Position numbers and translations under genes: made by a program
The notes under the pieces: generated by a model
Database searches by the model: none
What the model was told of the DNA's origin: nothing
The model's input: only the letters and a program-made list of their open reading frames with translations
In this document: positions 1 through 64,000 of the stretch, piece by piece
How the letters are laid out: the number at the start of each line of letters is the position of its first letter
Numbering within the stretch: the stretch's first letter is position 1
From: Flavobacterium lindanitolerans
Lineage (GTDB): Bacteria; Bacteroidota; Bacteroidia; Flavobacteriales; Flavobacteriaceae
DNA: 64,000 nucleotides
Direction of reading: 5' to 3'
Assembly (NCBI RefSeq): GCF_002846575.1
Contig: NZ_PJND01000007.1
Coordinates: 1,302,001 to 1,366,000 of the forward strand

Positions 1-3000
1 TAATGAAAATACGGGTGGAGCTTATATTGACAAAAAACCATATGCCTATTTTATCAGGGGAATTGGTATGGTTAACAATATTGAAGACATCAGTAAGATT
101 GTGGTCAAAAATCAGAATGGAATTCCTATTCTCATTCGCGATATTGCCAAAGTGCAGATTGGTAGCAGTATTCGCTATGGAGCCGTAACCAAAGACGGTA
201 AAGGCGAAGAAGTTAGCGGTATGGTCATGATGCTTAAAGGCGAAAACAGTGGCGAGGTTGTAAAAAGAGTAAAGGAAAAGATGGAACAGATTAAAAAATC
301 GCTCCCTGAAGGCGTTACCATCGAACCATTTATGGACCGTACAAAATTGGTCGACAAAGCTATAAATACCGTACAGACCAACCTGATTGAGGGGGCACTT
401 ATCGTAATTTTTATACTCGTATTATTGCTTGGAAACTGGCGTGCCGGATTGGTTGTTGCTTCCGTAATTCCATTGGCATTGCTTTTTGCCATTACTATGA
501 TGCGCCTTTTTGGGGTTAGTGGTAACCTGATGAGCCTCGGGGCAATCGACTTTGGAATAATAGTCGACGGGGCCGTCATTATAGTAGAAGCCATAATCCA
601 CAGATTACAGGTGCGGAAACGGCAGAGCCTGACCGCCGCGCAAATGGATGAAGAAGTCTACCAGGCTTCTGTAAAAATCAGGAGCAGTGCCGCGTTTGGA
701 GAAATTATTATCCTTATTGTTTACCTTCCTATTCTGGCTTTGGTGGGCATTGAAGGAAAAATGTTCGGCCCTATGGCGCAGACCGTTTCTTTCGCCATTT
801 TAGGGGCTTTTATCCTGTCATTGACCTATGTGCCTATGATGAGCGCATTGGTATTAAAAAAGCAGACAGGACATACCAAAAATATAAGCGACAGGATTAT
901 CGAAGCCATCAATAGGTTTTACAGTCCGTTGCTTCAAAAAGCATTGCAGGCCAAAAGAGCCGTTATTATTTCGGCTGTCGGTTTGTTTGCATTTGCATTG
1001 TTCCTGTTCAGTTCTTTAGGAGGAGAGTTTATCCCTACGTTGGATGAAGGAGATATTGCAACACACCTTATCATTGCTTCCGGTAGTTCGCTGTCACAAG
1101 AAATTGAAGCGACTACAAAGGCCGAAAAAATATTGAAGGACAAATTTCCGGAAGTCAAAATGATAGTGACAAAAATAGGAAGTGCAGAAATACCAACTGA
1201 CCCGATGCCTATTGAAGCCGGCGATATGATTATCCTGCTAAAGGATAAGAAAGAATGGACTTCGGCCAAAACCAAAGAAGAACTTATGGAAAAGATGGAA
1301 GAAGCATTACAGGAAATTCCGGGCGCGACTACCGAATTTTCACAGCCAATTCAAATGCGTTTCAACGAATTGATGACCGGTGTTCGAAGCGATGTAGCCA
1401 TCAAGATTTTTGGTGATGATATCGATATGCTGGTCAGCAAAGGAGACGAAGTCTTACAGCTCATTCAGGGCGTAGAAGGCGTTTCGGATGCCAAACTGGA
1501 GCGTGTGGCGGGATTGCCTCAGATTACCGTACGTTACAACAAAGACAAACTGGCGCTTTACGGATTAAATATAGGCGACCTGAACAGAGTTATCCGTATT
1601 GGTTTTGCAGGCGAGGCTGCCGGATTAATTTACGAAAAAGAAAAAAGATTCGACCTGGTCGTTAGACTGGAAGCAGATAGCAGACAGGATATTTCCAATT
1701 TGAAATCTTTGTTTATTACGTTGCCATCCGGAAATCAGATTCCGTTAGAACAGGTGGCCGATATTCAATATGAAGACGGGCCAATGCAGATTAGCCGTGA
1801 AGACGGAAGACGAAGAATCGTGGTAGGCTTTAACGTAAGAGGCAAGGATGTGAAACGGGTAGTTGAAGAGATTCAGGCAAAATTAGACAAGCAATTAAAA
1901 CTTCCGGACGGATATTATACAACCTATGGCGGTCAGTTCGAAAACCTGATTGACGCCAACAAGCGTTTGATGGTTGCCGTTCCGATAGCGCTGGGACTGA
2001 TTTTCATCTTGTTGTACTTTACCTTTAAATCTGTCAAACAGTCGCTGTTAATCTTTACAGCAATTCCGCTGTCTGCCATTGGAGGAGTATTTGCTCTTTG
2101 GATTCGGGGCATGCCTTTCAGTATTTCCGCCGGAGTCGGATTCATCGCATTATTTGGGGTTGCCGTATTAAACGGAATTGTACTGATTGCCTATTTCAAT
2201 CAATTAAAAAAAGAAGGAATGAACGATATTCATGAACGTATCAAAGAAGGGACAAAAGTGAGATTAAGACCGGTTGTCCTTACAGCTTCAGTAGCATCAT
2301 TGGGCTTTTTGCCAATGGCAATCAGCAGTAGTGCAGGAGCAGAAGTTCAGAAACCTTTGGCAACCGTTGTAATTGGTGGATTATTGACAGCGACTATTCT
2401 GACGCTAATTGTGCTTCCAATCCTGTATTATTATTTTGAAAAAGGTTTTACCAAAAGCAAAAATACTGCAATAGTTTCAATTCTTGTCCTGGCGCTTTTT
2501 TCAGGTACTGCCAATGCTCAGGAAGTTCCTAAAAATTTAGGCTTGAAACAGGCTATCGAATTGGGCTTGAAAAACAATACGCTGATACAGTCTTCAGAGC
2601 TGGAAAGTAAGATGCAGTCGCAATTGAGAGGCACGGCATTTGACCTTCCCAAAACAGAAATTACAGGAACATTTGGCCAGTTAAATACCAATGCCCAGGA
2701 TAAAAATTTCAGTGTTTCCCAAAGTTTTAGCCCTTTTCAATATGGAGCCAGAAGAAAACTATTGCTTGAAAACAGTAATTTAAGTCAGCTAAAAGCAGGC
2801 GTTACAAAACAGGAAGTAGTGTTTAATATCCGGCAGTCCTGGAATGCAATGCTATATTATTCCGAACTCAACAAAATGCTATCCAGACAGAATAAGCTAA
2901 TGCAAAAATTTGTCCGTTCGGCCTCGCTTCGCTTTGATACAGGAGAAACCAATTCGCTTGAAAAAACTACGGCTCTGGCTAAACAGCAGGAGTTAGAACA

Positions 3001-3697
3001 AAAAATCAAGCAGAATGAGGCGATGATTCAGGTTGAAAAATCTAAAATCAGGACTTTTCTCAACAGTAAGGAAGAATTCACCGCAAGCGATACATCATTT
3101 GTAGCATTACCATCATTAACGGTTTTGGATAGTGCACTTGTCAGACAAAATTCAAATTACAAGCTGGCAAAACAGCAAGTAGCCGTTGCCGAAGCCGGAA
3201 GAAAAGTTGAAAAAGCCACAATGATGCCTGACATTACTGCGGGCTATTTTATCCAATCCTTCAAAGGAAATCAGGAAGTAAACGGAGAAACAGTTTCTTA
3301 TGACGGGACGCCACGATTTCAGGGATTTACAGTTGGAATCTCGCTTCCGATTTTTGCAGGAAGCAGTGTTTCAAAAATCCAGGCCGCAAAAACAAATATT
3401 GAAGCACAGCAAAAAAATGCGGCCTATATGGAAATGCAGCTCATCAACCAGCATGAGCAGCAGTTGCAACAGTTGAATACCTTCCAGTCGCTGATGGATT
3501 TCTATAAAGGCACGGCACTTCCAAATGCAGACCTGATTAGCAAAAATGCAGAAAAGGCCTACCTGAATGGCGATATCTCTTATGTAGAATATGTACAGGG
3601 ATTGGAAACCGCTTTGGAAATCAGAACGAATTATATCAATGCAGTAAATAACTTTAACCAGACTGTAATCAACTTGCAGTTTTTGGCGAATCAATAA
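1..3697 (+). CDS. czcA: CzcA-type heavy-metal RND pump fused to TolC/CzcC-like outer-membrane factor (5' partial)
   Basis: The reading frame is already open at base 2 (NENTGGAYIDKKPYAYFIRG), so the true start lies upstream. The first ~820 codons are an HME-family RND proton antiporter that drives metal ions across the envelope. The TM4 signature DFGIIVDGAV (from nt 548) resembles the divalent-cation (Co/Zn/Cd) CzcA class rather than the Cu/Ag CusA class. After the last RND membrane helices comes a hydrophobic stretch ending in ANA-QE (nt 2510-2521), which looks like an internal signal peptide. About 390 residues of TolC-like outer-membrane factor follow, with coiled-coil Gln/Lys-rich helices. 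Pump-OMF fusions of this kind are known in Bacteroidota. The adaptor gene follows after 7 nt, so all tripartite parts are in one operon. The metal specificity is inferred. Confidence 0.9.
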   Translation, partial: NENTGGAYIDKKPYAYFIRGIGMVNNIEDISKIVVKNQNGIPILIRDIAKVQIGSSIRYGAVTKDGKGEEVSGMVMMLKGENSGEVVKRVKEKMEQIKKSLPEGVTIEPFMDRTKLVDKAINTVQTNLIEGALIVIFILVLLLGNWRAGLVVASVIPLALLFAITMMRLFGVSGNLMSLGAIDFGIIVDGAVIIVEAIIHRLQVRKRQSLTAAQMDEEVYQASVKIRSSAAFGEIIILIVYLPILALVGIEGKMFGPMAQTVSFAILGAFILSLTYVPMMSALVLKKQTGHTKNISDRIIEAINRFYSPLLQKALQAKRAVIISAVGLFAFALFLFSSLGGEFIPTLDEGDIATHLIIASGSSLSQEIEATTKAEKILKDKFPEVKMIVTKIGSAEIPTDPMPIEAGDMIILLKDKKEWTSAKTKEELMEKMEEALQEIPGATTEFSQPIQMRFNELMTGVRSDVAIKIFGDDIDMLVSKGDEVLQLIQGVEGVSDAKLERVAGLPQITVRYNKDKLALYGLNIGDLNRVIRIGFAGEAAGLIYEKEKRFDLVVRLEADSRQDISNLKSLFITLPSGNQIPLEQVADIQYEDGPMQISREDGRRRIVVGFNVRGKDVKRVVEEIQAKLDKQLKLPDGYYTTYGGQFENLIDANKRLMVAVPIALGLIFILLYFTFKSVKQSLLIFTAIPLSAIGGVFALWIRGMPFSISAGVGFIALFGVAVLNGIVLIAYFNQLKKEGMNDIHERIKEGTKVRLRPVVLTASVASLGFLPMAISSSAGAEVQKPLATVVIGGLLTATILTLIVLPILYYYFEKGFTKSKNTAIVSILVLALFSGTANAQEVPKNLGLKQAIELGLKNNTLIQSSELESKMQSQLRGTAFDLPKTEITGTFGQLNTNAQDKNFSVSQSFSPFQYGARRKLLLENSNLSQLKAGVTKQEVVFNIRQSWNAMLYYSELNKMLSRQNKLMQKFVRSASLRFDTGETNSLEKTTALAKQQELEQKIKQNEAMIQVEKSKIRTFLNSKEEFTASDTSFVALPSLTVLDSALVRQNSNYKLAKQQVAVAEAGRKVEKATMMPDITAGYFIQSFKGNQEVNGETVSYDGTPRFQGFTVGISLPIFAGSSVSKIQAAKTNIEAQQKNAAYMEMQLINQHEQQLQQLNTFQSLMDFYKGTALPNADLISKNAEKAYLNGDISYVEYVQGLETALEIRTNYINAVNNFNQTVINLQFLANQ

Positions 3698-3704
3698 TAA
3701 TAAC

Positions 3705-4970
3705 ATGAACAGAAAAAACATAGTATACGGAAGCCTTGCGGCAATTGCTATTGCTTTGATTCTTTATTTTTCACTTCGACATACCGAAAATGACGGCCAT
3801 AATCATGATGGAGAGAAAACTGAAAAAGAGCCAAAAGAAGTAGCTACAGCTAAAGAAGTAGAGTTGAACGAAGCGCAATATAAAGCCGCAGGAGTTGAGC
3901 TTGGAACTTTTGCAATGAAGAATTTGAGCGAGGTCGTAAATGCCAATGGCTATACCAAACTGCCACCGCAAAATCAGGCAGATGTTTCGGTACACCTTAC
4001 AGGAATCGTTAAGTCCATAAATGTGATAGAAGGACAGGCGGTGAAAAAAGGTCAGGTGCTGGCAACAATAGAAAGCCCGGAATTTGCTAAATTGCAGGAA
4101 GCCTATCAGACTTCAAAAAGCAATCTGGAATTTCTGACTTTGGAATATGAAAGGCAGAAAACATTGAGCGAAGAAAATGTCAATTCCAAAAAAGTCTTCC
4201 AGAAAACAAAGGCCGATTTTGAAACAGAAAAGGCAAGGTTGAGTTCCCTGAAACAACAGTTAAATCTGCTTAATTTGAGCGCAGGCACCAATTCAGGTTC
4301 CATTATGCCGGTTGTGGCGCCAATTTCGGGTTATATTACCGAAATAAATATCAAGATTGGCAGCAATGCCGAAGTTGGCAAGCCGCTATTGAGCATTGTC
4401 GACAATTCACAATTGCATGTCGACCTTTTGGTATATGAAAAGGATTTGCAGAAAGTAAAACCGGGGCAAAACATCCGGTTTGTACTCACTAATCAGGACA
4501 ATACCGAAATAAAAGGAAAAGTCTTTAACGTTGGAAAAGCTTTTGAGAATGAAACCAAATCAGTAGCAGTTCATGCAGATATTATTAATAAAAGCCAGAC
4601 ACTGATTCCCGGAATGTATGTCAATGCCCTGATTGATGTTGGCGCAAGAGATGTTCAGGCATTGCCGCTTGATGCTATTGTCAAGGCCGAAGGAAGGGAA
4701 TTTATCTTTATCCTTGAAGAAGGACATGAGGAAGAAGCACATGATTCAGAAGAAGGCCATTCACATGAAGACGGACACAAACATGAGGAAGCCGGTAAAA
4801 TGTATCATTTTCAACGAATAGAAGTAAAAACAGGAACTTCTCAATTGGGATATGTTCAGGTTTCTGTGCTCCAAAAAATCGATGCCAACGCAAAGATTGT
4901 CTTAAAAGGAGCTTATTATATCCAAAGCCATCTGCTGAAAACTGAAGGCGGTGGAGGACACCAACATTAA
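3705..4970 (+). CDS. czcB: RND efflux periplasmic adaptor subunit (CzcB/CusB family)
   Basis: A 421-residue membrane-fusion protein linking the inner-membrane RND pump to the outer-membrane channel. An N-terminal membrane anchor (residues ~6-24) is followed by a short His/Asp-rich segment (HTENDGHNHDG). Then come a lipoyl half-motif (GIVKSINVIEGQAVKKGQVL), a coiled-coil hairpin (~125-190) and the returning lipoyl/beta-barrel region (VVAPISGYITEI). Near residues 343-365 lies a second His/Glu-rich loop (EEGHSHEDGHKHEE) typical of zinc-type adaptors, probably metal-binding. The gene starts 7 nt after the pump gene and is followed 16 nt later by a Zn/Cd ATPase, so the three are almost certainly co-transcribed. 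The family is certain; the exact metal is inferred. Confidence 0.92.
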   Translation: MNRKNIVYGSLAAIAIALILYFSLRHTENDGHNHDGEKTEKEPKEVATAKEVELNEAQYKAAGVELGTFAMKNLSEVVNANGYTKLPPQNQADVSVHLTGIVKSINVIEGQAVKKGQVLATIESPEFAKLQEAYQTSKSNLEFLTLEYERQKTLSEENVNSKKVFQKTKADFETEKARLSSLKQQLNLLNLSAGTNSGSIMPVVAPISGYITEINIKIGSNAEVGKPLLSIVDNSQLHVDLLVYEKDLQKVKPGQNIRFVLTNQDNTEIKGKVFNVGKAFENETKSVAVHADIINKSQTLIPGMYVNALIDVGARDVQALPLDAIVKAEGREFIFILEEGHEEEAHDSEEGHSHEDGHKHEEAGKMYHFQRIEVKTGTSQLGYVQVSVLQKIDANAKIVLKGAYYIQSHLLKTEGGGGHQH

Positions 4971-4986
4971 TTAAAAACAAAGATGT

Positions 4987-6882
4987 ATGGCGCACGATCA
5001 TAGCGAAATAGGACATTCGCACAGCCACGACAACCAATGGAAAGCTTACTTGCCCGTTATAGGTAGCTTTCTGCTTTTAATTCTCGGAATCGGGTTCGAG
5101 CAAACAGAAATGGAATTTTTTAAATATCCCGTAGATTTGATATGGTATATTGTCGCCTATCTTTTGGTAGGATTAAAAGTCAATTACCAGGCCCTTAAAG
5201 AAATCAGGAATGGAAATATCTTTTCTGAATTTTTCCTGATGTCTATTGCCACCATCGGAGCATTTTTTATAGGAGAATACTCTGAAGGTGTAGCTGTCAT
5301 GTTGTTTTACGCCGTAGGAGAATTGTTTCAGGATGCAGCAGTCCAAAGAGCACAGCGCAGTATCAAAGCATTGCTTGACATACGTCCTGATACCGTAACC
5401 GTAATCCGAAACGGAGAGCCCGTTGTCGTGAATCCTTCGGAAGTAACCATAGGCGAAATTATCCAGATGAAACCGGGTGAAAAAGTGGCATTGGACGGCC
5501 AACTGATTTCGGAAACGGCTTCATTCAACACAGCAGCACTTACGGGTGAAAGCAAACCCGATACTAAAATAAAAGGAGAAGCAGTCTTAGCCGGAATGAT
5601 TAATCTCCAAACCTTAATAGACGTTAAAGTTACCGCATTGTTCAGAGACAGTAAACTGTCCAGAATTCTTGAGATGGTGCAGGAAGCTACGGCGCGAAAG
5701 TCAAAAACACAACTTTTTATCTCCCGATTTGCAAAAATTTATACGCCAATTGTAGTGTTTCTTGCCATTGCCATAGTTTCCTTGCCCTATCTATTCGTAG
5801 AAAATTATGTATTTAGTGATTGGCTCTATCGCGGGCTGGTTTTTCTGGTAATTTCCTGTCCTTGTGCTTTAGTAATATCCATTCCATTAGGCTATTTTGG
5901 AGGAATAGGGCTGGCTTCGCGTAATGGTATTCTTTTTAAAGGCAGCAATTATCTGGACGTGATGACAAAAACAGACGTTGTGGTGATGGATAAAACCGGT
6001 ACACTAACCAAAGGTATATTTGAAGTGCAGGAAGTGGTTTCGGCTATAGACCAAAAAGAATTATTGCTTCTGACAGCCGCTTTGGAAAGCAAATCCACGC
6101 ATCCAATTGCCAATGCAATTGTCAGATACTCTGGCGGAAGCTATAAGAATGCAGCCGTTTCTGAGGTAGAAGAAATTGCCGGACATGGATTAGAAGGAAT
6201 TGTAGAGGGCAAAAAAGTACTGGCCGGAAATCTTAAGTTGCTTAAAAAGTTTAATGTAGATTATGACAAGGCAATTGAAACCAAAGTGGAGACGATTGTG
6301 GCTGTGGCCGTTGATGAGGTTTATGCAGGTTATTTTGTAATTGCTGACGAACTGAAAGAAGATGCCAAAGAGGCGATTTCAAGCCTGCACGCATTAAATG
6401 TACAAACAGTAATGCTTAGTGGCGATAAACAGAGTATTGTAGACAAGGTCGCAAAAGAATTGGGCATCGATACTGCTTTTGGGAATTTACTTCCGGAAAA
6501 TAAGGTAGAAAAAGTTCAGGAACTAAAAAATCAGGGCAAGACCATCGTGTTTGTTGGCGATGGCGTGAACGATGCTCCTGTAGTTGCCCTTGCCGATGCC
6601 GGAATGGCGATGGGAGGTTTGGGAAGCGATGCCACAATAGAAACAGCCGATGTAGTAATCCAAAACGACCAACCGGGCAAAATTCCTGCCTCCATAAAAA
6701 TAGGAAAAGTAACCCGAAGGATTGTTATGCAGAATATCAGTCTTGCATTTGGCGTCAAAGTATTCGTGCTTATTTTGGGTGCCGGGGGTTTGGCTACTTT
6801 ATGGGAAGCGGTATTTGCTGATGTAGGAGTCGCGCTTCTGGCTATTCTCAATGCCGTCAGGATACAAAGAATGAAAATTTAA
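4987..6882 (+). CDS. zntA: Zn2+/Cd2+-exporting P1B-type ATPase (ZntA/CadA type)
   Basis: A 631-residue ATPase that exports divalent metal ions from the cytoplasm. It has no N-terminal HMA domain; instead it begins with a His-rich tail (MAHDHSEIGHSHSHDN) likely to bind metal. Visible motifs are the membrane CPC at C291-P-C293, TGES in the actuator domain, the phosphorylation site DKTGT at D335, an HP locus (SKSTHPIANA) and GDGVNDAP. The last membrane helix has an Asp (FADVGVALLAILNA), the feature separating P1B-2 Zn/Cd pumps from copper pumps. It is the third gene of the czc operon and passes ions to the periplasm, where the RND system could expel them. A strong terminator follows. The start ATG at 4987 keeps the His-rich tail in frame. 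Confidence 0.92.
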   Translation: MAHDHSEIGHSHSHDNQWKAYLPVIGSFLLLILGIGFEQTEMEFFKYPVDLIWYIVAYLLVGLKVNYQALKEIRNGNIFSEFFLMSIATIGAFFIGEYSEGVAVMLFYAVGELFQDAAVQRAQRSIKALLDIRPDTVTVIRNGEPVVVNPSEVTIGEIIQMKPGEKVALDGQLISETASFNTAALTGESKPDTKIKGEAVLAGMINLQTLIDVKVTALFRDSKLSRILEMVQEATARKSKTQLFISRFAKIYTPIVVFLAIAIVSLPYLFVENYVFSDWLYRGLVFLVISCPCALVISIPLGYFGGIGLASRNGILFKGSNYLDVMTKTDVVVMDKTGTLTKGIFEVQEVVSAIDQKELLLLTAALESKSTHPIANAIVRYSGGSYKNAAVSEVEEIAGHGLEGIVEGKKVLAGNLKLLKKFNVDYDKAIETKVETIVAVAVDEVYAGYFVIADELKEDAKEAISSLHALNVQTVMLSGDKQSIVDKVAKELGIDTAFGNLLPENKVEKVQELKNQGKTIVFVGDGVNDAPVVALADAGMAMGGLGSDATIETADVVIQNDQPGKIPASIKIGKVTRRIVMQNISLAFGVKVFVLILGAGGLATLWEAVFADVGVALLAILNAVRIQRMKI

Positions 6883-6890
6883 TAAATGAA

Positions 6891-6925
6891 GAAACCATCA
6901 ATAACAATTGATGGTTTCTCTTTTT
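6891..6925 (+). terminator. Rho-independent terminator of the czc-zntA operon
   Basis: The stem GAAACCATCAAT/ATTGATGGTTTC has a 4-nt loop and is followed by TCTTTTT. It begins 9 nt after the zntA stop codon. Confidence 0.85.
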
Positions 6926-6962
6926 ATGCGGTTGCTGGCTCAACAAGCCTTATAAGGCAATC

Positions 6963-9900
6963 TTATTTGATAGCAACTTTTTTAGAAACTGTAGAGTTCC
7001 CGGATTTGATTTGGATGATGTAAATTCCTTTTTGTGCGTTTCCTAAATCAATTACCTCCTGAGAAGCTACTTTTTTAGAAAGGATGTTTTTTCCTAATGA
7101 ATCAAATACAGTAATGTCAGCATTTTCACCGGCAAAATCCAATTGGAACTGACCGTTGTTTGGATTTGGATATAATTTTATTTCGCTATCCAAAGCAGTA
7201 GTGCTTTTTTTGTTGTTAGTTGCAGCCGCTCTTGGAGAAGCACTGTAGCAAGTCCAGGCCACATCGTCAATTATTGTTCTGTTCACACTGTTTCTGATTT
7301 CGATAGTAGCGTTTCCGGATACGTTTATAGCTTGAGAATAAACAGTAGTAGCAGTTGATGTAACAGCAATATCACCTCCGTATTGTACTCCGTTTACGAA
7401 TACTTTCAAAACAGAATCACCCGTAAAAACTCTTTGGTAGTTAAAAGTCAAAGTACCAATACCTGTAGTAATAGGAGCCGTGTTAGTCAAAGTACCTGTT
7501 CTTAGGGCAATAGCATCTCCATTCAAATCCTGATCCGTTCTTGCATCAGTAGCAGACCAGGTAATGCTGTTGTTTCCTGTCCAGGTTCTGTTGGCATAAG
7601 TACTTGAGCTGCTTCCTAAGTTAGAGAAAGTTTCTGTACCTCCAACACATGGAGCACCAGTAGTCAGGATTTCATCATAAGCAGGAAGTGAAGCATAGAA
7701 AGGGCTTCCAATACACTCGGCATTGTAAGGATAAATTACGATAGAATAGTTCGTGTTGGCAGTAAGACCTGTAACGTTAAAAGTTGTATTCGTACCGGCA
7801 TAAACTACTTTACCATCGCCTAAAATATCATTTGCCTGATAAACAGTTCCGTTAACCGGAGCATTTACCACACCACTACCAGTGGTAATAACAGCAAGAT
7901 ATCCTGAAGCTGTAACACCAGAAACAGCAACTGAAGCAGAAGTATCTGTTATATTAGAACTTGTAATTACCGCTGTTCCTGTAGGAGCAACACAGTTTTC
8001 CTGAACGCTGGCTTTAAGCTCAATCTGGCAAGAACCTTCATTGGCATCATTGTTTACCACAGTAAGAGTTGCAGGCTTGTTTCCAAGAGTTGCACCGTTG
8101 AATTGTACTTCAACTTCAATAGCACTTAAAGGAACTACTGTGAAAGGTGCTGCCGGTGAAACTATAGTATAATTAACAGCATCGCTTAATGTAATAGCGC
8201 TTACTTCTAAATCCTGATTACCTAAATTCTCAACAGTAAAAATGATATTTTTGTTTGTATTTGGAAGCACAGCTCCAAAATCAATGGTGAAATTACCACA
8301 CTCTTTTAAAATCAGGTCACTGTCAGAAAGTTGCAATTCAGGCCCGTTTGGTGCAGTATAGCAATTCCATGACAAATCATCGATAACAGTTCTGTTACCG
8401 CTGTTTCTGATTTCGATAGATACCGGTCCGGCAACATCAATAGCCTGAGAAAATGCAGTAGTAGTGTCTGATGAAACAGTAATGTCGCCACCATATTGTA
8501 CTCCGTTTACGAATACTTTTAGTGTTGAATCGCCGCTGAATACTCTTTTGTAATTGAAAGTCAATGTTCCGATACCTCCGGCAACAGGAGCCGTGTTTTT
8601 AAGGATTCCGGTTCTCAATGCGATAGCATCACCGGTCAAATCCTGGTCGTTTCTTGAATCAGTAGCAGACCACGTTACACCGTTTTCACCTGTCCATGTT
8701 CTTGTTGTATACGTACTGGAAGCAGTACCTAAGTTAGAGAAGGTCTCATTTCCACCAATACATGGCGCAACCGGAGTTGTAAATGCTTCATCAATTGAAG
8801 TTTCTGTATAATATAATGGACCACCAGTACAGTTAGCATTATTATAAGGGAATACAAAAATATGGTATGATGTACTTTCTGTTAATCCGGAAAGAGAGAA
8901 AGTAGCGTTAGTTCCTTTGTAAGCAACAGTTCCACCACCTAAGCTATCGCCAACATTATAGTTTGTTGTGTTTGCTGGAGCAGCAGACAAAGTACCTGAT
9001 GTTGATATAACAGCAAGATAAGCATCAGCAGTAGCGTTTGTTACAACAACATCAGCAGAAGAATGAGCAATGTTTGACACAGCAACGTCAGCACCGGTAA
9101 TAACCGGAGCAGCACATTCCTGAAGAGCAGTTCCCGTTAAGTTAACAATACAAGAAGCCTCGTCAGCATCATCACTTGCAATAGTCAATGTAGAATTTTT
9201 GATTCCGGCTGTTGTGCCCTGGAAACGAACCAAAACCAATCCTGAACCTGACGGAGCAACCGTAAAAGGGACAGAAGGAGAAATGATTGTGAAATCTGTT
9301 GTATTGCTCAATGTCAAAGCAGAAACATTCAAAGCAGCAGTTCCCGGGTTCTTAACCGTAAAAACAGCATCATGATATTGGTTTACAGCACGCGAACCAA
9401 AATCAATTGAAAAATTACCACACTCGTGGTTTGCGCCTGAAGCATCAGCTAATTGAATTTCAGGAGCAGCAACGGCAGAATAGCAGTTCCATGTCAAATC
9501 ATCAACAATGGTTCTGTTACCGCTGTTTCTGATTTCGATAACTGCATTTCCTGATACATTTACAGCATAAGAAAAAGTAGCAGCCGTTTCAGAAGTAACA
9601 GCAATATCACCACCATACTGAACACCATTTACGAATAGTTTCAGAGTAGAATTTCCGGAGAATACTCTTTTATATTTAAAGCTAAGGGTTCCAACACCAT
9701 TAGCAATAGTGCTGGTGTTTTTCAAGGTGCTCGTTCGTAAAGCAATAGCTTTTCCTGTAAGCTCCTGGTCAGTTCTCGCATCTGTTGCAGACCAGGCTAC
9801 ACCATTGTCACCAGTCCAGGTTCTTGTAGCATAAGCGCTGGCAGCAGTTCCAATGTTTGAGAATGTTTCCGAACCTCCGGCACAGTCGAAAAGGTTCAGC

Positions 9901-10082
9901 GCCAAAGTACGGTAAGGGTTTTCAAAAAGGCCGGTTCCCTCAATAGGGTTGGCTAATAGTGCAGCGTTAAAAGCTGTAGATACATTTGTTTTAGATGTGC
10001 TAACCGGAGAAGAAGGTTTTCCAAAGGAAAGTCCCGATATACTTGCAAATACTAAAGCAGCAAAAAATCGTTTTTTAAACAT
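6963..10082 (-). CDS. Large repeat-containing surface/secreted protein with type IX secretion sorting domain
   Basis: A 1039-residue exported protein of unknown binding function. The N-terminal signal peptide ends near residue 22. The body has a two-and-a-half-fold internal repeat of ~373 residues. Each repeat has three parts: a beta-rich module with GGxETFSN..TWTG.NG..WSATD (from about residues 68, 441 and 812), a 'choice-of-anchor D'-like Ig module (CGNFxIDFG, first two copies), and a fibronectin-like module (about 325-435 and 697-800). The C-terminal ~70 residues (LYPNPNNGQFQLDF through VSKKVAIK) are a type A T9SS sorting domain, so export to the cell surface or medium through the gliding/T9SS machinery is expected. 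It is transcribed against the czc operon and ends 37 nt from that operon's terminator. The substrate is unknown; adhesin is only a guess. Confidence 0.85.
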   Translation of the reverse strand: MFKKRFFAALVFASISGLSFGKPSSPVSTSKTNVSTAFNAALLANPIEGTGLFENPYRTLALNLFDCAGGSETFSNIGTAASAYATRTWTGDNGVAWSATDARTDQELTGKAIALRTSTLKNTSTIANGVGTLSFKYKRVFSGNSTLKLFVNGVQYGGDIAVTSETAATFSYAVNVSGNAVIEIRNSGNRTIVDDLTWNCYSAVAAPEIQLADASGANHECGNFSIDFGSRAVNQYHDAVFTVKNPGTAALNVSALTLSNTTDFTIISPSVPFTVAPSGSGLVLVRFQGTTAGIKNSTLTIASDDADEASCIVNLTGTALQECAAPVITGADVAVSNIAHSSADVVVTNATADAYLAVISTSGTLSAAPANTTNYNVGDSLGGGTVAYKGTNATFSLSGLTESTSYHIFVFPYNNANCTGGPLYYTETSIDEAFTTPVAPCIGGNETFSNLGTASSTYTTRTWTGENGVTWSATDSRNDQDLTGDAIALRTGILKNTAPVAGGIGTLTFNYKRVFSGDSTLKVFVNGVQYGGDITVSSDTTTAFSQAIDVAGPVSIEIRNSGNRTVIDDLSWNCYTAPNGPELQLSDSDLILKECGNFTIDFGAVLPNTNKNIIFTVENLGNQDLEVSAITLSDAVNYTIVSPAAPFTVVPLSAIEVEVQFNGATLGNKPATLTVVNNDANEGSCQIELKASVQENCVAPTGTAVITSSNITDTSASVAVSGVTASGYLAVITTGSGVVNAPVNGTVYQANDILGDGKVVYAGTNTTFNVTGLTANTNYSIVIYPYNAECIGSPFYASLPAYDEILTTGAPCVGGTETFSNLGSSSSTYANRTWTGNNSITWSATDARTDQDLNGDAIALRTGTLTNTAPITTGIGTLTFNYQRVFTGDSVLKVFVNGVQYGGDIAVTSTATTVYSQAINVSGNATIEIRNSVNRTIIDDVAWTCYSASPRAAATNNKKSTTALDSEIKLYPNPNNGQFQLDFAGENADITVFDSLGKNILSKKVASQEVIDLGNAQKGIYIIQIKSGNSTVSKKVAIK

Positions 10083-10579
10083 AATTGTAAAATTTAAGAT
10101 TGGAAGGAAATAGTGTTTTAAAGGATAAAATATACCTGCAGGGTTTATCGCTTTATCAATCCAAATTTAATTTTATTAATTTTTTAAGAACGGATTTTTA
10201 GGATAAGGATTTATTAAAAAATGGTTATTAACTATTTGAAATGCAGTATTTTATATTACAAATTGATAACAAATGAAAGTAAGATTTTTATTATTTTTTA
10301 CTTACATTTATTTGGCGAAAATCAAACAATTCGAGGCGGGGACTGGCTTTGTGAACAAAATAACAGCGATTAATCTCAATTTGTGAGTTTCGTTTTGGTT
10401 ACCCTAAATTTTACAAATCGTAAATAACCAGGACATTGAGAAAGTATCTGCATAAAATAACAAAAGGTAGTCTTAAAAAGATACGGGTTGGAGTTGTCAG
10501 GAATATTATAATATAAAAATGGTGTAGTCTAACTTAAGTTGTAAATTTGTTATTGAGATTTGTAATGTAAAAAAATACT
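10083..10579. other. 497-nt intergenic region with divergent promoters
   Basis: No convincing ORF lies here. On the minus strand a TAAATTTG -7 element (plus coordinates 10162-10169) could drive the T9SS protein. On the plus strand a TAAATTTG element at 10542-10549 precedes the AraC-type regulator. Neither has a clear TTG at the usual distance. The 18-bp box shared with the copper promoters lies at 10402-10419. Confidence 0.5.
10402..10419 (+). promoter_or_regulatory. Candidate copper-regulon box upstream of the AraC/HMA regulator
   Basis: CCCTAAATTTTACAAATC matches 17 of 18 positions of the box upstream of copA (11252-11269) and resembles the one upstream of the first HMA gene (13763-13780). 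It lies 160 nt before the regulator start, so autoregulation is possible. The role as an operator is inferred only from recurrence. Confidence 0.45.
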
Positions 10580-11143
10580 ATGGACACACTTTTTATTAAA
10601 AATATGGTTTGCAACCGCTGTATTATGGTAGTGCAAAATGAATTGGATAAATTGGGTTTAGACGTAAAAAGTATTAAGCTGGGTGAAGTAGTATTGGGGA
10701 AGGAAATTTCGGCTGAACAAAGAATTAAACTGGAAGAGGCTTTTTCACCGCTGGGTTTTGAGGTGATTGACGATAAAAAGAGCAGAATTATTGAAAAAAT
10801 AAAAAACACAATCATTGAACTTGTCCACCATCAGGAAAACGGGGCTAAAACAAACCTTTCCGATGTGCTAAGCAGTAAGCTGAACCACGATTATAATTAC
10901 CTGTCCAATCTGTTTTCCGAAGTTGAAGGCACCACAATTGAAAAATATTTTATCGCCCAGAAGATAGAAAAAGTAAAAGAACTGTTGGTATATGATGAAT
11001 TGTCTTTAAGCGAAATTGCGTTTCGGATGAATTATTCAAGTGTTGCCTATCTAAGCAACCAATTCAAAAAAGTAACCGGACTCACGCCAAGCCATTTCAA
11101 GCAAATCCGGGAGGAGAAAAGAAAACCTTTGGATAAAGTCTAA
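10580..11143 (+). CDS. AraC-family regulator with N-terminal HMA-like metal-sensing domain
   Basis: A 187-residue putative metal-responsive transcription factor. Residues 1-~70 resemble a heavy-metal-associated ferredoxin-like fold with M-V-C11-N-R-C14, the MxCxxC ligand motif of copper chaperones. Residues ~95-180 are an AraC DNA-binding domain with two helix-turn-helices (LSLSEIAFRMNYSSVAYLSN and the conserved FKKVTGLTPSHFKQIR). It lacks the usual cupin sensor of AraC proteins. Its place directly upstream of copA and two HMA proteins suggests that it senses copper through the Cys pair and controls those genes. A CTTTGCG palindrome follows the stop codon. The domains are visible in the sequence; the regulon and metal are inference. 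Confidence 0.85.
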   Translation: MDTLFIKNMVCNRCIMVVQNELDKLGLDVKSIKLGEVVLGKEISAEQRIKLEEAFSPLGFEVIDDKKSRIIEKIKNTIIELVHHQENGAKTNLSDVLSSKLNHDYNYLSNLFSEVEGTTIEKYFIAQKIEKVKELLVYDELSLSEIAFRMNYSSVAYLSNQFKKVTGLTPSHFKQIREEKRKPLDKV

Positions 11144-11152
11144 AAATATATG

Positions 11153-11211
11153 CTTTGCGGCCCTGCGTCTTTGCGAGCAATATTTTCACGCAAAGATGCA
11201 GGTCCGCAAAG
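11153..11211. repeat. Dispersed palindromic repeat, copy A (CTTTGCG family)
   Basis: An imperfect inverted repeat with arms of ~23 nt beginning CTTTGCGG and ending CCGCAAAG around the spacer AGCAATATTTTCA. It is related to copies at 15113, 18524 and 26350. It lies between the AraC regulator and copA. Confidence 0.8.
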
Positions 11212-11251
11212 ATTTTAAAGAAAAAGCAAGAATAACTATAAAAGACTTCTT

Positions 11252-11269
11252 CCCTAAATCTTACAAATC
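11252..11269 (+). promoter_or_regulatory. Candidate copper-regulon box upstream of copA
   Basis: CCCTAAATCTTACAAATC. It is followed 14 nt later by CACAATAG and then by CCAATTTTGTATTGTAAA (11309-11326). The HMA promoter at 13763-13837 repeats the three blocks with exactly the same spacing. The operator/promoter role is inferred. Confidence 0.5.
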
Positions 11270-11342
11270 AATTCCAAAATTCCACAATAGCCTCCGTTGA
11301 AATTATACCCAATTTTGTATTGTAAATTAAAGCAAACGAAAT

Positions 11343-13760
11343 ATGGCAACAAATAGCAATAAAGAAATCATCTATCTTCCTTTAGAAGATGTTGAAAGCG
11401 AACATTGTGCATTAATAGTTGAAAAAGGATTAGCCCAGGTAAAAGGTATAGAAACCCATAAGGTAGAACTAAACAATCGCAGGGCGGCTATTACGGTTGG
11501 CAATAACCAGGTAGTCGGTGAGGCCGTAAAGGCAATCAAGGAATTGGGCTATGGCGTTACAACCGTAAAGCATACATTTCCAGTATTGGGAATGACTTGT
11601 GCTTCCTGTGCCAGCAGCGCAGAAAGCATTGTAACATTTCAGGAAGGCGTAGTGAGTGCCTCCGTAAACTTCGCAACAGGCAATCTAACGGTAGAATACC
11701 TGCCTAATATGACAGATGCGTCAAAATTGCAAAAAGCAGTACAATCAATTGGCTATGACCTGTTGATAGAAAACGAAACCAAACAGCAGGAAACCTTAGA
11801 AGCACTGCACGCCCAAAAATTCCAAAAGCTGAAAAATAAAACCACCTGGGCTATTATATTATCGCTTCCGGTAGTAGTTATTGGAATGTTTTTTATGGAC
11901 ATTCCCTATGCCAACCAGATTATGTGGCTTTTCTCAACTCCGGTAGTACTATGGCTGGGTAAAGACTTTTTTATCAATGCGTGGAAACAGGCCAAACACC
12001 GTTCTGCCAATATGGACACATTGGTAGCATTAAGTACCGGTATCGCCTATCTTTTTAGTGTTTTCAATATGTTGTTTGAAGATTTCTGGCACCAGAGAGG
12101 ATTGCATGCCCATGTCTATTTCGAGGCCGCAGCCGTTATTATTGCGTTTATCCTGTTGGGAAAACTCTTGGAAGAAAAAGCCAAAGGCAACACTTCCACA
12201 GCCATAAAAAAACTGATGGGATTGCAGCCAAAGACAGTAATCATTATACAGCCGGACGGAACTGAAAAACAAATTGCCATTGAAGAGGTAAATGCAGGAG
12301 ATGTTATCCTCGTAAAACCGGGTGAAAAAATAGCCGTAGACGGTATGGTCGTTTCAGGCAGTTCCTATGTAGATGAAAGTATGTTGAGCGGTGAACCGGT
12401 TCCGGTACTGAAAAAAGAAAACGAAAAAGTATTTGCCGGTACTATCAATCAAAAAGGAAGTTTCCGCTTTGAAGCCGTAAAAGTTGGTAAAGAAACAATG
12501 CTTGCCCAAATCATCAAAATGGTACAGGATGCGCAAGGAAGTAAAGCTCCGGTACAGAAACTGGTAGACAAAATTGCCGGAATCTTTGTTCCTGTCGTTA
12601 TTGGGATTGCCATACTAACTTTTGTCTTATGGTTGATTCTTGGCGGTGATAATGGCTGGGTTCAGGGATTATTGGCGGCAGTCACGGTTTTGGTTATTGC
12701 TTGTCCTTGTGCGCTCGGACTTGCCACTCCAACAGCAATTATGGTTGGAGTAGGCAAAGGAGCAGAAAATGGTATTCTGATTAAAGATGCCGAAAGTCTG
12801 GAATTGGCAAAAAAAGTAACCGCTATCGTATTGGATAAAACGGGAACTATTACCGAGGGCAGACCACAGGTCACAGGAATCCAGTGGCTAAATAATGATG
12901 ACACGGCCAAAACAATTTTACTAAGCATAGAAAAACAATCCGAACACCCGTTGGCGGAAGCTGTAGTAAAACATTTGGAAGACGTTTCAACAGTAGCCTT
13001 GACTTTATTCGACAGTATTACAGGTAAAGGTGCAAAAGCCAATTATAATAATGAAACCTATTTTGTAGGCAATAAAAAACTTTTGGCAGAAAACAATATC
13101 GTTATTGCAGCACCATTGCAAAAGCAAGCCGATGAATGGGGCAGCCAGTCTAAAACCGTTATCTGGTTCTCAGATAGCAAGCAAGCGCTGTCTGTTATCG
13201 CAATTTCAGATAAAATCAAAGAAACATCAGTCGAAGCCATAAAAGAAATACAGGAAATGGGAATCGAACTGTATATGCTTACGGGCGACAACGAAGCTAC
13301 GGCAAAAGCCATTGCCGAGCAGACAGGAATTGGGCATTATAAAGCTGAAGTAATGCCGCAGCATAAGGCAGATTTCATAAAAGAGCTGCAACAGCAGGGT
13401 AAAGTTGTAGCAATGGTAGGCGATGGTATTAATGACAGTACGGCTCTTGCAACGGCAGATGTAAGTATAGCGATGGGCAAGGGAAGCGATATTGCCATGG
13501 ATGTGGCCAAAATGACTATCATCTCATCAGACCTTACCAAAATACCACAAGCCATAAGACTTTCAAAACAGACAGTGGCTACCATCAAACAAAATCTGTT
13601 CTGGGCGTTTATCTACAACCTTATCGGAATCCCGATTGCGGCCGGAATACTTTATCCAATTAATGGCTTCTTGTTGAATCCGATGATTGCAGGTGCGGCC
13701 ATGGCATTGAGTAGTGTGAGCGTGGTAACAAACAGCTTGCGATTGAAATGGAAAAAGTAA
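11343..13760 (+). CDS. copA: Copper-exporting P1B-1 ATPase (CopA)
   Basis: An 805-residue pump that moves Cu(I) out of the cytoplasm. There are two N-terminal HMA domains. The first is degenerate, with S19-E-H21-C22 in place of CxxC. The second is canonical (GMTCASC, C86/C89). The ATPase core has CPC at C454-P-C456, an SGEP actuator loop, DKTGT at D498, an HP motif (SEHPLAEA) and GDGINDS. The last two helices carry YN (FWAFIYNLIG) and MxxSS (MALSSVSVVTNS), the ligands that define Cu+ pumps. Length and layout are normal for the family. It follows the metal-sensing AraC gene and precedes two small HMA proteins. Its promoter closely resembles that of the first HMA gene, which supports co-regulation. 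Confidence 0.95.
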   Translation: MATNSNKEIIYLPLEDVESEHCALIVEKGLAQVKGIETHKVELNNRRAAITVGNNQVVGEAVKAIKELGYGVTTVKHTFPVLGMTCASCASSAESIVTFQEGVVSASVNFATGNLTVEYLPNMTDASKLQKAVQSIGYDLLIENETKQQETLEALHAQKFQKLKNKTTWAIILSLPVVVIGMFFMDIPYANQIMWLFSTPVVLWLGKDFFINAWKQAKHRSANMDTLVALSTGIAYLFSVFNMLFEDFWHQRGLHAHVYFEAAAVIIAFILLGKLLEEKAKGNTSTAIKKLMGLQPKTVIIIQPDGTEKQIAIEEVNAGDVILVKPGEKIAVDGMVVSGSSYVDESMLSGEPVPVLKKENEKVFAGTINQKGSFRFEAVKVGKETMLAQIIKMVQDAQGSKAPVQKLVDKIAGIFVPVVIGIAILTFVLWLILGGDNGWVQGLLAAVTVLVIACPCALGLATPTAIMVGVGKGAENGILIKDAESLELAKKVTAIVLDKTGTITEGRPQVTGIQWLNNDDTAKTILLSIEKQSEHPLAEAVVKHLEDVSTVALTLFDSITGKGAKANYNNETYFVGNKKLLAENNIVIAAPLQKQADEWGSQSKTVIWFSDSKQALSVIAISDKIKETSVEAIKEIQEMGIELYMLTGDNEATAKAIAEQTGIGHYKAEVMPQHKADFIKELQQQGKVVAMVGDGINDSTALATADVSIAMGKGSDIAMDVAKMTIISSDLTKIPQAIRLSKQTVATIKQNLFWAFIYNLIGIPIAAGILYPINGFLLNPMIAGAAMALSSVSVVTNSLRLKWKK

Positions 13761-13762
13761 AT

Positions 13763-13780
13763 CAGTAAATCTCACAAATC
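13763..13780 (+). promoter_or_regulatory. Candidate copper-regulon box upstream of the HMA protein gene
   Basis: CAGTAAATCTCACAAATC differs at three positions from the copA box. CGCAATAG (13794-13801) and CCAACTTTGTACTATAAA (13820-13837) follow at the same distances as in the copA promoter. This suggests a duplicated, co-regulated promoter. Confidence 0.5.
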
Positions 13781-13848
13781 AAAAAGAAAATTACGCAATA
13801 GTTGCCTGTAAAAGAATAGCCAACTTTGTACTATAAAAATTAATTAAA

Positions 13849-14097
13849 ATGAAACAGATGATAATTAATATACCCGATATGCAAAGCGCACACTGCCAGG
13901 CAAGGGTGAACAATGCGGTAAAAGAAATTGATGGCGTTCAGATTCAAAACGTGGAAGCAGGTAAAATAGCCGTTTCCATTGCATCTGATAATACAAAAAA
14001 TGAAGTAGTAAAAGCTATTGAAAAAGCAGGTTACAGTGTTTTGTCAGAAAGTAGCAATAATGATTCTGATTGCGCTACAGGATGTTGCAATAATTAA
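13849..14097 (+). CDS. Small HMA-fold protein with variant SxHC metal site
   Basis: An 82-residue single heavy-metal-associated domain. The usual MxCxxC loop is replaced by D-M-Q-S13-A-H15-C16, so one Cys is lost and a His is adjacent to the remaining Cys. The degenerate first HMA of the neighbouring CopA carries the same SxHC pattern. The tail ends with a Cys cluster (C75, C79, C80). It is likely a cytosolic copper chaperone or buffer for CopA, with different ligand chemistry. It has its own promoter resembling that of copA and lies 24 nt before a second HMA protein. The fold is clear; the metal and partner are inferred. Confidence 0.8.
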   Translation: MKQMIINIPDMQSAHCQARVNNAVKEIDGVQIQNVEAGKIAVSIASDNTKNEVVKAIEKAGYSVLSESSNNDSDCATGCCNN

Positions 14098-14121
14098 TTC
14101 TAATTAATAATAATCAAAAAA

Positions 14122-14337
14122 ATGGAAAATAGAGAATTTCAATTCAAAACCAATATTAATTGCGGGGGCTGCGTTGCTTCTGTAAAACCTCACTTGGACA
14201 AAGCCGAAGGGGTTAACGAATGGAATGTCGACACTAACAATAAAGACAAAATCCTAACTGTAAAAACAGAAGGAATTACCAAAGAAGAGGTGCTTGACAT
14301 TATCAAAAAAACAGGTTTTAAAGCAGAACCGGTATAA
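14122..14337 (+). CDS. Heavy-metal-associated (HMA) domain protein, CxxC type
   Basis: A 71-residue protein of the Atx1/CopZ-like ferredoxin fold with N-C14-G-G-C17 near the N-terminus and the beta-alpha-beta pattern expected of the family (EFQFKTNINCGGC, then a helix, then a KTGFKAEPV end). It probably binds Cu(I) or another soft metal in the cytoplasm and may deliver it to CopA or to the regulator. The gene is 24 nt downstream of the variant HMA gene and is followed by a strong terminator, so the two small genes make one transcript. Confidence 0.85.
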   Translation: MENREFQFKTNINCGGCVASVKPHLDKAEGVNEWNVDTNNKDKILTVKTEGITKEEVLDIIKKTGFKAEPV

Positions 14338-14357
14338 ATTTAATTGTTAATGGTGAT

Positions 14358-14400
14358 AAGGCCGTATTTTCTATTCATGAAAATGCGGCCTTGTTTTTTT
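14358..14400 (+). terminator. Rho-independent terminator after the HMA genes
   Basis: The stem AAGGCCGTATTTTC / GAAAATGCGGCCTT, with one G:T pair, is followed by a run of T after TTG. Confidence 0.85.
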
Positions 14401-14441
14401 ATAAATTTACAGATGAAATAGAATTACCATAAAAAACGATT

Positions 14442-15068
14442 ATGAATTTATATTTGTCCTCATTCCAGTTTGGAAATGAATCGGATAAACTTTGTGAGTT
14501 ATTGCAACCTGGAGCAAAAATCGGACATATTACCAATGCTACAGATTGGCATGGTGCCGATGAAGCAAGGAAAAAGGCAGATTTGGAAAATGATATGGCT
14601 TTTCTGCAAAGCTTAGGATTTAAAAGCGAACATTTAGATTTAAAAGACTATTTTAACAGGAAAGAGGCTTTAGATGAAAAGCTCGCCGGACTTGACGGAG
14701 TTTGGGTGTCAGGTGGCAATACTTTTATTTTGCGACAGGCCATGCGTTTAAGCGGATTTGACACGATTTTCGGTAAACTACGCCAGCGTACCGATTTTTT
14801 ATATGGAGGTTACAGTGCCGGAATATGTGTCTTATGCGACTCATTGAAATATATTGAAGAAGTAGATGACCCGACCCAATTTCCTTATAAGCAAATTAAG
14901 GAACCTATTTACGAAGGCCTGGGTTATTTTAATTATGGTATTTTGCCACACTACAAATCGGACCATTTTGAATCGGCAGCCATTTCAAAGGAAGTTGAAA
15001 AATGTATCGAAAATAAATGGCTGTTCAAAGCTTTGAGAGATGGAGAAGTTATCATTATAAAAGAGTAA
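14442..15068 (+). CDS. Peptidase E-like (S51 family) / class I glutamine amidotransferase-like protein
   Basis: A 208-residue cytosolic protein. The motif SGGNTF (residues 90-95) followed by YGGYSAG (nucleophile S125) is the hallmark of the S51 family, whose aspartyl dipeptidase members use Ser in the nucleophile elbow instead of the Cys of amidotransferases. A later HYKSDHFES segment may supply the His. Length is close to bacterial PepE (about 230 residues). Members here may hydrolyse Asp-X dipeptides, but distant S51 homologues of unknown substrate are common, so activity is not certain. It has no obvious link to the copper genes and is followed by a palindromic repeat. Confidence 0.75.
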   Translation: MNLYLSSFQFGNESDKLCELLQPGAKIGHITNATDWHGADEARKKADLENDMAFLQSLGFKSEHLDLKDYFNRKEALDEKLAGLDGVWVSGGNTFILRQAMRLSGFDTIFGKLRQRTDFLYGGYSAGICVLCDSLKYIEEVDDPTQFPYKQIKEPIYEGLGYFNYGILPHYKSDHFESAAISKEVEKCIENKWLFKALRDGEVIIIKE

Positions 15069-15112
15069 TTGACTGTCTGAAACTTTATAGCAAAAACGAA
15101 TTCCTTTTCTTG

Positions 15113-15171
15113 CTTTGCGGCTCTGCGCCTTTGTGTGAAATAATTTGCTCGCAAAGGCGCAGAGCCGCAGG
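15113..15171. repeat. Dispersed palindromic repeat, copy B (CTTTGCG family)
   Basis: Arms CTTTGCGGCTCTGCGCCTTTG and its near-complement CAAAGGCGCAGAGCCGCAGG surround an AT-rich spacer. It sits between two convergent genes (peptidase E-like and AraC regulator), where it could also act as a bidirectional terminator. Confidence 0.8.
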
Positions 15172-15270
15172 ATTTATATATTAGAAATCATTGAGAAACT
15201 TTTAAATCTGTGTAATTCTTTAAATCTGTGGCTGGAATAAGAATAGGTTCCGAGATGCTAAGTTTAAATA

Positions 15271-16071
15271 TTACTTTTTTAGTCTGGGTTTTGTTTTCAT
15301 TATGGCGTAATACGAAGAAGTAAAAGCGGGTAAACTTTTATAACCCACCATAACAGCAATCTGGCTTAACGTATATTGTTTGGTATCAATTAATTCTATG
15401 CTTTTCAAAATGCGGATTAACTGCATGTATTTTTGCATGGTGATGCCAGTTTCCTGCTTAAAGATACGTTGCAGGCTACGCACGGACATGTTCGCAATGG
15501 ATGCTAATGTGTCAATGTCAAAATTGTATTTAAAATGGGTATTGATATAATTGCAGACAGGCAACAAGCGGTTATCGGCAGGAACCGGAATCTGCAAAAA
15601 CTCATTCTCATTACAAAAATGGGGCAGGCTGTTCAGCATCGCTTTCAGAAAAAGTGTTTGTTCCTCATCTTCATTCGGCAACTGATTCCATTTTTCGGCA
15701 TACAAAAGCATTTCTTTTAAAATCGACGGTGCTGCAAAAACATGGACATTCTGGAAGAACTCATGCTCTGGCACTGATTTAAATAAGACAATCATCAAAT
15801 TCACCGTTTTGGCATCGGAAGTAGTGCGATGTTCTTTAGCCGATGGAATCCAGATAACATGGTTTTGAGGAGCAAGATAGGTTTTCTGTCCGATGTGAAA
15901 ATACTGATAACCGTCTTCAACATACGTTAGCTGATAACGTTGATGGGCATGGTCATATTCATCGTGCCGCCAGTTTTTTTCATACCACACATAGGCATCG
16001 GTCAATATGTTATCTACATATTGGCCTCTGCTTTTTTCAATCTGCCCACATTTTATATTGTCGTTTTGCAT
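15271..16071 (-). CDS. AraC-family transcriptional regulator (cupin type)
   Basis: A 266-residue regulator. An N-terminal cupin-like sensor (HAHQRYQLTYVEDGYQYFHI; IWIPSAKEHRT) precedes a C-terminal AraC HTH pair (IDTLASIANMSVRSLQRIFK and LSQIAVMVGYKSLPAFTSSY). The start at 16071 (MQNDNIKCG) is preferred. An upstream in-frame ATG at 16152 would run into the divergent gene starting at 16140 and adds a low-complexity Phe/Ile/Lys stretch. The gene is divergent from the flavodoxin-RidA gene and the MFS gene, so it probably controls them. The ligand is unknown. Confidence 0.87.
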   Translation of the reverse strand: MQNDNIKCGQIEKSRGQYVDNILTDAYVWYEKNWRHDEYDHAHQRYQLTYVEDGYQYFHIGQKTYLAPQNHVIWIPSAKEHRTTSDAKTVNLMIVLFKSVPEHEFFQNVHVFAAPSILKEMLLYAEKWNQLPNEDEEQTLFLKAMLNSLPHFCNENEFLQIPVPADNRLLPVCNYINTHFKYNFDIDTLASIANMSVRSLQRIFKQETGITMQKYMQLIRILKSIELIDTKQYTLSQIAVMVGYKSLPAFTSSYYAIMKTKPRLKK

Positions 16072-16139
16072 ATACTTTATGGCAAATTTAATAAAAATGC
16101 CAATGCTAATTTTGTTATCAAACTTAATAGACAAGAAAA

Positions 16140-17285
16140 ATGAAAAAAACATATTCTTTCCTGATAGGGATTTTAGTACTATTTATAATAAATACAGCTA
16201 TGGCACAAGAACAGAAAGCAAAGGTTTTGGTTCTCATTTATTCTGATAATGGCGGAACCTACGAACTGGCAAAAGAAATAGCCAAAGGAATTGAAAGCGG
16301 ACAAAATATTCAGGCAATTATCAAACAGGTAAAGGCGTCTGAAAATCCCAAACTAAAAAATATTCCCGTAGCTACGGTTGAAGAATTGGCCAATTATGAT
16401 GGTATTGCTTTTGGTTCTCCGGTTTATTTTGGTAATATCAGTACCGGAATGAGCGAGTTTTTGTCAAAAACAATCGGTTTATGGTCAAGTCATGCTTTAG
16501 AGGGCAAACCGGCTACGGTTTTTATGTCGGCAGGAAGCGGAGCAGGAAAGGAACTGGCTTTACAGTCTTTTTGGAACAGTCTGGCTGTTCATGGAATGGT
16601 TCTGGTGCCTAACGGCATTAGCGGTTATGAAAATATCGATAAAAACATTCCACAGGGAAACTCTGTTTTAGGAACCACAAGCCTGGCCTCGTTAAACTCA
16701 GTTGAAAGACCATCCAAAAGCGAACGTTATCTGGCAGAAGTACAAGGGAAAAACTTTGCGAAAGTAGCTTTTGCTCTTAGAAGTGATGAAAACACCAAAA
16801 GCGTAAACAAAGTTGGGGTTGCGGAAAAAGATGTCAATCATGTCTTAAAGGACAAAAATATTGTACTACCGTCACTTCCTAAACCGGTAGGAAACTATGA
16901 GCTCTATGCACATTCCGGAAATCTGATATTTATCAATCAAGTAGCCCTGAAAGATGGCAAAATTGTCAATCCCGGTAAAGTAGGAGTGGATGTTACAGAA
17001 GAACAGGTAAAAGAAGCGACTACAGTAACCATGCTGAATGTTTTGGCCATACTGAAAGAGGCCGTTGGCGGAGATTTAAACCGCGTAAAAAAATGCGTAC
17101 AGCTCATAGGTACATTCAACACACCAGATACCTATACCAAACATGCAGAACTTATGAATCCGGCTTCAAACCTAACGGTTGAAATATTTGGTGAAAAAGG
17201 CAAACATACGCGAAACACATCAGGAGCCAGTTCACTACCTGTAGGTTCTTCGGTTTCAATCCAGGCCATTTTTGAAGTTGAATAA
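16140..17285 (+). CDS. Exported flavodoxin-like / RidA-like fusion protein
   Basis: A 381-residue two-domain protein with a signal peptide (residues 1-22, ending NTAMAQ). Residues ~28-190 are a WrbA-type flavodoxin/NADPH:quinone reductase fold: the loop YSDNGGTYELA would bind FMN phosphate, and GSPVYFGNISTGM and AGSGAGKE fit the isoalloxazine loops. Residues ~245-381 are a YjgF/RidA-type chorismate-mutase-like domain (VGNYELYAHSGNLIFINQ; an Arg in HTRNTSGASSLP near the end), close to the RidA-like subfamily with the FEV ending. Both families are normally cytosolic and separate. It is followed after 18 nt by an MFS transporter and is divergent from an AraC regulator. The function is unknown; a redox or detoxification role in the periplasm is a guess. 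Confidence 0.8.
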   Translation: MKKTYSFLIGILVLFIINTAMAQEQKAKVLVLIYSDNGGTYELAKEIAKGIESGQNIQAIIKQVKASENPKLKNIPVATVEELANYDGIAFGSPVYFGNISTGMSEFLSKTIGLWSSHALEGKPATVFMSAGSGAGKELALQSFWNSLAVHGMVLVPNGISGYENIDKNIPQGNSVLGTTSLASLNSVERPSKSERYLAEVQGKNFAKVAFALRSDENTKSVNKVGVAEKDVNHVLKDKNIVLPSLPKPVGNYELYAHSGNLIFINQVALKDGKIVNPGKVGVDVTEEQVKEATTVTMLNVLAILKEAVGGDLNRVKKCVQLIGTFNTPDTYTKHAELMNPASNLTVEIFGEKGKHTRNTSGASSLPVGSSVSIQAIFEVE

Positions 17286-17303
17286 ATACAAGTTACGATT
17301 AAA

Positions 17304-18494
17304 ATGAAAAATAAGATTAGTTTGTCACTGCTTAGCGTAATAGTAATTATACTGATTGGCGGCGGTCTGCGTTCACCTATTACTGCTGTCAGTCCGGTAT
17401 TAAGTGAAATAATAGCCCTATTGCATCTGGACAATCTGCAGGGAAGTCTGCTAACATCCATCCCGTTGATTGTATTTGCCAGTTGTTCAGTATTGGTAAG
17501 CAAAGTTGCGGTCAAAGCCAATATCCATTACAGCATAATTTATTCGCTTATTTTCCTGATTATGGGATTGTATTTTCGGGTTTATGGAAACGTGCCTATG
17601 CTATACATCGGTTCATTTCTCATTGGTTTGGGAATTTGTATTGGTAATGTCACAACACCCGCCTATATAAAAAATCGGTTTCCCGAAAAAATTGGTATTA
17701 TGACAGGTGTGTTTTCGGCAGCAATGAATTTGATGGCGGCTTTTGCGTCGGGTTTTAGTATTGCTATTGGAAAATGGACCAATTTAGGATGGAAGGGTTC
17801 TTTGGGTATTTGGATAATCTGGACGTTGCTGGCGCTTTTTGCAGTTGGAGCAGAAGCCTTTTCAGGTAAAAGAGCGTCTGTAAAGAAACCGGCAGCACAA
17901 ACAACCAAAAGTGAATTCAATATATTCCGCTCCAAACAGGCCTGGAACATCAGTGTTTTTATGGGAATTCAGTCTTTAGTGTATTACTGTTTAGTGGCTC
18001 TGTTGCCAATAGTGCTGGTTGATTATGGAATGCAGAAAGAAGAAACAGGATTGGTGCTTTTGGTGGCTCAATTATCAATGCTGCCCGTCATGTTTCTCAG
18101 TCCTGTTATTGCGACTAAAATGAAAGACCAGAAATGGATGATTTTTGGTGTCGGAATTTTAATGTTTTCGGGAATAAGTCTATTGGCTTTATTCAAAACG
18201 CAATACGTTTATTTAGCGGCAGTCCTTGTCGGAATAGCAAGCGGTTGGGCTTTCAGCCTGTCCATCCTGTTTTTCTCGCTCAAAAGCAAAACGATGGCTG
18301 GTACTATTAAAGTTTCCGGAAAAGCACAATCGGTAGGTTATTTAATTGCAGCTTTCGGTCCGCCTGTTTTTGGAATGTTACACGATTGGGATACGTCCTG
18401 GAAAAGTTCGTTTTACTTCTTGATGCTGATGATTGTTATCATGGTCTTTTTTGGAAGAAACGCTGCAAAACCGAGATTTGTTGAGGAGCATTGA
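17304..18494 (+). CDS. MFS transporter, CynX/NimT-like
   Basis: A 396-residue inner-membrane protein with about 12 hydrophobic helices. The N-terminal GGGLRSPITAVSPVLSEI motif is typical of the cyanate permease/NimT subgroup, which imports or exports small organic anions or nitroimidazole-type compounds. Other recognisable parts are the central cytoplasmic loop (~185-205) with basic residues and a second half starting at FMGIQSLVYYCLVALLP. It starts 18 nt after the flavodoxin-RidA gene and is probably in its operon and under the same AraC regulator, suggesting a shared substrate. The substrate cannot be read from the sequence. Confidence 0.85.
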   Translation: MKNKISLSLLSVIVIILIGGGLRSPITAVSPVLSEIIALLHLDNLQGSLLTSIPLIVFASCSVLVSKVAVKANIHYSIIYSLIFLIMGLYFRVYGNVPMLYIGSFLIGLGICIGNVTTPAYIKNRFPEKIGIMTGVFSAAMNLMAAFASGFSIAIGKWTNLGWKGSLGIWIIWTLLALFAVGAEAFSGKRASVKKPAAQTTKSEFNIFRSKQAWNISVFMGIQSLVYYCLVALLPIVLVDYGMQKEETGLVLLVAQLSMLPVMFLSPVIATKMKDQKWMIFGVGILMFSGISLLALFKTQYVYLAAVLVGIASGWAFSLSILFFSLKSKTMAGTIKVSGKAQSVGYLIAAFGPPVFGMLHDWDTSWKSSFYFLMLMIVIMVFFGRNAAKPRFVEEH

Positions 18495-18523
18495 TAGTGT
18501 GCGAAAAGATTTCTTTCAAAACT

Positions 18524-18583
18524 CTTTGCGCCTCTGCGTCTTTGCGAGCAATTATTTTCACGCAAAGACGCAAAGACGCAAAA
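18524..18583. repeat. Dispersed palindromic repeat, copy C (CTTTGCG family)
   Basis: Arms CTTTGCGCCTCTGCGTCTTTGCG and CGCAAAGACGCAAAGACGCAAAA surround AGCAATTATTTTCA. It lies at the convergent 3' ends of the MFS gene and the tRNA operon. Confidence 0.8.
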
Positions 18584-18610
18584 TTGTAAAACGCAATATA
18601 TTGAACTTGT

Positions 18611-18652
18611 TAAAAATAAAAACAGGCAAAATGATTAAATCACTTTGCCTGT
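18611..18652 (-). terminator. Rho-independent terminator of the tRNA-fMet pair
   Basis: ACAGGCAAA (18622-18630) pairs with TTTGCCTGT (18644-18652). Read on the minus strand, the stem is followed by TTTTTATTTTTA, so it ends transcription of the two tRNA genes. Confidence 0.75.
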
Positions 18653-18657
18653 CTTAG

Positions 18658-18730
<73 letters not shown>

Positions 18731-18785
18731 ATGTGCGTTTGTATTCTCAGTATGTCTTTCTTATTGGAAGCCCAATAAATCTTAG

Positions 18786-18858
<73 letters not shown>

Positions 18859-18870
18859 ATGTTTCGGGTG

Positions 18871-18900
18871 CAAATTTACAACGATTATCTTAAATAACAA
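18871..18900 (-). promoter_or_regulatory. Bacteroidota-type promoter of the tRNA-fMet pair
   Basis: On the minus strand TTG (18898-18900) is followed by 19 nt and then TAAATTTG (18871-18878), matching the Bacteroidota consensus TTG-N19-TAnnTTTG. The -7 box ends 12 nt before the first tRNA base. Confidence 0.8.
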
Positions 18901-18947
18901 GCTTTTTTCTGAAAAATGTTTTATTTCCTGTATTGGGGTGATATGAC

Positions 18948-18955
18948 TACCTTTG
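18948..18955 (+). promoter_or_regulatory. -7 element upstream of era
   Basis: TACCTTTG fits TAnnTTTG and lies 20 nt before the era start. No TTG is present at the usual distance, only CTG 17 nt upstream. Confidence 0.5.
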
Positions 18956-18975
18956 CAACATAAATTATTTTTGAG

Positions 18976-19860
18976 ATGTCACATAAAGCAGGTTTTGTAA
19001 ATATTATTGGAAATCCGAACGTAGGTAAATCTACATTGATGAATGCATTTGTAGGCGAGCGCCTGTCAATCATTACATCAAAAGCGCAAACTACACGTCA
19101 TAGGATTTTGGGAATTGTGAATGGGGAAGATTTTCAGGTCGTGCTTTCAGATACACCGGGAATCATCAAACCTGCCTATGAACTGCAATCGTCCATGATG
19201 GATTTCGTTAAATCGGCTTTTGAAGATGCAGACGTATTAATCTATATGGTTGAGGTGGGAGAAAAAGAACTGAAAGATGAAGCCTTTTTCAATAAGATTA
19301 TTCATGCCAAGATTCCCGTATTGCTGCTTTTAAACAAAATAGACAAATCAAACCAGGAACAATTGGAAGAGCAGATGGCACTTTGGAAAGAAAAAGTTCC
19401 GAATGCTGAACTGTATCCGATTTCTGCCCTGGAAAATTTCAACGTAAAAGAAGTATTTGCCAGAATCATAGAACTTTTACCGGAATCGCCGCCATTTTAT
19501 CCTAAAGATGCCTTGACAGACAAACCGGAACGTTTTTTTGTCAATGAGATTATCCGTGAAAAAATTCTGATAAACTACGAAAAAGAAATTCCTTATTCTG
19601 TAGAAATCGAAACGGAAGAGTTTTTAGAAGATGAAGACATCATCCGTATCCGTTCTGTTATCATGGTAGAACGCGACACCCAAAAAGGAATCATCATCGG
19701 TCACAAAGGATTGGCGCTAAAAAAAGTGGGCGTTCAGTCACGTGAAGACCTGGAGAAATTCTTCGGAAAGCAAATCCATATCGAACTATTTGTAAAAGTG
19801 AACAAAGATTGGAGAAGCAATGCTTACCAATTAAGAAGATTCGGCTATAACAACAAATAA
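18976..19860 (+). CDS. era: GTPase Era
   Basis: A 294-residue ribosome-assembly GTPase that binds the 3' end of 16S rRNA. The G domain has G1 GNPNVGKST (residues 12-20), G3 DTPG (59-62) and G4 NKID (120-123). The C-terminal KH domain contains the IIGHKGLALKKVG loop that contacts RNA. Length matches the family (about 300). Its stop codon directly abuts the stop of the convergent membrane-protein gene. A second Era/Der-family gene, der, lies 0.7 kb downstream. Confidence 0.97.
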   Translation: MSHKAGFVNIIGNPNVGKSTLMNAFVGERLSIITSKAQTTRHRILGIVNGEDFQVVLSDTPGIIKPAYELQSSMMDFVKSAFEDADVLIYMVEVGEKELKDEAFFNKIIHAKIPVLLLLNKIDKSNQEQLEEQMALWKEKVPNAELYPISALENFNVKEVFARIIELLPESPPFYPKDALTDKPERFFVNEIIREKILINYEKEIPYSVEIETEEFLEDEDIIRIRSVIMVERDTQKGIIIGHKGLALKKVGVQSREDLEKFFGKQIHIELFVKVNKDWRSNAYQLRRFGYNNK

Positions 19861-20355
19861 TCAGGCAATAATCCTGTGGGCTAATGAAAAGAGTTCGCGC
19901 ATTTGGGCAGCTCCTTTCTTTCTGTTAATTCGCGCTACAAAATACAATAGCAGCCAGATAATAGAAAGAACAGACATCATAAACAGGTCAAAACTGTTAG
20001 GTTGTGAAAGCGTCCATTTGGAATAGGCAATTATTCCGAAAACGATAAACAGTCCGCCTACAATAAAATGCATTGCCAGAAAAATAAACCATAAAATCGG
20101 GTCAGGGCCAAAAATTCCTTTCACATAAGTTCTGCCGTCTTCATAAGAATCCAGTTCAATGTGTAGCGAAGGCGACCAGAACTCTCTTCGGAACATTCCA
20201 ACCCCTAGCCAGATGTGGTTTCCGGCATTTCGAAACTTAAAATCTTCCGATGCAAAAGTTTTAATTTTTTCATACGTAGACTTTATCTCGCCAATTGTCT
20301 TAGGCGAAAACTGCTCGAATTTGGGACGAAGTTGTATGTTTTTATCAAGTTCCAT
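19861..20355 (-). CDS. Hypothetical membrane protein with two TM helices
   Basis: A 164-residue protein of no family I recognise. A soluble N-terminal ~90 residues (LRPKFEQFSPKTIGEIKSTY; HIWLGVGMFRREFWSPSLHI) precedes two hydrophobic helices (~89-112 and 124-143) and a basic C-terminal tail. It is encoded convergently with era with no gap between the two stop codons. The start at 20355 gives a sensible soluble N-terminus; no signal peptide is seen. The coding potential is supported by length and amino acid composition. Confidence 0.75.
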   Translation of the reverse strand: MELDKNIQLRPKFEQFSPKTIGEIKSTYEKIKTFASEDFKFRNAGNHIWLGVGMFRREFWSPSLHIELDSYEDGRTYVKGIFGPDPILWFIFLAMHFIVGGLFIVFGIIAYSKWTLSQPNSFDLFMMSVLSIIWLLLYFVARINRKKGAAQMRELFSLAHRIIA

Positions 20356-20488
20356 AATAATTCCTATAACAGCAAAACGATTATTTTTATTTTGCTAAAA
20401 ATGCTAAATTGTCGTTAAAGATTTAAGGTTAGAAATGGCACGAAACGATAAGGCCTGAACTTTCCGCTTTTTACTTGAAACAAAAACC

Positions 20489-20496
20489 GTACCTTT
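20489..20496 (+). promoter_or_regulatory. -7 element upstream of der
   Basis: TACCTTTG fits TAnnTTTG and lies 21 nt before the der start. The nearest TTG is only 12 nt upstream, so the -33 element is unclear. Confidence 0.5.
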
Positions 20497-20517
20497 GCAA
20501 AATATTTTAAAAACAGT

Positions 20518-21828
20518 ATGAACAATATCGTTGCCATTGTTGGAAGGCCAAATGTAGGAAAGTCAACACTTTTTAATAGGTTGATTCAAAGAAGAGAAGC
20601 TATCGTAGATTCAGTTTCGGGTGTAACCCGTGACAGGAATTACGGCAAAAGTGAATGGAATGGAAAGGAATTTTCGGTAATTGATACCGGTGGTTACGTT
20701 CGTGGTTCAGATGACGTTTTTGAAGGCGAAATCAGAAAACAGGTAGAACTGGCTATTGATGAAGCTGATGTTATCATCTTTGTCGTTGACGTAGAAGAGG
20801 GCATCACTCCAATGGACGAAGCCGTTGCAAAATTATTGCGTAAAGTCACCAAGCCGGTTTTATTGGCGGTGAATAAGGTTGACAATGCCATGCGTGAAAA
20901 AGACGCGGTCGAGTTCTATAACTTAGGCTTGGGAGATTACTACACATTTGCCAGTATTTCCGGAAGTGGAACAGGGGAGTTGCTTGATGCCCTGATTGAA
21001 GCTTTCCCGGAAAAGCCGGAACCTACAAAAGAAGAATTGGAATTGCCTCGTTTTGCAGTGGTAGGACGTCCAAATGCGGGTAAATCCAGTTTTATCAATG
21101 CACTGATTGGAAAAGAAAGATATATTGTAACCGATATTGCGGGAACTACTCGTGATGCTATTGATACCAAATTCGACCGTTTTGGTTTTGAATTTAACCT
21201 TGTCGATACGGCTGGAATACGTCGTAAGGCAAAAGTAAAAGAAGACCTTGAGTTTTATTCTGTCATGCGTTCGGTTCGTGCTATAGAGCATTCAGACGTA
21301 TGTATTCTTATAATTGATGCAACCAGAGGCTTTGAAGGTCAGGACCAGAATATTTTCTGGTTGGCAGAAAAAAACAGAAAAGGAATCGTTATTCTGGTTA
21401 ACAAATGGGATTTGGTCGAAAAAGATACTATGACAACCAAAGAATACGAAGCTAAAATCCGCAAGGAATTGATGCCTTTTACTGACGTGCCAATCATTTT
21501 TACTTCGGCCTTAACCAAGCAGCGTTTGCTAAAGGCTTTGGAAGAAACGGTAAAAGTATTCGAGAACAGAAAGCAGCGAATTGCTACGTCGAAATTTAAC
21601 GACCACATGCTCAAGATTATCGAAAACTATCCGCCACCGGCTTTAAAAGGGAAATATGTGAAAATCAAATTCTGCATGCAGTTGCCAACACCAACGCCAC
21701 AGTTTGTATTTTTTGCCAACTTGCCACAGTATGTAAAAGAACCGTATAAGCGTTTTCTCGAAAACAAAATCCGTGAAAACTGGGATTTTTCCGGAGTGCC
21801 GATTGATATTTACATCAGAGAAAAATAA
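20518..21828 (+). CDS. der: GTPase Der (EngA)
   Basis: A 436-residue double GTPase needed for 50S subunit assembly. Tandem G domains are visible: the first with GRPNVGKST at residues 8-16, DTGG and NKVD; the second with GRPNAGKSS near residue 182, [19 protein letters not shown] and NKWD. A C-terminal KH-like domain contains [14 protein letters not shown]. The length is typical. It is followed by a strong terminator. Confidence 0.97.
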
Positions 21829-21841
21829 TATTTCATATGAT

Positions 21842-21878
21842 AAAAAAAGGGATTGCATTTTGCAATCCCTTTTTTTAT
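21842..21878 (+). terminator. Rho-independent terminator after der
   Basis: AAAGGGATTGCA / TGCAATCCCTTT is a near-perfect hairpin followed by T7. A-runs on the other side make it potentially bidirectional. Confidence 0.9.
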
Positions 21879-22035
21879 TAACACCATACCATAAACATTT
21901 TTTTTGATATAGCTGTGTTTTTTAGTTTTTTTGATGATTTGTTAAAAATTATGTAAGAAATTATTTCTTTCCATAATAAAAGTTGTAATTCGCAGTTTTT
22001 ATTTTCTTACAAACTATAACTAAAAGTACATTTTA

Positions 22036-24825
22036 ATGCTAAGAACCATCCTCCCAGTTCTCTTCGTCCTTTTATCGTGCGCAGCGTTTGGACAAAATTC
22101 ATTTACCATTAAAGGAAAAGCAATCAGTAAAGAGGTAAATCTGCCTCTGGAATCAGCTACCATCTACATTACAGCAGCAAAAGATTCAACCGTCATTGAC
22201 TACACCATTTCGAATAAAAACGGAAACTTTTCCATTTCGGTTAAGAAATTAAACCAGCCATTCATTGTAAAAGTAGCTTCATTGGGATATCAGACCTGGG
22301 AAAAAGAATTTCCTAAACTGACATCTGATATTGATATGGGAGAAATTTTTATTTCGGATGCAGTTACAACTTTAGGAGAAGTAGAGATTGTAAGCGAAGC
22401 ACCGCCTATCCGAATCAAAAATGATACGCTCGAATTCAATGCTTCTTCTTTTAAAGTGCGTCCTGATTCTAACGTTGAGGCGTTACTGAAGCAATTGCCA
22501 GGTGTTGAAATAGACAAAGACGGAAAGATAAAGGTAAACGGAAAGGAAGTCAATGAGATTCTTGTCAATGGGAAATCATTTTTCGGGAAAGATGGGAAGG
22601 TAGCCATAAAGAACCTGCCTTCTGAAATTGTAGATAAGATTCAGGTTTCAGATACAAAAACAAAAGAAGAAAAACTCTCTGGCGATGCGGCAAGTTCCGA
22701 TAATAAAAGTATTAATATCACCATACAGGAAGATAAGAATAAAGGATTGTTTGGGAAATTTACAGGAGGATATGGCACAGACAAGCGGTACGAATCCAGC
22801 GGTCTGGTAAATTATTTTAAGGACAAGCAAAAAATAAGTATTCTCGCCTCATCCAACAATATCAATTCTGTAGGGTTTTCTATGGATGAGATTTTCGATG
22901 CCATGGGTGGAGGACGGAATTTTTATAGTAACAGTAATGGTTCTTTTGGCATAGACGGCATGAACTTTGGCGGAAATGAAGGTATTACACAGTCGAGTAT
23001 GATTGGACTTAACTTTGCAGACGAATGGTTTAAAAAGCTGGAGCCTAACGGAAGTTATTTTTATACCAATTCCAAAACGGACAATGATACGCGTAGCCGT
23101 ACTGAAAACTTCCTGACATCTGAGAACGGGACCAACAGTTCTTTTATCACGGAATCGTCAGGTACGACAAGAAGAACAAGCGATGGGCATAATTTTAATC
23201 TGGAACTTGAATATAAGATTAACCCGTCGTTGACATTATCGGTTCGTCCAAGTTTGGTAAAAAACAATTCGGAGTCGAAAAACTTTTCAGAACAGTCCTC
23301 TACAAATGATTTAGGATTGGTAAACGAAAGTACCAATTCATCAAAATCAAATAATGCTTCCTCCACTTTTGGAAATGAGTTATATCTACATAAAAAATTC
23401 AAGAGAAAAGGAAGAAATTTTGGTTTCACTTTTAATAACACAAATAAGAGTAACGATAAAGACAATATAACAAACTCTGAAACCTATTTCTTCCAGGACC
23501 CGGACAGGACAGAAGATATTCGTCGCCAAAGAGTGTATGATGATGAAAAAGACAATACATATTATACACGAATTGGATATTCAGAACCCATAACCGATTC
23601 GTTGAGTATAACAATCAGAGGATCATATGAATGGAAAGATTATGACAATACTAAATCAACATTCAATCAAAATGCATCGTCAGGACAGTATTCGGAATTC
23701 AATAACCTGCTCTCGTATGGTCTCATGTCAAAAACAAGGACATTTAATCCTGGGGCTTCCTTTAATGTGAGAAAAAGCAAGTATTCAGGAGGCATGACTC
23801 TGGGTACAAAAGTTATCCGTATGGAAAATACCTCGCAGTATGACGGTACTACCACTCATGTGGATAAAAATTATGTATACCCGTCAGCAAATGCCTGGTT
23901 TAATTACAGGCTCTCAAAGTCAAAATCGTTTTATATGTATTATAATTTCGATGTGCAATTGCCAACAGCAGCACAAATACTTCCTGTGGTTGACCTGACC
24001 AATCCTTTATTTCAGATTTCTGGAAATCCGGACCTGAATCCTACAAAAAACCATAGCCTTCACCTGAACTATAATAATTATGATTATGCCTCTAAGTCCG
24101 GGTTTTACTTATATGCAGGGTTTAATTATTACGAACAGCAGATTGTTTTTTCAAGAGTTTTTAATCCGGTTGACTTAATCAACAGAGCTGATTATCAAAA
24201 CATCAACGATACCTATAATAGCTATGGCGGAGCAAGCTGGAGCAAGTCTATAAAAAGGGAACAGCATACTTTTAGATTTGATATAGGAGCAAATGCCAAC
24301 TATAACCTAAATAAAGGATTGACCAATAATGCCTTATATGAAGCAAGAGGGTTGGGTTTGAGTCCTCAAGTCAGAATAGCATGGGACTACGGAGAACTGC
24401 TAACCATAGAACCATCTTATACTTATACATGGAATAAGACTAACTATGAAAATTATTCAGTGAGTAGTTCGTCTAATTTTACGCATAATTTTAAAATACA
24501 GACAACAAGCCATTGGCCAAAGCATTTTGTTTTCGGAAACGATTTTGGATATACTTACAATTCTAATATTTCTGACGGCTATAAAAAGGATTTCTACCTT
24601 TTGAATACAAGTTTAGGGTATAATTTTATGGAAGATAAACTGTTACTTAAAGTCAAGGTATATGACGTGCTGAACCAAAACCAGAGCGCCGTAAGATACA
24701 TCAATCCGGAATCTATTGAAGATATCCAGAACACGGTATTGAAAAGATATGCTATGTTTTCACTCACATATAAGATTGAAAAATTTGGCGGAAAGAAAAA
24801 AGAAGGAAATAGTTTTAGCTTTTAA
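22036..24825 (+). CDS. Outer-membrane beta-barrel protein of the TonB-dependent receptor type
   Basis: A 929-residue outer-membrane protein. The signal peptide ends near residue 20 (CAAFGQNS). Next come a carboxypeptidase-regulatory-like beta-sandwich (~23-110, FTIKGKAISKEVNLPLESAT), a plug-like domain (LPGVEIDKDGKIKVNGKEVN, ~155-200), and a long barrel rich in Asn, Tyr and Ser that ends in a terminal aromatic (NSFSF). This is the 'outer membrane beta-barrel family 3' group, related to TonB receptors. No SusD partner is adjacent. The ligand is unknown; such proteins usually take up siderophores, peptides or other nutrients. It is apparently monocistronic, with 65 nt to the next gene. Confidence 0.82.
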   Translation: MLRTILPVLFVLLSCAAFGQNSFTIKGKAISKEVNLPLESATIYITAAKDSTVIDYTISNKNGNFSISVKKLNQPFIVKVASLGYQTWEKEFPKLTSDIDMGEIFISDAVTTLGEVEIVSEAPPIRIKNDTLEFNASSFKVRPDSNVEALLKQLPGVEIDKDGKIKVNGKEVNEILVNGKSFFGKDGKVAIKNLPSEIVDKIQVSDTKTKEEKLSGDAASSDNKSINITIQEDKNKGLFGKFTGGYGTDKRYESSGLVNYFKDKQKISILASSNNINSVGFSMDEIFDAMGGGRNFYSNSNGSFGIDGMNFGGNEGITQSSMIGLNFADEWFKKLEPNGSYFYTNSKTDNDTRSRTENFLTSENGTNSSFITESSGTTRRTSDGHNFNLELEYKINPSLTLSVRPSLVKNNSESKNFSEQSSTNDLGLVNESTNSSKSNNASSTFGNELYLHKKFKRKGRNFGFTFNNTNKSNDKDNITNSETYFFQDPDRTEDIRRQRVYDDEKDNTYYTRIGYSEPITDSLSITIRGSYEWKDYDNTKSTFNQNASSGQYSEFNNLLSYGLMSKTRTFNPGASFNVRKSKYSGGMTLGTKVIRMENTSQYDGTTTHVDKNYVYPSANAWFNYRLSKSKSFYMYYNFDVQLPTAAQILPVVDLTNPLFQISGNPDLNPTKNHSLHLNYNNYDYASKSGFYLYAGFNYYEQQIVFSRVFNPVDLINRADYQNINDTYNSYGGASWSKSIKREQHTFRFDIGANANYNLNKGLTNNALYEARGLGLSPQVRIAWDYGELLTIEPSYTYTWNKTNYENYSVSSSSNFTHNFKIQTTSHWPKHFVFGNDFGYTYNSNISDGYKKDFYLLNTSLGYNFMEDKLLLKVKVYDVLNQNQSAVRYINPESIEDIQNTVLKRYAMFSLTYKIEKFGGKKKEGNSFSF

Positions 24826-24890
24826 GGACACTCATTTTAAGAAGATTTAATATTCTATTTGGTAAATTAGCAGACCAAATTAAATATTCA

Positions 24891-26342
24891 ATGAAAAAAA
24901 ATGTAGTAAGCGCATTGTTAGTAATGGCTTGTTTTACCGGATTCGCTCAGGATTCTAAAAACAAGCCATTTGTAGCAAGCGGAAAAAAAATCAAGGTATT
25001 CACCACAGCAGAGAATACCAGTTTAAGACTCAGCCCAACTTCGGGTTCTGAGTTCAGGCCGGCAAAACAACCTTTGGAAAACGAAGTTTCGGTTTTCGTA
25101 AACCCGGATAAGCAATTCCAAACCTTCATGGGAATAGGTGGAGCCATTACGGATGCAAGTGCCGAAGTTTTTGCCAAACTTTCAAAACAACAGCAAAAAG
25201 AATTTCTGGATGCGTATTACAGCAGGGAAAAAGGAATAGGCTATTCTTTAATCCGCACCACCATCCATAGCTCTGATTTTAGTAGTGCGAGCTATACCTA
25301 TGTCAATGAAAATGATAAAGACCTAAAATCCTTTTCAATCGACCACGACAAAAAATACAGAATCCCGCTTATCAAAGATGCAATGAAAACGGCTGGCAAA
25401 GAAATGACTTTGTATGCAAGCCCGTGGAGCCCTCCGGCATTCATGAAAGATACCAAAACGATGTTGAAAGGTGGAAAATTAGCTCCTGAATTTTACCAAT
25501 CATGGGCCAATTATTATGTGAAATTCATCCAGGCCTATGAAAAAGAAGGTATTCCGATTTGGGGAATCACGGTACAAAACGAACCAATGGCAACCCAAAC
25601 ATGGGAGTCCTGTATTTTTACGGCCGAAGAGGAAAGAGATTTCCTGAAAAAATACTTAGGTCCTACTATGCAAAAGAACGGGCTGGAAAACAAAAAAATA
25701 GTAGTTTGGGACCATAACAGAGACCTGATGGTGCAACGTGCCAATACAATTTATTCTGACCCGGAAGCTTCAAAATATGCATGGGGAATGGGTTTCCATT
25801 GGTATGAAACCTGGAATGGCGGAAAACCGATGTTTGATAATGTAAAATTAGTAGCCGATTCTTTTCCTGATAAAAAACTGATGTTTACAGAAGGCTGTAT
25901 TGAAGCATTTAATCCGGCACGTTATCAGTTTTGGGCTAATGCGGAACGTTACGGAATCAACATGATTAACGATTTCAATAACGGAACCGTTGCCTGGACA
26001 GATTGGAACATTCTCCTTGATGAAAAAGGCGGGCCAAACCATGTGTCTAACTTCTGTTTCGCCCCAATTCACGGAGATTTAACGGCAGGTAAGTTAATTT
26101 ACACGCCATCGTATTATTACATAGGGCATTTTTCAAAGTTTATCCGTCCGGAAGCCAAAAGAATAAGCACGGCAGCCAGCAGAAGCCAATTGCTAAGCAC
26201 AACATTCCTGAATACAAACGGAGAAATGGTAACTGTAGTGATGAACCAATCGGATGGTGAAATAAAATACAAGCTGTTTGTAGGTGATTCAGAATCGGAA
26301 GTCACAATTCCTGCGCATGCGATTCAGACTTTAGTCTACTAA
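24891..26342 (+). CDS. Glycoside hydrolase family 30 (glucosylceramidase-like)
   Basis: A 483-residue secreted enzyme with a signal peptide (MKKNVVSALLVMACFTGFAQ). The (beta/alpha)8 barrel shows the GH30 landmarks: GIGGAITDASAEV near residue 80, the acid/base E231 in TVQNEP, and the nucleophile E334 in MFTEGC. A beta-sandwich side domain at the C-terminus ends IPAHAIQTLVY. The family includes glucosylceramidases, beta-1,6-glucanases and xylanases, so the substrate cannot be fixed. There is no T9SS tail, so it may act in the periplasm. No other sugar-degradation genes are next to it. A palindromic repeat and a terminator follow. Confidence 0.92.
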   Translation: MKKNVVSALLVMACFTGFAQDSKNKPFVASGKKIKVFTTAENTSLRLSPTSGSEFRPAKQPLENEVSVFVNPDKQFQTFMGIGGAITDASAEVFAKLSKQQQKEFLDAYYSREKGIGYSLIRTTIHSSDFSSASYTYVNENDKDLKSFSIDHDKKYRIPLIKDAMKTAGKEMTLYASPWSPPAFMKDTKTMLKGGKLAPEFYQSWANYYVKFIQAYEKEGIPIWGITVQNEPMATQTWESCIFTAEEERDFLKKYLGPTMQKNGLENKKIVVWDHNRDLMVQRANTIYSDPEASKYAWGMGFHWYETWNGGKPMFDNVKLVADSFPDKKLMFTEGCIEAFNPARYQFWANAERYGINMINDFNNGTVAWTDWNILLDEKGGPNHVSNFCFAPIHGDLTAGKLIYTPSYYYIGHFSKFIRPEAKRISTAASRSQLLSTTFLNTNGEMVTVVMNQSDGEIKYKLFVGDSESEVTIPAHAIQTLVY

Positions 26343-26349
26343 AATCGTG

Positions 26350-26408
26350 CTTAGCGCCTTTGTGTCTTTGCGAGAAATAGTTGCACGCAAAGACACAAAG
26401 ACGCTAAG
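26350..26408. repeat. Dispersed palindromic repeat, copy D (CTTTGCG family)
   Basis: The best preserved copy: 23-nt arms CTTAGCGCCTTTGTGTCTTTGCG and CGCAAAGACACAAAGACGCTAAG differ from perfect complementarity at one position. The spacer is AGAAATAGTTGCA. It lies between the convergent GH30 and TPM genes. Confidence 0.85.
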
Positions 26409-26433
26409 TTTGACTGCAAATATTTATAAAAAG

Positions 26434-26460
26434 AAAAGACTGCTTTAAGCAGTCTTTTTT
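26434..26460. terminator. Bidirectional terminator between GH30 and TPM genes
   Basis: AAAAGACTGCTTTAAGCAGTCTTTT is a perfect palindrome with A and T flanks. It can serve both convergent transcripts. Confidence 0.88.
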
Positions 26461-26472
26461 ATTGTTCTATTT

Positions 26473-27267
26473 TTACCAGCTTCCTCCGGCACCGCCGCCA
26501 CTAAAGCCGCCGCCGCCGAAACCACCTCCAAAGCCTCCGCCTCCGCCAAATCCGCCTCCGGAAGAGCCTCCAAAGCCACCGCCTCCGCGCCCAAGACTAC
26601 TTAGGATAATGATGTCAGAAAGGTCTAAACCGCCACCACGATTCCCTCCATTTCTGTTATTCTTGTTTTTGGAAAGAATAAAAAGAATAACGATAAAAAT
26701 AATGATGAAAACGACCAGGCCGCCAGAGTTTGATTCTCCTCCGTTAGAGCCTTTTCGGGTTCCTTTGTATTTTCCTTTCAATACATCAAAAATGGCATCA
26801 GCACCTTTATCCAGGCCCTGGTAATAATTGCCTGCTTTAAATTCAGGTATTATTATGTTCCGTATAAGTTCTCCGTTGATTCCTGCCGTTAGTCTGTCTT
26901 CAACGCCATAACCGGGAGCTATCCATATTTTTCTTTCTTTTACAGCCAATAAGATAAAAACACCGTTGTCTTCTTTTTCCTGACCTACGCCCCAGGCATG
27001 GCCCCATTTTGGAGCTAAAAGCCCAATGTCTTCGCCATTTATGGTAGGAACAGTAACCACTACAATTTGCGTAGAGGTAGAATCAGAATAACGAATCAGT
27101 TTTTCTTCCAGCTTTGCTTTATCAGCACCAAGAATGTTGGCATAATCATAAACGCTGGTCTGAAAGCTTGGTTTTTTCGGAATATCAAATTGAGCATATC
27201 CGGTTTGTACCAGCAACAGTAAAAAAAAGGATAACAGGAACGTATTTTTTATAGGGGAAAATTTCAT
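26473..27267 (-). CDS. TPM-domain protein with Gly-rich tail (YgcG family)
   Basis: A 264-residue exported protein. A signal peptide (ending GYAQ, ~26) precedes a TPM domain (~35-165, including TQIVVVTVPTINGEDIG and the acidic EDNGVFILLA). A membrane helix follows (~184-200, LVVFIIIFIVILFIL), then a strongly Gly-rich tail of about 45 residues that ends GGAGGSW. The TPM fold was named after plant TLP18.3 and bacterial homologues and is often linked to membrane repair or phosphatase-like activity. It is the last gene of a lemA-TPM-TPM operon; its start directly follows the stop of the upstream gene. The biochemical role is unknown. Confidence 0.88.
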   Translation of the reverse strand: MKFSPIKNTFLLSFFLLLLVQTGYAQFDIPKKPSFQTSVYDYANILGADKAKLEEKLIRYSDSTSTQIVVVTVPTINGEDIGLLAPKWGHAWGVGQEKEDNGVFILLAVKERKIWIAPGYGVEDRLTAGINGELIRNIIIPEFKAGNYYQGLDKGADAIFDVLKGKYKGTRKGSNGGESNSGGLVVFIIIFIVILFILSKNKNNRNGGNRGGGLDLSDIIILSSLGRGGGGFGGSSGGGFGGGGGFGGGFGGGGFSGGGAGGSW

Positions 27268-27705
27268 TTATCCTTTAGATATTTCGTTAGATAATTCATT
27301 CGTGTCATCTTTCTCAAAAGGGAAATATTGTTTCAGTCGTTCTCCGGCTCTTAAGATTCCGGAAACAAGCCCGTCTTTGTATTTCTTTTCTTTGAAATGA
27401 GAAATGACGGTATCTTTTGTGCAATCCCAGAAATCCTCCTCAACCATTTTATGGATGCCCTCATCTCCAATAATTGCAAAAGTATGGTCTGAAACACCTA
27501 CATAAAACAGTACGCCGTTGCGCATACTGGTGTTTTGCATACCCAAAAAATTAAAAACCTCCTGGGCTCTTTCGAGCGGAGGTTTTTCAGTATGGTCTTC
27601 AATGTGCACCCTTATCTCTCCCGAAGTGTTTCTTTCTGCCTGCGAAATAGCCTGCACGATTTCGTTTTCTTCTTCCCGAGTAAGGAAATCTTCAACTTTT
27701 GACAT
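27268..27705 (-). CDS. TPM-domain protein, short form
   Basis: A 145-residue protein with a TPM domain (AISQAERNTSGEIRVHIEDH; NGVLFYVGVSDHTFAIIGDE). It has no signal peptide and no membrane helix, so this form is probably cytosolic or peripheral. It is the middle gene of the lemA-TPM-TPM operon, 12 nt after lemA and abutting the longer TPM gene. This pairing is conserved in Bacteroidota, suggesting that the three work together at the membrane. Confidence 0.87.
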   Translation of the reverse strand: MSKVEDFLTREEENEIVQAISQAERNTSGEIRVHIEDHTEKPPLERAQEVFNFLGMQNTSMRNGVLFYVGVSDHTFAIIGDEGIHKMVEEDFWDCTKDTVISHFKEKKYKDGLVSGILRAGERLKQYFPFEKDDTNELSNEISKG

Positions 27706-27717
27706 TGATTCGTGTTT

Positions 27718-28305
27718 TTAGAATTTTACTTCTACAGGTTTTTCAGCGCCTTCAACTGATTTAAAATATGGTTTTTCAGGATAGGAACCTCCCAGGAATA
27801 AACTGTTCGGGAAGCTAAGCACATAACCGTTGTAAATCTGAACCTGCTCATTGAAACGCGTTCTCGCTGTAAGGATTTGGTTTTCTGTACTGGCCAATTC
27901 ATCTTGCAGTTTCAGGAAGTTTTCATTTGCTTTCAATTGCGGATAAGCTTCAACAGAAACCAATAATCTGGAAAGGCTGGAAGATACATTAGATTGTGCC
28001 TGTTGGAATTGTGCCATTTGTTCCGGAGTAACATTACTTGGGTCAATTGTCATAGAAGTTGCTTTTGCACGGGCTTCCACAACTGCAGTCAGGGTTCCTT
28101 TTTCGAAATCGGCAGCTCCTTTTACGGTATTGACCAAATTGCCAATAAGGTCATTTCTTCTTTGGTAAGTAGTCTCAACATTTCCCCATTCTTTTGAAAC
28201 AGCCTGATTGTGTTTCAATGCCGTATTTTTAATTCCGACAACCCAGAATCCGATAATTACTACCAATACAACAATAATTCCCAGAGGTATTAACCATTTT
28301 CTCAT
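27718..28305 (-). CDS. lemA: LemA family protein
   Basis: A 195-residue protein with one N-terminal membrane helix (~5-24) followed by a long helical bundle. The family signature is clear: NQAVSKEWGNVETTYQRRND near residue 34, then LIGNLVNTVKGAA, and later AYPQLKANENFLKLQDELAS and FNEQVQIYNGYV. The C-terminal domain faces outward. The function is unknown. It heads an operon with two TPM proteins, a frequent partner arrangement. Confidence 0.93.
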   Translation of the reverse strand: MRKWLIPLGIIVVLVVIIGFWVVGIKNTALKHNQAVSKEWGNVETTYQRRNDLIGNLVNTVKGAADFEKGTLTAVVEARAKATSMTIDPSNVTPEQMAQFQQAQSNVSSSLSRLLVSVEAYPQLKANENFLKLQDELASTENQILTARTRFNEQVQIYNGYVLSFPNSLFLGGSYPEKPYFKSVEGAEKPVEVKF

Positions 28306-28360
28306 TTTGCTTTTGTTTTTAGGTTTATTATTTATTTGTTTTCTATTTTTAATTATAACG

Positions 28361-28693
28361 CTATAATTCGTTTTTAATATTGGTCAGCTGGGCTTTTATG
28401 GTTTCCAGCTTGCTGATGATTTCAAATTTATCCAAAGTCTTTTTCTGGCCTTCCTTTAAATGCGTTTTGGCACCTTCAAGGGTAAAGCCTCGTTCTTTGA
28501 CCAGATGATAAATTAACTGGAGATTTTTTACGTCTTCGGGCGTAAACATACGGTTGCCTTTCGCATTCTTTTTAGGTTTCAGGATATCGAATTCCTTGTC
28601 CCAAAATCGGATGAGCGAAGCATTCACGTCAAAAGCTTTGGCTAGTTCGCCAATGCTGTAATATCTTTTATCCGGCGATAAGTCTAAATGCAT
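28361..28693 (-). CDS. MerR-family transcriptional regulator
   Basis: A 110-residue regulator. The N-terminal winged helix is visible (YYSIGELAKAFDVNASLIRF, WDKEFDILKPKKNAKGNR), followed by a helix KERGFTLEGAKTHLKE and a short coiled coil. No Cys or other effector site is present, so it belongs to the small MerR group lacking a sensor domain. Its start codon overlaps the stop of the M23 peptidase gene (TAATG), so the two are translationally coupled. Its target is unknown. Confidence 0.88.
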   Translation of the reverse strand: MHLDLSPDKRYYSIGELAKAFDVNASLIRFWDKEFDILKPKKNAKGNRMFTPEDVKNLQLIYHLVKERGFTLEGAKTHLKEGQKKTLDKFEIISKLETIKAQLTNIKNEL

Positions 28694-29670
28694 TAATCTA
28701 AAGATTGGTTTTCCTGGTTAGCTAATTTTGATATGGCCGCAAACTCTGCTGCCGAAATATTTCCGTAATAATAATTCAATGGGTTTACGACTTCTCCGTT
28801 TTTATGGACTTCATAATGCAGGTGTGGTGCCTCGGAACGCCCTGTACTTCCTACATAGCCAATCACATCACCCCGTTTTACTCTTTGCCCGGCTCTTACT
28901 TTATATTTGCTTAAATGCCCATACAATGTTTCATATCCAAATCCGTGCCGAATTACGATATGGTTTCCATAACCGGATGCCGTGTTGTCTGCCCGTTCTA
29001 CTACACCGTCACCGGTTGCATAAACCGGAGTTCCGGTTTTGGCAGAAAAGTCCATTCCTGCGTGGAATTTCCTGATTTTGGTAAACGGGTCACTACGGTA
29101 ACCGAATCCGGATGCCATCTGCTTCAATTGCTCATTTTTGACTGGCTGAATGGCAGGAATTGCTGTCAGTAGTTTTTCTTTTTCTTTTGCCAGCTTTAGG
29201 ATTTCGTCTAAAGATTTGGATTGGATAACCAATTCTTTGGATATAATATCCACGCGTTTTGTCGTACTGACAACCAGTTCGGAATTGTTATAGCCTTCCA
29301 GTGCCTTGTATCGGTTCACGCCGCCAAAACCTGCCTTTCGCTGTTCTTCAGGAATAGGTGAGGAGTTGAAGTAAACACGATACAAATTATTGTCACGTTC
29401 CGCAACGTTTTCCAGAACTTCATCAATCTGGTCCATTTTTTTGTTCAGGATAGCATAATTGATTTTCATGTTTTCAATCTCACGGGCCTGAAGTCTGTCC
29501 TTGGGAGTTTCAAAGAACGGTGTATTGATTAATATCACGAAGCATAAAAATCCGAACAATGCCGAAGCCAATAAAAATAAGGCGATTACGCCTAGTTTTT
29601 GTCCTTTTTTGGGTTTGATTTTCCGGTAAGCTAAATTTTCGGTATCGTAATAATATTTTACCTTCTTCAT
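28693..29670 (-). CDS. M23-family metallopeptidase, membrane-anchored
   Basis: A 325-residue inner-membrane-anchored peptidoglycan endopeptidase candidate. It has a short basic cytoplasmic tail, one membrane helix (~27-50), a coiled-coil/linker region, and a LytM domain (~180-305). The zinc ligands are intact: H203 and D207 in FHAGMDFSA and H285 in PHLHYEVHK. H252 (GHLSKY) and H283 complete the active site. It probably cleaves cross-link peptides in the cell wall. It is translationally coupled to a MerR regulator, an arrangement frequent in Flavobacteria. Confidence 0.92.
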   Translation of the reverse strand: MKKVKYYYDTENLAYRKIKPKKGQKLGVIALFLLASALFGFLCFVILINTPFFETPKDRLQAREIENMKINYAILNKKMDQIDEVLENVAERDNNLYRVYFNSSPIPEEQRKAGFGGVNRYKALEGYNNSELVVSTTKRVDIISKELVIQSKSLDEILKLAKEKEKLLTAIPAIQPVKNEQLKQMASGFGYRSDPFTKIRKFHAGMDFSAKTGTPVYATGDGVVERADNTASGYGNHIVIRHGFGYETLYGHLSKYKVRAGQRVKRGDVIGYVGSTGRSEAPHLHYEVHKNGEVVNPLNYYYGNISAAEFAAISKLANQENQSLD

Positions 29671-29866
29671 ATTTTAAAATATGCTATTTTTGCAGCTTTA
29701 TTAGCGGTAAACTAATTAGTTTTAAAAGTTTACTGATAACAACAATTGATTATTATTTTCAATTGTATAAATGTTATACGAACAAATTTAAAAAATGTTT
29801 CATAGGTTCGTCTTATTATTTTTAGAATAAAGAAATTTACTCCAAGACCATAAACTAATATTTCAG

Positions 29867-32503
29867 ATGAAATCACAGGATATCAGAAAGCAATTTTTAC
29901 AATTTTTTGAAGAACGCGGGCATTTAATTGTGCCTTCAGCGCCTATCGTTTTAAAAGACGACCCAACCTTGATGTTTAATAATTCTGGGATGGCGCAGTT
30001 CAAGGAATATTTTTTGGGTAACGCCACGCCAAAAAGTAAAAGAATTGCCGATACCCAAAAATGCCTTCGCGTTTCCGGTAAACATAACGATTTGGAAGAT
30101 GTAGGTTTTGACACCTACCACCACACCATGTTTGAAATGTTGGGGAACTGGAGTTTTGGTGATTATTTCAAAAAAGAAGCGATTAATTGGGCCTGGCAAC
30201 TGCTGACAGAAGTCTACAAAATTCCAAAAGAAAACCTGTACGTTTCTGTTTTTGAAGGCAATCCGGCTGAAAATGTACCGTTTGACCAGGAAGCCTGGGA
30301 CATCTGGAAAACGTTGGTCGATGAAGACCGTATTATACTTGGAAATAAAAAAGACAATTTCTGGGAAATGGGAGAACAGGGACCATGCGGGCCGTGTTCA
30401 GAAATCCATGTCGATTTGCGCAGTGAAGAAGAAAAGGCACAGGTTTCTGGAAAGAGCCTGGTCAATAACGACCATCCGCAGGTTGTAGAAATCTGGAATA
30501 ACGTTTTTATGGAATTCAACCGTAAGGCTGATGGTTCTCTTGAAAAACTACCGGCTAAGCATGTGGATACCGGTATGGGATTTGAGCGCTTGTGCATGGC
30601 TTTGCAAGGCGTACAGTCCAATTATGACACAGATGTATTTACACCGCTCATTCGCGAAGTTGAATCCATCACCGGAAAAAAATATACTTCAAACGAGGTT
30701 AAAGATATAAGCGAAGAACAAAACAAAACCAATATTGCGATTCGTGTTGTTGTAGACCACGTTCGTGCGGTAGCTTTTGCTATTGCTGATGGTCAATTAC
30801 CATCTAATACGGGTGCAGGTTACGTTATCAGAAGGATTTTGCGTCGCGCTATCCGTTACGGATTTACTTTCCTGAATACGAAAGAACCGTTTATTTATAA
30901 ATTGGTTGCTGTTTTGGCAAACCAGATGGGAGAGTTTTTTCCGGAAATCAAAACACAGCAAAATCTGGTTACCAATGTAATCAAGGAAGAAGAAGCTTCT
31001 TTCTTGCGAACACTGGACCAGGGGTTGCAGCTGCTTGAAAATGTTGTCAAAGAAACAAAAGGGAATGAGGTTTCGGGAGCAAAAGCTTTTGAACTGTATG
31101 ACACTTTTGGTTTCCCTAAAGATTTGACTGCATTGATTCTGAAAGAAAAAGGCATGTCCTATAACGAAAAAGAATTTGATGCCGAACTGCAAAAGCAGAA
31201 AGACCGTTCCCGTGCCGCATCAGAAACTTCAACAGACGACTGGACTGTTTTGGTGGAAGGAAACATTGAAACTTTTGTAGGATATGATGAGGTAGAAAAA
31301 GAAGTAAGAATAACACGATATAGAAAAGTAGATTCTAAAAAAGACGGTAAGCTGTACCAGATTGTTTTAGATGCTACACCATTTTATCCGGAAGGTGGAG
31401 GTCAGGTAGGTGACAAAGGAACATTGTTCACGCCAAACCAGGCCATCGAGATTATCGATACCAAAAAAGAAAACAACCTGATATTGCATTTTGCAAAAGA
31501 ATTGCCTGAAAATCCGCAAGGAAAATTCATGGCATTGGTCAATACCAAACTGCGAAGCGAATCGGCAAGCAATCACTCGGCTACGCACTTGTTGCACCAG
31601 GCCCTGAGACATGTTTTAGGAACACACGTAGAGCAAAAAGGTTCGTTGGTAGCGCCTAACCATCTTCGTTTTGACTTTTCTCATTTTGCAAAAGTAACCG
31701 ACGAAGAATTGAAGGAAGTAGAAACTTTTGTAAATGCAAAAATCCAGGAACAGCTTCCGTTGATTGAAAGAAGAAATATTCCGTTCAAACAGGCAATCGA
31801 AGAAGGTGCTATGGCATTATTCGGAGAAAAATACGGCGATACGGTACGTGCTATAAAATTTGGCGACAGCATTGAACTTTGCGGAGGAATCCACGTTGGC
31901 AATACGGCAGACATCTGGTATTTTAAAATTGTAAGTGAAGGAGCGGTGGCTGCCGGAATACGACGTATTGAAGCCATCACAAATGAAGGTGCAAAAGAGT
32001 TTTTTGCTTCTCAGGAAAATGCTTTGAAAGAAATAAAAGAAGCTTTGAAAAATCCACAGGATTCATTAAAAGCGGTTGTTTCTTTACAGGAGGAAAATGC
32101 CAAATTGAAAAAACAGGTGGAGGCTTTGCTGAAAGAAAAAGCAAAAAATCTAAAAGGCGAATTGGTTTCTGAAATCGAGGAAATCAATGGCCTGAAATTT
32201 TTAGCTAAACAAGTCGACCTGAATCCGGAAGGGGCGAAAGATCTGGCTTATGAATTGGGTAGCCTTGGTACGAATCTTTTCCTGGTTCTGGCTACAGCCG
32301 AAGAAGGAAAGCCAATGCTGACATGCTATATTTCTAAAGAATTGGTAGCAGAAAGAAACCTGAATGCCGGACAAGTTGTTCGTGAACTTGGAAAATATAT
32401 CCAAGGTGGCGGTGGTGGTCAGCCTTTCTTTGCAACAGCAGGAGGAAAAAATGCAGACGGAATCAGAGAAGCGCTTGAAAAAGCAAAAGATTTTATAAAG
32501 TAA
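29867..32503 (+). CDS. alaS: Alanyl-tRNA synthetase
   Basis: An 878-residue class II synthetase that charges tRNA-Ala. The aminoacylation core begins right at the N-terminus ([20 protein letters not shown]). The editing domain has the zinc-type motifs HSATHLLH and CGGIHVGNT. The C-terminal oligomerisation/C-Ala region ends with a Gly-rich loop ([15 protein letters not shown]). Length matches bacterial AlaRS (~875). It is transcribed divergently from the M23 peptidase gene and followed by a perfect terminator. Confidence 0.98.
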
Positions 32504-32519
32504 CAGATTTAAAATGCAT

Positions 32520-32552
32520 AAAAAACCACAACAGTACTGTTGTGGTTTTTTG
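32520..32552. terminator. Bidirectional terminator between alaS and the VOC gene
   Basis: AAAAACCACAACAGT pairs with ACTGTTGTGGTTTTTT in a perfect palindrome between two convergent genes. Confidence 0.9.
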
Positions 32553-32568
32553 TTTTTAAGAGGAATTA

Positions 32569-32985
32569 TTATTGTTGTGGCATTTTGCTGAAATCCATAA
32601 AAAGAACGTTCCAGCGGTGGCCATCCGGGTCACTGAATCCGCAACCATACATCCAACCGTCTTTTTCACCCGGTTGGGCATAAAGTACTGCTCCGGCAGC
32701 CACGGCTTTGTTAGCCAGTTCGTCAACCTCATTAGGAGATTGTGCGTCGATTGAAAACAGGGTTTCGGTACCTTTTGCCGTGTCTGCAATTTCGTTGCCG
32801 CTAAAGCTCTTAAAAAGCGCCTCAGGAAAGAAATTAACCACTACATTCTTGTCTCCCACAAAAAACGAAGCCATTGTAGGGTTTTCGCTAAATTGTAAAT
32901 TTTCCCTAAAGTCAATCGCTTTAAAGAAAGCCCTGGTTTTGCCAAGGTCTTTTGCCGGAAGATTTATCCAAAATTCTTTTGCCAT
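32569..32985 (-). CDS. VOC (glyoxalase-like) superfamily protein
   Basis: A 138-residue cytosolic protein with the paired beta-alpha-beta-beta-beta modules of the vicinal oxygen chelate fold: N-terminal EFWINLPAKDLGKTRAFFKA and C-terminal GCGFSDPDGHRWNVLFMD. This subgroup resembles the PhnB/lactoylglutathione-lyase-like proteins of unknown substrate. Its neighbour is an SRPBCC gene 28 nt upstream, a frequent pairing, so one transcript is likely. No enzyme activity should be assumed. Confidence 0.85.
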   Translation of the reverse strand: MAKEFWINLPAKDLGKTRAFFKAIDFRENLQFSENPTMASFFVGDKNVVVNFFPEALFKSFSGNEIADTAKGTETLFSIDAQSPNEVDELANKAVAAGAVLYAQPGEKDGWMYGCGFSDPDGHRWNVLFMDFSKMPQQ

Positions 32986-33013
32986 AACTGTTGTTTTTTA
33001 GTTGTGTAATGAT

Positions 33014-33436
33014 TTACAGTGTCTCTGTATATTTTTTGAAATTATCCATGATGGCTTGCCATCCTGCTTTTTGGAATTCGATAGGGTGCGTATTTTCAGG
33101 GTCGAAAGTTTCCGTTACTTTTACGGTATCACCGGAATCTTCGAAACTAACACTTACCCGGCGACCATCACCCATTACATATTCTATTTTTTTATAGTTC
33201 TCGACCTGGGTGTATTCGCCTTCGAAATCAAATGCCATACTGCCGTCTTTAGCCGCCATCTTTGTTCTGAATTTTCCTCCGATTCTCAAATCGTTTTCTG
33301 CTTCAGGAGCGTGCCAATCTTCAGATGCAAAACTCCAGTTCATGGTGTGTTGCGGTTCTGTAAAGCTTTGCCATACTTTGGAAATAGGAGCTTTTACGGT
33401 AGTTTCTACGGTAATTGTTTGATTTGAATTGTTCAT
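33014..33436 (-). CDS. SRPBCC / AHSA1-like domain protein
   Basis: A 140-residue START-like fold protein: TVKAPISKVWQSFTEPQHTM at the N-terminus, a beta-sheet core (GGKFRTKMAAKDGSMAFDFE), and the C-terminal helix GWQAIMDNFKKYTETL. The family (activator-of-Hsp90-like, Pfam AHSA1) binds hydrophobic ligands; small bacterial members mostly have no known function. It is co-directional with the VOC gene. A TACCTTTG -7 element on the minus strand lies at 33478-33485. Confidence 0.87.
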   Translation of the reverse strand: MNNSNQTITVETTVKAPISKVWQSFTEPQHTMNWSFASEDWHAPEAENDLRIGGKFRTKMAAKDGSMAFDFEGEYTQVENYKKIEYVMGDGRRVSVSFEDSGDTVKVTETFDPENTHPIEFQKAGWQAIMDNFKKYTETL

Positions 33437-33805
33437 TGTTTGTTTTTTTAAATGATTGATTTTGTTTTTGCCTTTTACAAAGGTAAATTGAAGCTATGGA
33501 AATGAGAGGTTGTAAATTAGACAATGTTGAGGGCGAAACAGGACAGCTGTCATATCGGTTTCAATAAAGAAAATAATTTCAGGAAAAATATTGCAGACAC
33601 AGATCTGATTCCTAAAAAGATTTTTCTGCCAAAGCCAGTCAAATAAGGACATGTGAGCGATTTCTTACCTGTTTTTTGTTCGCTAAACGCGAACTAACGA
33701 TGTTAAAATTTTGATTTTCAGTGCTATAAATTGAGATTGTTTGGGTTATTTTCCTATCTTAGGACTGAAAAAGAAAAACATAGTATTAATCCCAAATTTA
33801 TTATC
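33437..33805. other. 369-nt intergenic region upstream of the graspetide precursor
   Basis: No convincing ORF. The minus-strand -7 box TACCTTTG (plus 33478-33485) faces the SRPBCC gene. On the plus strand TATCTTAG (33755-33762), 21 nt after a TTG (33731-33733), is a weak promoter candidate for the precursor gene. I saw no second precursor gene here. Confidence 0.45.
33478..33485 (-). promoter_or_regulatory. -7 element of the SRPBCC gene
   Basis: TACCTTTG on the minus strand fits TAnnTTTG, 41 nt upstream of the ATG at 33436. No -33 TTG is seen at normal spacing. Confidence 0.45.
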
Positions 33806-34033
33806 ATGGAAAATGACAAAAAATTGAAAAAACCTTTCTTTGCCAACTTTTTGGAAAGCCAGGTTCCTGAAAAGGAAATGGAACAAATTAATGGTGGAAC
33901 TGATGCAGTAACTATGAAATTCCCATCAGATGGTGAAGATGGCCCAGGCCAGGTAATCACAAGCAGAGTCAAAGATCTTTATCAGACGATGAAATATCCG
34001 TCTGATAGTGACGAAGAAGGAGTCGAGCTTTAA
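33806..34033 (+). CDS. Microviridin-type graspetide precursor peptide with two cores
   Basis: A 75-residue ribosomal peptide precursor. The leader carries PFFANFLE (residues 10-17), which matches the PFFARFL helix recognised by the ATP-grasp ligases of microviridin clusters. EMEQINGG (24-31) follows, a double-glycine motif. Two core motifs come next: T36-M-K-F-P-S-D-G-E-D45 and T61-M-K-Y-P-S-D-S-D-E-E71, each fitting the TxKxPSD pattern whose Thr/Ser/Lys side chains are cross-linked to Asp/Glu by esters and an amide. The start at 33806 is chosen because upstream codons (from 33731) do not resemble a leader. Two ligase genes follow. Known products of the group inhibit serine proteases; the target here is unknown. 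Confidence 0.9.
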   Translation: MENDKKLKKPFFANFLESQVPEKEMEQINGGTDAVTMKFPSDGEDGPGQVITSRVKDLYQTMKYPSDSDEEGVEL

Positions 34034-34042
34034 GATTTGATG

Positions 34043-34086
34043 AAAGCAACAGTGTTTCTATCTGGAAATACTGTTGCTTTTTTTTT
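34043..34086 (+). terminator. Terminator/attenuator between graspetide precursor and ligase genes
   Basis: AAAGCAACAGT (34043-34053) pairs with ACTGTTGCTTT (34070-34080), followed by T6. It lies 9 nt after the precursor stop. Partial read-through would give excess precursor over ligases, a common design in RiPP operons. Confidence 0.85.
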
Positions 34087-34134
34087 GCTCAAGAGGGATA
34101 TGCTTGGGCTTTTTTATTTAAATATTCCTAATTA

Positions 34135-35109
34135 ATGATACTTTGTCTGACGCACAGCAATGATCTCTATACGATAGATATAGTGATGAAAAGGCTGAAA
34201 GAACTGGGGAAGGAGGCCTATAGAATGAATAGTGACCTTTTTTCGTCCAAACTATCTTTTGATTATTCGCTTTCCGATAATAAGAATACTGTCCAAATCC
34301 AAATTGATGACCGTGTCATTGATGCCAATGCAGTGGAAGCTGTTTGGTACCGAAAACTTTGGCAGGCAGAAGCTCCTGACGAACTCGATGATGATTTTAA
34401 AGAAATCTATCTTCAGGAATATTACACCATGCAAAATATCTTTTTTGAATCGCTACGTGATGTTCCCTGGTTTAATCCAATGGCAAAAGACCATGAAATA
34501 AGCAATAACAAGTTCGGACAATTATCTGTTGCCGCACAAAATGGCATTGAGACACCCAAAAGTCTTTTTACAAACAATCAGGAACAGGTAAAAGCGTTTT
34601 TCTATGAGGAATGCAACAAAGAGATGATAGCCAAGCTTCATGGTACACTTTCCCGAAGTATGTTGGGCAATACACCTTTTTTCCCTACTACACAGATAAC
34701 AGAACCTAATCTGGCCGGCCTTGCTACCCTGATTTACTGTCCCATGATTTTTCAGGAAATGATTCCGAAGGCCTATGAACTCCGCATAATTTATGTTGAT
34801 GGCGAATTTTTTGCCGGAAAAATAAATGCCGGACAGTCAGAACGTGGCAAAACAGACTGGCGTATTGCAACCGATATTTATTTTAAATGGGAACCTTATA
34901 AACTTCCAGACCCGGTTGCAACTTCGCTTACAAAAATGATGCAACAGATAGGACTCTTTTTTGGCGCTATTGACATGATTCGCCATCAGGACGGGCGCTA
35001 TATTTTTCTGGAGGTAAATCCTCAGGGTGAATGGGGAATGCTGCAAAGAGATTTAAGCTATCCTATTGGGGAAACCATAGCCGAAAAATTAGTCGCGAGG
35101 TTAGAGTAG
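34135..35109 (+). CDS. ATP-grasp graspetide ligase, MvdC/MvdD family (first)
   Basis: A 324-residue ATP-grasp enzyme that should activate Asp/Glu side chains of the precursor and close ester or amide rings. Family features are the N-terminal ILCLTHSNDLYTIDIVMKRL, AVWYRKLW, YCPMIFQEMIPKAYELRI (substrate/ATP region), and the Mg-binding FLEVNPQGEWGML near the C-terminus. It is the first of two ligases. By gene order and comparison with the second, it may be the amide-forming MvdC type, but that is inference. A terminator-like hairpin separates it from the precursor by ~100 nt. The second ligase starts 38 nt downstream. Confidence 0.88.
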   Translation: MILCLTHSNDLYTIDIVMKRLKELGKEAYRMNSDLFSSKLSFDYSLSDNKNTVQIQIDDRVIDANAVEAVWYRKLWQAEAPDELDDDFKEIYLQEYYTMQNIFFESLRDVPWFNPMAKDHEISNNKFGQLSVAAQNGIETPKSLFTNNQEQVKAFFYEECNKEMIAKLHGTLSRSMLGNTPFFPTTQITEPNLAGLATLIYCPMIFQEMIPKAYELRIIYVDGEFFAGKINAGQSERGKTDWRIATDIYFKWEPYKLPDPVATSLTKMMQQIGLFFGAIDMIRHQDGRYIFLEVNPQGEWGMLQRDLSYPIGETIAEKLVARLE

Positions 35110-35147
35110 CGGTTCCTTTCCCTAATCAATTAAACTCCCAAAATTCT

Positions 35148-36149
35148 ATGAAAAAAGTACTGATAATTACACATACTCACGATAACGAATCTATAGAGAC
35201 TGTTACGCAACAGCTAAAAAAATATAATGCCCGGGCCATACGTTTTAATGTCGATTTATATCCGTTGCACTACGGATTGACAAGTTGTTTTGAAGACGGG
35301 CAATGGAAAGTCTATCTCGACCACAACGGTGAAAGGGAGTCTTTGCATGACATTGCAGCATTGTGGTACAGACGTAGCCATAATCTGGGAAGCGGTTTGA
35401 GCAGCGTCTTGGAAGGGGAATATTTGTCTTCAGCGCACGGAGAAATAAGAACCACGCTTTTTGGAATGCTGGAAAGTATGAATTGCTTCCAAATAGGCAA
35501 ATTCAGCCAATACAGAAGATTGGACAGCAAAGAAGAACAGATGAAAATTGCTTCTTCACTCGGATTGAAAATTCCGGAAACCTGCATAACGAACAATCCG
35601 GACGAAGCTAAAAAATTTGTACTCTCACATCCCAAAGGAGCAATTACAAAAATGCAAAGCTCTTTTGCCATTGACAGAGGAGGAGTGGAACATGTTGTAT
35701 TTACCAATGTCATAAACGAAGACAATCTGGATGCGATTGACAGCTTGCAATATTGCCCGATGCAGTTCCAGGAAAAACTGGAAAAACAGAAAGAGTTACG
35801 AATAACCATTGTGGGTGATGCTGTTTTTTCCTTTGCGGTTGATTCCCAAAAACTGGACAACGCTAAAATTGATTGGCGTCGTGAAGGTGTTGAACTGCTG
35901 GACCAGTGGGAACCTTATAATTTGCCGGAACCCATAAAACAAAAATTATTGAAAATGATGGATATCTACCAGATTAACTATGGTGCGGTAGATATTATTG
36001 TTACTCCTGAAAACGAACATTATTTCCTTGAAATTAATTCGGCAGGAGAATTTTTCTGGCTCGACCGACTTATTGATGGTGCAATTTCAAACCAGATTGC
36101 CAAAGTTTTGTCTGACGAAGCACCCAGACGTTACATCCCGGTATTCTAA
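35148..36149 (+). CDS. ATP-grasp graspetide ligase, MvdC/MvdD family (second)
   Basis: A 333-residue ATP-grasp ligase. KKVLIITHTHDNESIETV at the start, ALWYRRSHN, ITKMQSSFAIDRGGVEHVVF, CPMQFQEKLEKQKELRITIV, and FLEINSAGEFFWLDR at the end resemble the ester-forming MvdD/MdnC enzymes, so it probably makes the two omega-ester rings first. The start at 35148 is preferred: an in-frame ATG at 35031 lies inside the preceding gene and its extra 39 residues have no match to the family. It is followed by a strong terminator that closes the cluster. The assignment to ester versus amide ligase is inferred from motif resemblance. Confidence 0.88.
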   Translation: MKKVLIITHTHDNESIETVTQQLKKYNARAIRFNVDLYPLHYGLTSCFEDGQWKVYLDHNGERESLHDIAALWYRRSHNLGSGLSSVLEGEYLSSAHGEIRTTLFGMLESMNCFQIGKFSQYRRLDSKEEQMKIASSLGLKIPETCITNNPDEAKKFVLSHPKGAITKMQSSFAIDRGGVEHVVFTNVINEDNLDAIDSLQYCPMQFQEKLEKQKELRITIVGDAVFSFAVDSQKLDNAKIDWRREGVELLDQWEPYNLPEPIKQKLLKMMDIYQINYGAVDIIVTPENEHYFLEINSAGEFFWLDRLIDGAISNQIAKVLSDEAPRRYIPVF

Positions 36150-36159
36150 AAACTTAATC

Positions 36160-36187
36160 CCGGCCTTATCAAGGCCGGTCTTTTTTT
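36160..36187 (+). terminator. Rho-independent terminator of the graspetide cluster
   Basis: CCGGCCTT-ATC-AAGGCCGG followed by TCTTTTTTT, starting 10 nt after the second ligase. Confidence 0.92.
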
Positions 36188-36194
36188 AAACTCC

Positions 36195-36267
36195 CACTAT
36201 CCATTATCCACTATCCATTATCCACTACCCACTATCCACTATCAACTATCCACTATTAACTATCCAC
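36195..36267. repeat. Tandem repeat of a 7-bp unit, about 10 copies
   Basis: Units of CACTATC with variants CATTATC, CACTACC and AACTATC run head to tail from 36195 to 36267. The array ends 8 nt before a TATCTTTG promoter element of the next gene, so its length would change the sequence around the -33 region. Confidence 0.9.
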
Positions 36268-36275
36268 CAGTTCCC

Positions 36276-36283
36276 TATCTTTG
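36276..36283 (+). promoter_or_regulatory. -7 element of the GSCFA gene
   Basis: TATCTTTG fits TAnnTTTG and lies 18 nt before the start codon and directly downstream of the 7-bp tandem repeat. No TTG is present at the usual distance. Confidence 0.6.
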
Positions 36284-36301
36284 CAACTAAAATTCTAACA
36301 A

Positions 36302-37249
36302 ATGCAATTCACTACGCCTGTACCAATACCCAAAAGCTCTCATTCAATCGATTATGCTTCGAAAGTTGTTTCATTGGGTTCCTGCTTTGCCGAAAACATG
36401 GGAAACAAGCTGGATTATTTTAAATTTCAGAATACGACCAATCCTTTCGGAATCTTATTTCATCCGTTGGCGTTACAGAAAATAATACACAAAGCGGTCC
36501 GACAGGAACTGTTCTCAGAAAAAGATGTTTTTTATCATAACGAAAGATGGCATTCATTTGACGTACATTCTGAGTTGAGCCTTGCAGACAAGACAACGTT
36601 TTTGGAGAACCTTAATTCTGGTATAGGGAATTTTCACAATGCTTTACTGGAAAGTTCGCATGTTATAATCACTTTAGGAACCTCCTGGGTTTATCGGAAA
36701 ATTGAAACGGATGCCATCGTGGCAAATTGCCATAAAGTGCCTCAGGCGGCGTTTAAAAAAGAATTACTTTCTGTAGTACAGATTAAAGAAAGCCTTTTAG
36801 AAATTATCGGAACCATTTTGACTTTCAATCCGAAAACGAAATTGATTTTTACAGTTTCTCCTGTGCGTCACATCAAAGATGGTTTTGTGGAAAACCAATG
36901 GAGCAAAGCCAATCTAATTTCGAGCCTTCAAGAGGTAGTCCATGCTACAGAAAGCACCTCTTATTTTCCAAGCTATGAAATTATGATGGATGAATTACGC
37001 GATTACCGCTTTTATGCAGAAGACATGATTCATCCCGGTTCATTGGCGATAGATTACATCTGGAAACGGTTTGCAGAAACCTGGATATCGGAAGATGCTT
37101 CTTCAATAATGCCGGAAATAGACAGTATTCAGAAAGGACTGAACCACAGGTCATTTAATCCGCAATCAGAACAGCACCAAAAGTTTTTAGAAAACCTTCA
37201 GAATAAGATATTGGTTTTGAAATCGAAGTATCCATTTATGGAGTTTTGA
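36302..37249 (+). CDS. GSCFA-domain protein
   Basis: A 315-residue cytosolic protein with the naming motif SLGSCFAENMGNKL near residue 31 and TTNPFGILFHP. Later motifs (SHVIITLGTSWVYR; LIFTVSPVRHIKDG; MIHPGSLAIDYIWKRF) fit an SGNH/GDSL-like hydrolase layout, with Ser in the GSCFA block and Asp/His in DMIHP. The family is common in Bacteroidota but its substrate is unknown. It is separated from the graspetide ligases by a terminator and the tandem repeat, so I do not include it in that cluster. Confidence 0.88.
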   Translation: MQFTTPVPIPKSSHSIDYASKVVSLGSCFAENMGNKLDYFKFQNTTNPFGILFHPLALQKIIHKAVRQELFSEKDVFYHNERWHSFDVHSELSLADKTTFLENLNSGIGNFHNALLESSHVIITLGTSWVYRKIETDAIVANCHKVPQAAFKKELLSVVQIKESLLEIIGTILTFNPKTKLIFTVSPVRHIKDGFVENQWSKANLISSLQEVVHATESTSYFPSYEIMMDELRDYRFYAEDMIHPGSLAIDYIWKRFAETWISEDASSIMPEIDSIQKGLNHRSFNPQSEQHQKFLENLQNKILVLKSKYPFMEF

Positions 37250-37276
37250 GATAGTAATAGGTTCATTTTTATAAGA

Positions 37277-37302
37277 ATACGGCAGATGCCGTATTTTTTT
37301 TT
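37277..37302 (+). terminator. Rho-independent terminator after the GSCFA gene
   Basis: ATACGGCA-GA-TGCCGTAT followed by a run of T. Confidence 0.85.
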
Positions 37303-37353
37303 GTTTGGAATAAAGGGAATTTTGGAATGTTAAACCTAAAAAAATAATTTATT

Positions 37354-37833
37354 ATGAAACCAACAACTTTACTTTCAAAAATGGCTATCGTTTTCTTTTT
37401 CTTTCTCGGAACGACAGCCTTCTCCCAAAATTTAGTTCCGGCAGAAAATCTGACTCCGGCACTTTTAAAACAAACATTTGAAAATGCGTATATCAAGGTT
37501 CTGGAAACTCAGGATGGCTTTATTAAGGTGCAGGATACGTATGATGTCTTTATTGATATCGACCCTTCAAAAAGATATGTTTGTTTTAGCAGTTCTTATT
37601 CTTTAGTGGCCGGCACTTCTCCAAAAGATGCCCTGGAATTGATGAATATGCTAAATACAGACATCATTCTGGTAAAGAGCTATTATATCGAAAAAAACAA
37701 TTCAATTAACTACATCGCCTATTTCTGGACAGAAAGAGGATTTAGTCCGCAGTCAATGGTTAGCGCTTTTAAGATGTATGTTTCGGCCTTGACACTTTCA
37801 CTTCAAAAAGACACCAAGAAGATTATAAAATAA
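37354..37833 (+). CDS. Secreted YbjN-like small protein
   Basis: A 159-residue protein with a clear signal peptide (ending TTAFSQ, ~24). The mature part has an alternating strand/helix pattern (LLKQTFENAYIKVLETQDGF; VFIDIDPSKRYVCFSSSYSL; a helix after NNSINYIAYFWTERG) that resembles the YbjN/type III secretion chaperone-like fold. No catalytic motif is seen. It is likely periplasmic. It is 60 nt upstream of a small lipoprotein gene. The family assignment is tentative. Confidence 0.7.
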   Translation: MKPTTLLSKMAIVFFFFLGTTAFSQNLVPAENLTPALLKQTFENAYIKVLETQDGFIKVQDTYDVFIDIDPSKRYVCFSSSYSLVAGTSPKDALELMNMLNTDIILVKSYYIEKNNSINYIAYFWTERGFSPQSMVSAFKMYVSALTLSLQKDTKKIIK

Positions 37834-37893
37834 AAGCTATAGCATCCCTTTAAAATCAAACAAATTTTAATAACTAACTTAAAACTTTTAACT

Positions 37894-38397
37894 ATGAAAA
37901 CATTAAAAACATTAGGAGCAATGTGTCTTTTGGCCACAATCTTATTTTCATGCAGTAGCGATGATAGCGGTGGAGGATCAAATTCAGGAGGATTTTCGCT
38001 AACAGCAAAAGTGAATGGAGCCAACTATTCCAATTCCAATTATTTTGACCCGATGGCGGTCATTACAAACAACATTCTGGTTATCCAAAGCAGCGATAAT
38101 GGTGGAAACTCAATTCAGATTCAGGTTATGAATTATAACGGAGTTGGAAGCTATACTTCAGGTAACAATAACCTGATGGCGGGATATATTAATTATCTTA
38201 AAGCAGGAGCTACATTAGGCCAGTTCAAGACTTTTACTTCGGTTAGAGGTGATGGTTTGGTAGAAATTACGGAAGTGACAGATACTTACGTAAAAGGAAC
38301 ATTTTCAGCGACTGCGCCAGAGAATGTCTCAAATTCTACAGAAAGTGTGGAGATTACAGAAGGAACATTCAAAGCTAAAATCCAGACGGCTCAATAA
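37894..38397 (+). CDS. Small lipoprotein (DUF6252-like)
   Basis: A 167-residue lipoprotein: signal sequence with lipobox ILFSC (C20), then an Asp/Ser/Gly linker (SSDDSGGGSNSGG) and a beta-rich domain (FSLTAKVNGANYSNSNYFDP; TYVKGTFSATAPEN; VEITEGTFKAKI). This layout is that of a Bacteroidota lipoprotein group of unknown function. The acidic residues after the Cys may act as a surface export signal. Its function is unknown. Confidence 0.8.
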   Translation: MKTLKTLGAMCLLATILFSCSSDDSGGGSNSGGFSLTAKVNGANYSNSNYFDPMAVITNNILVIQSSDNGGNSIQIQVMNYNGVGSYTSGNNNLMAGYINYLKAGATLGQFKTFTSVRGDGLVEITEVTDTYVKGTFSATAPENVSNSTESVEITEGTFKAKIQTAQ

Positions 38398-38603
38398 AAG
38401 TCTTGAATTTAAGAGTGGAAATACGGACTTGTAAAGTAATCCGCATTCACAGTCTAACACAACAATAAAAGTTGTTGACTTGTCCTTTTCAGGCCGCAGT
38501 GGGAAAATAGTTTTGTGCGCCTGGAAAGGACTTTTTTAATGAGGCAAGATTTTTTGTATTTTTAAAGAGCCCAAATCGTTTTTGTCTGTTATATCTTGAG
38601 ACT

Positions 38604-40568
38604 ATGCACTTAAAAACTAAATTTATTTTGGCAGTTTTCCTTCTGTTTGGAGCTATTTCCGGTTTCAGTCAAGCCAATAGGACAAAAATTAACAGTTTAA
38701 AAAAGCAGATTTATTCTAAAAGCAGTGTTTCCAAAGCGAAATCGCTGATTCTGCTTTCGGATGAATTGTCAAGTTCCAATCCCGAAAATTCACTTTTGTA
38801 TGCCCGGGAAGCGTTAAGAACTTCACAGGAAATCAAAAACGACAGTCTTATTTCGGTTAGCTATAACAGTATTGCCTTAAATTTTGAAGTTCGAAGCAAA
38901 CTGGATTCGGCACTTTTTTACCATAAAAAAGCCCTCGATATTCGTATCAAATTGAAAGACCGGATTGGAATGGCAGACACTTTCAACAATATCGGGATTT
39001 GTTTGGACCAGCAGGGAAAATTTCAGGAAGCATTGGAAAACTATTTCAAAGCCCTGAAAATATATGAAAGGAAAAAAGACAGTGAGAAAATAGCGATGAC
39101 CTATGTAAACATCGGAATCGTTTATAAAACCCAAAAAGAATACGAAAAATCGTTAGACTATTATAAAAAAGCTAACGCCATCTATGCCCGAAACAAATCA
39201 GAATTTGGTTTTGCGGCTACCTCAGGAAATATAGGTTCTGTTTTGATTGATTTTAAAAAGTTCAGAGAATCAATACGCTATTCGGAACTGGCAAAAGAAG
39301 GCTATCAAAAATTGGGTTATGATAGGTATGTGGCCTATCCGGTTTCTAATATTGCAATTGCTTACGATAGCCTGAAAGAATATGATAAGTCAGAAGTGTT
39401 TTATTTGCAGGCCATAAACCTGCATAAAAAATTTAAAAATGATTATGAAATAGGGAATATTTCGAATGCCTATTCCAGAAGTTTGAACAAGCAATCAAAA
39501 TTTAAGGAAAGTATTCGCATTTCTGAAGAAGCTTTGGGCTATATAAAAAAGGCAAAATTATTTCCTCTGGAAGTCAATGCTTTAAAAAATCTCGCCAATG
39601 CTTATGCGGGTATTGGAAACTATCTAAAAGCTTACGAACTGTCAAGTGCCTATTCCAAAGGCAGGGACGCTCTTTTTGAAGAAGAAAAAACCAAAGCCGT
39701 TTTTGAGTTGGAAACTCAGTATGAAACGGAAAAAAAGGAAAGGGAAATCCTGATACAAAGAGCGAGAATTGCAGAGAATGAGTTAAAAATTGAACGTAAA
39801 AACCTCATGATTCTGGCGGTTGTTTTTCTGTTGTTGCTTTCCGTTTTAATAGGTTGGCAGTTTTTCAACAGGCAGAAACTAAAAAACATACAGCTTCAAA
39901 AAGAAAATGAACTTAAAGATGCACTTTTAAAAATCGAAACCCAAAATAAATTACAGGAGCAAAGGCTTCGGATTTCAAGAGACCTGCACGATACTATTGG
40001 TGCACAGCTGACCTTTATTATTTCGTCAATAGACAATCTCAAATATGGCTTTCAGATTGAAGACGAAAGGCTGCAAAACCGATTGGCGGGAATCAGCGAA
40101 TTTACCAAAGAAACTATTTACGAACTTCGGGATACAATTTGGGCGATGAATATGAACCAGATAAACTTTGAAGATTTAAAATCAAGAATATCAAACTTTA
40201 TTGATAATGCCAAAATCTCTTCTATAGGAATTGATTTCCAATTTGTTTATTCTGATGCCGGTTTGTGTAAAAGGACATTTACATCTGTAGAAGGAATGAA
40301 TATTTACAGGATTATTCAGGAAACAATAAACAATTCCATAAAACATTCCGGAGCTGGAAAAATAGCAGTAACCATTGATGGAGATGAAGATAATCTGGTC
40401 ATAGAAGTAACAGACAACGGCAAAGGATTCAGTCCCGGGCTGAATAAGGAAGGAAACGGACTCAATAATATCCGAAAACGAGCCAAAGAAATTGGAGGTG
40501 AAATTGAACTTAATTCTAAACCGGGTGAGGGAACAGCCATGAAACTGTTTCTTCCCAACAACGCCTAA
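38604..40568 (+). CDS. TPR-containing sensor histidine kinase (HisKA_3 type)
   Basis: A 654-residue membrane sensor. A signal peptide (FSQANRTK) precedes about six TPR repeats in the periplasm (~60-330; e.g. DTFNNIGICLDQQGKFQEAL). A coiled coil, one membrane helix (~400-420), and a HisKA_3 dimerisation domain with RDLHDTIGAQL (phosphorylated His462) follow, ending in an HATPase domain (IQETINNSIKHS, VTDNGKGFSPG, GNGLNNIRKRAKEIGG). The response regulator gene follows 12 nt downstream. The signal sensed is unknown; periplasmic TPRs suggest a protein or peptide partner. Confidence 0.93.
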   Translation: MHLKTKFILAVFLLFGAISGFSQANRTKINSLKKQIYSKSSVSKAKSLILLSDELSSSNPENSLLYAREALRTSQEIKNDSLISVSYNSIALNFEVRSKLDSALFYHKKALDIRIKLKDRIGMADTFNNIGICLDQQGKFQEALENYFKALKIYERKKDSEKIAMTYVNIGIVYKTQKEYEKSLDYYKKANAIYARNKSEFGFAATSGNIGSVLIDFKKFRESIRYSELAKEGYQKLGYDRYVAYPVSNIAIAYDSLKEYDKSEVFYLQAINLHKKFKNDYEIGNISNAYSRSLNKQSKFKESIRISEEALGYIKKAKLFPLEVNALKNLANAYAGIGNYLKAYELSSAYSKGRDALFEEEKTKAVFELETQYETEKKEREILIQRARIAENELKIERKNLMILAVVFLLLLSVLIGWQFFNRQKLKNIQLQKENELKDALLKIETQNKLQEQRLRISRDLHDTIGAQLTFIISSIDNLKYGFQIEDERLQNRLAGISEFTKETIYELRDTIWAMNMNQINFEDLKSRISNFIDNAKISSIGIDFQFVYSDAGLCKRTFTSVEGMNIYRIIQETINNSIKHSGAGKIAVTIDGDEDNLVIEVTDNGKGFSPGLNKEGNGLNNIRKRAKEIGGEIELNSKPGEGTAMKLFLPNNA

Positions 40569-40580
40569 TCGAACAAAACC

Positions 40581-41228
40581 ATGTCCATCAAGATAGCTAT
40601 AGCAGACGATAATTACTTTTTGCAGAAAACCATTCTGGAGAAATTGTCTTTTTTTACCGAATTACAATGCCGGTTCACGGCACTTAACGGGAAAGAGTTG
40701 CTTGAAAAACTCGAAGCCAACCACAATATTGATTTGATATTGATGGATATAGAAATGCCTGAAATGGACGGTATAGAAGCAACAGAACGTGTGAAAAGCA
40801 AATATCCGCATATCAAAATTATCATGCTGACTGTTTTTGATAATGATGAAAACATTTTTAATGCCATTAAGGTTGGCGCAGACGGTTATTTGCTGAAAGA
40901 AGTAAATCCAAAAGATTTGTGTCAGGGCATTTTGGAAACCATGAATGGTGGTGCGGCAATGAATCCTTCAATTGCCCTAAAAACATTAAAACTGCTTCGG
41001 AATCCGATAGAATTTGAACGAAAATGCGTTGAAGAAGTCAAGCTCACGTCCCGAGAAATAGAAGTTTTAGAACAGCTTAGCAAAGGTTTGAATTATAATG
41101 TAATAGCAGACAATCTTATTCTTTCACCAGGCACGGTGAGAAAACATATCGAAAATATTTATGGCAAGCTTCAGGTGCACAACAAGATTGAAGCCATTGA
41201 AAAAGCCAAAAACAACAAGTTGATATAG
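40581..41228 (+). CDS. LuxR/NarL-family response regulator
   Basis: A 215-residue cytosolic regulator. The receiver domain has the acidic pair D9-D10 and phospho-acceptor D56 (LILMDIEMPEMDG), with a Lys in LLKEV. A C-terminal LuxR helix-turn-helix follows (LTSREIEVLEQLSKGLNYNV, SPGTVRKHIENIYGKLQVHN). It is the partner of the upstream TPR kinase. Its target genes are not evident. Confidence 0.95.
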   Translation: MSIKIAIADDNYFLQKTILEKLSFFTELQCRFTALNGKELLEKLEANHNIDLILMDIEMPEMDGIEATERVKSKYPHIKIIMLTVFDNDENIFNAIKVGADGYLLKEVNPKDLCQGILETMNGGAAMNPSIALKTLKLLRNPIEFERKCVEEVKLTSREIEVLEQLSKGLNYNVIADNLILSPGTVRKHIENIYGKLQVHNKIEAIEKAKNNKLI

Positions 41229-41281
41229 ACAAAATCTTTGCAGGACATTATTAAAATTCTGTAACTTTATAGAAAAAAGAA

Positions 41282-41893
41282 ATGCGAAGAATCCTCATCA
41301 TAGCCGGAATAGTAGTAGCCGTTATTTTAGCCTTTCGTTTTTGTGAATTCAAAAAAGATGACCGTTCCACAATAGAATATGACACCAATCTTATTCAGGA
41401 ACGAATTGTGAATGTAGGTAAGTTGATTGTTACAGAAGGACATTTTGCCGAAGTGCTTACCTATAAAGACCAGGAAAAATATTTAATGGACCTGATTTCT
41501 TTTGAGAAGAAGGCATTGGTTATTGTAAATGCAGATGTGACTGTGTCTTATGACCTGAGACAAATGAAATATGATATTGACGAGAAAAACAAAACGATAA
41601 CAATCAAATACATTCCTAAAGAAGAAATAAAAATAAATCCTGATATCAAGTTTTATGATATTAATCAGAGCCGTATGAATCCTTTTACAGGCGATGACTA
41701 CAATAAAATCAATAAGTCTGTAAAGGCCAATCTGGCCAAAAAAATAGAAAAATCATCTTTGAAAACAAATGCCCAGAACAGGCTGATTAGCGAGCTTTCC
41801 AAAATATTGATTACGACCAATTCAATGGGATGGACCCTACGCTATGACGGGCAGACTGTAAATGAAGAATCGATTGACAAAGTGTTGCTTTAG
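41282..41893 (+). CDS. DUF4230-domain membrane-anchored protein
   Basis: A 203-residue protein with an N-terminal membrane helix (~4-20) and a mostly alpha/beta soluble part: IVNVGKLIVTEGHFAEVLTY and KKALVIVNADVTVSYDL are characteristic of the DUF4230 family. It is probably anchored in the inner membrane facing the periplasm. It lies 53 nt after the response regulator gene and may be read through from it. The function is unknown. Confidence 0.85.
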   Translation: MRRILIIAGIVVAVILAFRFCEFKKDDRSTIEYDTNLIQERIVNVGKLIVTEGHFAEVLTYKDQEKYLMDLISFEKKALVIVNADVTVSYDLRQMKYDIDEKNKTITIKYIPKEEIKINPDIKFYDINQSRMNPFTGDDYNKINKSVKANLAKKIEKSSLKTNAQNRLISELSKILITTNSMGWTLRYDGQTVNEESIDKVLL

Positions 41894-41920
41894 CCAATCA
41901 ATTCCCTGTTTTTTTATAGA

Positions 41921-43678
41921 TTAAACGCTTTCGTTCTCAAAAATTAATTCCAAACCACCGGAAATTAAATGTGCTATTTCAGGACGGGTTTGTTTTAGTT
42001 TTTCGAGATAAATAAGCACTTCCTGTAAGAAATCGGTTTGATGGTTCTTGTCGAGTAATTCGGCAATTTCTACTGCCAAAAGCCAATCCTTAGGATGGTT
42101 TTCTTTTAGTATTTCAAAGGTTTTTTCAATAGTCATAAACGGTGTCTTCCCTTCACGCATATTTCTGACGTTCAGGTAAAGGCTTTCCAGCTCTTCTCTT
42201 TCCGTACTTTTTTTGGCCTTTATAGTTTTGCTTGAAGGCACATGGTTAACCAGGTTAAAACTTCTGACATCGGCTGGTCCGGAAAAAGCGGAAATTACTT
42301 TTTTGCCTACAGCCATATCATATATTCCCCATTCCGGTTGGAAAAGAACGGTGTCGTTATGGGTTACTGTACAATCTTTAAAACTAATCAGAATAATTTT
42401 TCCCTGAATATTTCTTGTGCCGGTAATAATTTCTCCCGTAACGGTAATATCACCCTGGAATTCGAGCGTAACACGTTCTCCTTCATAAATACCGTATGCT
42501 TTTAAATCTCTCGGACTCATGTCCTCAATAGCCAGATTGATTCCTTTGAGTTTGCCAATTGGGCTGCCAAAGCCTTCTGAATGATAGGATGTAGAATGTC
42601 CAACCAGTTCTTTTTCTCTGTAAGATAGGGCAGTTTCTCCCGTGGTTTGTACATAAACAGGTTTCCCTTCACTTTCAATAACGTTGGTAAATACGCCTGA
42701 AATCTGTATTCCTGTACTTAATTCAATCGTGCCTAAAGCTTTTGACTGTATTAATTTTTGAACACCTGAAAGTCCTCCGGTTCGTAGGGCCATAGTGTTG
42801 GCAAATTCTTCCAAAACCTGACTCAGGTGTGCGAAATCCGGAGTAACAAAAAGTTGCGGCTGCGGTTTTGTAATATCAAAACTTTGGAAAGCCGCCGTAA
42901 TATCATAAGGAATCTTTTTTACATTATCGGTCATACACCAGGTGCTTTCTCCAATTGAAGAAAGTAATCCGGCACCGTAAATTTTCGGATTATTGATGTC
43001 GCCTATCAATCCATATTCTACTGTCCACCAATGCAGGTTTCGGATAAGTGCCATTTCAGACAATTCACCCATATCGTTTTGAAGTTCGTCCACCTTTTTT
43101 TCAATAGCGTCGATTTCGTCCTGCGGTGTTCCTTCTGCCTCTTTTAGGATAGAAAGCAGTCGGATGGCTTCATACATTTCATAATCTCTGGAAGATGAGA
43201 TAGCCTTGCAGCCAATTTCGCCAAACCTTCTCAGGTATTCGGCATATTCCGGATTAGCAATAATGGGAGCATGGCCGGCACCTTCGTGGATAATATCCGG
43301 AGCAGGCGTATATTCAATATGTTCCAATTGTCGGATGTCGGAAGCAATTACCAAAACATTGTAGGCCTGGAATTCCATAAAAGCATTTGGCGGGATAAAT
43401 CCGTCAACAGCTACAGCCGCCCATCCTATTTCTTTAAGGATGCGGTTCATACCATACATATTTGGAATGTTTTCTATTTCCAAACCTGTTTTTTTCAATC
43501 CGTCCAAATATGAATTGTGTGCTACTTTTGAAAGATAATCCACATTTTTACGCATTACATAGCGCCATACAGCCTGATTGATAGGTGTATAGTCTTCATA
43601 ATCCTGCGGTTTTATAAATTGCTTTAAATGTTCAGGAAGTCTGTCAATTAATGGGTTGCTTTCAAAAGGTGCATTCAT
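41921..43678 (-). CDS. Aromatic amino acid hydroxylase (pterin-dependent) with long C-terminal extension
   Basis: A 585-residue enzyme. The biopterin-dependent hydroxylase core has the iron ligands H131 and H136 (IIHEGAGHAPI) and E221 (WWTVEYGL), as in phenylalanine-4-hydroxylase. The core ends near residue 330; bacterial PheH is ~260-300 residues. The extra ~250 residues are beta-rich (VTLEFQGDITVTGEIITGTR) and end with a helical segment. The start at 43678 (MNAPFESNPLIDRLP) is preferred; the upstream in-frame ATG adds 17 residues unlike the family. Such long forms occur in Bacteroidota. The substrate (Phe or Trp) is not determinable here. Confidence 0.88.
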   Translation of the reverse strand: MNAPFESNPLIDRLPEHLKQFIKPQDYEDYTPINQAVWRYVMRKNVDYLSKVAHNSYLDGLKKTGLEIENIPNMYGMNRILKEIGWAAVAVDGFIPPNAFMEFQAYNVLVIASDIRQLEHIEYTPAPDIIHEGAGHAPIIANPEYAEYLRRFGEIGCKAISSSRDYEMYEAIRLLSILKEAEGTPQDEIDAIEKKVDELQNDMGELSEMALIRNLHWWTVEYGLIGDINNPKIYGAGLLSSIGESTWCMTDNVKKIPYDITAAFQSFDITKPQPQLFVTPDFAHLSQVLEEFANTMALRTGGLSGVQKLIQSKALGTIELSTGIQISGVFTNVIESEGKPVYVQTTGETALSYREKELVGHSTSYHSEGFGSPIGKLKGINLAIEDMSPRDLKAYGIYEGERVTLEFQGDITVTGEIITGTRNIQGKIILISFKDCTVTHNDTVLFQPEWGIYDMAVGKKVISAFSGPADVRSFNLVNHVPSSKTIKAKKSTEREELESLYLNVRNMREGKTPFMTIEKTFEILKENHPKDWLLAVEIAELLDKNHQTDFLQEVLIYLEKLKQTRPEIAHLISGGLELIFENESV

Positions 43679-43790
43679 GTTTTCAAACGTTGTAGTTTTT
43701 GTAAAATTACAAATCTTTAGCAGAAACATGTCTTAAAAAATTTAAAAAATAGTCGAACACCTGTTGTTGTGAATAATCGAAAACCAGGCT

Positions 43791-43820
43791 ATAAAAAAAC
43801 CGCAAGAAATTGCGGTTTTT
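43791..43820 (-). terminator. Terminator downstream of the DUF4136 gene
   Basis: AAAAACCGCAA-GAAA-TTGCGGTTTTT hairpin. On the minus strand a T7 run follows, so it ends the 43832-44368 transcript. Confidence 0.82.
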
Positions 43821-43831
43821 AAATCGTATTA

Positions 43832-44368
43832 TTATTTCTTTCCGGGAGGATATTTCTCCAGGATTTTTTTGACAAATTCCTTGATGCGCTCATCTTTTTT
43901 GTTGATGTTCTGCGTCAGTACGCCTACGCCTTCACCTTGCCAAATCAGTTCTTTTTTTCGGGCATCAATCAGGTCTATATATAGGGTTCCTTCTGTTGTA
44001 GTAGAAACGGTAGTAGACCTGCCGCCCCACATCCATGGGTTCCAGCCCCATCCCCAACCATAGCCCCATCCGGCATTGAATTGGTTAACATCAACCTGCT
44101 GTCTTGACTTGGTAAAAATATTAACCAGAAGGTCCGGATTTTCGCTTTTTGTTATTCCTTTGGCAGTTAGTTCTGCATCAATTGCGTTCAGTATTCTTCT
44201 TTTATCAAGGTCAGAAATTTCAACTTTATCAATGCCTGATTTGAAAAAGGCAAATGATTTGTAGTTGGCAAAATCAACATTTTTGTCATAATCCGTAGCA
44301 ACATGTACCGATGAGCAGGATGCCAGCGCAAAAAGAAAGAGCAGGGGTAATAATTTAATTGTTTTCAT
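43832..44368 (-). CDS. DUF4136 lipoprotein
   Basis: A 178-residue lipoprotein with lipobox LASC at C18. The pattern VHVATDYDKNVDFANYKSFA matches the DUF4136 family of outer-membrane or periplasmic lipoproteins. A Trp/Gly-rich stretch (GWGYGWGWGWNPWMWGG) is followed by a TTTEGTLYIDLIDA strand and a C-terminal helix. The function is unknown. It is followed by a terminator and preceded by a small membrane-protein gene 32 nt upstream. Confidence 0.87.
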   Translation of the reverse strand: MKTIKLLPLLFLFALASCSSVHVATDYDKNVDFANYKSFAFFKSGIDKVEISDLDKRRILNAIDAELTAKGITKSENPDLLVNIFTKSRQQVDVNQFNAGWGYGWGWGWNPWMWGGRSTTVSTTTEGTLYIDLIDARKKELIWQGEGVGVLTQNINKKDERIKEFVKKILEKYPPGKK

Positions 44369-44400
44369 AGCAATTTGTTTAATATTTTATTGAGAATGAG

Positions 44401-44568
44401 TTATTTGTTCTTTTTCTTTTCTTGAAAACTTTTTATTGCAGCAGCAATGCTTAAAATTGCAGCGGCTGTCAGGACAACGATTTTTAATCGTACATTTTCA
44501 AAAAGCATCCCGAGAATAAAGAACCCAAGGCTCATAAACATTAATGAAATACTGTTTAGCGTTTTCAT
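44401..44568 (-). CDS. Small two-helix membrane protein (55 aa)
   Basis: An ORF of 55 codons begins at 44568 with MKTLNSISLMFMSLGFFILG and ends KSFQEKKKNK. It has two hydrophobic segments (~7-22 and 30-45) and a Lys-rich cytoplasmic tail. It lies in the short gap between hutU and the DUF4136 gene and is read in the same direction as both. No family is recognised; its small size makes it less certain than its neighbours. Confidence 0.55.
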   Translation of the reverse strand: MKTLNSISLMFMSLGFFILGMLFENVRLKIVVLTAAAILSIAAAIKSFQEKKKNK

Positions 44569-44586
44569 GATTGCTTAATGAAAATT

Positions 44587-46569
44587 TTAAAAATCCAAAA
44601 GGCTTTCGTCTACCTTATTTGGAAGCGTAACCTTTAATAACGGTTGTGCTTCCATTGCCCTTTTTATAGCAAAAATGGCACCGTCATTTCTGGCCCAGCT
44701 TCTTCTGGAAATCCCATTATTTACATCCCAGAAAAGCATGGATTCCAGGCGTCTGGAAGCTTCCTTTGAACCATCAAGAACCATACCAAAGCCACCGTTA
44801 ATAACCTCGCCCCAGCCAACGCCACCGCCATTATGGATAGAAACCCAGGTTGCGCCTCTGAAACTATCGCCAATGACATTATGGATAGCCATATCTGCAG
44901 TAAATCGGGAACCGTCATAAATGTTGGAAGTTTCTCTGTAAGGCGAATCTGTTCCGGAAACATCGTGGTGGTCGCGGCCTAATACCACATAGCCAATTTC
45001 TCCTTTGGCAATTGCCTGGTTAAAAGCTTCGGCAATCCTGATTCTTCCTTCGGCATCAGCATAAAGAATTCTGGCTTGTGAACCCACGACCAGTTTGTTT
45101 TCCTGAGCGCCTTTAATCCATTGGATATTATCCTGCATTTGCTGCTGGATTTCAACCGGAGCTGTTTTGGACATTTCTTCCAATATTTTTGAAGCTATTT
45201 CATCAGTTTTTTGCAAATCTTCAGGTTTTCCTGAGGTACAAACCCAACGGAAAGGTCCAAATCCGTAATCAAAGCACATTGGACCCATAATATCCTGTAC
45301 ATAGCTCGGATATTTGAAATCAATACCGTTTTCGGCCATTACATCTGCACCTGCACGCGAAGCTTCCAAAAGGAAAGCATTTCCGTAGTCAAAGAAATAA
45401 GTTCCTTTGGCTGTATGTTTGTTGATGGCGGCTGCATGTCGGCGTAATGTTTTCTGTACTTCGGCTTTGAATTTTTCAGGGTCATTGGCCATCAGTTCAT
45501 TCGATTCATCAAAAGTATATCCGGTAGGATAGTAGCCGCCAGCCCATGGATTATGTAATGAAGTCTGGTCTGAACCTAAATCGATATGCAGGTTTTCCTG
45601 GTCAAATCGCTCCCAGACATCAACAACATTTCCTAAATAGGCAATAGAAACTACTTCTTTATTTTCCAGAGCTTTTTTTACTCTCGGAACCAATTCGTCA
45701 ATATTTTCTATGATTTCATTTATCCATCCCTGTGAATGGCGTATGTGTGTGATTTTTGGATTGACTTCTGCGCAAACCGTAACACAACCCGCAATATTTC
45801 CGGCTTTTGGCTGTGCTCCGGACATTCCGCCTAATCCTGAAGTGACAAAAAGGTGTCCGCCAGGTGATTTTTTTATTTTTCGGAATCCGTTTAAAACAGT
45901 AATTGTTGTTCCGTGAACAATACCTTGCGGTCCAATATACATATAACTTCCTGCCGTCATTTGTCCGTATTGTGAAACTCCAAGGGCATTGAATTTTTCC
46001 CAATCATCCGGTTTGGAATAATTAGGAATAACCATTCCGTTAGTAATAACAACCCTTGGTGCTTCTTTGTGAGATGGAAATAATCCCATCGGATGGCCGG
46101 AATACATAACCAAAGTCTGCTCGTCGGTCATCTCAGAAAGGTATTTCATAGTTAGCAGGTATTGTGCCCAGTTTTGAAAAACGGCACCATTACCACCATA
46201 CGTAATTAATTCATGCGGATGTTGCGCCACAGCATAATCCAGGTTGTTTTGAATCATGAGCATAATCGCCTTTGCCTGTTCTGATTTTCCCGGATATTCT
46301 GAAATCGGCCGGGCATACATTCTGTAGTCCGGGCGTAAACGATACATGTAAATTCGGCCATAGGTCTCCAATTCATCTCTGAATTCTTTGGCCAAAACCT
46401 CATGATGTTTCGCATCAAAATAACGCAAGGCATTGCGGACAGCTAATTTTTTTTCCTCAGCAGAAAGAATTTCTTTTCTTTTTGGCGCATGATTTATATC
46501 GGTTTCGTATGGCTTTGGTTGCGGCAAAACCGATGGAATGCCTTGTTGTATTTGTTCTTGGAAAGTCAT
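44587..46569 (-). CDS. hutU: Urocanate hydratase
   Basis: A 660-residue enzyme that converts urocanate to imidazolone propionate in histidine breakdown. Motifs include YGGNGAVFQNWAQYLL, YSGHPMGLFPSH, GGLGGMSGAQPKAG and the NAD region GPMCFDYGFGPFRWVCTSG, with WVSIHNGGGVGWGEV near the C-terminus. It is longer than proteobacterial HutU (~556) but matches Bacteroidota forms. No other hut gene is in the window, so the pathway genes lie elsewhere. The downstream small membrane-protein gene is only 18 nt away. Confidence 0.95.
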   Translation of the reverse strand: MTFQEQIQQGIPSVLPQPKPYETDINHAPKRKEILSAEEKKLAVRNALRYFDAKHHEVLAKEFRDELETYGRIYMYRLRPDYRMYARPISEYPGKSEQAKAIMLMIQNNLDYAVAQHPHELITYGGNGAVFQNWAQYLLTMKYLSEMTDEQTLVMYSGHPMGLFPSHKEAPRVVITNGMVIPNYSKPDDWEKFNALGVSQYGQMTAGSYMYIGPQGIVHGTTITVLNGFRKIKKSPGGHLFVTSGLGGMSGAQPKAGNIAGCVTVCAEVNPKITHIRHSQGWINEIIENIDELVPRVKKALENKEVVSIAYLGNVVDVWERFDQENLHIDLGSDQTSLHNPWAGGYYPTGYTFDESNELMANDPEKFKAEVQKTLRRHAAAINKHTAKGTYFFDYGNAFLLEASRAGADVMAENGIDFKYPSYVQDIMGPMCFDYGFGPFRWVCTSGKPEDLQKTDEIASKILEEMSKTAPVEIQQQMQDNIQWIKGAQENKLVVGSQARILYADAEGRIRIAEAFNQAIAKGEIGYVVLGRDHHDVSGTDSPYRETSNIYDGSRFTADMAIHNVIGDSFRGATWVSIHNGGGVGWGEVINGGFGMVLDGSKEASRRLESMLFWDVNNGISRRSWARNDGAIFAIKRAMEAQPLLKVTLPNKVDESLLDF

Positions 46570-46652
46570 TTTAGTTGTTAATTTCAGGGCTGTCTTTTGG
46601 CCCGTTAGTATATATGATTCTAATTCGTTTTTTCGCAGGATAATAAGGTTAC

Positions 46653-46829
46653 CTATTTTTTATTCAGCCCTGTTTTTTTATCGAACCCGTAAGGACAGTG
46701 CCGGCATCCGCTCTTGCAACAGTAACCCCTTTTTAAATGGTGTTTTTCTGTAAAGCACTTGTAACCTTCGGGCGTATAATAAAAATCTTCGCCTTCTTTT
46801 AATTTATTTTCATTATTTTGCTCATTCAT
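46653..46829 (-). CDS. Cys-rich microprotein (DUF5522)
   Basis: A 58-residue ORF from MNEQNNENKL at 46829. It carries YYTPEGYKCFTEKHHLKRGY followed by CCKSGCRHCPYGF. Five Cys (C25, C37, C38, C42, C45) and three nearby His suggest a small zinc- or iron-sulfur-binding protein. The motif matches the DUF5522 family, which is widespread in Bacteroidota and usually has no known function. It is read in the same direction as hutU, with 83 nt between them. Confidence 0.85.
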   Translation of the reverse strand: MNEQNNENKLKEGEDFYYTPEGYKCFTEKHHLKRGYCCKSGCRHCPYGFDKKTGLNKK

Positions 46830-46857
46830 AAATACAAATTTATAAACTTTATAATGA

Positions 46858-47184
46858 ATGTTTCTAATCGTTTCCAGATATTTAATTCCTAAAGGTTATC
46901 GTGGCATAACATTGTTCCCGTTTGTCATTCTTAAAAATCCTTTAGACAGGCAAAATAGGGTATTGGTCAATCATGAAAAGATTCATATCCGCCAACAGCT
47001 GGAATTTTTAATCATTCCTTTTTTTCTATGGTATTTCATAGAGTATGGATTAAGGCTGATTCAATATAAAAACAAGAACTTGGCTTACAGAAATATTAGT
47101 TTTGAGAGAGAAGCCTATTTCAATGAATTTAATTTGGATTATATAAAAAACAGGAAAGTATGGGGTTTTAGAAAGTATTTATAA
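46858..47184 (+). CDS. Small membrane-associated HExxH protein, putative minimal metalloprotease
   Basis: A 108-residue protein. VLVNHEKIHIRQQLE contains an HExxH motif (H39-E40-K-I-H43), and SFEREAYFNE (~residue 81) supplies Glu residues (E83, E85) that could act as the third zinc ligand, as in gluzincins. A hydrophobic stretch (~51-66) lies between. The size resembles minimal gluzincins. No family name is confident; the protease idea rests on the motif alone. It lies 22 nt upstream of the ACC deaminase-like gene, so it may share its transcript. Confidence 0.7.
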   Translation: MFLIVSRYLIPKGYRGITLFPFVILKNPLDRQNRVLVNHEKIHIRQQLEFLIIPFFLWYFIEYGLRLIQYKNKNLAYRNISFEREAYFNEFNLDYIKNRKVWGFRKYL

Positions 47185-47206
47185 ATCCCCTAAATCTAAA
47201 TGTTAT

Positions 47207-48109
47207 ATGGTCGAAATAAAAAATCAATTGATTCTTAAGACGAACAAGGTTGATGTTTTCATAAAAAGGGAAGACCTTATTCATCCGTTTGTTTCCGGAA
47301 ATAAATATAGAAAGCTCAAATATAACCTGCTAAAAGCTAAAGAAGATGGATATTCTGTGTTGTTGACTTTTGGTGGTGCTTTTTCGAACCATATCGCAGC
47401 TGTTGCCTTTGCAGGAAAAGAAAATAATTTTAAAACCATTGGGGTAATCAGAGGTGATGAATTGAGAGAGAAAATCGAAGACAACCCAACCCTGAAATTT
47501 GCTCAGGAAAACGGCATGCAATTTGAGTTCATTTCAAGGGCGCAATATTCGGATAAGCAAAGTCCGGAATTTGAGGAGGAATTAAGACGCAGGTTTGGTA
47601 ATTTTTATCTTATTCCGGAAGGCGGAACAAATGAGTTAGCGGTTAAAGGCTGTGAAGAAATACTGACCGCTGACGATGCGCAATTTGATTATATCTGTTG
47701 TGCAGTGGGAACGGGAGGCACGATTTCGGGAATTATTAATTCGGCATTGCCGCATCAGAAAGTTTTGGGATTTCCGGCGCTAAAAGGGGATTTCCTAAAA
47801 AAAGAAATTCGTAAATTTGCCTCAAATGAAAATTGGGAGCTGATTGCTGACTATCATTTCGGCGGTTATGGAAAAGTGAATTTAGAACTGATTGAATTTA
47901 TAAATAATTTTTATCAGGATAATAATGTTCCGTTAGACCCCGTTTATACTGGAAAGCTTGTCTTTGGTGTTGCCGATTTGATTGAGAAAAATTATTTTCC
48001 CGACAAGTCGAAAATCTTGATAATCCACACAGGCGGATTGCAAGGCATCCAGGGCATGAACACGGTATTAGAGAATAAACAATTACCCAAAATAAATATC
48101 AATGTTTAA
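47207..48109 (+). CDS. 1-aminocyclopropane-1-carboxylate deaminase / D-cysteine desulfhydrase family
   Basis: A 300-residue PLP enzyme. PLP Lys is K33 in VSGNKYRKLKYNL, followed by TFGGAFSNHIAAVAFA, a Gly-rich phosphate loop (CAVGTGGTISG) and LIIHTGGLQGIQGM at the end. Members deaminate ACC or break down D-cysteine; the two cannot be told apart without checking active-site residues. Length fits (~330 for classical ACCD). Its last 8 nt overlap the glucosaminidase gene. Confidence 0.88.
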   Translation: MVEIKNQLILKTNKVDVFIKREDLIHPFVSGNKYRKLKYNLLKAKEDGYSVLLTFGGAFSNHIAAVAFAGKENNFKTIGVIRGDELREKIEDNPTLKFAQENGMQFEFISRAQYSDKQSPEFEEELRRRFGNFYLIPEGGTNELAVKGCEEILTADDAQFDYICCAVGTGGTISGIINSALPHQKVLGFPALKGDFLKKEIRKFASNENWELIADYHFGGYGKVNLELIEFINNFYQDNNVPLDPVYTGKLVFGVADLIEKNYFPDKSKILIIHTGGLQGIQGMNTVLENKQLPKININV

Positions 48110-48977
48110 AAAAATCTTCTTTCTATTGACAATTGCAACGCTGGCTAGTTGCGGTTCTTCAAAGTCAAAGGTAGCTACGACAAAAAAAGCGGCTTATAAG
48201 CCGAAAAGAGAGGTAGCAGCAAGAAAAACTCACACTGGAAAAACAGTATCAACTACCAAATCCGGTGCTGGCTCAGGTCGTACTACAGAAGTTATCGAAT
48301 CAACTTCAAAGACAATCGTATATAGCGATGTGGTAAACAGTTATGTTTTGCAATACAAAGACATTGCAAAAGGAAACATGAAACAGTATGGAATACCTGC
48401 AAGTATTATTCTGGCGCAAGGAATTTTGGAATCGGGCGCTGGTTCCGGAACTTTGAGCAAAACAGCAAACAACCATTTCGGAATCAAATGCCATACAGGA
48501 TGGACCGGAGAAAGTGTCCGTCATGATGATGATGCCGAACAGGAATGTTTCAGGAAATATAATGACCCGGCTGAATCGTATAGGGACCATGCAGAGTTTT
48601 TGACAGGAAGGAGTCGTTATGCCAGCCTTTTTAAGTTAGAAAAAGGAGATTATCAGGGCTGGGCAAAAGGATTAAAAGCTGCGGGATATGCAACAGACCC
48701 AAAATATCCGGATAAGTTAATCAGCTATATTGAACGATACAATTTGCATCAATATGATGCTGAGGTTTTAGGTGTAGAGTTTACGCCTATCCAGAAAAGT
48801 CAACCGGTAGCCGTGAATACGAGGCCGGGCAATACGGAAGGTTTTTATGAAGTGACAAAAGGAGATACCTTATATTCGATTTCAAAAAAATTCAATACTA
48901 CTGTTGACGATTTGAAAAGATTGAATAATCTTTCTGACAATGCCATTTCGATTGGACAATTTATAAAAGTAAAATAA
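48102..48977 (+). CDS. Glucosaminidase-domain lipoprotein with LysM
   Basis: A 291-residue cell-wall hydrolase. A lipobox LASC (C17) is followed by a Lys/Thr-rich linker, then a GH73-type glucosaminidase domain (~75-225; [14 protein letters not shown] with likely catalytic E110, [19 protein letters not shown]). A C-terminal LysM peptidoglycan-binding motif ([20 protein letters not shown]) ends the protein. It should cut between N-acetylglucosamine and N-acetylmuramic acid. It overlaps the upstream gene by 8 nt, which suggests translational coupling. A small inverted repeat follows. Confidence 0.92.
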
Positions 48978-48986
48978 TTTAATCTT

Positions 48987-49020
48987 AACCTCGACAGGGT
49001 TCCAAATCCTGCCAGGGTTG
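48987..49020. repeat. Short imperfect inverted repeat (CTGxCAGG type)
   Basis: AACCTCGACAGG and CCTGCCAGGGTT flank GTTCCAAAT. It sits between the glucosaminidase gene and hemL. This type of palindrome is frequent between genes in flavobacteria; its role is unknown. Confidence 0.6.
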
Positions 49021-49032
49021 TTAATTAAAAGT

Positions 49033-50319
49033 ATGTTATATCAAAGAAGCAGCCAGCTTTTTGCTCAGGCTGAAAAAGTAATTCCCGGAGGAGTCAATTC
49101 TCCGGTTCGTGCGTTTAAAGCTGTTGGTGGCACACCAATTTTTGTAAAATCTGCTAAAGGAGCTTATCTGTATGATGAAGACGGAAACAGACTAGTGGAT
49201 TATATTAATTCCTGGGGGCCAATGATTTTAGGACATGCCTATGATCCGGTTGTCAATGCTGTAATTGAAAGGGCAAAGTTGGGAACTTCTTTTGGTATGC
49301 CTACTGCTTTGGAAACAGAAATTGCGGAATTAGCAGTTTCTATGGTTCCGAATATTGATAAAATCCGGTTTGTAAATTCTGGAACAGAGGCCTGTATGAG
49401 TGCCATACGTTTGGCAAGAGGTTATACAAAGAGAGATAAGATTATCAAATTCTCTGGTTGTTATCACGGACATTCCGATTCATTTTTAATCCAGGCCGGT
49501 AGCGGAGCCATTACTTTTGGAGCGCCAAACAGTCCCGGAGTAACACAAGGAACGGCAAAAGATACTTTGTTGGCCAGATACAACGATATTCAAAATGTGG
49601 CTGATTTGTTCAATGCTAATAAAAATGAAATTGCAGCTATAATTATTGAACCTGTAGCAGGAAATATGGGTTGTATTCCTCCAAATGAGGGCTTTTTAAA
49701 GGCTTTAAGAAGTCTTTGTGATGAAAATGGTGCGCTGTTGATTTTTGATGAAGTAATGACAGGGTTTCGCCTTGCGAAAGGAGGAGCGCAAGAGTTTTTT
49801 GGTATCAAAGCAGACATTATTACTTTTGGGAAGGTTATAGGCGGTGGACTTCCGGTTGGAGCATTTGCTGCAAGAAATGAAATTATGAATTATCTGGCGC
49901 CTGTCGGGCCTGTATATCAGGCAGGAACTTTGTCTGGAAATCCTTTGGCAATGGCAGCAGGTCTTGAAATGCTGAAAGCTTTGAATGCCGATGCCGATAT
50001 TTTTAAAAGATTGGATGAAAAAACAGCTTATCTGGAAAAAGGGATAAGAGAAAAATTAACTGCTAATGACATTGCTTATACAATTAACCGGGTAGGTTCA
50101 ATGATTTCGGTACATTTTGATGAAAATCCGGTGACGGATTTGCAATCGGCTTCAAAAGGCGATAATGAATATTTTAAGAAATTCTTCCATGGACTGCTAC
50201 AGGAAGGAATTTATATAGCGCCATCGGCTTATGAAACCTGGTTCATTACAGATGCACTGACTTATGAAGATTTAGATTTTACAATAAATGCTGTCGACAA
50301 AGTATCGAAGCAATTCTAA
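49033..50319 (+). CDS. hemL: Glutamate-1-semialdehyde 2,1-aminomutase
   Basis: A 428-residue PLP enzyme that makes 5-aminolevulinate in the C5 heme pathway. It has the class III aminotransferase layout: [48 protein letters not shown], and PLP Lys K267 in [14 protein letters not shown]. The start at 49033 ([10 protein letters not shown]) is used; a TTG at 49018 in frame is inside the inverted repeat and less likely. Followed by a bidirectional terminator. Confidence 0.96.
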
Positions 50320-50323
50320 ATAC

Positions 50324-50354
50324 AAAAGGCTTTCCAATTGGAAAGCCTTTTTTT
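50324..50354. terminator. Bidirectional terminator after hemL
   Basis: AAAAGGCTTTCC-AATT-GGAAAGCCTTTT palindrome followed by T-rich sequence. It lies between hemL and the convergent small-protein gene. Confidence 0.9.
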
Positions 50355-50370
50355 ATTGAATCTCAGAAGA

Positions 50371-50691
50371 TTAATTCTGAGTCAGTTGTTTTAATAATTC
50401 AGGATTGCTGTCGATTTTTGCCATCTGTTCCGCACTTAAAGTACCTCTCAATTTAGCATCAATCGATTTGTAAATTACTTTTTTCTTGTCATCAGTAAGT
50501 CCTGGCTTCGATAGCGCTTCATGTTTCTTTTTGAAAAGTTCCAGAAAAGTCGCTTTATTCTGCTCGCTTAATGTTACTGTTTCGGATAAGGAAGCAACAT
50601 CTTTTTTTGCAAGATCAGCAGGACTTGTCTGGGCAAATGAAGCAATCGTGAATGCAAAAAATACCGATAGAATAGCAATAAATTTTTTCAT
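50371..50691 (-). CDS. Small secreted Spy/CpxP-like protein (106 aa)
   Basis: A 106-residue exported protein (MKKFIAILSVFFAFTIASFAQ), mature part helical and charged (LSEQNKATFLELFKKKHEAL, then GTLSAEQMAKIDSN) and ending LKQLTQN. It resembles a paralogue at 51345 in layout and in the LLKQLTQ-type ending. The LTxEQ/LSxEQ-type motif recalls the Spy/CpxP periplasmic chaperone-like family, but the match is weak. The start at 50691 gives the signal peptide; the upstream in-frame ATG at 50739 adds 16 residues and is rejected. Confidence 0.75.
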   Translation of the reverse strand: MKKFIAILSVFFAFTIASFAQTSPADLAKKDVASLSETVTLSEQNKATFLELFKKKHEALSKPGLTDDKKKVIYKSIDAKLRGTLSAEQMAKIDSNPELLKQLTQN

Positions 50692-50773
50692 GATTAAAAT
50701 GAATTTGTTTTGATAATAGTATATCAAATTTGAAGCCAAAATACGATAATTTCAAAAAATATTCAATATTTAC

Positions 50774-51193
50774 TTACTTTTTTTCAGCTCTTTTTCTTCT
50801 TTCCTGAAATTTTTCTTTTGCCTTTTCACGTTTTTCAGCTTTCATTTCGTCCCATTTTTTAGATTGGTCCGGAGTTAAAATAGCTTTAACTTTAGTGTCG
50901 AAAGCTTTCATTTCTTCATTTCTTTCCGTGCGTTTTGCCTGCATTATTTTTTCTCTTTCCGCCTTTTTTGCTTCCCTTTTTGCTGACTGCTCAGAAAGAA
51001 GTGTCGCCATTTGTTTTTGTTGAGATTCGTTTAGTCCAAGATCTGTAGTCAGTTCTTTTAAGTGCTTTTCATTACGCTGTTCCGGTGTTAGCCTTTCCAT
51101 TTTAGCTCTGTCCATTTTTTTGACAACTGGTTTTTCTTGTGCAAATGATGCCATTCCTATCATCAATACTGCAAATACAAACATTTTTTTCAT
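50774..51193 (-). CDS. Secreted Spy/CpxP-like charged helical protein
   Basis: A 139-residue exported protein. A signal peptide (MASFAQEK, ~19) precedes a highly charged all-helical mature part. RLTPEQRNEKHLKELTTDLG and AILTPDQSKKWDEMKAEKRE each contain an LTP(E/D)Q motif, the signature of the Spy/CpxP/LTXXQ family of periplasmic stress chaperones. It is flanked by two smaller relatives in the same orientation, each with its own gap of 80-150 nt. Role in folding or envelope stress is inferred. Confidence 0.82.
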   Translation of the reverse strand: MKKMFVFAVLMIGMASFAQEKPVVKKMDRAKMERLTPEQRNEKHLKELTTDLGLNESQQKQMATLLSEQSAKREAKKAEREKIMQAKRTERNEEMKAFDTKVKAILTPDQSKKWDEMKAEKREKAKEKFQERRKRAEKK

Positions 51194-51294
51194 AATCTTT
51201 TCTTTTTTAAATTTTTAGTTTGATAATAAGACCGAAGTAGGAAAGAAAGGTTTAATCTCCAGTTGTATTTTTTGTATTTATTTAGTATTTAAAA

Positions 51295-51325
51295 TAAAAA
51301 AAAACCGCCATAGGGCGGTTTTTTT
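51295..51325. terminator. Terminator downstream of the 109-aa protein gene
   Basis: AAAAACCGCC-ATA-GGGCGGTTTTT flanked by A and T runs. It ends the minus-strand gene at 51345. Confidence 0.88.
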
Positions 51326-51344
51326 GTATATAATTCTAAAAAAA

Positions 51345-51674
51345 TTATTGAGTTAATTTTTTAAAGAGTTGTTGGTTTGCTTTTAACTTTCTGAATTGTT
51401 CAGGAGATAATATCTCAGCTAATTTTGTCTCAATTTCTGTAGAAAGCTGAGCTTTTTGTTCTGCGGTCACATCAGTTCGTGAGATTAAAAATTTATGTTT
51501 ATCATAAAGCGTTTCCTTGATGTCTTTTTCTATTTTCTTAGATATAGGTATTACTGCGTTTAGTGCAGCAAAATCCGCTTGGGCAGATGCATAAGCGTCT
51601 TTTTGAGATTCTTGAGCACTTGCTCCAATTGAGAATGCAAGGAAAAATGCAAGAATAGCAAGTATTTTTTTCAT
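51345..51674 (-). CDS. Small secreted Spy/CpxP-like protein (109 aa)
   Basis: A 109-residue exported protein (MKKILAILAFFLAFSIGASAQ). The helical mature region includes TDVTAEQKAQLSTEIETKLA and ILSPEQFRKLKAN, and it ends LFKKLTQ. It shares length, signal peptide style, motif order and ending with the 106-aa gene at 50371. The two are likely duplicates. Function is unknown. Confidence 0.75.
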   Translation of the reverse strand: MKKILAILAFFLAFSIGASAQESQKDAYASAQADFAALNAVIPISKKIEKDIKETLYDKHKFLISRTDVTAEQKAQLSTEIETKLAEILSPEQFRKLKANQQLFKKLTQ

Positions 51675-51825
51675 AATAGCTGATTTGATTAGGTTTAAGA
51701 AACCAAATCTAAATCATTTAAAAATAAAATCAAAGAAATATAATTGTAAAATTGATGGTTATGTAATTTTTTAACAGGTTTTGCTGCTTTTCAAAGTTAT
51801 TACGATTCTGGTAATAAAAAAAAAG

Positions 51826-51859
51826 ACTGTCCAAGGGAACAGTCTTTTTGAATATTGTG
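51826..51859 (-). terminator. Terminator downstream of lysS
   Basis: AAAAGACTGT / ACAGTCTTTT hairpin with an 8-nt loop. On the minus strand it is followed by a long T run. Confidence 0.85.
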
Positions 51860-51869
51860 TCAAGCCATA

Positions 51870-53573
51870 TTATCCGATGTAGTGGACTATTTTGTCTTCA
51901 CCCTCAATAGATACTTTTGTTAAAGCATGTTTTGCCAGCGATTTCATAGAAGCATCCCATTTTTTGCCACTCAAATCTGCTTTGACTTTTAACAGGTTTA
52001 AAGGCATGGCATTTTCATTAGTTTTCAGGATTTCAATAATCCCTTTTTCTTCTGCTGTAAGCTCAACTTCTACAGTTTTTTTCTCAGGACGCATCTGTGG
52101 AAAGAATAGTACTTCTTGGATAGAAGCATTGTTGGTTAGGAACATTATCAATCTGTCCATTCCTATTCCTAATCCTGATGTAGGAGGCATTCCGTATTCT
52201 AAAGCTCTAAGGAAATCATAGTCGATAAACTGTGTGGCTTCATCGTCACCTCGTTCAGACAATTTCAATTGTGCTTCGAATCGCTCTCTTTGATCGATAG
52301 GGTCGTTCAATTCGGAATAAGCATTCGCCACTTCTTTTCCGCAGACCATCAGTTCAAAACGTTCCGTAAGTTCCGGATTGTCGCGATGTTCTTTGCAAAG
52401 TGGGCTCATTTCTTTTGGGTAATCGGTAATGAAAGTTGGTTGGATAAAGTTTCCTTCGCATTTTTCGCCAAAAATTTCATCAATTAATTTTCCTTTACCC
52501 ATAGTTTCGTCAACTGCAATTCCCATAGAACGTGCGGCTTCAAAAATTTCTTTTTCTGATTTTCCGGAAATATCAAATCCTGTATATTTTTTAATGGCAT
52601 CGGTCATCGTTACACGCGCATATGGGGCTTTGAAGCTTACTTTGTGTTCGCCAAATGTTGCTTCAGGAGTTCCGTTTACCGCTACTGCGCAATGCTCCAG
52701 AAGATTTTCTGTGAATTCCATCATCCAATTGTAGTCTTTGTAGGCTACATAAATTTCCATGGCGGTAAACTCAGGATTGTGAGTTCTGTCCATTCCTTCG
52801 TTTCTGAAGTTTTTAGAAAATTCATATACGCCGTCAAAACCGCCTACAATTAATCTTTTTAAATACAATTCATTAGCTATTCTCATGTATAAAGGAATGT
52901 CTAAAGAATTATGATGCGTGATGAATGGTCTTGCTGCGGCACCTCCCGGTATAGATTGTAAAATGGGAGTTTCTACTTCCATGTATCCTGCCGTATTGAA
53001 AAAGTTACGCATGGCGTTGAACAGTTTTGTTCTTTTTACGAAAACTTCTTTTACTTGCGGATTTACAACCAGGTCAACATAACGCTGACGGTAGCGCAAT
53101 TCCGGATCTGTAAAACCATCGTGAAGGTTGCCTTCAGCGTCGATTTTTGGTAATGGCAATGGACGAAGTGTTTTGCTCAATAAGGAAAAATTGGTCACAA
53201 GGATTGATTTTTCGCCTACCTGTGTGGTGAACAAGGTTCCTTCAACGCCTATAAAATCGCCTAAGTCAACTAATTTTTTAAAAACTTCGTTATAGAGCGT
53301 TTTGTCTTCGCCGGGGCATAATTCATCACGATTTACATAAATCTGAATGCGTCCTTCGCTGTCCTGTAAGGATGCGAATGAAGCTTTTCCCTGAATTCGT
53401 GTACTCATCACACGACCTGCAACAATCACCTTCTTTCCTTCTTCAAAAGTGTCCTTGACCTGTTTCGAAGTGTGTGTCACTGGAAACAAATTAGCCGGAT
53501 ATGGGTTGATGCCGAGTTCTCTCAGTCTGCCCAACTTTTCTCTTCTGATGATTTCTTGTTCTGAAAGTTGCAT
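51870..53573 (-). CDS. lysS: Lysyl-tRNA synthetase (class II)
   Basis: A 567-residue enzyme that charges tRNA-Lys. An N-terminal OB-fold anticodon-binding domain (VIVAGRVMSTRIQGKASFAS) precedes the class II core with motif 2 (FRNEGMDRTHNPEFTAMEIY) and motif 3 (GLGIGMDRLIMFLTN). The C-terminus carries an extra ~65 residues (after FFPQMRPEKK) beyond the usual end near residue 500, common in Flavobacteria. A TATCTTTG -7 element lies ~20 nt upstream of the start on the minus strand. Confidence 0.97.
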   Translation of the reverse strand: MQLSEQEIIRREKLGRLRELGINPYPANLFPVTHTSKQVKDTFEEGKKVIVAGRVMSTRIQGKASFASLQDSEGRIQIYVNRDELCPGEDKTLYNEVFKKLVDLGDFIGVEGTLFTTQVGEKSILVTNFSLLSKTLRPLPLPKIDAEGNLHDGFTDPELRYRQRYVDLVVNPQVKEVFVKRTKLFNAMRNFFNTAGYMEVETPILQSIPGGAAARPFITHHNSLDIPLYMRIANELYLKRLIVGGFDGVYEFSKNFRNEGMDRTHNPEFTAMEIYVAYKDYNWMMEFTENLLEHCAVAVNGTPEATFGEHKVSFKAPYARVTMTDAIKKYTGFDISGKSEKEIFEAARSMGIAVDETMGKGKLIDEIFGEKCEGNFIQPTFITDYPKEMSPLCKEHRDNPELTERFELMVCGKEVANAYSELNDPIDQRERFEAQLKLSERGDDEATQFIDYDFLRALEYGMPPTSGLGIGMDRLIMFLTNNASIQEVLFFPQMRPEKKTVEVELTAEEKGIIEILKTNENAMPLNLLKVKADLSGKKWDASMKSLAKHALTKVSIEGEDKIVHYIG

Positions 53574-53645
53574 ATAGTGTTAATTTTAAGGGTGCAAAGA
53601 TAATTAAAAGTTGGTATGTCAGAAAATCAAAAAAATGAAAAGATG

Positions 53646-53680
53646 AAAAAAAGGCTGCCATTTAAATGCGCAGCCTTTTT
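53646..53680 (-). terminator. Terminator downstream of the GEVED/T9SS gene
   Basis: AAAAAGGCTG / CAGCCTTTTT with A and T runs on either side; it sits 22 nt past the stop of the minus-strand gene. Confidence 0.85.
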
Positions 53681-53701
53681 AAAGGTAGAATTTCAGCCTG
53701 T

Positions 53702-54454
53702 TTAGTTGGCTATTTTTTTGATATGCATAACCTGGTCTGAAGTCAATATTTTTAGTACTAAAATTTGATTGCCAAAGAAGGAGTTGTCCAAACTGGAAGT
53801 GTTGTTGTTAATGTTGGTCTTATGGTAAATTAGTTTACCGGTAAGGTCATAAAGTTCAACACTGTCTATTAAGCTATTGGAGCTGTTGATGTTTAAAAGG
53901 CTGTTTGAGTTTGATACAACCAGTTTGTTCTGGTTTTTTACTTCATCAATTCCTAAGGCAGGCTGGATATTGACAGTGTAATCTTCTGTTTCTCCATATT
54001 CGGAATCTTCATCACAAGCCTGGTCATCTGTAGCTGCTGCTGCGCCAACTGCCGCTACACGAACTCTCATTCTTTTATTTCCGACGGTAGTAGTTGTTGG
54101 GATTGTGATGTTTCCGGTTACAACGCTGCCGCTTCCCGTACCAATGTATGTGAATTCGGAAGCTTCAAAAGAATTGTTTCCGTTATAATCAATCCATACG
54201 CTTACAGATTCGTTAGACCATCCGTCTCCTACGGTCACTGAAATAGGGTAAGAGGATCCCATGTTAAGGTTAGGGGCTGCTAGTGCTGTAAAATTACTAT
54301 ATCCGTTACTGCCACATGTGCTGGCATTGGTCAATGTTCCTATTGAAACATTTAGGATTAAATCGTCATCGGTACAGTCTAATACTGGCTGGCAGTATTG
54401 GGAATGTGCCTGAAATCCTAATGAACAAAAAATAATGCCGAAAATAAATTTCAT
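53702..54454 (-). CDS. GEVED-domain protein with T9SS sorting signal
   Basis: A 250-residue secreted protein. A signal peptide (MKFIFGIIFCSLGFQAHSQ) precedes a GEVED domain (~60-165): SVTVGDGWSNESVSVWIDYN and the acidic ending DEDSEYGETEDYTV that gives the family its name. A C-terminal T9SS sorting tail of ~70 residues follows (SVELYDLTGKLIYH, ending VMHIKKIAN). GEVED domains are non-catalytic beta-sandwiches found in surface and secreted proteins. The start at 54454 is preferred because it gives a signal peptide; the upstream in-frame ATG at 54517 does not. Confidence 0.85.
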   Translation of the reverse strand: MKFIFGIIFCSLGFQAHSQYCQPVLDCTDDDLILNVSIGTLTNASTCGSNGYSNFTALAAPNLNMGSSYPISVTVGDGWSNESVSVWIDYNGNNSFEASEFTYIGTGSGSVVTGNITIPTTTTVGNKRMRVRVAAVGAAAATDDQACDEDSEYGETEDYTVNIQPALGIDEVKNQNKLVVSNSNSLLNINSSNSLIDSVELYDLTGKLIYHKTNINNNTSSLDNSFFGNQILVLKILTSDQVMHIKKIAN

Positions 54455-54668
54455 GTTGTGAAATCTAATGCAGGCAAATTGTTTTTTTTGATTTTTAAAA
54501 GTAGTTTTCCAATTCATAATAATGCGGTTTAATAGGTTGTTTTTTATTAATGTATAAATTTAAATTTAAATAAAATTAATTTAATATATGTAAATAGTTA
54601 ATTTTTAATGATTTTATTATTCAGTTTGTGTGTGTTTCGGGTTGTGTAAATCGTGGTGTTTAAGTTAG

Positions 54669-54676
54669 TATCTTTG
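54669..54676 (+). promoter_or_regulatory. -7 element upstream of lipB
   Basis: TATCTTTG fits TAnnTTTG, 20 nt before the lipB start. A TTG lies 24 nt further upstream (54642-54644), slightly long spacing. Confidence 0.55.
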
Positions 54677-54696
54677 TGCTAATTAAATTTTGAATT

Positions 54697-55416
54697 ATGA
54701 ATAAAGAGATTCAGCTTCTGGATTTGGGCCGGAAAGACTATAAAGATACCTGGGAGTATCAGGAAAGCCTTTTTAAAGATATTCTTGATTTGAAAATAAG
54801 AAACAGGAGAGAGGAGTTGGGGTTGCAGACTCCAAATTACTTTCTTTTTGTGGAACATCCGCATGTGTATACACTAGGGAAAAGTGGTGATTTTAATAAC
54901 CTCCTTTTGAGTGAAAAAGAATTGGAGGGCAAAGGCGCTACTTTTTATAAAATAAATAGGGGGGGTGACATTACCTACCATGGGCCTGGTCAAATTGTAG
55001 GTTACCCGATTTTAGATTTGGAAAACTTTTTTACAGATATTCACAAGTACCTCCGTTTTCTGGAAGAGGTTTTTATTCGTGTTTTGGCAGATTATGGGCT
55101 TACTGCAACCCGGAGTGAAGGGGAAACCGGTGTCTGGTTGGGTGTAGGAACGCCTTTTGCAAGGAAAATATGTGCTTTAGGAGTGCGTGCTTCCCGCTGG
55201 GTCACGATGCATGGTTTTGCTTTTAACGTAAATGCTGACCTGGGGTATTTTGATAATATCATTCCGTGTGGCATCCGGGGCAAATCGGTAACGTCTTTAA
55301 ATGTAGAGCTTGGCAAGGAAGAAATAGATATGGAAGAGGTGAAAGAAAAAATAAAAAAACACTTCACGGAACTCTTCGAATCGCAGTTTGTTACTTTTAA
55401 GGCTGCGATGGTTTAA
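54697..55416 (+). CDS. lipB: Octanoyl-(acyl-carrier-protein):protein N-octanoyltransferase
   Basis: A 239-residue enzyme that transfers octanoate from ACP to lipoyl domains in lipoate synthesis. [20 protein letters not shown] and the catalytic K157 ([15 protein letters not shown]) and C191 ([14 protein letters not shown]) are present, corresponding to E. coli K135 and C169. Length is as expected. It ends overlapping 4 nt with the convergent rnhB gene. Confidence 0.96.
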
Positions 55417-56018
55417 AATTCAATTTCTAACTGCTCAGGCAATAAGCGGAACGACATCCTGTGGTATTTGGTCGTGCCGTATTTCTTTATCGCTTCCCTA
55501 TGTTCTTTGGTCGGATAGCCCTTGTTTTGTTTCCAATTATACATTGGAAATTCTTCGTGAATCTGATTCATGTACTCATCCCGGTATGTTTTTGCTAAAA
55601 TAGAAGCGGCGGCGATACTCAGATATTTACTATCGCCTTTGATGATGCAGCTATGCGGTATGTTGGCTACGGGTTTGAAACGATTGCCGTCTACTATAAT
55701 ATAATTAGGTATGGGATTCAGCTTTTTTATGCATTCCTGCATGGCATGGATTGAGGCGTTCAGGATATTTATCTCATCAATAATTCCCGGCTCAATATGG
55801 GTAACGGAATAACATAGGGCATTTTCTTCAATAACAGGTCTCAGGAAATCTCTGTTTTTTTCTGACAATTGCTTGGAATCATTTAATAATTCATTAAGAA
55901 AATCTTCGGGCAGAATTAATGCGGCGGCAGTTACAGGTCCGGCAAGACAGCCGCGTCCCGCCTCGTCTGTTCCGCATTCAAAGTTTAAATTGGAGTAACT
56001 ATTAAGTAACATTAACAT
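55413..56018 (-). CDS. rnhB: Ribonuclease HII
   Basis: A 201-residue nuclease that removes RNA from RNA-DNA hybrids. The catalytic GTDEAGRG (D18-E19) begins the fold; VDGNRF (~109) and [13 protein letters not shown] contribute further acidic residues. Typical length. It is convergent with lipB, and the two 3' ends overlap by 4 nt. The start may be a few codons downstream, e.g. at [11 protein letters not shown]. Confidence 0.95.
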
Positions 56019-56212
56019 TTCGGAATTTTAGCAAAAATATAAAAAATGACGCAACCTTTTGAATTTTGTGTATCTAATATGAAGGATATCTGCATAAATC
56101 TGAAATATTAGGCTTCTTTAGCGTTAATAAAAATATTATTCCGAAGTAATATTTGTTTATTTAAGAAATTATTAAGAAGTTTGCAAGATAACTAACTCAA
56201 ATAAATTTAAAT

Positions 56213-59200
56213 ATGAGATCTAAGTTCAAATGGATTTTTGCGCTTTTACTAGCGTTTTCAATGCAGTTTTCCTTCGCACAGGAGAAAACTATTTCTGGTA
56301 CAATTACCGATGGTCAGGGCTTGCCATTGCCAGGTGTTAATGTTGTAGTTAAAGGAACAGCTCGTGGAACACAGACTGATTTTGATGGTAAATATTCCAT
56401 CTCAGCAAGTCAGGGTGAGGTTTTGCAGTTTAGTTTCGTAGGTTATAAAACTTCAACGGCAACTATTGGGGCTTCAAGCGTAGTAAATATGGCTATGCAA
56501 GAAGGTGACGAGATGCTTAATGAAGTAATTGTTACTGGATATACAAGTACCAAAAGACCTAAAAGTTTGGCGGCAGTAAACTTTGTAAGTATTGATGAAG
56601 TCGAAGAAAGATCAAATGCTTCGGTAATTCAAAACCTTCAAGGTATGGTTGCTGGTTTGAATATTGGTACTGGTAGTGGTCAGCCTGGAGCTGATAGTAC
56701 TATCCTTCTTAGAGGTGTTGGGTCGATCAATGGTAACATAGAGCCATTGTTTATTGTTGACGGTATGCCTGTTGATGAAGATGGATTCAGATCTATAAAC
56801 CAAAATGATATTGCATCGATTGCGGTTTTAAAAGATGCGGCTGCTACTTCTATTTATGGTAACAGAGGTGCTAATGGTGTTATTGTAATTAATACTAAGA
56901 GTGCTAAATTTGGGCAAAGTTTAGAGGTTAAATATCGTGGACAGTATGGTATTACTGAGCTTCAAAAGTTTAATATTGATGTGATGAACTCTAGACAAAT
57001 TTTAGAGTTCCAGAAAAAATATAATGACGGTTTAGGAAGTACTTTGACTGATGCTGAAATTGCTGAGGCTGCTTTGGTTAATACAAATTGGAGAGATGTA
57101 TTCTTCAGGACTGGTGTTACTCAACAACATGATATTTCATTTTCTTCGGGTTCTAAAAACTCAAGAAACTTTACATCTATCGGTTTTATGGATCAAGATG
57201 GTATCTTCATCAATACAAACTTTAAAAGATTTAACTTTAGAAATAACTTCAACGGAAAATCAGATAACGAAAAGTTTACTTATGCTTCAAACATCAATGT
57301 TAACTTCTCTAGAAGTACAGGTATAGATGGTGCTGGTTCTAACGCAACATTCTTTGCTCCTTTTACGGCTGCTATCAGAGGTTTACCTTATGTTGATTCA
57401 ACAACAAAATTACCGTATAATGATGTGGCTGCACTTTCACCAACTAATGCTCCTTTAGTATTATTGGATGCTTCTAGGATGAATACGGATGTTGAAGATG
57501 AGCTTAAAATCTTAGCTAATTTTAATGCAGATTACAAAATAACTGACAATTTTACTGCAGGTATTAACTTAGGGGTTGATTACTCAACTTTTAATAACTT
57601 AGAAATTTTAGATCCGTTAAGTTTACTAGGGCCTTTCCAAGTTGATGCCCGTGCTCAATTCGGTGGTATTCATGATGAGTCAACTTCAAGAGATTTTAGA
57701 TTTAACAGTACTACTTATTTGAAATATAATAAAGTATTTAATGACAAACACTCGTTAAATGTAGGTTTATATACAGAATACTACAAAGCTCACTACAATG
57801 GATTTAACTTCCAGAAGAGAGGTTTGGATCCTAGATTGACTGGAACTGGATCGGCTTTTGTTCCTGGAACTACTATTGAATCTTGGCAAACATTGCCTCC
57901 ATATATCCCAACAATTGGTTCTTTTAAAGTTCAGGAAGGTTTATTCTCTTATTTTGGGCAAGCTGATTATGACTATGCTGAAAAATATGGTCTTAGCGTG
58001 AATGTAAGAAGAGATGCTTCTTTCAGATTTGCAAATGATAACAAATGGGGTACTTTCTGGTCTGTTGCAGGTAGATGGAATATCGATCAGGAAAGTTTTA
58101 TGGAAGGTTCGGCATTTAATATGTTGAAGTTGAGAGGTTCTTATGGTACTTCTGGTAACCAAAGAGTTGATAACGCACAATACAGTGTGTTGAGTTTAAC
58201 TCGTACGCTTTTTGGAGCCGGTACAGGTTATAACGGAACTACATCGACAGTTCTTACACAATTAGCGAATCCAAATGTACAGTGGGAAGAAATTGCTCAA
58301 ACAAACGTTGGTTTGGATTTCGGAATATGGCAAAATAAATTAAACGGTAGCTTAGATGTTTATAAGAAAGAAACTACTAAACTTTATCAAAGTTCTCCAA
58401 TTTCTCCAGTACAAGGAACTTCTAGTATCAGTACTAACACTGGAAGCTTGGAAAATAAAGGTATCGAGTTAACATTGAACTATAATATCTTCAAAAACCA
58501 AGATTGGGATATCTCTGTTGGAGGTAATGGATCTTATAACAAGAATAAAATTAAAGAATTGCCAGCTTCTACAAATGGATTGGTATTTGGTGGAGGTTCA
58601 ACAGCATTGGGTACAGGTGAGCCAATCGGTTCTTTCTACGTAGTGAGATATGCAGGTGTTAACCCGGCTAATGGTAATCCTTTGTTCAGAACTGCTGATG
58701 GTGGTTTGACAGAAACAATTACAGATGCTAACAGAGTATTTACCGGAAAATCTCAATATCCAGTTTGGCAAGGAGGTTTCAATACAAGTATTACTTACAA
58801 AGGATTTAACCTGTATACACAATGGAGTTTTGTTGCTGATATCTACAGAAACAACTTGGATTTAGCTACTTTGGAAACTGGAACACCTGGTTCATTGAAC
58901 AACGGAGGAAACAGATCTACTACTATGTTGAATGCTTGGCAAAATCCTGGTGATATCACTTCTATCCCAAGAGTTGGTCAAGGATATAATGAAATTGACT
59001 ATATCAACAGTACAGATAGATACCTAGAAGATGCTTCTTACCTAAGATTGAGAAACATTAAACTTAGCTATAACTTTACTTCTGACCAATTGAGCAGAAC
59101 ATTCTTGAAAGGTCTTGGTTTCTTCATTCAGGCTGAGAATATTGTTACTTTCTCTTCTTGGAGAGGTTGGGATCCTGAATCTAACTTTAGATCTACTGAT

Positions 59201-59257
59201 AGAGGTCAGTATCCTACTCCAAAAATCTTTACTTTTGGAACATCAATTAATTTTTAA
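56213..59257 (+). CDS. SusC/RagA-family TonB-linked outer-membrane transporter
   Basis: A 1014-residue outer-membrane transporter. A signal peptide (ending FSFAQ) is followed by a carboxypeptidase-regulatory-like domain (~27-100, ISGTITDGQGLPLPGVNVVV; DFDGKYSI), the EVIVTGYTS segment, a plug (~125-225, with NRGANGVIVINTKS) and a large barrel. SusC works with the SusD lid protein encoded 12 nt downstream to import oligomers through TonB energy. Codons are biased to AGA, GGT and GCT, unlike most of the window, as expected for a highly expressed gene. The ligand is unknown. Confidence 0.94.
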   Translation: MRSKFKWIFALLLAFSMQFSFAQEKTISGTITDGQGLPLPGVNVVVKGTARGTQTDFDGKYSISASQGEVLQFSFVGYKTSTATIGASSVVNMAMQEGDEMLNEVIVTGYTSTKRPKSLAAVNFVSIDEVEERSNASVIQNLQGMVAGLNIGTGSGQPGADSTILLRGVGSINGNIEPLFIVDGMPVDEDGFRSINQNDIASIAVLKDAAATSIYGNRGANGVIVINTKSAKFGQSLEVKYRGQYGITELQKFNIDVMNSRQILEFQKKYNDGLGSTLTDAEIAEAALVNTNWRDVFFRTGVTQQHDISFSSGSKNSRNFTSIGFMDQDGIFINTNFKRFNFRNNFNGKSDNEKFTYASNINVNFSRSTGIDGAGSNATFFAPFTAAIRGLPYVDSTTKLPYNDVAALSPTNAPLVLLDASRMNTDVEDELKILANFNADYKITDNFTAGINLGVDYSTFNNLEILDPLSLLGPFQVDARAQFGGIHDESTSRDFRFNSTTYLKYNKVFNDKHSLNVGLYTEYYKAHYNGFNFQKRGLDPRLTGTGSAFVPGTTIESWQTLPPYIPTIGSFKVQEGLFSYFGQADYDYAEKYGLSVNVRRDASFRFANDNKWGTFWSVAGRWNIDQESFMEGSAFNMLKLRGSYGTSGNQRVDNAQYSVLSLTRTLFGAGTGYNGTTSTVLTQLANPNVQWEEIAQTNVGLDFGIWQNKLNGSLDVYKKETTKLYQSSPISPVQGTSSISTNTGSLENKGIELTLNYNIFKNQDWDISVGGNGSYNKNKIKELPASTNGLVFGGGSTALGTGEPIGSFYVVRYAGVNPANGNPLFRTADGGLTETITDANRVFTGKSQYPVWQGGFNTSITYKGFNLYTQWSFVADIYRNNLDLATLETGTPGSLNNGGNRSTTMLNAWQNPGDITSIPRVGQGYNEIDYINSTDRYLEDASYLRLRNIKLSYNFTSDQLSRTFLKGLGFFIQAENIVTFSSWRGWDPESNFRSTDRGQYPTPKIFTFGTSINF

Positions 59258-59269
59258 AAAAAAAAGAAT

Positions 59270-60760
59270 ATGAAAAAATCGATATTATTATTACCAATTT
59301 TTTTCTTGATGCTTTTTTCGTGCTCAGATGCGTATGATATCGCTCAAGATAATGAATTGTTAGAAGAAGATGCTTACGTTACTATCGGGCATTTAAGATC
59401 TGGTTTGAATGGAGTTTATGCTGCCTATGGACCAGACGGGGGAGGTGATGCCCTTGTTTTCAATGACTTGTTTACAGACAACATGAGAAGAGGTTCGAGT
59501 AATAATGGACAAGGATCTGAAGAGTATAATTTCCTTATGCAACCTAACTCGGATTTGCCTACTGTAATGTGGTCTAACAGATATGCTACTATTAACAGAG
59601 TGAATAGAGTTTTAAGAGCATATGACAGATTGTATCCAAATTTTACTACTGCAGAAAAAAGATCTGCTGATCATATTAAAGGTAATTTATTGGCAATGAG
59701 GGCTTTGTGTCACTTTGATTTATTTCAGTATTTTACTGTTGATTACAAAAATGCTTCTGGATTATCTGTGATTAAAATGGATTTTGTACCAGCATCTACT
59801 TTTGATGTTTTCCCAAGAAATACTGTTGCTGAAATCACTGATTTTATCAAACAGGATTTAACAGATGCTAAAGCTTTATTGAATGGTGCTCTTGCGCTTA
59901 GACCAGGTGAAACGGCTGTTCCGTCTGATATAGCTACATATAATTCAGTTATTTATTTAAGACCTGTTGCTGTTGATTTTATCAGATGTAGACTTGCATT
60001 GTTGGAAGGTGATTATCCAACAGCTCAAAGTTTAGCTACAACTTTATTGGCAGGAACTCCATTAACTCCTAGAGCAGGTTACCAGGCAATGTATACAGAT
60101 GCCAGCCCGGGTGAAAGTATCTTTAAATTATCTAGAGTAATTAACAATAACAGTATCCCAGGTTTGTTCTATTTTAACTTTAGTACTACTGGTCCAATCG
60201 ATCCGTTTTTGTTTGCATCCAGACAGTTATATAACACATTTACTTCTACAGATATCAGAAGAACTGTTATCTATGGTAACATCGTAGCAGGATCACCGGA
60301 AGAAATTAATGCTGTTTTCCCAATCCGTAAATATGTTGGTAGTTCAGATGGTCCAAGAATTAATGATGTTAAATTGTTCAGATCTTCTGAATTGAAATTA
60401 ATCATTGCTGAGTGTAAAGCTAGAAATACAGATCTTCTTGGTGCTGCTACAGAAGTTCAGCAATTGAGAGCAAACAGAATTTCAGGTGCTAATCCACTAC
60501 CTACTTATGCTAGTTTAAATGCTGCTTTAACTGACATTTTGTTGGAAAGAAGAAAAGAATTTGCTTTTGAAGGTCACAGATATCTTGATTTGAAACGTAT
60601 AGGTGGTGAAATTAATGTTGGTGTTGATAGATTAGCAGATGATGCTTTCACATTTAATGCTCCTACTTCTTTGCCAGCGGGTGATTACAGATTTACTATG
60701 CCAATCCCTACGACAGAAGTATCTGCAAATCCTACAATTGTTCAGAATCCTAATTATTAA
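59270..60760 (+). CDS. SusD/RagB-family nutrient-binding lipoprotein
   Basis: A 496-residue surface lipoprotein with signal sequence and lipobox LFSC (C18). TPR-like helices in the N-terminal half (RINRVLRAYDRLYPNF, ALCHFDLFQYFTVDY) and the conserved ILLERRKEFAFEGHRYLDLK near the C-terminus define the SusD family. It forms a lid over the SusC barrel encoded upstream and captures substrate outside the cell. The lipoprotein gene 9 nt downstream completes the operon. Confidence 0.95.
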   Translation: MKKSILLLPIFFLMLFSCSDAYDIAQDNELLEEDAYVTIGHLRSGLNGVYAAYGPDGGGDALVFNDLFTDNMRRGSSNNGQGSEEYNFLMQPNSDLPTVMWSNRYATINRVNRVLRAYDRLYPNFTTAEKRSADHIKGNLLAMRALCHFDLFQYFTVDYKNASGLSVIKMDFVPASTFDVFPRNTVAEITDFIKQDLTDAKALLNGALALRPGETAVPSDIATYNSVIYLRPVAVDFIRCRLALLEGDYPTAQSLATTLLAGTPLTPRAGYQAMYTDASPGESIFKLSRVINNNSIPGLFYFNFSTTGPIDPFLFASRQLYNTFTSTDIRRTVIYGNIVAGSPEEINAVFPIRKYVGSSDGPRINDVKLFRSSELKLIIAECKARNTDLLGAATEVQQLRANRISGANPLPTYASLNAALTDILLERRKEFAFEGHRYLDLKRIGGEINVGVDRLADDAFTFNAPTSLPAGDYRFTMPIPTTEVSANPTIVQNPNY

Positions 60761-60769
60761 TTTATTGTT

Positions 60770-61567
60770 ATGAAAAAACTTTTTATCCTATTGATTTCTG
60801 TTGCATCTTTCGTAAGTTGCTCAGATCCAGATGGAGTTACGTACAATGAGAATTTGACGTATGTAGCTTTTGAAAAAGCTGCCTATAACTTACCGATACC
60901 GGTAAATTCTAGTACTTCAGTTGATATTAAATTTGTTGCCAGTAACAAATCTAATGTTGCCAGAACTTATAACTTAACAGTTGTGGCTGAAGAGACAAAT
61001 GCTAATCCGCTTACTTACAGTGTTCCTGCAACTTTGACTATTCCTGCAAATTCATATGAAGGTATAGCTACTATTACAGGTACTGATAATGACTTAGTAG
61101 ATTTTGCCATTAAAAAATTGGTTATCCAGGTGTCAGGTCTTTCTGCTAAAGAATCTACAGATACTGAGAAGATAACTCTTAACGTTTATGAAGTTTGTCC
61201 ACTTGTAATAAATGATTTCGTTGGTCCGTTTAATATTAACTCATGGTGGTTGGAAGGTCCTTCGACTAATGATGTTATTGCGGGTACTGCGGCAAACACT
61301 CTAGAAATTCTAGATTATTTTGAAAATGCTAATTTTGTTATTAGCTATGATGCTAACAACAATGTTACTTTTGCTCCGCAAAATACAAATGTTTACTACA
61401 ATGACGGTACATATCAAGGTTGGATTTATGCAAGAATGTCTACAGCTCCTGCAAATGTTTCAAAAATTGATCCTTGTACAAACAAAATTTCACTTTGGAT
61501 TAGTTTCTATATTAACGGTGCTGGTGTAGGTTACCCTGATCAGTTAGAAGTTTTTGTGAAACAATAA
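60770..61567 (+). CDS. Surface lipoprotein of the SusCD operon (Calx-beta-like)
   Basis: A 265-residue lipoprotein with lipobox VSC (C17). The middle (residues ~24-140) is an Ig/Calx-beta-like beta sandwich (TYVAFEKAAYNLPIPVNSST; TLTIPANSYEGIATITGTDN). The C-terminal part (VCPLVINDFVGPFNINSWWL to DQLEVFVKQ) looks like a ligand-binding jelly-roll. Such accessory lipoproteins often bind the substrate imported by SusCD. No catalytic motif is seen. A strong terminator follows. Confidence 0.8.
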   Translation: MKKLFILLISVASFVSCSDPDGVTYNENLTYVAFEKAAYNLPIPVNSSTSVDIKFVASNKSNVARTYNLTVVAEETNANPLTYSVPATLTIPANSYEGIATITGTDNDLVDFAIKKLVIQVSGLSAKESTDTEKITLNVYEVCPLVINDFVGPFNINSWWLEGPSTNDVIAGTAANTLEILDYFENANFVISYDANNNVTFAPQNTNVYYNDGTYQGWIYARMSTAPANVSKIDPCTNKISLWISFYINGAGVGYPDQLEVFVKQ

Positions 61568-61596
61568 TTTGAAATTTAAAATATTGTTCCTATCAG

Positions 61597-61634
61597 AAGG
61601 CAGTTATGAATCGATTCATAACTGCCTTTTTTTT
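61597..61634 (+). terminator. Rho-independent terminator of the SusCD operon
   Basis: A 16+16-nt perfect palindrome (AAGGCAGTTATGAATC and its complement) followed by T8, 30 nt after the lipoprotein stop. Confidence 0.95.
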
Positions 61635-61727
61635 ATAATCTGTTTTTGATTTCAGTAAGATTTTATATTTAAAGCTATATATTAGCTTTTTTTATTTATT
61701 TTTGTTATCTTACTAAATTAATTTATT

Positions 61728-63611
61728 ATGAAACACTTTTATATTTTTCTAGGTGTTCTTTGTTCCGGTACTATTTTTTCTCAGTCCAAGGAGGAATTGA
61801 AGAGCGTTATAGAGAATACGAATGTCTCAGAGCTAATGGTTCTGAAAAATCAATTTCAAGCCGAATTTCTTCAGCGTCAACAACGAATTAATGAGTTTTT
61901 ACTGAAAAATCCTAAAATGTCTAGGGTGGTAAAGGATGAGTTTTCCAAGAAAGAGATATATGATGTTTTAGACGGTAAAGAAGTACTTTACTATGAAACA
62001 TCTAATGCAGGATCTTCTGCAACTATTCGTACCAATAGATTGTATTCTGGAGGTTCGTTAGGTCTTAATGTACAGGGTCAGGGAATGAAAGCCTATGTTT
62101 GGGATGGAGGTGGAGCGAGAACAACGCATGTCGAATTTCCCAACAACAAAGTAAATATATTAGACGGTGCTGCTCTTGATGATCATGCTACACACGTTAC
62201 AGGGACGATTGTTGCTCAAGGGCTTACTGCAAATTTGAAAGGTATTGCTTTTGATGCTTCAGCCGATAGTTACGATTGGAATAATGATTATAATGAAATG
62301 GCAACCCAGGCTGCGGTGGGAATGTTGGTTTCAAACCATTCTTATTGGATAGGACAAAATGCCAGATGGGTATTTGGAGCTTATGATAACAGAGCCAGAC
62401 AATTTGATTTAATTGCTTTTAGTGCGCCTTATTATCTTGCCGTTACGGCTGCGGGTAATGATAGAAATGACGTTAATGATCCTTTAGTAGGGCCACAATT
62501 AAATGAAAAATTTGGTTATGACCTGATACGAGGTATGCAAACAGGGAAAAATTTCTTGACTGTAGGAGCTGTGAATCAGGTAACCAATTATACTGGTCCA
62601 GACAGCGTTGTAATGTCTGCTTTTAGTAGCTGGGGGCCTACTGATGATGGTAGAATAAAACCTGAAATAGTAGCTAAAGGTGTTGGGGTTAGATCGACGC
62701 TTGTTGCTTCAGATACTGCTTCTGGGCTTAAAAGTGGTACTTCAATGGCTTCACCGGCAGTGGCAGGGGCGGCATTATTGATGCAACAGCATTACCATAA
62801 TATTTATAACAATTTTATGAAGGCAGCAACCCTAAAGGGATTGCTATTGCATACGGCTGATGAAGCGGGTTTCTATGATGGTCCAGATTATGAATATGGT
62901 TGGGGGTTATTGAATGCAGAAAGAGCGGCGAATGTTATCACAGGTAAAAATACAGGTGCTACTATAATAGATGAATTGACTTTAACTAATGGTGAAACAT
63001 ATACTAAATCGATAACAGTAAATGGTACCGAGCCATTACAGGTTTCCATTTCGTGGACCGACAGAGCAGGGAATGCTAACAGTGGTACTGTTGATTTGCC
63101 AACTTTAGCCCTTGTAAATGACCTGGATGTAAGAGTGGTAAAAACAGATAATACTACTTATTTTCCATGGACGCTTGATCCGGCTAACGTATCTGCTGAA
63201 CCATCAAGAACTCAGGATAACTTCAGAGATAACTATGAAAAAGTACAGGTTGACAATCCTGGTGGAACATACAATATCGTAGTAACTCACAAAGGTACAT
63301 TAACAGGAGGTTCGCAAAACTTTTCATTAATTGTTTCTGGCCCTCAAGTGTTGAGTACAAATGAAGTGGTTAAAATTGATGACGCAATATCAATTTATCC
63401 AAACCCTGTAGCTAACAGTTTGAATTTTGCTGTTACAAATTCAATTGTTTTGTCTGATGTTTCAATTTATGATGTGACAGGAAAACAGGTTATTTCAAGT
63501 AAAGATTTGTCATCAAACTCTATTGATGTTTCAAGACTTCAATCAGGAGTTTACTTTGCAAAATTTGTAAGTGAAGATAAAACAGTTACCAAAAAATTCA
63601 TCAAGCAATAA
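61728..63611 (+). CDS. S8-family (subtilisin-like) serine protease with T9SS sorting domain
   Basis: A 627-residue secreted protease. A signal peptide (ending FSQSK) and a propeptide (~20-95) precede the S8 domain with D126 (VWDGGG), H153 (DHATHVTGT, where the usual HGTH is HATH) and S339 (SGTSMASPA). The oxyanion Asn is in TAAGNDRND. A beta-sandwich (GETYTKSITVNGTEPLQVSI) and a type A T9SS tail follow (ISIYPNPVANSLNFAVTN, ending TKKFIKQ). It lies just after the SusCD operon but beyond a terminator, so it has its own promoter. It may generate peptides for SusCD uptake. Confidence 0.92.
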   Translation: MKHFYIFLGVLCSGTIFSQSKEELKSVIENTNVSELMVLKNQFQAEFLQRQQRINEFLLKNPKMSRVVKDEFSKKEIYDVLDGKEVLYYETSNAGSSATIRTNRLYSGGSLGLNVQGQGMKAYVWDGGGARTTHVEFPNNKVNILDGAALDDHATHVTGTIVAQGLTANLKGIAFDASADSYDWNNDYNEMATQAAVGMLVSNHSYWIGQNARWVFGAYDNRARQFDLIAFSAPYYLAVTAAGNDRNDVNDPLVGPQLNEKFGYDLIRGMQTGKNFLTVGAVNQVTNYTGPDSVVMSAFSSWGPTDDGRIKPEIVAKGVGVRSTLVASDTASGLKSGTSMASPAVAGAALLMQQHYHNIYNNFMKAATLKGLLLHTADEAGFYDGPDYEYGWGLLNAERAANVITGKNTGATIIDELTLTNGETYTKSITVNGTEPLQVSISWTDRAGNANSGTVDLPTLALVNDLDVRVVKTDNTTYFPWTLDPANVSAEPSRTQDNFRDNYEKVQVDNPGGTYNIVVTHKGTLTGGSQNFSLIVSGPQVLSTNEVVKIDDAISIYPNPVANSLNFAVTNSIVLSDVSIYDVTGKQVISSKDLSSNSIDVSRLQSGVYFAKFVSEDKTVTKKFIKQ

Positions 63612-63628
63612 ATCCTTGAAGTATATAC

Positions 63629-63658
63629 AAAACCCGCTTTTAAAGCGGGTTTTTTTTA
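63629..63658 (+). terminator. Rho-independent terminator after the S8 protease gene
   Basis: AAAACCCGCTTTAAAGCGGGTTTT-type hairpin followed by T8. Confidence 0.92.
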
Positions 63659-63682
63659 TGTTTTTATTTTGCTTAAAAAAAG

Positions 63683-63690
63683 TATCTTTG
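63683..63690 (+). promoter_or_regulatory. -7 element of the porin gene
   Basis: TATCTTTG fits TAnnTTTG, 16 nt before the ATG at 63707. A matching TTG at normal spacing was not found. Confidence 0.5.
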
Positions 63691-63706
63691 CTCAAATTGT
63701 ATCTGA

Positions 63707-64000
63707 ATGGCAAAGTTTTTTTATGTAGCGCTATTTTTATTACCACTTTTTGTCTTTGCGCAAACAAAAGACCCACAAACAAAAGGGAATATTGCTGCTG
63801 GCAAAGAAAAAAAGGTTCAATTAACAGAACCTGCCAAAAATGACACTATTGCTACAATTGATATGTACAAGATTATCACTCTGCAGCATGATACTACCTA
63901 TGTTGATACTTCCTTAACCATACAGAAAGAGTATAAATTCAATTATCTACGGAAGGATAATTTTGGGCTACTCCCTTTTGCCAACGAAGGACAGACTTTT
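63707..64000 (+). CDS. Putative porin (3' truncated by window end)
   Basis: The first 98 codons of a longer gene. The start MAKFFYVALFLLPLFVFAQ is a signal peptide. The mature part has a Lys/Thr-rich segment, then ITLQHDTTYVDTSLTIQKEY and KFNYLRKDNFGLLPFANEGQ, which resemble the beginning of the Bacteroidota putative porin family (Porin_10). The rest lies beyond base 64000, so the barrel cannot be seen and the assignment depends on this short stretch. Confidence 0.7.
   Translation, partial: MAKFFYVALFLLPLFVFAQTKDPQTKGNIAAGKEKKVQLTEPAKNDTIATIDMYKIITLQHDTTYVDTSLTIQKEYKFNYLRKDNFGLLPFANEGQTF

Follow-up and report, generated by a model that had tools for sequence, protein, structure and literature searches.

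A chryseoviridin-type graspetide operon in Flavobacterium lindanitolerans with a conserved internal hairpin and a candidate C39 exporter in trans

The 64,000-nucleotide stretch of Flavobacterium lindanitolerans DNA analysed here (the window) contains a three-gene operon that we read, with a probability of roughly 0.8, as a chryseoviridin-type graspetide system whose precursor would receive CdnC-like esters and possibly lactams, would be cleaved and exported in trans by a C39 protein, would yield inhibitor cages bearing Met, and would be kept in excess by a hairpin. The 75-aa precursor with its PFFANFLE leader and two TMKxPSD cores, the two ATP-grasp ligases and the terminator that an earlier note had reported from the letters of the sequence were all located (Table 1). 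That note made no mention of the internal hairpin, the double glycine at the leader end or the conserved Thr/Asp pair in the linker.

Table 1 Window coordinates of the operon and its elements
Feature	Position	Strand	Basis
Precursor gene, 75 aa, module order MsM (core, single ring, core)	33806..34033	+	NF033738, PF12559, homology search
PFFANFLE leader motif, ligase-activating	33833..33856	+	10-sequence alignment; role per available text of PMC13039773, PMC8939145
LESQ, form of LExQ, candidate NosP-like cleavage site	33851..33862	+	LEEQ/LAEQ in available text of PMC13039773
INGG, double-glycine leader end, candidate C39 cleavage site	33887..33898	+	Precursor set, alignment
Core 1 TMKFPSDGED (T36-D45), microviridin-like, Glu at position 12	33911..33940	+	Core comparison
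Linker element TSRVKD (T52-D57), predicted single omega-ester ring	33959..33976	+	Positional variability; motif in available text of PMC8939145
Core 2 TMKYPSDSDEE (T61-E71), chryseoviridin-like, Asp at position 12	33986..34018	+	Core comparison
Terminator-like hairpin, 18 pairs + T tract, precursor/ligase 1 gap	34042..34081	+	Terminator scan, 17/17 loci, fold z
Ligase 1, MvdC/MdnB/CdnB-like ATP-grasp, 324 aa, predicted lactam-forming	34135..35109	+	TIGR04185, AMdnB chain 7m4s
Ligase 2, MvdD/MdnC/CdnC-like ATP-grasp, 333 aa, predicted ester-forming	35148..36149	+	TIGR04184, CdnC chain 7mgv
Terminator-like site after ligase 2, 8 pairs then T tract	36160..36178	+	Terminator scan

In profile searches the precursor lies above the curated cut-offs of the microviridin group, with 66.1 bits against NF033738 (cut-off 26) and 44.9 bits against PF12559 (cut-off 21), and it carries both a PFFANFL leader and two TxKxPSDx[DE][DE] cores. 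Its leader reads MENDKKLKKPFFANFLESQ...INGG and is followed by the two TMKxPSD copies. Residues P10, F11, F12, A13, F15, L16 and E17 are invariant in a 10-sequence alignment, within a motif of the type that the available portions of PMC13039773 and PMC8939145 connect with ligase activation. A homology search returned 59 proteins; the query itself had two cores, so that cores among these homologues are partly expected. The window's own genome holds one precursor of this family. Several Flavobacterium precursors are already named as members of it in public databases, and we found no paper on such a Flavobacterium cluster in the open-licence literature. No Rfam family reached its gathering score in 33400-36400. 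Profiles, solved relatives and related loci back the initial description of a microviridin-type, multi-core, Chryseobacterium-like graspetide. More exactly, the sequence supports a chryseoviridin-type locus, because the linker has the single-ring element TxxxxD. The peptide itself is an extension of an already known graspetide kind, and its omega-ester and omega-amide bonds are predicted.

Both ligases find their best profile in the microviridin pair, MvdC (TIGR04185, 372.9 bits) for ligase 1 and MvdD (TIGR04184, 420.8 bits) for ligase 2, and both stay under the respective equivalog cut-offs of 425 and 475. We file them as MvdC-like and MvdD-like. These cut-offs are also missed by four scanned proteins of relatives from three loci (L016 from Chryseobacterium with both its ligases, L013 from F. 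microcysteis and L009 from Sinomicrobium weinanense with ligase 2 each), and we infer that they reflect cyanobacterial members. The best solved relative of ligase 1 is the AMdnB chain 7m4s (E 2.8e-71), and that of ligase 2 is the CdnC chain 7mgv_A (E 2.4e-123, 414.5 bits; next chain 246.2). The two enzymes are paralogous, with 28% identity, and a search of the genome yielded only these two ligases. The most likely start of ligase 2 is 35148, whose Met aligns with a Met of the CdnC chain (residue 21); a longer mechanical reading frame from 35031 overlaps ligase 1. Lys K165 and Asp D280 are essential in AMdnC according to the accessible text of PMC5934393, and apparent counterparts of both are found in the two ligases when these are aligned to their solved relatives with an assumed numbering offset of one. 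That the operon is decayed or silent is very improbable, as these counterparts, the three intact reading frames and the alignment of the precursor with its two closest relatives (92% and 87% identity), which conserve every predicted cross-link residue, all speak against it.

To place the window precursor among its relatives, we pooled the 59 homologues, 25 precursors from related loci and the window's own, giving 85 sequences (near copies of the window precursor included, namely P0001 and the 49-aa fragment P0008, the sole entry of order M), 81 of them distinct from the leader motif on. With M denoting TxKxPSDx[DE], in which Ser may replace Thr, and s denoting TxxxxD, the commonest module order among the 81 is sMsM (34), followed by MsM (18), to which the window precursor belongs, MMM (5), ssM (5) and others. 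The cores tend to fall into two types by their place in the chain. Positions 12-13 are ED in 51, DE in 27, EE in 9 and DA in 1 of the 88 non-last cores, and DE in 69, ED in 6 and DD in 6 of the 81 last ones. Glu at position 12 thus occurs in 60/88 non-last versus 6/81 last cores (odds 26.8, p 4e-17, with related sequences counted), and the window agrees with this trend, having GED in core 1 and SDE in core 2.

The linker between the two cores probably contributes a ring of its own. The motif TxxxxDxxxTxKxPSDxD[DE], given in the part of PMC8939145 at hand for chryseoviridin, holds the residues of three linkages, and the window precursor matches it at all fixed positions with residues 52-70 (T52-E70). 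Among 73 distinct last cores, 53 keep the linker Thr (-9; entropy 1.63 bits) and 57 the linker Asp (-4; 1.25 bits), while the other ten of the 12 upstream positions are more variable (2.25-3.55 bits). Because TSRVKD plus core 2 fits the motif and these two linker residues vary less than their surroundings, we predict one cross-link beyond the earlier count. The single ring is not universal, since 20/81 last cores have no TxxxxD at precisely this spacing. Alternatively, the locus could encode a plain two-core microviridin with independent cages and an inert linker, whose Thr and Asp serve recognition by ligase or protease. This is quite unlikely: precursors of order MM, MMM or MMMM do exist (8/81), and the three-core cyanobacterial precursor AMdnA receives up to two lactones per core (PMC5934393, text available in part), but the linker Thr and Asp are less variable than their neighbours, the same spacing is a published chryseoviridin element (PMC8939145, likewise in part), and the same set includes ssM, sssM and ssssM precursors (9/81), in which s modules stand in tandem before a single core.

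In the predicted pathway, the PFFANFLE leader would be bound by both ligases. Core 1 would receive two omega-esters from the CdnC-like enzyme, T36-D42 and S41-E44, and core 2 another two, T61-D67 and S66-D69; in the linker the same enzyme would form T52-D57 as a lone omega-ester ring. Lactams may subsequently be closed by the MvdC/CdnB-like ligase, between K63 and E70 in core 2 and, less surely, between K38 and D45 in core 1. The Lys lactams are less sure than the esters and may not form, because the three linkages of the motif (PMC8939145, as far as its text was available) would already be accounted for by the lone ring plus two esters of the cage; the order ED, as opposed to DE or EE, at positions 12-13 of core 1 also counts against a lactam there. 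Where the earlier note expected each core to lose two to three waters, the refined prediction for the whole peptide is five losses through esters, rising to as many as seven if both lactams close.

Comparable loci recur in related genomes. A scan of a species-representative genome collection with ligase 2 yielded 16 loci with 57-94% identity from Flavobacterium, Taibaiella, Sinomicrobium and one Chryseobacterium assembly. In all 16, one to four precursors (25 in total) lie upstream, with a PFF[AS]xFLE leader and one or more [TS]xKxPSD cores. Since the query was the ligase and not the precursor, this search bears directly on the proposal that the reading would fall if ligases were conserved beside precursors lacking cores; no such locus appeared among the 16. 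The family is sparse, occurring in 2/397 genomes of the taxonomic family and 9/249 genomes of a genus sample, the window's own counted in each. Among window reading frames of at least 100 aa, only the two ligases have a homologue in all 16 loci. A downstream GSCFA-family gene (window 36302-37249) has homologues in L002, L011 and L013, and, among the matches listed, L003, L007, L010, L012 and L017 share a gene read as peptidyl-prolyl isomerase-like; these shared neighbours look like common chromosomal sites.

Several features of individual loci are recorded here in their own right. Two Taibaiella loci (L004:5695-6854 and L005:5731-6848) have four tandem precursor genes each, and in either locus a single core has the form SKKFPSDWED or SKKYPSDWED, the first Thr being replaced by Ser, with a Trp-Glu pair that resembles cyanobacterial cores. 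In F. microcysteis (L013:1905-5427), the stretch upstream of the graspetide operon encodes two proteins that match IetA/IetS defence models, an AAA ATPase and a subtilase, and an IS1595-type transposase is found at 491-1429 of the same locus. Among the matches listed, these IetA/IetS-like genes have no homologues in the window's stretch or the other loci, and the proximity of a subtilase to a predicted subtilisin inhibitor may be coincidence. In the window itself, a 7-base tandem repeat (CCACTAT, 10.6 copies, 82% matches) occupies 36194-36267, directly past the operon's terminator-like site.

Another element absent from the initial description is the hairpin, which takes up 40 of the 101 bases between precursor and ligase 1 and has an 18-pair stem followed by a run of nine T. 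The intergenic fold reaches -31.8 kcal/mol (z -5.8), and z ranges from -3.0 to -7.0 in 15 loci (60 dinucleotide shuffles each), the set being made up of loci with a recognised ligase start, which leaves L010 and L011 outside. Under one fixed rule, a hairpin occurs within 150 bases past the last precursor in 17/17 loci, window included, compared with 11/340 mononucleotide-shuffled stretches and 0/17 of the 150-base stretches before ligase 2, which include coding sequence. By reading, stem sequences vary between genera and place and form are constant. The evidence for the hairpin is this conserved position and not the scan count, as a general terminator scan of the region found four against 2.4 (sd 1.4) in shuffles, a number not above chance.

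A hairpin after the precursor and none before ligase 2 suggests unequal transcription, in which part of the transcripts would pass into the ligase genes and precursor would exceed enzyme. An internal terminator that sets subunit ratios is reported for ABC importer operons (PMC9045158, in the part of its text available), and our limited literature search found no publication on an internal hairpin or terminator for graspetides. Full termination, with the ligases under their own promoter and no read-through ratio, or a hairpin that only shields the precursor transcript at its 3' end, is a less probable explanation that still deserves weight: the 18-pair stem and nine-T run favour it, but a sigma-70 scan placed no site in the 101-base gap, 40 bases of which are the hairpin. 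The latter argument is weak, as the scan does not cover Bacteroidota promoters and its five sites, against a shuffle mean of 7.9, are uninformative.

The double glycine bears on how the leader is removed, a route that the earlier note had left open. Among the 81 distinct precursors, the leader ends in GG in 73, GS in 6 and GN in 2; a script first gave 70, 9 and 2, which reading corrected, as L006, L017 and P0021 carry QGG further on. P0030, P0034 and P0055, whose leader ends are not GG, have GG two residues downstream. The window's genome contains one strong C39 match (PF03412, 128.3 bits), ~80 kb upstream of the operon, in a 730-aa protein that also has ABC membrane and ATPase domains; this genome thus combines a leader ending in GG with a C39 peptidase/ABC exporter. 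Exporter models TIGR03796 and TIGR01193 match the protein below their own cut-offs. Its locus (L024:2379-7484; G000:C7 ~1251.4-1256.5 kb, minus strand) encodes, besides this C39-ABC exporter, an HlyD-type adaptor and a VKOR/thioredoxin protein, the latter with a weak C39-like part. The first residues of the exporter read QADQKDCGPTSL and include the Gln and Cys of the C39 active site. No gene for a GG peptide was recognised beside it: the small frames listed for the 12-kb stretch, a listing that omits frames inside larger ones, include a single free-standing one of 66 aa without GG.

C39 genes accompany the precursor across genomes. All 16 genomes of the related loci have them, each with at least one C39 frame of at least 731 aa, and in the genus sample of 249 genomes (C39 in 114, some matches weak or partial; precursor in 9) they occur in 9/9 precursor-bearing Flavobacterium genomes versus 105/240 others (one-sided Fisher p 0.0007, with kinship and genome size ignored and both counts taken, from shared handles, as concerning the same 249 genomes). 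The genus and locus sets overlap, so that 16/16 and 9/9 are not independent. C39 is common even where the precursor is absent: besides the 105/240 of the genus, 64/199 genomes in a family sample and 8/14 control genomes carry it. For other GG precursors in the genome, TIGR04149 had zero matches, but zero in control genomes too; TIGR01847 had zero at E up to 1 and matched three control genomes, missing the known precursor (12.6 bits).

The co-occurrence is compatible with C39 export in trans, and it makes the exporter a candidate for acting on this precursor. The leader would be cut after GG by the unlinked peptidase-exporter, releasing a 44-residue peptide of 4834.25 Da unmodified and 4708.17 Da after seven losses. 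What the earlier note said of the surroundings holds in that no acetyltransferase or transporter adjoining the operon was recognised among the frames of 26-45 kb, which were read and in smaller part profile-scanned; the GG leader end and the unlinked C39 exporter leave the question of processing less open than the note had put it. A rather unlikely alternative is an M1 metallopeptidase like NosP/AplP acting in trans, which would cut near LExQ and trim onward, leaving ragged N-termini. LExQ is present in 81/81 distinct precursors (LESQ in the window), and NosP is unlinked to its cluster, with one of its three cuts adjoining LEEQ (PMC13039773, text available in part). LExQ overlaps the PFFANFLE ligase motif, however, which can account for its conservation without a protease, and GG, GS or GN follows it in all 81.

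Set against known systems, the operon stands closest to the chryseoviridin cluster CdnA/CdnB/CdnC of Chryseobacterium gregarium. Shared features are a ligase 2 nearest to CdnC, the C-terminal motif, a precursor followed by two ligases, and GG after the leader; the differences are one precursor in place of four, two cages around a single ring in place of single rings ahead of one cage (P0052, P0053, P0058), and a first core of Glu-12 type. In the 2021 work of Zhao, one ligase is said to install both the single and the bicyclic ester rings of chryseoviridin. The Chryseobacterium clusters are flanked by hydrolase and epimerase genes in the available text of PMC8939145; among the matches listed, no homologues of the genes flanking the Chryseobacterium locus L016 lie in the window's stretch. 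As in AMdnA/AMdnB/AMdnC of Anabaena sp. PCC 7120, whose AMdnC works distributively (PMC5934393, in its accessible part), several microviridin cores share a precursor, but AMdnA has three and its ligases are cyanobacterial, while window ligase 2 is nearer CdnC. The cyanobacterial microviridins J, K and L (MdnA/MvdE) have a PFFARFL-type leader and a TxKxPSDx(D/E)(D/E) core. The window resembles them in leader type, core form and the MvdC plus MvdD pair; it differs in its two cores and linker ring, in having no recognised adjacent acetyltransferase or transporter, and in ligases that lie under NCBI equivalog cut-offs.

Residue 5 of microviridins governs protease specificity, and the F5M variant of microviridin L has an IC50 of 0.09 umol/L toward subtilisin (both from the available text of PMC7823629). 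Met occupies this position in both window cores and in 110/169 cores of the set. Our best guess, by analogy, is that subtilisin-like proteases are the targets, because both cores have Met at the specificity position; the mature peptide would carry two protease-inhibiting cages of this kind. A bolder and tentative reading, which we think unlikely to hold in full, joins these elements: two chemically different cages in one precursor, with one ester ring as the bridge between them, would leave the cell intact through the unlinked C39 exporter and form a two-headed subtilisin inhibitor, with a precursor-to-enzyme ratio set by the hairpin, a structure conserved across four Bacteroidota genera.

For Bacteroidota graspetides, the C39 exporter is a concrete candidate for leader removal, and the conserved hairpin, if read-through is true, may explain an excess of precursor over enzyme. 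As a three-gene system in which a single precursor mixes both core types with a single ring, the operon would allow one construct to probe one ligase on three substrate shapes.
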